Assembly (NCBI GenBank): GCA_003554945.1
Contig: PWHN01000114.1
Coordinates: 1-25,391, forward strand
Length of the DNA stretch: 25,391 bases
Source: a bacterium
GTDB lineage: Bacteria > T1Sed10-126
Direction: 5' to 3'
Shown here: one piece after another, positions 1 through 25,391 of the stretch
How the letters are laid out: each line of letters opens with the position of its first letter
How positions within the stretch are numbered: the stretch's first letter is position 1
Notes under the pieces: generated by a model
Told to the model about the DNA's origin: nothing
Seen by the model: only the letters and a program-made list of their open reading frames with translations
Database searches by the model: none
Made by a program: the position numbers and the translations under genes

Positions 1-36
1 CAGCTTAAAACTCAAAGCCTAAAGCTGAAAGCTAAT
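1..36 (+). repeat. Dispersed heptamer-type repeat, inverted copy of 5080-5115
   Basis: Read on the minus strand, this block is a run of drifting 7-mers (AGCTTTC, AGCTTTA, GGCTTTG, AGTTTTA). It matches positions 5080-5115 read on the plus strand with about five mismatches in 36 bases. Two near-copies 5 kb apart show this is a dispersed module rather than chance low complexity. No function is known. Confidence 0.65.
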
Positions 37-107
37 TCAAAATCATCAAGTGCTCATAATCTTACCCCAGTTCTTTAACTTGATTTTGGCTTTGATCTTC
101 CGATGTT

Positions 108-142
108 ACTGATCACCGACTACTGATTGCCGATTACCGGTC
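108..142 (+). repeat. Heptamer array (ACTGATT-type)
   Basis: Five consecutive 7-bp units can be read: ACTGATC, ACCGACT, ACTGATT, GCCGATT and ACCGGTC. The same unit family occurs at 2340-2360. Its reverse complement (AATCGGT) opens the array at 2275-2330. The array resembles the short tandemly repeated heptanucleotides (STRR) known from filamentous cyanobacteria, but here the units drift from copy to copy. Confidence 0.6.
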
Positions 143-177
143 TTGACCTCGCCTAATCTCCTCATCTCCTCATCACA

Positions 178-225
178 ACTTCCCCACTTTCACACTTTCT
201 AACTTTCCCACTTTCCAACTCCAAG
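178..225 (+). repeat. Octamer array, opposite in orientation to 895-1075
   Basis: Six 8-bp units follow in register: ACTTCCCC, ACTTTCAC, ACTTTCTA, ACTTTCCC, ACTTTCCA and ACTCCAAG. Reverse-complemented, the core becomes RGAAAGT. That matches the octamer family (AGTTAGAA, AGTTTAAA) on the other side of the pilin gene at 895-1075. The pilin transcription unit is therefore bracketed by related octamer arrays in opposite orientation. Confidence 0.65.
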
Positions 226-395
226 GGGAGAAATTGCTCTAAATTTTACTATTGATGGTTTGGATTTACATCAGGAAAGAAAACATACAGGTGGGAATTG
301 TTTCTAATAATTAAGAATTATCATACGCAATTTTTTTGAACAACTTTACCTCCGAGGCTCAGATCAGATGGATGCAGATGGAGATGTAGATGTAC

Positions 396-435
396 AAAAA
401 AAAAAGCTGCCGGCAGCGATATAGCTGCCGGCAGC
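396..435 (-). terminator. Intrinsic terminator of the pilin gene
   Basis: Two copies of the 12-bp sequence GCTGCCGGCAGC (406-417 and 424-435) flank the 6-nt loop GATATA. On the minus strand they are followed by ten T residues (the A run at 396-405). The hairpin begins about 20 nt past the pilin stop codon. Each arm is itself a perfect palindrome, so the DNA can also extrude as two small hairpins. This is a textbook rho-independent terminator for a strongly expressed gene. Confidence 0.92.
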
Positions 436-456
436 ATGACTTTTATTAAATCAAGT

Positions 457-879
457 CTAAACAGCTGGATCCGTGGCGTAAAAATTACCTGTATCGGGAT
501 CAAAATACATTTCCTCACTGGTTTCTCCCTCTTCATCTTCCCATGTACAGCCAACATCATCAACGTGAATAACTTCGACTTGGCCATCCGTAATTGTAAT
601 ATCCCATGCTGCCCCTTCAGTATCATCAGTAATTCGCGAAGGGAGATATGCATCCCAACCCGCTGCCCAATCACCGTTGGAGCTCTCAAAATCACAATCA
701 TTATCCATTTGACATTGGGTGGCTGCAGTTTGGATGGTAGCCATATCTCCCTGTGCACCGGATACGCGTGCATCACAGATGGCGTCCATGACCTGGGGCA
801 CGGCGGCCGCGGCCAGGATACCAATGATGGCGATGACAACCAGCAGCTCAATCAGCGTAAAACCTCTTACATCACTCAT
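457..879 (-). CDS. Type IV pilin (major-pilin-like prepilin, N-methylation motif)
   Basis: A 140-residue prepilin, the structural subunit of a type IV pilus or a closely related pseudopilus. The leader is only six residues and ends in Gly6. The prepilin peptidase (PilD) would cut before Phe7, giving a mature protein that starts FTLIELLVVIAIIGILAAAA, with the conserved Glu at mature position 5 and a hydrophobic assembly helix. The globular part is acidic and contains Cys residues that could form a disulfide. It lacks the C-terminal length of large pilins and could also be a GspG-like pseudopilin. The ATG at 877-879 is supported by a strong AAGGAGG ribosome site at 889-895. Expression probably starts at the sigma54 promoter near 1279-1295 and stops at the terminator 396-435. 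Assembly genes pilB, pilT and pilC lie 8-14 kb upstream. The family call is firm; major versus minor pilin is inferred from the strong expression signals. Confidence 0.93.
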   Translation of the reverse strand: MSDVRGFTLIELLVVIAIIGILAAAAVPQVMDAICDARVSGAQGDMATIQTAATQCQMDNDCDFESSNGDWAAGWDAYLPSRITDDTEGAAWDITITDGQVEVIHVDDVGCTWEDEEGETSEEMYFDPDTGNFYATDPAV

Positions 880-894
880 CTAAATCAACCTCCT

Positions 895-1075
895 TAGAGT
901 TGAAAAGTTAGAAAGTTTAAAAGTAAAACCGTAAAACCGAAAAATCAAACTTAGAGTTGAAAAGTTAAAAAGTTAGAAAGTTTAAAAGTAAAACCGTAAA
1001 ACCGAAAAATCAAACTTAGAGTTGAAAAGTTAAAAAGTTAGAAAGTTTAAAAGTAAAACCGTAAAACCATAAATC
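895..1075 (+). repeat. Three tandem copies of a 57/65-bp repeat made of octamers
   Basis: Copies begin at 895, 952 and 1017, and each starts with TAGAGTTGAAAAGTT. Each is built of 8-bp units: AGTTGAAA, (AGTTAAAA), AGTTAGAA, AGTTTAAA, AGTAAAAC, CGTAAAAC, CGAAAAAT. Copies two and three carry one extra octamer that copy one lacks, so the length difference is exactly one unit. The array lies in the presumed 5' untranslated leader of the pilin mRNA, directly upstream of its ribosome site. Confidence 0.85.
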
Positions 1076-1100
1076 GTAAACCTTTTCCCCCTCACCCAGG

Positions 1101-1194
1101 CCCTCTCCCTCCAGGGGAGAGGGATTTTTAGCAAGCTCACCCGAACCCTCTCCTTGGGCCGTTTTACGGTCCCTCCAGGGGAGAGGGATTTTTT
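1101..1194 (+). repeat. Two GAGAGGG hairpin repeats with T tracts
   Basis: Positions 1101-1123 form a 9-bp stem (CCCTCTCCC / GGGAGAGGG) with loop TCCAG, followed by ATTTTT. A second copy at 1147-1188 has its left arm separated from its right arm by about 17 extra bases and ends in a T6 run. Similar C-rich/G-rich hairpins recur near 1590-1660, 3540-3560, 5140-5165 and 21295-21345. On the plus strand they look terminator-like, but no plus-strand gene precedes them, so I treat them as a dispersed repeat. Confidence 0.55.
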
Positions 1195-1278
1195 AACGAC
1201 ACTTTTAAAAAATTGTGAAAGATCCTTTGGATCCCGGGGATTGGTTAATGGCCGGGATGAAAGCTCACTTATTTATTA

Positions 1279-1295
1279 AGCAATTTGTGTGCCAG
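1279..1295 (-). promoter_or_regulatory. Sigma54 (-24/-12) promoter driving the pilin gene
   Basis: The minus strand reads CTGGCACACAAATTGCT, which matches the sigma54 consensus TGGCAC-N5-TTGC. The invariant GG (1293-1292) and GC (1281-1280) have exactly 10 bases between them. Initiation is expected near 1268, about 390 nt upstream of the pilin ATG. No other gene lies between. Two sigma54 activators of the NtrC family are encoded in this window, and PilR-activated sigma54 promoters are the known mode of pilin control in Pseudomonas. Confidence 0.8.
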
Positions 1296-1307
1296 TTTTT
1301 GCTGTGA

Positions 1308-1325
1308 TTGTGAATTTTATCACAA
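1308..1325. promoter_or_regulatory. CRP/FNR-like palindromic operator next to the sigma54 promoter
   Basis: TTGTGAATTTTATCACAA is a palindrome of perfect 6-bp half-sites with a 6-bp spacer. It contains TGTGA-N6-TCACA, the consensus for CRP-family regulators. It lies 13-30 bp behind the -24 element, centred about 48 bp upstream of the predicted pilin start. It could bind a CRP/FNR-type protein or an NtrC-type activator. The symmetry is seen directly; the binding factor is inferred. Confidence 0.6.
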
Positions 1326-1439
1326 CTTCCGGTGTATTGGCAACTCATGGCTATGATCAGCAATTATTCGTTTTTTTAATTTGGGTTTCCAAAACGTCTG
1401 GATAGCTGAATTTGTCATTTTTTTGACGTTAAGGTGTTG

Positions 1440-1693
1440 AGGCTATGACGGAGGTGTTTTGCGATGGGGCGATAGGGCGCGTTGGCGAGAAGCGAAAGTG
1501 CGAAGAGCGAAAAATCGTGAAAAACAAAAAAACATGGATTGCGGATCGTAGTCCGCAATGACGAACGTTAGATCAAGTTCCCCCCTCACCTGTGTCCTCT
1601 TCCTCGAGGGGAGAGGAAAGTGTGGGGGCTGTGTTTTCTCCCGCGGGGGGAGAGGAAATTAGCCGAAGGAAGAGGTTTTTTTTGGGAAAGATT
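1440..1693. repeat. Mosaic of dispersed repeats between pilin promoter and toxin remnant
   Basis: No gene is visible. In order there are GCGATGGGGCGAT words (about 1461-1475), a GCGAGAA/GCGAAAG/GCGAAGA run (about 1484-1515) also present at 7446-7480, and a palindromic repeat at 1534-1567. The last is an inverted copy of 21258-21291 with a single mismatch in 34 bases. Two GAGAGGA-type hairpin repeats follow (about 1580-1660). The stretch 1195-1440 holds only the promoter elements listed separately. Confidence 0.6.
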
Positions 1694-1696
1694 TTC

Positions 1697-1843
1697 TTAC
1701 TCAACCTCAATAAGAGAAGCTACGAGATCTGGTTTTTCGGTGCGAAATAAATCAGCGTAGCGAGGTTCAGCAGCCTCTGTTACGGAAAAAACTCTATCCT
1801 GAAGAGGATACAGTTTCTCTTTGTAATACGAATTCGAGTCCAT
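1697..1843 (-). pseudogene. Remnant of an AbiEii-type nucleotidyltransferase toxin
   Basis: A 48-codon frame starts at the ATG 1841-1843 and ends at TAA 1697-1699. Its first 20 residues (MDSNSYYKEKLYPLQDRVFS) match the conserved N-terminus of AbiEii/AbiGii-family nucleotidyltransferase toxins (YY..LYPLQDRVL). In intact members this is followed by the GG-T/S-x-DD nucleotidyltransferase core. Here the core is absent and the frame runs into an unrelated-looking acidic tail (VTEAAEPRYADLF...). About 200 or more residues are missing, so the toxin cannot be active. The start overlaps the 3' end of the upstream partner gene by 50 nt, the usual coupling of such pairs. I recognised the family from the N-terminal motif only, so another family with this motif remains possible. 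Confidence 0.55.
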
Positions 1844-2099
1844 TTTTAACAGCCGGATCCCTGATTTTGTCCTTGATTTTTGACCAGTTTTCCGCCAGAA
1901 GCTCCAGCGGAATCAGTTCGCGCAGCTCGTAATAGTTCAAATTATTCACTGCCCGGGCCAGCGCCCAGTCCTGGTCAAACCAGCCTTCCTCCTCTCTGCC
2001 GTATAGATACTCTAAATATTGTTCCAGACTTATGTCATAATCCCAGAGGAGTTTCTTTTCTAACAATTTTCTTTCCGTGTCATTGTTTAAATTTACCAT
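1794..2099 (-). CDS. Small partner protein of an AbiEii-type toxin locus (likely antitoxin or associated factor)
   Basis: A 101-residue protein from ATG 2097-2099; a GTG three codons earlier is possible, but the GGTGA ribosome-site-like element suits the ATG. It has an LLWDYDISLEQ motif near residue 20 and a stretch resembling small proteins often found directly upstream of AbiEii-like nucleotidyltransferase genes (…ELRELIPLELLAENW…). No membrane segment or signal peptide is seen. Its 3' end overlaps the toxin remnant by 50 nt, as in intact pairs. The C-terminal residues (ETVSSSG) may have been changed by decay of the junction. With the toxin gone, the gene may be an orphan on its way to loss. 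The role is inferred from context; the family has no established name that I can give. Confidence 0.5.
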   Translation of the reverse strand: MVNLNNDTERKLLEKKLLWDYDISLEQYLEYLYGREEEGWFDQDWALARAVNNLNYYELRELIPLELLAENWSKIKDKIRDPAVKNGLEFVLQRETVSSSG

Positions 2100-2174
2100 G
2101 AGTATCACCAGTTAAGTTCTCTAAGATGCGAAGGAGTGCGGGGTGCCTGCCGTCAAGCAATTATAAATCGCCAG

Positions 2175-2485
2175 GTAACTATTTAGCGCCCCCAGCGTTA
2201 TTGCGGTTTTGATCCCACGTTCGTCATTGCGGGAACGTATGACGTCCCAAGGCTTGACCCGCAAGAAGTTCAGTAATCGGTGTTCGGTGTTCGGTGTTCG
2301 GTGTTCGGTATTCGGTGATCGGTAAACGGTTTTGACGTTACTGATTACTGATTACCGATTACTGCTCTACCCTATGGATTCCGGCTCGGAGGCCGGAATG
2401 ACGTCAAGTTCAAGGTGAATTCTGGGTCACTTGTGCAGGAGGACGGAACCTGGAATATTTTGTCAGGGTCACACTAAACAAATAC
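2175..2485 (-). mobile_element. Probable second IS66-like MITE (311 bp), no clear target duplication
   Basis: The left end reads GTAACTATTTAGCG (from 2175). The right end, reverse-complemented, reads GTATTTGTTTAGTG (ending at 2485). Both resemble the ends of the element inserted in higB (2996-3250). The last 41 bases (2445-2485) match 5447-5487 at about 33 of 41 positions. The interior carries a heptamer array and a dRS3-like palindrome (2378-2399). Flanking octamers differ, so the insertion is old or rearranged. The right end stops 4 bp short of the higA stop codon. No transposase is encoded. Confidence 0.55.
2275..2366. repeat. Heptamer array followed by its reverse-complement type
   Basis: Eight 7-bp units run from 2275: AATCGGT, four copies of GTTCGGT, ATTCGGT, GATCGGT and AAACGGT. 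After a 9-bp spacer come ACTGATT, ACTGATT, ACCGATT and ACTGCTC. ACCGATT is the exact reverse complement of AATCGGT, so the two arms could pair into an imperfect hairpin. The same unit family appears at 108-142. Confidence 0.8.
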
Positions 2486-2489
2486 ACCG

Positions 2490-2879
2490 TTAATAAGCTA
2501 CTGGTTTCTGGTTCTGATAGCGTTCTCTGATTTCTTGCAATTCTCCCCGCATTTTTCTTTTTTCCTCAAATAACTCCCAATTTTTACTCAGGCCAATCCA
2601 GAAAGCCGGTCCCGGCGAAAAGACAGCGGATAGTTTTAGCGCTAATCGAGTTGAAATCCCCCAGTGCTCATTACAGATTTTATTAATTGTTTGGCGCGAA
2701 ACCTCAAGTAATTGAGCAACTTCATCCTGGGTAATGTCTTTTTCTTCCAAAAACTGGCGCAAATATACTCCCGGATGGGTTGGTTTACGATGACTGGATT
2801 CCTCACCGGTACGAGAAATACTTTCGGAATTTAGCTGCCCCGGACCGTTTTCGATAGCGTTTTCAATCTTTTCATTCAT
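2490..2879 (-). CDS. higA: HigA-family antitoxin (XRE helix-turn-helix)
   Basis: A 129-residue antitoxin with an extended, charged N-terminus followed by the HigA core. HPGVYLRQFLEE leads into a helix-turn-helix (DITQDEVAQLLEVSRQTINKI), then the family signature of low-residue spacing to FWIGLSKNWELFE. HigA binds and neutralises the HigB mRNA endonuclease and represses the higBA promoter. I take ATG 2877-2879 as the start because AAGGAG lies 8 nt upstream. A GTG at 2886-2888 is too close to that site. The gene begins 12 nt after the higB stop, the normal toxin-first higBA order. The upstream higB is broken by a MITE and a frameshift, so HigA survives without a working cognate toxin. It may be retained as a solitary regulator or as an anti-addiction factor. 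Confidence 0.88.
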   Translation of the reverse strand: MNEKIENAIENGPGQLNSESISRTGEESSHRKPTHPGVYLRQFLEEKDITQDEVAQLLEVSRQTINKICNEHWGISTRLALKLSAVFSPGPAFWIGLSKNWELFEEKRKMRGELQEIRERYQNQKPVAY

Positions 2880-2891
2880 ATTATGCACTCC

Positions 2892-3456
2892 TTAATGATA
2901 ATCGGTGGCTTCAACCTCATAAATATTCCCGTTTTCCTTATCCCATACACATAAATGCGATATTGTTTGTTAATTCTTAGCGAATACCAGAAATCGTAAC
3001 CGTTTAGCGGCCCCGGGGGGTTGTGGGATTGAACGTCATTGCCGGACTTGATCCGGCGAACCAGTGACTTACGGCCGTCATTGCCCGGCTTGACCGGGCA
3101 ATCCAGTGGCTTTGACGTTGACTTCAGACCATTAGAAAATCAACGCCGCTGGATTCCCGCTTCCGCGGGAATGATATTCAAGATCTCTTGGGCGTCGTTA
3201 TCGGGACATCATTTGTTCCAGGAATGGCAGTGAAGGCGCTAAACAATTACCAGAAATCATATCCCGTTAAAGGCTCCGGATTATAAATTTTTAAATCCAT
3301 CGGATTTATCCCCTGGTCAAGAGCGTCCATTATTTCTCTTGCCTTAGAGTGTAGTTCTTTCGGTAATACTTTTCGAGATTTTTTAGTATTCCTTCCCACA
3401 AAAATATCTCTTGTTCCAGTATCTCCAAAAGTTTTGATAGCATTCCTCTCACTCAA
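2892..3456 (-). pseudogene. higB: higB toxin gene split by a MITE and frameshifted
   Basis: HigB is a RelE-fold, ribosome-dependent mRNA endonuclease. The 5' part (3456-3247) encodes the family start (AIKTFGDTGTRDIFVGRN… PKELHSKARE) and breaks off after GYDFW. The 3' part resumes right after the inserted element with YSLRINKQYRI and, in another frame, VWDKENGNIYEVEATDYH, the classic HigB C-terminus. Removing 2996-3250 plus one 8-bp duplication rejoins W to YSLRIN exactly. One further net frameshift (probably an extra TA near 2944-2950) must then be undone to give a protein of about 99 residues, normal for HigB. The start is a TTG at 3454-3456 with GAGG 7 nt upstream, so the original start may also have been lost. 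The toxin is almost certainly inactive. Confidence 0.85.
2996..3250 (-). mobile_element. 255-bp IS66-like MITE inserted in higB
   Basis: The ends are 14-bp terminal inverted repeats: GTAACCGTTTAGCG (2996-3009) and, reverse-complemented at 3237-3250, GTAATTGTTTAGCG, with two mismatches. The element is flanked by the direct repeat CAGAAATC (2988-2995 and 3251-3258), an 8-bp target duplication. Ends beginning GTAA and 8-bp duplications are hallmarks of the IS66 family. No transposase is encoded, so the element is non-autonomous. The interior is almost wholly three palindromic repeats: GCCGGA/TCCGGC (about 3042-3058), ATTGCCCGG/CCGGGCAAT (about 3080-3102) and a perfect dRS3-type palindrome at 3153-3172. 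The clean excision that restores a HigB frame supports a true insertion. Confidence 0.85.
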
Positions 3457-3485
3457 AGTGTAAACCTCACATTTACATTTTTCAA
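3457..3485 (-). promoter_or_regulatory. higB: Candidate promoter of the higBA locus
   Basis: On the minus strand TTGAAA (3485-3480) and TACACT (3462-3457) are separated by 17 bp, giving 5/6 and 4/6 matches to the sigma70 consensus. The -10 box directly abuts the annotated TTG start, so transcripts would begin inside the first codons. That fits a locus whose original start has decayed, or a promoter that really serves higA alone. Confidence 0.35.
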
Positions 3486-3539
3486 GTTTTTTCTGTCTGA
3501 GCTACTACTATGGATCAAAATCATCCCCCCCACCTTAAT

Positions 3540-3560
3540 CCTCCCCCGCCAGGGGGGAGG
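3540..3560. repeat. C-rich/G-rich hairpin repeat downstream of the response regulator
   Basis: CCTCCCCC (3540-3547) pairs with the GGGGGGAGG run (3552-3560). It belongs to the same family as the hairpins at 1101-1194. It follows the stop of the 3588-4922 gene by 28 nt on the minus strand but has no T tract there, so it is at most a weak transcript-end stabiliser. Confidence 0.4.
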
Positions 3561-3587
3561 AGATTAGAAGGATTTTTTGGAGTTTGA

Positions 3588-4922
3588 TTACTCAAGGTTC
3601 AGGCGTTTGATGGTTTCAACGAGGGTGGTGCGGTTCATACCGAGCAGGTCGGCGGCGGCTGATTTATTGCCGCCGGTCTGCTCCAACGCCTGCTCGATAT
3701 AACGGCGTTTGAGCTGGAGAAGCACTGCATCCAGGTCGGGTTCCGGCGGAAAATCAAAACCTGTTTCAGCAAAATTATTTTTCAGGCCAGTAAGCCCGGC
3801 GGCTTGCAGGTTTTCCGGTTCAAGGATTGAACCCACGTCAAGGGCCTGGAGACGCCGAAGCACGTTTTTCAATTCGCGGACGTTACCGGGCCAGTCGTAA
3901 GCGGTCAGCCGCTCTCGGGCCGCCTCAGATATTTCAAATTCGAGACCCATCCGGTCTAAAAAGTAACGGACAAGGACGGGTATGTCGGCCGGTCGTTCGC
4001 GCAGGGGAGGAACGTGCAGTGCAAAAACATTCAGACGGTAGAAGAGGTCATTACGAAATTCGCCGCGCTCGACCATCGCCTCGAGGTCGCGGTTGGAGGC
4101 GGCCAGAACCCGGACGTCGACCGAAGTTGAGCTGTCACTGCCTACGGGGCGGACCTGCTTGTTTTCCAGGACACGCAGCAGCTTGGACTGGAGTTCAAGC
4201 GGCAGGTCACCAATTTCATCAAGCAAAATCGTGCCTCCGTCGGCGGTCTGAAAGAGTCCCCGCCGGTCGGAGCTGGCGCCGGTGAAAGCGCCCTCGGTGT
4301 GACCAAACAGTTCACTTTCCAGCAGCTCGCCGGGAATAGCGCCGCAGTTAACAGTGACCAGCGGTGTCTCGCCGCGGGGACTCTGGTAGTGAATAAAACG
4401 GGCAAAGACCTCCTTGCCGGTACCGCTCTCGCCTTCAATCAGGACGGGATCGGTTTTCGGGACAATACGGCGGGCGTAGTCGACCAGCTTCTGCATCTGC
4501 TCACTCTCGTAGACAAGACTGAAGCTGTCGGCGCGGGCGGCAAGATCGGTGCGTTTCTGTCTTTTAAACTGACGCTCAATTGCCTGGATAAATTCCTCCG
4601 TTTCAAACGGTTTCTGTAAAAAATCGTCGGCCTGGCGGCGGAGGGCTGTAACGGCGGTGTCGGTGTCGCCGTAGGCGGTAACCATGACAACGGGGACACG
4701 CTGGTCTTCTTTTCGCAGCTCGTCGAGAAAGTCAAGTCCGGAGACGCCGGGCATACGAATGTCGGCGACAACCAGGTCGGGGGCATCGCCGCGAAAGAGC
4801 TCCAGCCCCGTCTCGGCATCGGACGCGGTCAGTGGCCGGTAATCGTAAGTTTCAAGCGCCTGGCAGAGAAAATCTCGCATCATCTCGTCGTCTTCAACGA
4901 CAAGGACCGTCTGTTTGGGCAT
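3588..4922 (-). CDS. Sigma54-dependent NtrC-family response regulator (PilR-like)
   Basis: A 444-residue three-domain activator. The receiver domain (about 1-120) has phosphate-accepting Asp54, an acidic pair at 11-12 and Lys104. The AAA+ domain (about 140-375) has Walker A GESGTGKE (164-171), the sigma54-contacting GAFTGA loop (211-216) and Walker B ILLDEIGD (232-239). A Fis-type helix-turn-helix lies at the C-terminus (KSAAADLLGMNRTTLVETIKR, about 420-440). It should hydrolyse ATP to open sigma54-RNA polymerase promoters when phosphorylated. The ATG is backed by GGAGG. It follows the six-TM kinase gene (5490-7445), so the two form a PilS/PilR-like pair, although 567 bp of repeats now separate them. 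The recognition helix resembles FleQ/FlrC/ZraR-type proteins as much as PilR, so the target is inferred. The pilin promoter at 1279-1295 is the obvious candidate. Confidence 0.92.
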   Translation of the reverse strand: MPKQTVLVVEDDEMMRDFLCQALETYDYRPLTASDAETGLELFRGDAPDLVVADIRMPGVSGLDFLDELRKEDQRVPVVMVTAYGDTDTAVTALRRQADDFLQKPFETEEFIQAIERQFKRQKRTDLAARADSFSLVYESEQMQKLVDYARRIVPKTDPVLIEGESGTGKEVFARFIHYQSPRGETPLVTVNCGAIPGELLESELFGHTEGAFTGASSDRRGLFQTADGGTILLDEIGDLPLELQSKLLRVLENKQVRPVGSDSSTSVDVRVLAASNRDLEAMVERGEFRNDLFYRLNVFALHVPPLRERPADIPVLVRYFLDRMGLEFEISEAARERLTAYDWPGNVRELKNVLRRLQALDVGSILEPENLQAAGLTGLKNNFAETGFDFPPEPDLDAVLLQLKRRYIEQALEQTGGNKSAAADLLGMNRTTLVETIKRLNLE

Positions 4923-5209
4923 TGTTGTTCCTCCGTTTTTGAATTTTTTGGCTCCGGCTCACAGGCCGTAATAACACCAAGTTCAAGATGGATTCCGGCT
5001 CGGGGGCCGGAATGACGAGCTTTAGGTCAAGGTCAAAATCAAGAACATGAACAAGATTTTGAGAACTTGTTGAATTTGCATTAGCTTTCAGCTTTTGGCT
5101 TTAAGCTTTAAGCTGGTTTTTTCCGGCTCGGGGGCCGGATCCTCTCCCTCGGGGGGGAGAGCCCGAAGATGCGAGCTTGCGAACGGGCGAAGAGGCGCAA
5201 GACCGAAAA

Positions 5210-5330
5210 TCAAGATCAAGGTCAAGATCAAAAACAAAATCAAGTTCAAGAACGAACCTGACCTAACGAGCGTCATTGTCCAACTTGATTGGGCAATCCA
5301 GTGACTTTGACCCTGATCTTGATGTTGAAC
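5210..5330. repeat. Hexamer array with inverted partner array
   Basis: Seven 6-bp units run from 5210 to 5251: TCAAGA, TCAAGG, TCAAGA, TCAAAA, ACAAAA, TCAAGT, TCAAGA. At 5307-5330 come TTGACC, CTGATC, TTGATG and TTGAAC, which are reverse-complement-type hexamers of the same family. The spacer holds a degenerate palindromic repeat. This array-spacer-inverted-array layout is the same as that of the heptamers at 2275-2366. Confidence 0.65.
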
Positions 5331-5395
5331 TACCGAAGTTACCGATCACTGAACTTCTGCTGGATTCCCGCTTCCGCGAAAATGACAACCAGAAG

Positions 5396-5419
5396 CAGTC
5401 ACATTTTCGACTGTGACTG
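5396..5419. promoter_or_regulatory. Perfect inverted repeat downstream of the kinase gene
   Basis: CAGTCACA (5396-5403) and TGTGACTG (5412-5419) are perfect 8-bp inverted half-sites with an 8-bp spacer. No T tract follows on the minus strand, so it is not an intrinsic terminator. It could be an operator-type site or an internal part of the adjacent MITE-like element. Confidence 0.4.
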
Positions 5420-5489
5420 AGCACTATGTCGCTTGCCCGGGATGGCGGAACTCGGGATATTTTGTCAGGGCCGGGCTAAACAAGTACCT

Positions 5490-7445
5490 TCAATCTTGTG
5501 GTTGCAGGGGTAAGCGAATCGTGACCCGCGTCCCCTCTCCAGCCGGGGACGATAGTTCCAACTCCCCCTCCATTTCTTCGCTAATTATTCGATGAACTAT
5601 TGCCAGCCCCAGACCGAGGCCATCCTCTTTATCAGAGACAAACGGTTCAAAAGCCCGCTCGAGGAGCTGTTGATCAAATCCCTCACCGTCGTCCTCGACA
5701 ACAATCAGGGCTTCCTTACCACTGGAGTGAGCTTCCACCCGCACCGTGCCCTCGCTACCCGCAGCTTCGACGGCGTTGCGGAGTAGATTATCAAGAGCCG
5801 TGCGAAAACGGGAGCGGTTGGCAGTTACAAATCCATCGAGCTCGCTGAAATCTGTCTCCAGTCTGACGCCTTCGGGGGGACTTATGTCGGCAACCCAGGA
5901 CTCAATGAATTTTTCCAGGTCGATTTTTTCAACTTCAATTTCAGGTTTTCTCGCGTAAAGCAGAAAATTTTCGACCAGCTCGTCAACGCGATTGTAGCTA
6001 TTTCTTATTTTCTCGATCAATTCTTCCACGTCGGTTCCCCCCGGCAGCGCTTCAACCTTCTGTTGGAGCAGAGAAATAAAACCGGAGAGACTGCCAAGCG
6101 GATTTCTGATCTCATGGGCCATGCCGGCTGCAAACTCCCCCAGGGCAAGCAGGCGGCGGCGGCGTTCGGCCTGTTCCTGTAGTTTTTTCAGGGGGCGCAA
6201 GTCGGAGAAGACAACTATCCACTGGCCCGCCTGGCCGGGACCAAACTCGGCCTCGGTAATTGATAAATCTATCGGAATTGTCTCACAATCTATACGCTCA
6301 ACAACCAGTTCCGTCTCACAACGAACTTCAGCCAGATCAATCTCTTCCTCAACAAAATTAAAAACCTTTCCAAAGCGGCGGCCTACCAGGTCGGCCGCCG
6401 TCAGTCCAAGCAACTCTCCAGCGTGGCGATTCATCTCAACAACCACACCACGACTATCGGTGACAACAATACCCAGGGGAACCGCTTCAATCAAAGCTTC
6501 ACGTAGACGGTAGGCCCGTTCTTTCTCGTGCTGTATTCGCAGGTTGTCAACAAAATGCTCCAGGTATATGGCCAGCGCCTGGATCATCTCCCGCTCGGCC
6601 CGCTTAAGAATGCCCTGCAGCCGCGAACCCCAGAGTAACATTTCATAAGACTTCTCGGCCCAGGGTAATCTGATCCGATATATTTCCCGACGGCGATAAC
6701 TATCAAGCTCTTCCCGCCGGGCTTTTAAGAGTTGTTCTTTTTCTTCTTCTGACAGGTCAACTGCGGCAACGATTGATTCCTCCTTGTTCTCGATAAACAT
6801 TCCACCGCTGACTTCCGAAATTTTAACTACCGTCTGCAGCAGTTCCCTGGCAAATGGAAACAATTCGCCGGAGGTGTCGACAACTCGCCGCAGAGCCTGA
6901 AAAGTATCCATCTTCGAGAGCCGGTTGAGAAGCTGACGCTGTGTGTAGTTCTTTAGTTCGACCGTAAAACCGAGCAGCAGGGCAAGAATAAATAGCGGTA
7001 GAATTGAGGGCAAAATTGGCTGCAGCGCCTCAAGCTCAAAAGCCCAGGGCGGAGAGACACGAACAGTTTCAAGAAGAAAAGCTGCAAAAGCGGTGAGCAT
7101 TGTCCCGAGGAGACCGAAACTTAAAGCGGCAGAAAAAATGGGGATCAAGTAAAAAAGATGAACATAATCCAGCTCGGGAAAAAACAGGTGAACGAGATAG
7201 ACGCTAAATAAGTAAAACTCAAGGACCAGCACGTGATACTCAAAGCGATCGGTAAAGCGGCGGTAAAGCGGTTCAAGCACAAAAAATAAAAAGAGGAAGA
7301 AGGCAAGCCAGAACCAGCCTACCAGTTCATCAACAACCGGGACAAAATTAGATAACAAAACAAAAAGAACCAGGATGGCAAGAAAATAGCCGAAGAAGGA
7401 GAGCAGACCAGTTGCCCGGCTATCCGCCAGTTTGTCAGGTAACAT
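5490..7445 (-). CDS. Membrane-bound PAS sensor histidine kinase (PilS-like)
   Basis: A 651-residue kinase. Residues 13-165 form about six hydrophobic membrane segments with short loops, so there is no large extracytoplasmic sensor domain. A soluble linker (about 180-310, possibly GAF-like) and a PAS domain (about 311-420) follow. The HisKA domain has the phosphorylated His444 in GMAHEIRNPLGS. The ATPase domain has the N box DNLLRNAVEAAG (552-563), G1 EDDGEGF (584-590) and G2 GLGLGLA (609-615). Six membrane helices plus PAS match the architecture of PilS. It should phosphorylate Asp54 of the downstream NtrC-type regulator. The gene follows a PhnD-like lipoprotein gene by 99 bp, which may supply a ligand signal. 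The ATG at 7443-7445 has no Shine-Dalgarno sequence because repeat DNA abuts the start, so translation may be weak or coupled to the upstream gene. Confidence 0.9.
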   Translation of the reverse strand: MLPDKLADSRATGLLSFFGYFLAILVLFVLLSNFVPVVDELVGWFWLAFFLFLFFVLEPLYRRFTDRFEYHVLVLEFYLFSVYLVHLFFPELDYVHLFYLIPIFSAALSFGLLGTMLTAFAAFLLETVRVSPPWAFELEALQPILPSILPLFILALLLGFTVELKNYTQRQLLNRLSKMDTFQALRRVVDTSGELFPFARELLQTVVKISEVSGGMFIENKEESIVAAVDLSEEEKEQLLKARREELDSYRRREIYRIRLPWAEKSYEMLLWGSRLQGILKRAEREMIQALAIYLEHFVDNLRIQHEKERAYRLREALIEAVPLGIVVTDSRGVVVEMNRHAGELLGLTAADLVGRRFGKVFNFVEEEIDLAEVRCETELVVERIDCETIPIDLSITEAEFGPGQAGQWIVVFSDLRPLKKLQEQAERRRRLLALGEFAAGMAHEIRNPLGSLSGFISLLQQKVEALPGGTDVEELIEKIRNSYNRVDELVENFLLYARKPEIEVEKIDLEKFIESWVADISPPEGVRLETDFSELDGFVTANRSRFRTALDNLLRNAVEAAGSEGTVRVEAHSSGKEALIVVEDDGEGFDQQLLERAFEPFVSDKEDGLGLGLAIVHRIISEEMEGELELSSPAGEGTRVTIRLPLQPQD

Positions 7446-7544
7446 GGTTTGGCGAGAAGCGAATGAGCGAAGGTGCGAGGAGCGTGGAGGGATGGGGCGA
7501 TGGGGCGATGGGGCGATGGGGCGATGGAGCGGTGGAGTAAGAGA
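7446..7544. repeat. Repeat block with GGGGCGAT octamer array at the kinase start
   Basis: Four perfect GGGGCGAT units (7494-7525) and one variant, GGAGCGGT (7526-7533), adjoin a GCGAGAA/GCGAATGA/GCGAAGG run (7452-7480). The same modules occur near 1461-1515. The block fills the whole gap between the lipoprotein stop and the kinase start and replaces any leader or ribosome site of the kinase gene. Confidence 0.75.
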
Positions 7545-8471
7545 TTAGAGCTCTTCCCCGAATTCGGGCAGATAGTCCTCCAGCTCACGCACGACGTCAT
7601 AATCAGCGTCTTCAGCAGTCGTAAAGCCACCAATCCCGAGGCTGTCAAGAATTCGCTTGCCACGTGGTCCCTCATCATCCAGCCCGACCAGCAGACTGAT
7701 TATTTCATCAACCAGCTCCGGATACTGCTCGACAAATTCTGTTCTGAAGGCCCAGGGTTCGTTAGGAATCGGCGGTGTTTTTGCAACAACACGGGTATTT
7801 TCGATAACCCGCTCGGGATTGTCCATGTCCTGGCGGGCGTCGTCATAGACGGCTCCGCCGGCATAGTTTTCCAACCAGACGGCAGCAACAACATCGGTAT
7901 GACCGCCAAGGAAACTGGTTGGCCCCAAATCCGTGTCAGGATCGATCCCCTGGTCCTTGAAAAAAGCGTAGGGTAACAGGTAACCGGAAGCTGATTTTTC
8001 GTCGACGAACGCAAAACTGCGGCCGCGAAAATCTTCGGGTTCATGAATATCGGAGTCTACGTGTGCCAGAAGGAGAGATTTATAGCTTTCCTCACCGTAG
8101 CGAAGCGGCTTAACCGCGGGAGTTACCGCCTTCTCGCGCGCCGCTTCGACGTAAGACATGGGACCAAAAGTGGCGAAATTATATTCGCCCTCTTTAATTT
8201 TTTCGATAACTGAACCGTAATCACTATCAAAATTAATGTTGAACTCCAGCGGTAACTTCTCTTCCAGATACTCCTCCAGCGGACGCAGCTCAGCCCGCCT
8301 CTCGGAGGCGGCGATAGAGGGGACATGACCGTATTCAATTACCACGCGCTCCTCTTCGTCTATCCCCAGCTCTTCATAAACTTCGGGGGGTTCCTCCTCT
8401 GCCGGACAACCGGCGAGAAATAAAACAAGGATTGCGGTTAACAAAAGAGACAGCGTTGTTTTGTAATTCAT
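7545..8471 (-). CDS. PhnD-family periplasmic phosphate/phosphonate-type binding lipoprotein
   Basis: A 308-residue secreted solute-binding protein. The N-terminus is a lipoprotein signal with hydrophobic core 6-20 and lipobox LAGC (19-22), so Cys22 would be lipidated and the protein anchored outside the inner membrane. The body carries the PhnD-like fold signatures: FGPMSYVEA, FRGRSFAFVDEKSASGYLLP, and FLGGHTDVVAAV. These proteins bind small oxyanions or phosphonates for ABC import. No permease or ATPase gene is nearby. Instead the gene sits between pilC (37 bp upstream) and the six-TM histidine kinase (99 bp downstream). This suggests a sensory rather than a transport role, as known for other binding proteins that work with kinases. 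The start is supported by AAGGTG 5 nt before the ATG. The ligand cannot be deduced. Confidence 0.85.
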   Translation of the reverse strand: MNYKTTLSLLLTAILVLFLAGCPAEEEPPEVYEELGIDEEERVVIEYGHVPSIAASERRAELRPLEEYLEEKLPLEFNINFDSDYGSVIEKIKEGEYNFATFGPMSYVEAAREKAVTPAVKPLRYGEESYKSLLLAHVDSDIHEPEDFRGRSFAFVDEKSASGYLLPYAFFKDQGIDPDTDLGPTSFLGGHTDVVAAVWLENYAGGAVYDDARQDMDNPERVIENTRVVAKTPPIPNEPWAFRTEFVEQYPELVDEIISLLVGLDDEGPRGKRILDSLGIGGFTTAEDADYDVVRELEDYLPEFGEEL

Positions 8472-8508
8472 AATTACACCTTCAATCTAAGAATATCGTA
8501 ACCCGTCA

Positions 8509-9726
8509 TTAAACAACCTGGATCAATTGGAACATGGGGAAGAACATGGCCATGACGATTGTCCCGACCATAATCCCCATAAAAAGAATAAGAATCGGTT
8601 CGAGCATTGAGCTTAGCCCCTCGACCATCTCGTCGACCTGCATCTCATAGGTATCGGCGACACGAGCCAGCATACCGTCCAGGTTACCGGTCTCTTCCCC
8701 AACCGATATCATGTTGGTGACCATGGGGGGAAAAACACCCGATTCGGCCAGCGGCTCACTGATAGTATCACCCTCGCTGATACTGTCGTAGACGTCATCC
8801 ATAACTTCAGAAACAACTCGATTGCCGATAGTGTCCTGGACAATCTCAATCGCCTGCAGTATAGGAACCCCACTCTGAATCAGCGTTGATAAGGTGCGAG
8901 CAAAGCGAGCCACGGCTACCTTCCGAAATAGCGTCCCGAAAATGGGCATGTTTATTTTCATTTTATCGATATTGTATTCTCCCTGGTCAGTTCCATAATA
9001 CCACTGTAAGCCATAGTATCCACCAATGGCGGCGATGATAACTACATACCAGCGATTTTGGAGAAAGTTGCTAAGACCAATTACAATTCGGGTGGGTAGT
9101 GGCAAATCGACCCCCATCTCAGAGAAAAGGTCGATAAAGGTAGGCAGAACAAATACCAGCAGAAAAGAGACAACCAGGATTGCTATGGCAAACATAATTG
9201 CTGGATACATAGTCGCCGATTTTATCTTCATCCGCAGTTCCTGGGCGGACTCGGCAAAATCAGCCAGCCGGTCCAGCACCTGTTCCATCACCCCACCAAC
9301 CTCCCCCGCCTTGACCATGTTGATGTAAAGCTCCTCGAAAACGTCGGGATGGGCCTTCAGAGCCTCGCTGAAACTGGCTCCCCCCTGGATATCCTGGCCG
9401 ATCTGGCTCAGTATTTGCTGAAAATCCTCGTTTTCAGTCTGTTCCTGCAGAACGTTGACCGCTCGCAGCAGCGGCAGTCCGGCGTCCAGCAGTGTCGCCA
9501 TCTGCCTGGTGAAGAGGGCAACCTCCTCACCACTTACCGGAGCACCACCAATCAAGGGTATATATTCCATAATGTCAAAGCCGCCGGTGGCGACCTCATT
9601 AACTTCAAAGGGGCGATAGCCCTGGTCTTTCAGGTTAGACACGGCAGCGCTTTCGCTGGCCGCGTCAATCCGACCTGAGACTTCCTGGCCACTGGAATCC
9701 ATCGCCTGGTATTCAAAAGTTGGCAT
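8509..9726 (-). CDS. pilC: Type IV pilus inner-membrane platform protein PilC
   Basis: A 405-residue GspF/PilC protein with two repeated T2SSF domains (about 70-193 and 273-395). Predicted membrane segments lie near 173-195, 226-243 and 376-398. Conserved features include FTRQMATLLDAGLPLLRA in repeat one and ARFARTLSTLIQSGVPIL in repeat two, each followed by the GE-x-G motif (GEVGG, GEETG). It forms the membrane platform that couples the cytoplasmic PilB/PilT motors to pilin assembly. The ATG at 9724-9726 follows GGAGG by 7 nt. It lies 44 bp after pilT and 37 bp before the PhnD-like gene, so it is in the pilus operon. The length is normal for the family. Confidence 0.95.
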   Translation of the reverse strand: MPTFEYQAMDSSGQEVSGRIDAASESAAVSNLKDQGYRPFEVNEVATGGFDIMEYIPLIGGAPVSGEEVALFTRQMATLLDAGLPLLRAVNVLQEQTENEDFQQILSQIGQDIQGGASFSEALKAHPDVFEELYINMVKAGEVGGVMEQVLDRLADFAESAQELRMKIKSATMYPAIMFAIAILVVSFLLVFVLPTFIDLFSEMGVDLPLPTRIVIGLSNFLQNRWYVVIIAAIGGYYGLQWYYGTDQGEYNIDKMKINMPIFGTLFRKVAVARFARTLSTLIQSGVPILQAIEIVQDTIGNRVVSEVMDDVYDSISEGDTISEPLAESGVFPPMVTNMISVGEETGNLDGMLARVADTYEMQVDEMVEGLSSMLEPILILFMGIMVGTIVMAMFFPMFQLIQVV

Positions 9727-9770
9727 CGTTAAACCTCCATGGAGTTGAAAACTTTTTTATTAAAGTGGAG

Positions 9771-10823
9771 TTACAGTTTTTTCTTCAGTTCCTCGGCATT
9801 CTGGGCGTTAGCCACAGCCTCGTCGTAGGAAATTTTACCGCGCTGGTAAAGCTGCTGCAAGTGCTGGTCAAGCGTCTGCATCCCCAGGTTACCGCCGGTC
9901 TGAATCGCCGAGGGAATGTTCTGTTCTTTTTTTTCACGAATCAAATTCTGAATTCCGGGCGTGGCAATCATTATTTCAAAAGCCGCCGTCCGACCGGTGC
10001 CGCTCTTTAAAGGCATCAACGTCTGAGAAATAACCGAGGTTAGAGTAATTGAAAGTTGCGAACGGACCTGGGCCTGCTCTTCCTGCGGGAATGTGTCAAT
10101 AATCCGGTTAACCGTCTGAGCGGCGCTATTGGTATGCAATGTTGCAAAAACCAGGTGGCCGGTCTCAGCGGCAGTTATTGCAGCACCTATAGTCTCCTGG
10201 TCGCGCATCTCACCGACCAGCATAACGTCAGGGTCCATACGCAGACCGGAACGGATGCCGTCGCTAAACGAGAGCACGTCAACACCCAGTTCACGCTGGG
10301 TTATAATCGACTGCTTGTGCGGATGTTTAAATTCTATCGGGTCCTCAATTGTAATTATATGTTTACCAAAGTTGGAGTTTATATAATCGATAAAAGCGGC
10401 CAGTGTTGTAGTTTTACCTGAACCGGTTGGCCCGGTGACAAGAACAATTCCCCTGGGGTAGGTACAAATTTCCTTCATTTTTGAAGGCAAACCCAGCTCT
10501 TCAAAAGAAAATATTTTGTTAGGGATAAGCCGCATAACCATGCCGGCGTATTTTTGCTGTTTAAAAATAGCAACCCGGAAACGGTTGCCGTCCTCCATTT
10601 CGTAACCGAAGTCACTCTGGCCGGCCTTAGCAAGTTTTTTTAGATGTTCGTCCGGCGCAACAGCCTTAACCATCTCCTCGGTCTCCTGGGGAGATAATTT
10701 TTCCGACCCTTCTACCTTTTTAATTCCTCCGTCAACCCGAAATACAGGTTTAGTTCCCACTGCGATGTGAATATCCGAAGCATCCTGATCGATACACATC
10801 TGCATGATGTCAAAAATATCCAT
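9771..10823 (-). CDS. pilT: Type IV pilus retraction ATPase PilT
   Basis: A 350-residue hexameric ATPase that depolymerises pili and drives twitching motility or DNA uptake. Walker A is GPTGSGKT (131-138), the Asp box IEDPIEF (159-165), Walker B VMLVGEMRD (200-208) and the His box HLVFATLHT (223-231). The N-terminal ASDIHI motif (15-20) and the absence of the long N-terminal region and zinc cysteines separate it from PilB. The retraction motif AIRNLIRE is present as GIQNLIRE. The length is typical. The start ATG has AGGAGG 9 nt upstream. The 130-bp gap to the preceding pilB gene contains a palindromic repeat, but the operon organisation is otherwise intact. Confidence 0.95.
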   Translation of the reverse strand: MDIFDIMQMCIDQDASDIHIAVGTKPVFRVDGGIKKVEGSEKLSPQETEEMVKAVAPDEHLKKLAKAGQSDFGYEMEDGNRFRVAIFKQQKYAGMVMRLIPNKIFSFEELGLPSKMKEICTYPRGIVLVTGPTGSGKTTTLAAFIDYINSNFGKHIITIEDPIEFKHPHKQSIITQRELGVDVLSFSDGIRSGLRMDPDVMLVGEMRDQETIGAAITAAETGHLVFATLHTNSAAQTVNRIIDTFPQEEQAQVRSQLSITLTSVISQTLMPLKSGTGRTAAFEIMIATPGIQNLIREKKEQNIPSAIQTGGNLGMQTLDQHLQQLYQRGKISYDEAVANAQNAEELKKKL

Positions 10824-10886
10824 TCAAACTTTCCTCCTCTATAGAATTATATGTAATTTTTAGACACCTTCGGAAATTCAACATGG

Positions 10887-10918
10887 ATTCCGGGTCTCCG
10901 CTTCGCTCCGCCCGGAAT
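10887..10918. repeat. Palindromic repeat between pilB and pilT
   Basis: ATTCCGGG (10887-10894) and CCCGGAAT (10911-10918) form an 8-bp stem around an inner partly complementary TCCGCTTCGCTCCG loop. A related repeat lies at 21382-21419. A second G/C-rich inverted motif follows to 10950. No T tract follows on the minus strand, so it may act as a processing or attenuation hairpin inside the operon. Confidence 0.6.
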
Positions 10919-10952
10919 GACGGAGCGAGATCTGCTCCCTGCGCGGAGCGCT

Positions 10953-12671
10953 TTATACCGCTGCTGCTGTGCCGTGGGCCTGAGTTACCCGGGCAACTTC
11001 CATCAACGTCGTGCTTCCCATTTTCACTTTTATAAAACCATCCTGGCGCAGCGTCCTCATTCCAGCATCTATGGCCACGTCACGCAGTTCGTTGGTTGTG
11101 CATCCTTCAAGTATCATGTCTTTCATTTTCTCGTTCATAACCATCATTTCAAAGAGAGCGGACCGCCCGGTATAGCCGGTCATATTGCAATTTTCACAGC
11201 CCTCCCCCTGGTAAAAAGTCGTTTCAGCCACATCTTCTTCAGGAAATCCGACCCGGTGTATATACTCCATCTCAGGCTCGTAAGCAACTTTACAATTTTC
11301 ACAAATTGTTCGCACCAGGCGCTGGGCCATAATAGCCTGTACGGCCGAACTAATAAGATAGGCGTTAACACCTAAATCAATAAGCCGATTCACAGCGCTG
11401 GGGGCGTCATTGGTGTGCAGAGTTGAAAACACCAGATGACCGGTGAGTGCCGCACGAATTGCCGTCTCGGCCGTCTCGTAGTCACGTATCTCACCGACAA
11501 GAATGACGTCCGGTGACTGACGAAGCAGTGAACTAAGCCCACGCGAAAAGTCCAACCCGATCTCATCATTAACCTGCATCTGGTTTATCCCTTCCAGTTG
11601 GTATTCAACCGGGTTCTCAATTGTAATTAGCTTGCGGTCCGGCGTGTTCAGCTCCTGCAGAGCCGAGTAGAGCGTTGTCGTCTTCCCCGACCCGGTCGGT
11701 CCGGTAACAAGTATAATGCCGTTGGGCTTTCGAATTAGTTTGTCAAACACTGCCTTGTTATCTGGCAAAAAGCCCAACGTTCCCAGCCCAATGTTCACCG
11801 ACTCTTTGTCAAGAATCCGAAGCACAACGCTCTCCCCGTGAATACCAGGCAGACAGCTAACCCGGAAATCAAGCTCCTTGCCCATCATTTTCAGCTTAAT
11901 ACGACCGTCCTGGGGAACCCGGCGCTCGGCAATATCCATTTCTGACATAATCTTTATCCTGGAAATTATTGCTCCCTGCAGCCGCTTGGGAGGCTCGTGA
12001 GCCTTGTGCAGGACACCATCAATTCGATAGCGAACAAGCAGTCTCCCCTCAAGCGGTTCAATGTGTATGTCACTGGTTCCGCGCTGAACAGCCTCCATAA
12101 TAATCATATTTACAAGTTTAATTACCGGCGCTTCCTCAGCCTGCTCTTCCAGTTCAGCGACATCTGCTTCATCATCCTCATCTTCAATGTGAACGAGGTC
12201 CTCCTCCCCCAGTTCAGCAAGCACATTGTCAATATCGTCCATTGAGGCGCCGTAGTATGTTGTAATTAACTCCTCTAATTCTTCCGGATCCGCCAGAGAA
12301 CACTCGATCGGCATTTCAAGAATAGCTTCCAGGTCATCCATCATACGCAAGTCGGGCGGCTCAGCGACGGCCAGTTTCAATGAGGTTGAGCTCTTTTCAT
12401 AAGGGAAGACGAAATACTGTTGCGCAGTCGCCGAGTCAATAATATCGTCAGCGTCCTCAATCGGCTCCGCGTCCGAGAGATCGACAAACTCCATACCATA
12501 ACTGAGAGCGTAAATTTCAAGCGCTTCCTTACGATCGATATCAAACTCCCGGGTAATTATGGCAAGAATTTCTTCCCCGGTTGTCTCCCCCCTGGTCAAC
12601 ACTTCATCCCCTTCCTCCGGTGTTAATTTTTTCTTTTCTACCAGCGACTCAATTAATCTGCCGGGTTCCAT
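10953..12671 (-). CDS. pilB: Type IV pilus assembly ATPase PilB, copy with degenerate N-domain
   Basis: A 572-residue GspE/PilB-type extension ATPase. The catalytic core has Walker A GPTGSGKT (324-331), Asp box ITIENPVEY (349-357), Walker B VILVGEIRD (389-397) and the His box HLVFSTLHT (412-420). A zinc tetracysteine is seen as C457-x2-C460 and C492-x2-C495. The N-terminal domain (1-140) is MshEN-like in placement but lacks the RLG-x-L … Q signature: it reads RLIESLVEKKKLTPEEGDEVL, with no terminal Gln. It probably does not bind c-di-GMP. A very acidic linker (about 150-180) precedes the core. The ATG follows AGGAGG by 7 nt, 37 bp after the second pilB gene. The protein is intact, so it is a functional paralog rather than a decayed duplicate. 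Confidence 0.92.
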   Translation of the reverse strand: MEPGRLIESLVEKKKLTPEEGDEVLTRGETTGEEILAIITREFDIDRKEALEIYALSYGMEFVDLSDAEPIEDADDIIDSATAQQYFVFPYEKSSTSLKLAVAEPPDLRMMDDLEAILEMPIECSLADPEELEELITTYYGASMDDIDNVLAELGEEDLVHIEDEDDEADVAELEEQAEEAPVIKLVNMIIMEAVQRGTSDIHIEPLEGRLLVRYRIDGVLHKAHEPPKRLQGAIISRIKIMSEMDIAERRVPQDGRIKLKMMGKELDFRVSCLPGIHGESVVLRILDKESVNIGLGTLGFLPDNKAVFDKLIRKPNGIILVTGPTGSGKTTTLYSALQELNTPDRKLITIENPVEYQLEGINQMQVNDEIGLDFSRGLSSLLRQSPDVILVGEIRDYETAETAIRAALTGHLVFSTLHTNDAPSAVNRLIDLGVNAYLISSAVQAIMAQRLVRTICENCKVAYEPEMEYIHRVGFPEEDVAETTFYQGEGCENCNMTGYTGRSALFEMMVMNEKMKDMILEGCTTNELRDVAIDAGMRTLRQDGFIKVKMGSTTLMEVARVTQAHGTAAAV

Positions 12672-12708
12672 AAACGGTCCTCCTCAGCTCTCAAAATAAC
12701 CGTCGTAT

Positions 12709-14469
12709 TCATAAATACTGGGCGAACTCTTCGTCAAAGTCCTCGGCCGACATATCCAGTGAAACTCCTGATTCCACAGGGGCAACACGTAAAACTTCTT
12801 CAACCGTCGTCTGCCCGTCAACCACTTTTTGCCAGCCGTCCTCACGCATCGGTATCATCCCCTCGTCGAACGCCTGTTGGAAAATTTGATCGGCAGAGGC
12901 TCGCTCGTTAACCAGGGCACTCACATCTTTTGACATTTCCAGCAGTTCAAATATACCGGTTCGACCGCGAAAACCTGTGTCACCACAATTTTCACAGCCA
13001 GTCCCACGGGTAAAAGTATGTTCGGACCACTCGGCCGGGTCCTTCCCTAACTGTCTCAGATTGTCCGGGTCAGGCTCATATTCCTCCCGGCACTCCTCAC
13101 AAATTAAACGAACCAGCCGCTGGGCTACAATAGCCTGGATAGTGGAAGTGAGCAGGAAAGGCTGAACCCCCATGTCAACCAGGCGAGTTATGGCACCCGC
13201 CGCCTCGTTAGTGTGAGTGGTCGACATTACAAGGTGTCCGGTCAGAGAGGCCTGAACGGCGATTTCCGCCGTTTCGACGTCACGAATTTCACCGACAAGA
13301 CAGATATCTGGATCCTGACGCAAAATAGAACGAAGACCGGAGGCAAAGGTAAAACCGACATCTTCGTTCACCTGACACTGGATTAGTCCGGGCAATTCAT
13401 ATTCAACCGGATCCTCCATTGTAATTATTTTATCCTCCGGATTGTTAATGTGATTTAAACCGGCGTAGAGAGTTGTAGTCTTTCCGCAACCAGTAGGCCC
13501 GGTAACAAGAACAATACCGTTAGGTCTCTCAATAATTTGCTGGAAACGTTCTTCTACCTCGGGAATAAAACCAAGCACATCCGTATCAAGATCAATATCA
13601 TCCTGGCTCAAAAGACGTAGAACAACACTCTCACCAAACACGGTCGGAATAGTACTCACTCGAAAGTCGAGCACCTGGCCGCTCAACTGCAATCGAATTC
13701 TACCGTCCTGAGGAAGCCTGGTCTCAGCGATATCCAGATCAGCCATTACCTTCACCCGGGAAATAACGGCTGCTTGCAGCTCTTTCGGCGGTGGGTTTAA
13801 CTCCTGCAGAACCCCGTCAATTCTGATGCGGACGACAAACCGATGCTCAAACGGCTCCAGGTGAATGTCGCTGGCCCGATTCTTAATCGCTTCCAGCAGG
13901 ATCATATTGACCAGTTTGATGACCGGCTTTTCATTTACCTGCTGCTCAATATCTTCCCCTATAGCAGGTCCCTGGTCGGAGACAATATCCACGTCATCTT
14001 CGGTCATATCCTCTATTACGCCGGAAATTTGATCGGCGGAACCATAAATGTCGCCCATCGCATTTTTAATCTCTTCCTCGGCCGCAATAACCGGTTCAAC
14101 AGCCTTGCCAACCATCATTTTAATTTCATCCATGGCGGCGACGTTCAGCGGATCAGCCACAGCTATTACAACCTGGTCTTCAAGCTCTTCAATCGGAATA
14201 AGACGCCGTTCACGGGCCACGTCTTCAGGAATGATTTCAGCCAGTTCCTCGGAGAGATTGTAATCGGAGAGACTTACATACGGTATGTTCAACTGGGTCG
14301 AAAGCGCAGCCGCAAGCTCAATACCTTGGATATATCCCAGGCTTTTTAATATTTTACCCAGGCGCTCACCGGATTCTTCCTGTTCTTCAAGGGCCTCATT
14401 GAGCTGCTCTTCGGTAATTAAACCGGCGGAGACAAGTATTTCACCAAGTTTTTTCTTCTGAACGGGCAA
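12709..14469 (-). CDS. pilB: Type IV pilus assembly ATPase PilB, copy with canonical c-di-GMP-type N-domain
   Basis: A 586-residue extension ATPase and the first gene of the pilus operon. Its N-terminus carries two MshEN-type 24-residue motifs: KLGEILVSAGLITEEQLNEA…Q (7-30) and RLGKILKSLGYIQGIELAAA…Q (36-59). These fit the c-di-GMP-binding consensus RLGxxLxxxGxIxxxxLxxxLxxQ. The core has Walker A GPTGCGKT (324-331, with an unusual Cys), Asp box ITMEDPVEY (349-357), Walker B ICLVGEIRD (389-397) and His box HLVMSTTHT (412-420). The zinc cysteines are C457, C460, C492 and C495. Translation starts at TTG 14467-14469, supported by GGAGG 9 nt upstream. Transcription likely comes from the promoter 14576-14604, giving a leader of about 100 nt. 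It is roughly collinear with the adjacent PilB over the whole length. Confidence 0.93.
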   Translation of the reverse strand: MPVQKKKLGEILVSAGLITEEQLNEALEEQEESGERLGKILKSLGYIQGIELAAALSTQLNIPYVSLSDYNLSEELAEIIPEDVARERRLIPIEELEDQVVIAVADPLNVAAMDEIKMMVGKAVEPVIAAEEEIKNAMGDIYGSADQISGVIEDMTEDDVDIVSDQGPAIGEDIEQQVNEKPVIKLVNMILLEAIKNRASDIHLEPFEHRFVVRIRIDGVLQELNPPPKELQAAVISRVKVMADLDIAETRLPQDGRIRLQLSGQVLDFRVSTIPTVFGESVVLRLLSQDDIDLDTDVLGFIPEVEERFQQIIERPNGIVLVTGPTGCGKTTTLYAGLNHINNPEDKIITMEDPVEYELPGLIQCQVNEDVGFTFASGLRSILRQDPDICLVGEIRDVETAEIAVQASLTGHLVMSTTHTNEAAGAITRLVDMGVQPFLLTSTIQAIVAQRLVRLICEECREEYEPDPDNLRQLGKDPAEWSEHTFTRGTGCENCGDTGFRGRTGIFELLEMSKDVSALVNERASADQIFQQAFDEGMIPMREDGWQKVVDGQTTVEEVLRVAPVESGVSLDMSAEDFDEEFAQYL

Positions 14470-14575
14470 TTAATGTTACCTCCAGAATAGAGTCATACAT
14501 CTTTTTAAACCCGGCACATGTTGATACGAAAACCCAGAAATTTGGCTGCTTAGCCGTGTACTATACATGTGGTTA

Positions 14576-14604
14576 ATTTTACGAAAGATAGGTCTTGATG
14601 TCAA
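14576..14604 (-). promoter_or_regulatory. Sigma70-type promoter of the pilB-pilB-pilT-pilC operon
   Basis: On the minus strand TTGACA (14604-14599) is a perfect -35 box. After exactly 17 bp, TAAAAT (14581-14576) matches five of six -10 positions. Initiation is expected near 14569, about 100 nt before the pilB TTG start. It lies just past the terminator of the preceding operon, which fits an independent transcription unit. Confidence 0.78.
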
Positions 14605-14610
14605 TGAGAA

Positions 14611-14648
14611 GAAAAAGCGCCGGCCCCGGTTTTCCGGAGCCGGCTTTT
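14611..14648 (-). terminator. Intrinsic terminator of the ahcY-kinase-regulator-hydantoinase operon
   Basis: GCCGGC and CCGG (14619-14629) pair with CCGG and GCCGGC (14634-14644) around a TTTT loop, with one unpaired base on each side. On the minus strand the hairpin is followed by GCTTTTTCTTCT. It lies about 95 nt past the hydantoinase stop and only a few bases from the -35 box of the pilus operon. On the plus strand a TTTT run also follows, so it may work in both directions. Confidence 0.82.
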
Positions 14649-14738
14649 GGTGGGGAAGGGCTTTTAAGAGGGGATGGGGATCTTTAGAGCAAATATTATA
14701 AAGCTAAGCTCAAAAGATGTCAAATATATTCTTGAATC

Positions 14739-16127
14739 CTATCCCAGGGGGGAACGACGAACAAGTTGACCGTGACCACGCACTACCTCATTAATTTCGC
14801 CACCGTCAATCACTACTTTCCCCCGACAAATTGTATACTCAGGAAAACCGTAGAGTTCAAACCCCTCGTAAGGGGACCAATCCGAGTCAATAAGCAATGA
14901 CTGCGGCCGAACGGTCATACTCTTCTCGGGATCAACAACTATAATATCGGCATCAGTTCCCGGCTGTAGTGACCCTTTGTCCGGATATAAACCGTGAGCC
15001 CGGGAAGGCAGCAGGCTGGTTTTGCGGACGACGTCGTTCAAAGACCAACCACGATGACGATAAGCATAGGTGTAAATCAGAGGAAAGAGTGTCTCACAAC
15101 CGGGTAATCCCCTGGGAATCTTACGAAAATCTCCCTCCCAGAGATCTTTTTGCTGACGTGTAAAAGTACAATTGTCGGTACCAATCACGTCAATAACATC
15201 ATTCTCCAGGGCCTGCCAGAGGGCCTCGTTATCGATCTCTTTCTTAAGCTGCGGGGAAGCGGCATAAAGGTGACCCTCCTCGCCGCGTAATTTATCTTCG
15301 GTTAGCAGCAAAAACTGCGGACAGGTCTCCACAGTAACGTCAACACCTCGCTGTTGAGCACGCTCGAGGCAACGGGCTCCCTCGGCAGTTGAAAGATGAA
15401 CAACGTAAAGTCGACCATCGACATGTTCACAGAGATCGACCGCTCGTCTAACGGCACTTGCTTCAACAACATTAGGACGGGAGAGCGCAAGTCCGTAGGC
15501 TCCAACATCATCTCCGCTGTTTGCCACCTGCTCGGTAAAATAACCGAGCAGGGTATCGTTCTCACAGTGTACTAAAATAGTGGCTCCAACTTCAGAGGCC
15601 CGGCGCATCGCCTCCAGCAACGCTGCTTCAGGAGCACGCCATCCCTCTTCCGAATAAATCATAAACATTTTCAGAGTCGGAAAACCCGCTTCAACCAGCT
15701 CTTCAATTTCACTCAGGAGGCCGGGGTTCCAGTCGTATACCGTCGGATGAATGCCATAATCGATCGGCGTCTCCCCTCGAGCCTGTTCAATTTTTCTCTC
15801 CACGCCGGCTATTAATTCTTCGCCCTGGCGCTGTTCACTAAAATCAAGTACCGTGGTCAAGCCCCCCCGCGCCGCCGCTATTCCCCCGGTCCAGTAGCTG
15901 TCCTGTGATCTTATTCCCAGCAGTGGTAGTTCAAGGTTAAAATGGACGTGCGGGTCTACTGCTGCCGGTAACACCTCCATACCCCCGGCGTCGATCGTTC
16001 TTTTCTCTCCCTCGGGAAGTTCCGGTGCTATGGCTGCAATGCGGCCATCTTTGATCCCGATATCTCCCTGAAAACAATCCTGCCCGGTATAAATTTCGCC
16101 GCCCTTCACAACCATTTCAAACTGCAC
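14739..16127 (-). CDS. Hydantoinase/dihydropyrimidinase-family amidohydrolase
   Basis: A 462-residue cyclic-amide hydrolase of the D-hydantoinase/dihydropyrimidinase group. It would open the ring of dihydropyrimidines, hydantoins or a related cyclic imide. Metal-binding features are visible: DPHVHF (His60, His62), the carboxylated Lys in TLKMFMIY (Lys153, with substrate-site Tyr158), His187 in HCEND, His244 in HLST and Asp318 in GTDNCTF. The residue after the Asp ligand is Asn where most relatives have His (DHC), and the start of the first motif is AAVDPH rather than GGIDPH. Translation starts at GTG 16125-16127, using a GAGGTG site that overlaps the stop codon of the regulator gene 5 nt upstream, so the two are tightly coupled. 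Its natural substrate is unknown. No pyrimidine or hydantoin transport or carbamoylase genes are adjacent. Confidence 0.88.
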   Translation of the reverse strand: MQFEMVVKGGEIYTGQDCFQGDIGIKDGRIAAIAPELPEGEKRTIDAGGMEVLPAAVDPHVHFNLELPLLGIRSQDSYWTGGIAAARGGLTTVLDFSEQRQGEELIAGVERKIEQARGETPIDYGIHPTVYDWNPGLLSEIEELVEAGFPTLKMFMIYSEEGWRAPEAALLEAMRRASEVGATILVHCENDTLLGYFTEQVANSGDDVGAYGLALSRPNVVEASAVRRAVDLCEHVDGRLYVVHLSTAEGARCLERAQQRGVDVTVETCPQFLLLTEDKLRGEEGHLYAASPQLKKEIDNEALWQALENDVIDVIGTDNCTFTRQQKDLWEGDFRKIPRGLPGCETLFPLIYTYAYRHRGWSLNDVVRKTSLLPSRAHGLYPDKGSLQPGTDADIIVVDPEKSMTVRPQSLLIDSDWSPYEGFELYGFPEYTICRGKVVIDGGEINEVVRGHGQLVRRSPLG

Positions 16128-16132
16128 GATTA

Positions 16133-17491
16133 CTACACCTCAATTCCATAATCATCTCTTTTTTTACGCAGAGTTTTGCGGGTAACCCCCAGTTCCTTTG
16201 CTGCCCGGGTTATGTTACCATCATATTTTTGCAGAGTAGCTTTGACAAGCTGTTCTTCAGCTTCCGCCAGTGACATCCCCGCCTCAAAAACTAATTGTTC
16301 ATTTCCGGAGCGACGGCCGGGTCCTTTTAGCAGATCAAAATCTTCAGGCCTCAACACCGCGTCTTCTGCAACCACGGCGGCACTTTCCAGAGCATTTCGC
16401 AGCTCGCGAACATTCCCCGGCCAATCGTGAGCCTCCAGTAGTTCCCTGGCTTCAGGGCTTATGTCTTTTATTTCTTTCTCCACCTTTTTATTTATCTCCT
16501 GGAGAAAATAATCACAAAAAAGAGCAATGTCCTCTTTCCTCTCCCGCAGGGGCGGTAATTTTATTTCAAATACATTAATCCGATAGTATAGATCCCGGCG
16601 AAAACGATCCTCTTCGACCATCTTTTCAATATTTGAACTGGTGGCACTAATCAGACGAAAATCAAGCTGTCGGGCCTCCTCGCCACCAACTGGCATAACC
16701 TGCTGGTCCTGAAGCACACGAAGCATTTTTGCTTGCATCGGGAAAGGCATAGCACCTATTTCATCAAGAAACAGCGTGCCTCCATCGGCCAGCTCAATTT
16801 TTCCCTTTTTGTCCTCCTCGGCGCCGGTAAACGCCCCCTTCTTGTGGCCAAATAACTCGCTTTCCAGCAAATCAGACGGAATAGCAGCACAATTTACGGC
16901 CACAAATGGCTGGTCACTACGGCTGCTGTTGTAATGAATACTGTTCGCTACTACTTCCTTTCCCGTCCCGCTCTCCCCCTGAATTAATACCGCTGTATCC
17001 GTGTTAACCACCTTTTCAATTCGTTGCTTGACCTCCTCCATCTGCTTGCTGTTACCAATTAAAGGTGAGTGCTGAAAATCACCTTCAAGAAAAGACCGAA
17101 GTTGTTTAACCTCTTCCCGCAGTTCACGATTTTCCAGCCCTTTCTCGATTGTCACCTCAACCTCTTCAAGGTCAAACGGTTTGGCTATGTAATCGTGTGC
17201 TCCGAGTTTGACAGCTCGTACCGCCGTTTCAACGTCGTCATAAGCAGTAACCATTATTACAACAATTCGTGGATACTTTTCTCGAACCTCTTCAAGTATT
17301 TCCATACCACCTTTCCCGGGAAGCATTATATCAAGTAGCAGCACGTCCGGAGTCGACTCTTCAATTGCTTTGATCCCGGACTCGCCGTCCTGAAACGAAG
17401 TCACGTCGTAACTCTCTTTTAAGGCTTCTTCAAACAGTTGACATATGCTCGGATCGTCATCAATCACATAGACCTTAACCAAATCAGACAC
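16133..17491 (-). CDS. Sigma54-dependent NtrC-family response regulator (ahcY operon)
   Basis: A 452-residue activator. The receiver has DDD at 11-13, phospho-acceptor Asp54 and Lys104. The AAA+ domain has Walker A GESGTGKE (172-179), the GAFTGA loop (219-224) and Walker B LFLDEIG (240-246). The C-terminal Fis-type helix-turn-helix reads NITRAAKELGVTRKTLRKK, close to the NtrC/AtoC type and unlike the recognition helix of the other activator at 3588-4922. It follows its kinase by 9 nt and precedes the hydantoinase by 5 nt, so it is co-translated with both. Its targets should be sigma54 promoters. None was found inside its own operon, while one sits at the pilin gene. Confidence 0.93.
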   Translation of the reverse strand: MSDLVKVYVIDDDPSICQLFEEALKESYDVTSFQDGESGIKAIEESTPDVLLLDIMLPGKGGMEILEEVREKYPRIVVIMVTAYDDVETAVRAVKLGAHDYIAKPFDLEEVEVTIEKGLENRELREEVKQLRSFLEGDFQHSPLIGNSKQMEEVKQRIEKVVNTDTAVLIQGESGTGKEVVANSIHYNSSRSDQPFVAVNCAAIPSDLLESELFGHKKGAFTGAEEDKKGKIELADGGTLFLDEIGAMPFPMQAKMLRVLQDQQVMPVGGEEARQLDFRLISATSSNIEKMVEEDRFRRDLYYRINVFEIKLPPLRERKEDIALFCDYFLQEINKKVEKEIKDISPEARELLEAHDWPGNVRELRNALESAAVVAEDAVLRPEDFDLLKGPGRRSGNEQLVFEAGMSLAEAEEQLVKATLQKYDGNITRAAKELGVTRKTLRKKRDDYGIEV

Positions 17492-17500
17492 TTTTCACTC

Positions 17501-19774
17501 TCACCTCTCGTCCGCCTCGTAGACAGGCAACAAAATGCTCACCTCTGTCCCTTCGCCGGGCGACGAGCTAACTTCCAGCTCGCCTCCGTGTTCCTCTATG
17601 ATTCTATGCGTAATCGCCAACCCAAGCCCGGAACCTTCGGACTTAGTGGTAAAGAATGGATTAAAAATTTTGTTCAGCATCTCCGGCTCCATCCCCTCGC
17701 CGTCGTCAATAACTTCAACCTTCACAAACCGTTTGTCAGCTTCTTGTCCACGAACGATAATTTCTCCACCGGGATTAACAGCGTCAAGTGCATTGAGCAG
17801 AAGATTAATAAACACCTGCTTCAACTTGTCGCCGTCTCCCATCACACTTAGTTGGGCCGGCAATTCTACCTTTAATTGAGCACGTTTTTTTTCTATTTTC
17901 TTATCCACCAGGACCCGCACATCATCAATTATTTCTTCAATATTTACCCGGCTTTTCACCTCAACCTGGGGTTTACCAAAAGAAAGTAAGTTTTCAACAA
18001 GCGAATTCAGCCGGTCCGCTTCTTTTTGCACGATCTTAGACATTCGCTCCAGAAAATCCGGTTGATCCATCTTTTTCGGTATCATCTGTGCAAAACCGTG
18101 AATAGAAGTCAGTGGTGTTTTTATTTCGTGAGCAAGACTGGAGGCAAGTTCACCGAGCGCAGTTAATCTTTCCGTCCTGCTCATCTGCCTGTTTAAAAGC
18201 CGCTGCTCAGTAACATCAGCTAAAACAATTATAGCTCCAATAACTTCACCCGAGACATTTTGAACAGTCGATCGCAACGCTGATATAACTGTCGGATGAG
18301 TCTGATCGGCAGCAATCTCAATGTCTTCCGGGCCGACCAGTTCTGCTTCTTTTGCTTCCTCAACCAGGCTCGCCAGTTCTTCGGAACCGAGATCTTTGAT
18401 TCTTTCTATAAACTCATCTTGAGGCAGCCGGCCCGTGGTAATTGAGAGAAGCTGACGCGCTACAGGATTCAGTATCACTTCTGAGGGACCAAACCGAATA
18501 TTAATCACACCAACTGGCAGCTCAAGCAGCAACTCTTCAACGTAGGCGGTTAAGTTGGCAAAATCCTGGGCGATAGAATAAATACCGGCAAGCCTGTCAC
18601 AGAAGCTGGAAAGCCGGGCCAGCTGTTCTTCGGTGTAGGAATTGGCTCGTTCAGAAGAAATATTTACAGTTCCAATAACCCGGTCTTTAAATCGCAAAGG
18701 AACAGCAATAAAGCTTCGAAATCCCTCGTCACGACCTCTATTTTTTTGAGCCGTCGGGACGTTGTTGATCAGCACCCCTTTGCTTTCGTTAATGACAGAC
18801 TCAATCAGCGGATCTTCCTCAATAATAATCGAATCTTTTTCATCGGACGGCGGGGTTGAAGCTCTTAATTTTAGTTCATGTTCAGATTCGCGCCAGAACA
18901 GACGGCAGACGTCACAGTCAAACACTTCAAAAATTATGTCCACATAAGACTGAATTATGTAATCCAACCCCCGGCTTGTGCGCAGATGGTCGGAAGTCAA
19001 ATCAATCACCTGTCCGAGCTCATAGACCCGATGGCGGGGCGCTTCAGAATCAGTAATACCGCTCAACCGGGTGCCAATACAATTAAAAACATCGACCAGG
19101 TATTTGACTTGCCCCGCCGGCCAGAAACGCTCCTGATAAGCAACAGCGGCCACAAGCCGGTTATCGGTATAAATTGGGAACCAATAAGATTTTTCTTTCA
19201 ATAACAAAGGAAAATCTTGCTGTTCAAATTTATCAGCATCCGGTATCCCCCCGACAACACCGTCCCCAAAAACTTCGCGTGCTTTGCCTTCACTGTAAAA
19301 GACAAAGCTACTAATCTCCTGATTAAAATGTCTGACTGATACTTCCGCCAGTACAGAAGCAAGAAGGTGGGGCGTAACTGCCGATCCAAAAGCGTCATAT
19401 CGATCCAGAAAATCGCTTAAAAAACCATCGGCACGACGATTAAAATCACGGTGTTTCTGTTCGCAAAGCCGAGCATAACGGGCCGCTACCCAGGCCAGCA
19501 AACCATGATAGTGTCCGGTAATTTCTAAGTCATCCCGCTCTGCAATGACCAGTTCCAGCTCAAAGCCATCTTCTTTACACTTTAATACCTTGCCGGTAAC
19601 ATCCGCCGGCTCCGAAGAATCCGACAGACGCAAGTAAAGACCAAAACCCTTCAGCTCATTCTTTACAGTCTGCAAAAATTCATCGGGAGCGGTAAGTTCC
19701 AGCCATTCAGGCAAACGTCGCCACCATTCAAGCGCCACTTTAGATTCATCAACTGCGGGAGCTGATTGTTTCAT
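17501..19774 (-). CDS. Cytoplasmic GAF/PAS sensor histidine kinase
   Basis: A 757-residue kinase with no membrane segment or signal peptide, so it senses an intracellular cue. An N-terminal region of about 250 residues with a possible degenerate GAF-like part comes first. A clear GAF domain (about 255-400) follows, with FIAVPLRFKDRVIGTVNIS and a DCDVC cysteine pair near 286-290. A PAS-like domain (about 410-525) ends in DVTEQRLLNRQM. The kinase core has His549 in SSLAHEIKTPLTS, the N box INLLLNALDA (656-665), G1 DDGEGM and G2 GSGLGLA. I chose the ATG 19772-19774, which follows an AGAGGA site by 7-8 nt. An in-frame TTG six codons earlier lacks such a site. The gene follows ahcY by 57 bp and overlaps no other gene. 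Partner: the NtrC-type regulator 9 nt downstream. Confidence 0.92.
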   Translation of the reverse strand: MKQSAPAVDESKVALEWWRRLPEWLELTAPDEFLQTVKNELKGFGLYLRLSDSSEPADVTGKVLKCKEDGFELELVIAERDDLEITGHYHGLLAWVAARYARLCEQKHRDFNRRADGFLSDFLDRYDAFGSAVTPHLLASVLAEVSVRHFNQEISSFVFYSEGKAREVFGDGVVGGIPDADKFEQQDFPLLLKEKSYWFPIYTDNRLVAAVAYQERFWPAGQVKYLVDVFNCIGTRLSGITDSEAPRHRVYELGQVIDLTSDHLRTSRGLDYIIQSYVDIIFEVFDCDVCRLFWRESEHELKLRASTPPSDEKDSIIIEEDPLIESVINESKGVLINNVPTAQKNRGRDEGFRSFIAVPLRFKDRVIGTVNISSERANSYTEEQLARLSSFCDRLAGIYSIAQDFANLTAYVEELLLELPVGVINIRFGPSEVILNPVARQLLSITTGRLPQDEFIERIKDLGSEELASLVEEAKEAELVGPEDIEIAADQTHPTVISALRSTVQNVSGEVIGAIIVLADVTEQRLLNRQMSRTERLTALGELASSLAHEIKTPLTSIHGFAQMIPKKMDQPDFLERMSKIVQKEADRLNSLVENLLSFGKPQVEVKSRVNIEEIIDDVRVLVDKKIEKKRAQLKVELPAQLSVMGDGDKLKQVFINLLLNALDAVNPGGEIIVRGQEADKRFVKVEVIDDGEGMEPEMLNKIFNPFFTTKSEGSGLGLAITHRIIEEHGGELEVSSSPGEGTEVSILLPVYEADER

Positions 19775-19831
19775 ACAAAGATCCTCTCCCAAAAATAAGC
19801 ACTACGTTAGAATGGAAACGTCGGGCGGCGC

Positions 19832-21471
<1,640 letters not shown>

Positions 21472-22218
21472 TCAGGAAAGACCGCGCTTGCTCACGTATT
21501 CATCTGCTTTCTTTAGTGAATCTTTGTCACCAATGTCAAACCACAGGCCGTCAAAACGGTGGGCGTAAACAGCGTCGTTTTCAACCAGCCAGGTGACATA
21601 CCAGCCCGGCTCATCGGGGTTACCGCCCGACTTTAAATACTTATCCAGCAGATTTAGCTTTTCCCCGGGAAAAAGGTACATCCCCATGGCGACAAGATTT
21701 GAAGGTGGGTCGTCGGGTTTTTCTACAAAATCAACTACACGACCATCCGGCGCCGCGTCAACAATACCATATTTGGAGAGTTTACTTTCGTCTTCAAACT
21801 TCAAGGCGCCAATAACATTTTCACCTTTTTCTTCAAAGGTTTGAACCATATCCGTCAGAGAGAAATCAAACAGATTGTCTCCAGCCAGCACCATTAAATC
21901 CTCATCTACACCAACCTCATCGATGCTGTATTTGATGTCGCCGATCGCTCCCAACTTCGTTCCGTCCTGGGTGGTCCCGTCATTAATAACATCTATGGGT
22001 AGTCCAATTTTGCGTGCATTGGCCCACTCACAAAAGCTGTCGTAAAACTTATCGTTGCTTACGATAAAGACTTCGTCCACAACGGGCACTTCCTCCACCT
22101 TGTCCATGATATGATCCAGCATTGTCCGACCACCAACCTCAAGTAAAGGTTTGGGGCGGTCCTTGGTCAACGGATAAAGGCGTGTGCCGTAACCGGCAGC
22201 AAGCAGTAATACCTTCAT
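21472..22218 (-). CDS. Sugar-1-phosphate nucleotidyltransferase
   Basis: A 248-residue NTP-transferase of the RmlA/GalU-like fold that makes an NDP-sugar from a sugar-1-phosphate. The nucleotide-binding signature LLAAGYGTRLYPLT with RPKPLL lies at 5-26, GDN at 113-115 is the likely metal/sugar site, YGIV is at 150-153 and EKP at 166-168. It lacks the C-terminal left-handed beta-helix of GlmU/GlgC. It is short and closest to glucose-1-phosphate thymidylyl/uridylyl-type enzymes. AGGAGG stands 7-8 nt before the ATG. It is the last gene of a sugar block with a GT4-like transferase, a histidine phosphatase and GpgS. It could supply the NDP-glucose they use. A 200-bp repeat block separates it from the transferase. 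Exact sugar and base are unknown. Confidence 0.87.
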   Translation of the reverse strand: MKVLLLAAGYGTRLYPLTKDRPKPLLEVGGRTMLDHIMDKVEEVPVVDEVFIVSNDKFYDSFCEWANARKIGLPIDVINDGTTQDGTKLGAIGDIKYSIDEVGVDEDLMVLAGDNLFDFSLTDMVQTFEEKGENVIGALKFEDESKLSKYGIVDAAPDGRVVDFVEKPDDPPSNLVAMGMYLFPGEKLNLLDKYLKSGGNPDEPGWYVTWLVENDAVYAHRFDGLWFDIGDKDSLKKADEYVSKRGLS

Positions 22219-22418
22219 TTTAATTACCTCCTAAATTTTTCCACGTCATTCCCGCAAAAGCGAGAATCCGGTGGAGTTAAATTGAACCATTAAAAGATCA
22301 ACTTCAAAGTCGCTGGATTGCCGGATCAAGTCCGGCAATGACGGGCTATTTGCGCGTTGTCATTCCCGCGAAAGCGGGAATCCGGTGGAGTTAAATTTAC
22401 AATCCCTATTAATTTTTT
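22219..22418. repeat. dRS3-like palindromes in a 37-bp direct repeat
   Basis: Two direct copies of about 37 bp (22245-22281 and 22359-22396) each combine a palindrome with GGTGGAGTTAAATT. The second holds ATTCCCGCGAAAGCGGGAAT (22362-22381), an exact match to the Neisseria dRS3 consensus ATTCCC-N8-GGGAAT. Between them lies another palindrome, ATTGCCGGA / TCCGGCAAT (22317-22339). dRS3 elements in Neisseria are known targets for phage and IS insertion; whether these act likewise is unknown. Confidence 0.8.
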
Positions 22419-23666
22419 TCAAACATTTTCTATTAGCGGTATTAAATAGCGTTCAAAAATAGCGGGCCAGGTGAAATTTTTCCGCACCCGCCGCTGGAGA
22501 AGAGTCGCCGCCTGCGATTCTATCTCTTCACGTATCTCATAAGCAATAATCGAAGGGTGTTCATCGGGGTCAAAATAAAGCGGCGCCTCACCGCCAACTT
22601 CGGGCAGAGGTGCTATGTTAGAACAACAGATCAACGTCCGGCTAAGACCAGCTTCAAGCAGAGGCAGTCCAAACCCTTCCTGACGACTAGTAAAGAGAAG
22701 CAAATCGCTCAGCCGGTAAAATTGACGCATCCTGTTATAACTAACACGCAACGGTTCACCGGTCTCCGGATTCTCCAACTCGTAGCAGAATATAACTTCT
22801 TCCTCTAAGTCCAGGTCCACCCGCAACTGCTTTAATTCTTCAAAATAGTCCAGCGAATCGGGATTATGAGGGTCGGGAGGGCCAGTAATGATAAAATGCA
22901 TCGAATACCCCAGTTTTTTTAAATGATAGAGAATTTCAAGCGCCAGCTCAAAATTTTTGCGCCTGACAATTCGAGCCGGGTAGATGCCTAAAATATCATC
23001 ATAGTACATCTTGTTTTTACGGTATATTTCCTGAATTACGGAGTCAAGCTCATGAAACTCATCAAATTCAATTCCATCGTGAACAACCTCAACCCTGGTT
23101 TTCCTTTCAAAAACCTTTCGAAGCTGATCCGCTCGCAGACCCGAAATCGCCACGTAGCGATCGACCGGCGCCGCCTCCGCCAGCAGATTCCAGGGGTATT
23201 CGTCGGGCGTATCGTATTTATCGTCGAGCCAGGCGATGTCGTGTGTCCAGGCCAGGGTCTTCGCATCAATTTCTTCAAATAATTCAAATAGAGCAGCAGT
23301 CAGAGGAAGATTGAAGGGCATTGTAAAAATGTTGTGGGGAATAACGAGATCAGCGTCTTCAAAATAAGGACTCAGTTTTTCCTTACACTTGCACTTCTCT
23401 TTTTCAAAAGGAGACAGGTTCCCTTCCTCAAGCGACTGAACAACCTCTTCCTTGCCCTCATAATTTGAACCTATTTCCGGTATTTTATGAACCGGGATGC
23501 CGTCCTCAAACTGCTCGCCATCGCCCACTAATAACTCCACGTCAGCACCATATTTCTTGAACCAGCGCGCATGCGCCTCAATTATAAATTCAGTTCCTCC
23601 AATAACCGGCGGACAACTGTAGTGTAGAAGTTTTATCTTAAGTCCTTCCAGTGGATTCGAAAACAT
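22419..23666 (-). CDS. GT4-like glycosyltransferase
   Basis: A 415-residue GT-B fold glycosyltransferase. The N-terminal lobe opens with KIKLLHYSCPPVIGGTEFII, including the GG near residues 23-24 used for acceptor or phosphate contacts. The C-terminal lobe has YPARIVRRKNFELAL (229-243) and the nucleotide-sugar motif E-x7-E in QEGFGLPLLEAG (Glu330 and Glu338), both typical of family GT4. No signal or membrane segment is seen, so it acts in the cytoplasm or at the membrane surface. The ATG is supported by GGAGAGG 5 nt upstream. It lies 39 bp after the histidine-phosphatase gene in the gpgS block. It may extend glucosylglycerate to a longer sugar, or it may serve surface-glycan synthesis. The substrate cannot be told from sequence. 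Confidence 0.85.
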   Translation of the reverse strand: MFSNPLEGLKIKLLHYSCPPVIGGTEFIIEAHARWFKKYGADVELLVGDGEQFEDGIPVHKIPEIGSNYEGKEEVVQSLEEGNLSPFEKEKCKCKEKLSPYFEDADLVIPHNIFTMPFNLPLTAALFELFEEIDAKTLAWTHDIAWLDDKYDTPDEYPWNLLAEAAPVDRYVAISGLRADQLRKVFERKTRVEVVHDGIEFDEFHELDSVIQEIYRKNKMYYDDILGIYPARIVRRKNFELALEILYHLKKLGYSMHFIITGPPDPHNPDSLDYFEELKQLRVDLDLEEEVIFCYELENPETGEPLRVSYNRMRQFYRLSDLLLFTSRQEGFGLPLLEAGLSRTLICCSNIAPLPEVGGEAPLYFDPDEHPSIIAYEIREEIESQAATLLQRRVRKNFTWPAIFERYLIPLIENV

Positions 23667-23705
23667 ATATACCTCTCCTTTATCTGTTCTAAAGTGTTTA
23701 TCTGT

Positions 23706-24260
23706 TTAGAGACGTACTTCAAATACAGCGGCATTAGCGGGCAGAGAGTTAAGGACCTCCTCCAGTGGCCACTCGCCGGCCAGAGAGGCAACGACGCTAT
23801 TAACTACCTTGTGAGCGACCAGCACCACGGGGTTAGTGCTATTTTCTTTTAAAAAATCTATCGCCTCAGTAACGCGTGCTTCAACCTCGCGAAGAGTTTC
23901 ACCAGCCGGCGGTGAACATTCCAAAGGATTTTCCTGCCAGCGACGATAAGCGTCCGGATCAATATGTTCAGCCACCTCGTCGTTCGGCAGCCCATTCCAG
24001 TACCCCTGGTCAAACTCCCGCAAGCCGTCCAGCACCCAATTCTGATCGATTCTGATCTTTTGTTCGAGAACTTCAGCGGTCTGGCAGGCCCGGCGAAGCG
24101 GACTGACCGCCAGATCAAAAACTGTTTCAGCGGGAAATTTATCAGCGGCCTGGCGGGACTGATCTTCACCTTCTACCGTTAGGCCAACGTCAACATTACC
24201 CTGTATCAGCCCCCGCTGGTTCCAGTAAGTTGTGCCATGTCGAACAAGAAAAACTTTCAT
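23706..24260 (-). CDS. Histidine phosphatase (PGAM family), likely glucosyl-3-phosphoglycerate phosphatase
   Basis: A 184-residue phosphatase of the phosphoglycerate-mutase superfamily. The catalytic RHG is at 7-9 (His8), the second region SPLRRACQTA at 53-62, the acid residue Glu82 in LREFDQGYWNG, and His150 in LVAHKVVN replaces the usual SHGG. The small size argues against a true glycolytic mutase. It lies 14 nt downstream of gpgS, the enzyme making glucosyl-3-phosphoglycerate. In mycobacteria GpgP, the next enzyme, is also a histidine phosphatase of this family, so a GpgP role giving glucosylglycerate is likely. The ribosome site is weak (AGG, 9 nt), which suggests coupling to gpgS. The alternative is a broad-specificity phosphatase such as a CobC-like enzyme. 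The context favours GpgP. Confidence 0.82.
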   Translation of the reverse strand: MKVFLVRHGTTYWNQRGLIQGNVDVGLTVEGEDQSRQAADKFPAETVFDLAVSPLRRACQTAEVLEQKIRIDQNWVLDGLREFDQGYWNGLPNDEVAEHIDPDAYRRWQENPLECSPPAGETLREVEARVTEAIDFLKENSTNPVVLVAHKVVNSVVASLAGEWPLEEVLNSLPANAAVFEVRL

Positions 24261-24274
24261 TTAAGACAACCTGT

Positions 24275-25243
24275 CTACTTCCATTTTTCTCTGTATTGTT
24301 CAAGCTCTACCATCGGCGGGCGTTCAATTTCACGCAACTCTTCACCACGCAGGTCATACTCTTCTCCAGAAGCAATAATACTTTTGTATATATGATGTAA
24401 CTCTTCTTTCAGCTCCACCTTGCCCAGCGCATCCGCACGGCTGAAAAAAGTTTGCAAAATTCCAAAGGCCATCCGCCCAAGCGACTGCAAGTCCTGGTTT
24501 TCGTGCACCCGCTTGTCCAGGTCGACCTGGGCAATCTTTTCTATTCCAAACTGTTCACTTATGTCGATAAGCAGACCTGTTTCAACCCCATAACCGATAA
24601 AAAACGGGAGTTTTTCGAGCAGACTGCGGCGACCGGCATATTCCCCTGACAACGGCTGCATCATTCCGGCCAGTTGCGGAAAAAACATGTTGAACAGCGG
24701 TCTTACAAGTATTTCCGTTACACGTCCACCGCCTCCTGTTCGGACCTCATCCCCAAACTGAAGTGGGCGTTCGTAGAAAGCTTTGACGTAGCTCAACTCC
24801 TCCCGTTCCAGCAGGGGGCCAACCAGGCCATAGACAAACTTCGGGTCGATATTTTTAATATCAGCGTCCAGGTAAACAATAATATCGCCTTTCAAAAGGT
24901 AGAGACTTTTCCAGAGGTTTTCCCCTTTGCCCTGCTGAACCCCCTCTTCTTTTAAATAGTCGCTGGCCAGAAAAACTGAGGCACCGTATTTTCGGGCTAT
25001 CTCCCTGGTTCGATCCTCCGAACCGCTATCAATTACCGCTATTTCATCAACTAAATTGTGCTGAATCATTAACTCAGTCTGAATTAAAATTATCTCTTTC
25101 GCTATCGTCTCCTCTTCGTTAAGAGTAGGCAGACTGAGGGAAATCGTCAGATCCTTCTCTTTTTTCAAATTAACCAGCCGTTCTATGTCACTGTAACGCG
25201 AATGATGATACGTGTTAGTATCGAGCCAGTCGTCAAGTTCCAA
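24275..25243 (-). CDS. gpgS: Glucosyl-3-phosphoglycerate synthase (GT81)
   Basis: A 322-residue retaining glycosyltransferase that moves glucose from an NDP-glucose to 3-phosphoglycerate. It is the first step to the compatible solute glucosylglycerate, or to methylglucose lipopolysaccharide in mycobacteria. The GT-A features are plain: LPTLNEEETI (39-48), IDSGSEDRT (71-79), GKGENLWKSL (105-114), the metal-binding DAD at 126-128, YVKAFYERPL (152-161), GGGGRVTE (170-177) with QPLSGEYAGRR (196-206), GYGVETGLLID (217-227) and the conserved His247. The length matches the family. Translation starts at TTG 25241-25243, with GGAGGTG 7 nt upstream. A 16-bp hairpin lies 35-70 nt before the start. The gene leads the four-gene sugar block. 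Confidence 0.93.
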   Translation of the reverse strand: MELDDWLDTNTYHHSRYSDIERLVNLKKEKDLTISLSLPTLNEEETIAKEIILIQTELMIQHNLVDEIAVIDSGSEDRTREIARKYGASVFLASDYLKEEGVQQGKGENLWKSLYLLKGDIIVYLDADIKNIDPKFVYGLVGPLLEREELSYVKAFYERPLQFGDEVRTGGGGRVTEILVRPLFNMFFPQLAGMMQPLSGEYAGRRSLLEKLPFFIGYGVETGLLIDISEQFGIEKIAQVDLDKRVHENQDLQSLGRMAFGILQTFFSRADALGKVELKEELHHIYKSIIASGEEYDLRGEELREIERPPMVELEQYREKWK

Positions 25244-25277
25244 TAGCAGGCACCTCCATTAGCCAAATAATTAGCCT

Positions 25278-25314
25278 GAACTATTCACGACAGCTTAACT
25301 GTCGTAAATAGTTC
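25278..25314 (-). promoter_or_regulatory. 16-bp leader hairpin upstream of gpgS
   Basis: Arms GAACTATTCACGACAG (25278-25293) and CTGTCGTAAATAGTTC (25299-25314) enclose a 5-nt loop. The single mismatch becomes a G-U pair in minus-strand RNA, so the transcript stem is continuous over 16 bp. No T tract follows it, so it is not a standard terminator. It ends 34 nt before the gpgS start and may control mRNA stability or translation, or bind a protein as DNA. Confidence 0.6.
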
Positions 25315-25358
25315 ATCCACAGGACAGCCGTTTATCGTCTCCAAAAAAGGATTAAGCA

Positions 25359-25364
25359 ATTATA
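25359..25364 (-). promoter_or_regulatory. Candidate -10 box for gpgS
   Basis: A perfect TATAAT is read on the minus strand about 115 bp upstream of the gpgS start and just upstream of the leader hairpin. No good -35 box is found at 16-18 bp (ATGTAG at 17). It could be an activator-dependent promoter, fitting stress control of a compatible-solute gene. Confidence 0.35.
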
Positions 25365-25391
25365 TTCCAGTCTGGCTATTTCTACATAATG

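Follow-up and report, generated by a model that had tools for sequence, protein, structure and literature searches.

The pilin unit and its predicted sigma54 promoter

The window, by which we mean the whole stretch of 25,391 nucleotides that was analysed, is contig C11 of a 2.2 Mb genome (121 contigs, 93.5% complete), and it carries on its minus strand a gene for a type IV pilin with a prepilin N-methylation motif (PF07963; positions 457-879), preceded by a ribosome-binding site, AAGGAGG, that was rated good. A strong intrinsic terminator lies directly after this gene (388-456, minus strand; 12-bp GC-rich stem, T10, fold -31.2 kcal/mol, z -7.7), so that the pilin forms a single-gene unit. At higher coordinates, and also on the minus strand, are found the genes for a PilR-like response regulator (3588-4922; receiver, sigma54 AAA+ and Fis HTH domains) and a PilS-like kinase (5490-7445; about six hydrophobic helices by hydropathy, and PAS, HisKA and HATPase domains by Pfam), both located between the pilin and pilC, followed by pilC, pilT and two ATPase genes of the pilB/gspE type (8509-14469). 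NCBIfam identified pilC and pilT, and the ATPase genes were assigned from translations and synteny. Between pilC and the PilS-like gene lies a gene for a PhnD-like phosphonate-binding protein (7545-8471), which may be a sensor input to the PilS-like kinase. A second sigma54 activator, of the NtrC family, is encoded at 16133-17491 (minus strand); the window thus holds the two sigma54 activators that the initial annotation had described. No Rfam families or tRNAs were found in the window.

An exact sigma54 -24/-12 box, TGGCACACAAATTGC (TGGCAC-N5-TTGC), is read on the minus strand from 1294 to 1280, facing the pilin and with its GG and GC 10 bp apart, just as had been claimed; it scores 12/13 against the extended consensus. 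Setting the GG at -25/-24 places the predicted +1 at 1268, 389 nt from the pilin ATG (879), a distance that the initial annotation had put at 390 bp, and its positions and distances hold throughout. Base composition gives such a box a chance of ~4e-4 within these 680 bp of intergenic DNA, a post hoc figure. In the whole genome the exact motif occurs three times, against four in the reversed control, and this lack of enrichment counts against the explanation we favour below; the two remaining copies are intragenic, which leaves the pilin copy as the only exact box in promoter position. RpoN, whose absence had been named as an argument against such a promoter, is encoded once in the genome (PF04552, E 1.8e-57). 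With RpoN present, a PilS/PilR-like pair nearby and a box that faces the pilin unit, the reading as a sigma54 promoter holds.

The 389-nt leader (880-1268, minus strand) consists mostly of repeats, with a 65-bp repeat in about three copies at 898-1080 and REP-like GC hairpin elements at 1096-1189, and no minus-strand terminator-like site was found within it. The long distance between promoter and gene is thus probably a product of repeat expansion; the leader is long all the same, and its length counts against the favoured explanation. Upstream of the promoter, RNA folding gives a terminator-like hairpin at 1538-1559 (minus strand). The intergenic DNA of the window is dense with short repeat families, at 896-1190, 1578-1660, 2268-2330 and 3034-3170, comprising the 65-mer array, CCCTCTCC...GGGGAGAGGG hairpins, CGGTGTT repeats and CGTCATTGC elements, and sequence resembling them is seen on other contigs (e.g. 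L054:1900-2400). On contig C104 (L055:202-2346), a 714-residue protein has a C-terminal part that resembles the window pilin from which the N-terminal helix has been removed (45% across residues 26-134 of the pilin). It looks like a fusion of the globular domain of a pilin to a different protein.

A CRP-type palindrome and its family of sites

Directly behind the sigma54 box, at 1308-1325, lies an exact CRP-type palindrome, TTGTGA-N6-TCACAA (TTGTGAATTTTATCACAA), centred at -48.5, which confirms a further claim of the initial annotation and also matches TGTGA-N6-TCACA exactly. Its chance in the 680 bp intergenic stretch, again post hoc and from base composition, is ~7e-5, and the exact 18-mer pattern occurs once in the 2.2 Mb genome.

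A genome search for other such sites had been proposed. No enrichment was seen for TTGTGA-N6-TCACAA with up to two mismatches (78 copies vs 69 in the control) or for TGTGA-N6-TCACA with up to one (39 vs 38), and a second exact TGTGA-N6-TCACA core (C78:4896) was set aside, as it lies within a gene. Since loose or GC-centred palindromes are not enriched and are mostly intragenic, the signal is confined to the AT-centred form, GTGA-W6-TCAC, with seven copies against one in the control; a simple gene caller based on codons places all seven between genes and most of the GC-centred relatives within them. Markov models of intergenic and coding sequence give 0.15-0.28 expected intergenic copies and 1.3 coding ones, so that seven intergenic copies have a P of ~1e-8 to 1e-10, a value that is somewhat optimistic, and strong rather than exact, because the pattern was chosen after the single-mismatch list had been viewed.

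Apart from the pilin site, members of the family are found before the gene of a 1009-residue Ig-like repeat protein in a pilM/pilO operon (C47), before an adenosine deaminase (C69), a FecR-domain protein (C95), a TraF-like outer membrane protein (C99) and a sugar transferase (C109), and between fructose-1,6-bisphosphatase and an HTH gene (C95); a near-match with one mismatch is present on C67. As C47 carries the pilM/pilO operon, two family sites lie at type IV pilus loci. Directly upstream of the pilM operon on C47 a third sigma54 response regulator is encoded (L115:932-2296), itself preceded by a kinase fragment.

In four of the seven non-pilin sites (the six exact ones and the C67 near-match), a TAnnnT box begins exactly 24 bases past the 16-mer, and the chance that any offset would match four of seven is P = 0.0018. 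Class II CRP sites follow a -41.5 rule, and the 24-base offset, by which the site would be centred at about -43 in a sigma70-like promoter, is close to this geometry. By eye, the C47 and C95 sites have TTGnnA-N17 boxes that would put their centre near -49. No sigma54 box was seen beside the other family sites scanned, nor did an approximate sigma54 matrix find one upstream of pilM on C47. A site matrix trained on six sites, with those of the pilin and C47 excluded, gives the pilin site the highest score in the window (19.6, against 13.8 for the runner-up) and likewise puts the C47 site at the top of a 12 kb stretch; the centres of these two sites are slightly unlike those of the others, which counts against the favoured explanation.

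The phylum is represented in our set by this genome and one other, G001 (MAG CSSed10_354m), which going by its name is probably of soda-lake sediment origin (compare PMC6146748). It shares the C47 gene order (Ig-like repeat protein, pilM/pilO), and its pilin, encoded directly after pilC, is 54% identical to the window pilin. The expectation that both motifs would be conserved in relatives was not borne out, as neither palindrome nor sigma54 box is present upstream of the G001 pilin, and the approximate sigma54 matrix also finds no box there; conservation of the sites would support their assignment rather than define it. GTGA-W6-TCAC has no copies in G001 and none in its control, so that the absence is consistent but weak. 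G001 encodes cNMP proteins, none with an HTH, and a full-length PilS relative was not found in it. Lacking both the sites and an HTH-bearing CRP, G001 fits a pairing of site and regulator and yields no conservation. Upstream of its pilin (L056:8033-8048) there is a shorter inverted repeat, CGTTAAATTATTAACA, with TATGCT at the 24-base offset; this geometry, the same as in four CRP-type sites of the window's own genome, may be due to chance. Outside the phylum, similarity to the pilin is mainly at the N-terminus, which makes a promoter comparison meaningless there, and a GTDB scan with the window pilin gave no matches. Within the genome, a pilin paralog on C94 has neither sigma54 box nor palindrome upstream.

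A candidate binding protein

The genome contains seven cNMP-domain matches, two of which fall in proteins that also have a Crp-type HTH; for the C102 protein and the remaining cNMP proteins this was judged from the translations. The search for a CRP/FNR gene that had been suggested yielded a CRP-like protein on C69 (19460-20140), with cNMP and HTH_Crp domains, which is 26% identical to E. coli CRP and whose best solved relatives are annotated as Crp/Fnr-family regulators. Its recognition helix, RETITR (Arg-Glu-Thr-x-x-Arg), compares with RETVGR in E. coli CRP; Arg180, Glu181 and Arg185 are kept, and the Glu and Arg-Ser of the phosphate cassette are conserved. Rodionov et al. associated Arg180 with TTGTGA-N6-TCACAA sites and its loss (Ser, Pro) with a TTGAC-type site (PMC545781). 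The second Crp/Fnr protein (C98), with Pro in place of Arg180, was rejected as the binder, and so was Rex, as no Rex N-terminal domain (PF06971) was found in the 93.5%-complete genome.

The CRP-like gene is clustered with a CHASE2-guanylate/adenylate cyclase and further cNMP proteins, and the C69 region as a whole (L059:872-6141; CHASE2-cyclase, cNMP-binding proteins, CRP-like regulator) suggests a rich cyclic-nucleotide system. No palindrome is present at the cyclase/CRP locus in the stretch read, which counts against the favoured explanation. Judged by its recognition helix, the C69 protein is the best candidate binder of the palindrome family. The proposal that the palindrome serves a CRP/FNR-type co-regulator instead of an NtrC-type enhancer is strengthened, since the site recurs before genes with sigma70-like boxes, and it is backed further by a CRP-like protein with a matching helix and by the failure to detect Rex.

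Proposed regulation of the pilin promoter

Taking these elements together, we favour, with modest confidence, the explanation that the pilin is a stand-alone sigma54 unit under PilS/PilR-like activation and that the palindrome is the site of the CRP-like protein, one of at least seven promoter-located sites in the genome. The analysis demonstrates the sequence elements, the genes of the regulators and the family of sites together with its position at promoters; the binding, its ligand, the start site and the sign of regulation are what we infer. The sigma54 promoter, with its +1 near 1268, would drive the pilin alone, and the neighbouring PilS/PilR-like pair would activate it, probably through an enhancer located upstream, for instance the GTCA-N6-TGAC palindrome at 1414-1427 (the only window copy, 0.19 expected), which by its position, centred at -152.5, is a candidate site for the PilR-like activator. 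A dimer of the CRP-like protein on the -48.5 palindrome would lie directly upstream of the sigma54 polymerase, where it could touch the alpha-CTD and would most likely keep the activator from the closed complex. At the sigma54 promoters dctA and glnAp2, CRP-cAMP is reported to lower expression through contact with the promoter-bound polymerase, which shuts out the activator (PMC3900584), and a site right behind the closed complex fits inhibition of this type better than it fits the usual enhancer distance. High levels of the CRP ligand, which is probably cAMP made by the neighbouring CHASE2 cyclase, would thus damp the pilin; at other targets, with the site directly against a -35-like position, the CRP-like protein may activate. 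The redox link to the pilin that was first suggested is not favoured, a cyclase-linked signal being the more likely putative effector.

A CRP-type site also precedes six or more further genes, which points to a link between pilus control and a signal of the cyclic-nucleotide type. It is possible, and we put it forward only tentatively, that these sites make up a small AT-centred CRP-type regulon acting on both types of promoter, with sigma70 promoters activated at a fixed distance and the sigma54 pilin promoter gated from -48.

The main rival, which we consider unlikely, is a sigma70-like promoter that overlaps the palindrome, TTGCCA-N18-TAAAAT (1314-1343, minus strand), from which the pilin would be transcribed exclusively or in addition, the palindrome then serving simply as the operator of a repressor, and the sigma54 box playing a secondary part. 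It matches at 10 of 12 positions and a TG precedes its -10, giving an extended -10 inside the palindrome; HcpR sites that overlap a -10 box are predicted to be repressive (PMC545781), and class II pilE of Neisseria meningitidis uses a sigma70 promoter, with sigmaN also considered (PMC6755734). However, 940 bp contain three matches of this quality, this one included, against an expected 1.0, and since the other family palindromes lie upstream of a -10-like box, the AT-rich middle of a palindrome can look like a -10; this rival would also offer no account of the PilSR neighbours or of the exact sigma54 box.

Less probable still is that the palindrome is an unusually near site for the PilR-like or another sigma54 activator. 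The palindrome does fit the NifA-like frame TGT-N10-ACA, and a NifA-like element (TGT-N11-AGA) together with GTCT has been termed a PilR hallmark (PMC6058289); against this, most other family members have a sigma70-like -10 downstream and those scanned lack a sigma54 box, a centre at -48.5 is very near for an enhancer, and the -152.5 palindrome is available separately. Rex sites are similar to TTGTGA-N6-TCACAA, and the family could belong to a Rex- or HcpR-like redox or NO regulator that ties redox state to the pilin. We regard this as improbable, even though the palindrome is the exact published HcpR consensus (PMC545781), since no Rex N-terminal domain was found in the genome, the Arg180-type candidate adjoins a nucleotide cyclase and keeps the cNMP-cassette residues, and no hcp or redox genes are among the targets examined. 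That one or both motifs are chance resemblances picked post hoc, with the pilin promoter elsewhere, e.g. in the repeat-rich leader, accords with the unenriched sigma54 box and with the lack of conservation in G001 and is very improbable given seven palindrome-type copies, all intergenic, the -10-like box at a fixed offset, and two rare exact elements side by side next to a PilSR-type cluster.

The favoured explanation has counterparts in known systems. Control of pilA by PilS-PilR-RpoN in Pseudomonas aeruginosa, Geobacter and Myxococcus likewise involves a pilin with a -24/-12 box, and the predicted six-helix PilS-like kinase and NtrC-type PilR-like regulator beside pilB/pilT/pilC recall it; here, in contrast, a CRP-type palindrome abuts the promoter, the 389-nt leader is filled with repeats and the host belongs to a deep uncultured phylum. 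In the inhibition of dctA, glnAp2 and Pu by CRP-cAMP, a CRP-type site or contact is likewise found just upstream of the sigma54 polymerase and a block of the activator is predicted, as it is here, but the gene targeted here encodes a pilin, its palindrome at -48.5 is perfect and the effect is a putative one. The global regulons of CRP/Vfr or GlxR/Rv3676 similarly have TGTGA-N6-TCACA type sites in several promoters, pilus and envelope genes among their targets and Crp/Fnr-family regulators, such as the best solved relatives of our protein; they differ from the present family in its AT-only centre, the few sites found and the low identity of its regulator to E. coli CRP. The HcpR regulon (Desulfovibrio, Clostridium) shares the published consensus and the Arg180 rule, whereas here sulfate-reduction genes, like hcp, are missing among the targets examined and the regulator has a cyclase neighbourhood.

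Each part of the arrangement is already known; the literature searched gave no instance of their combination, or of its regulon in this lineage. For a phylum known here from two genomes, the analysis offers a concrete regulon that can be tested, with a named regulator, a candidate ligand, a site and targets. If the favoured explanation is true, the locus would show, in a natural setting, a CRP-type protein acting directly on the sigma54 promoter of a pilin, with a cyclic-nucleotide signal joined to pilus production in one promoter and not via a cascade. Under the more tentative regulon proposal, that signal would set pilus production directly at the pilin promoter.
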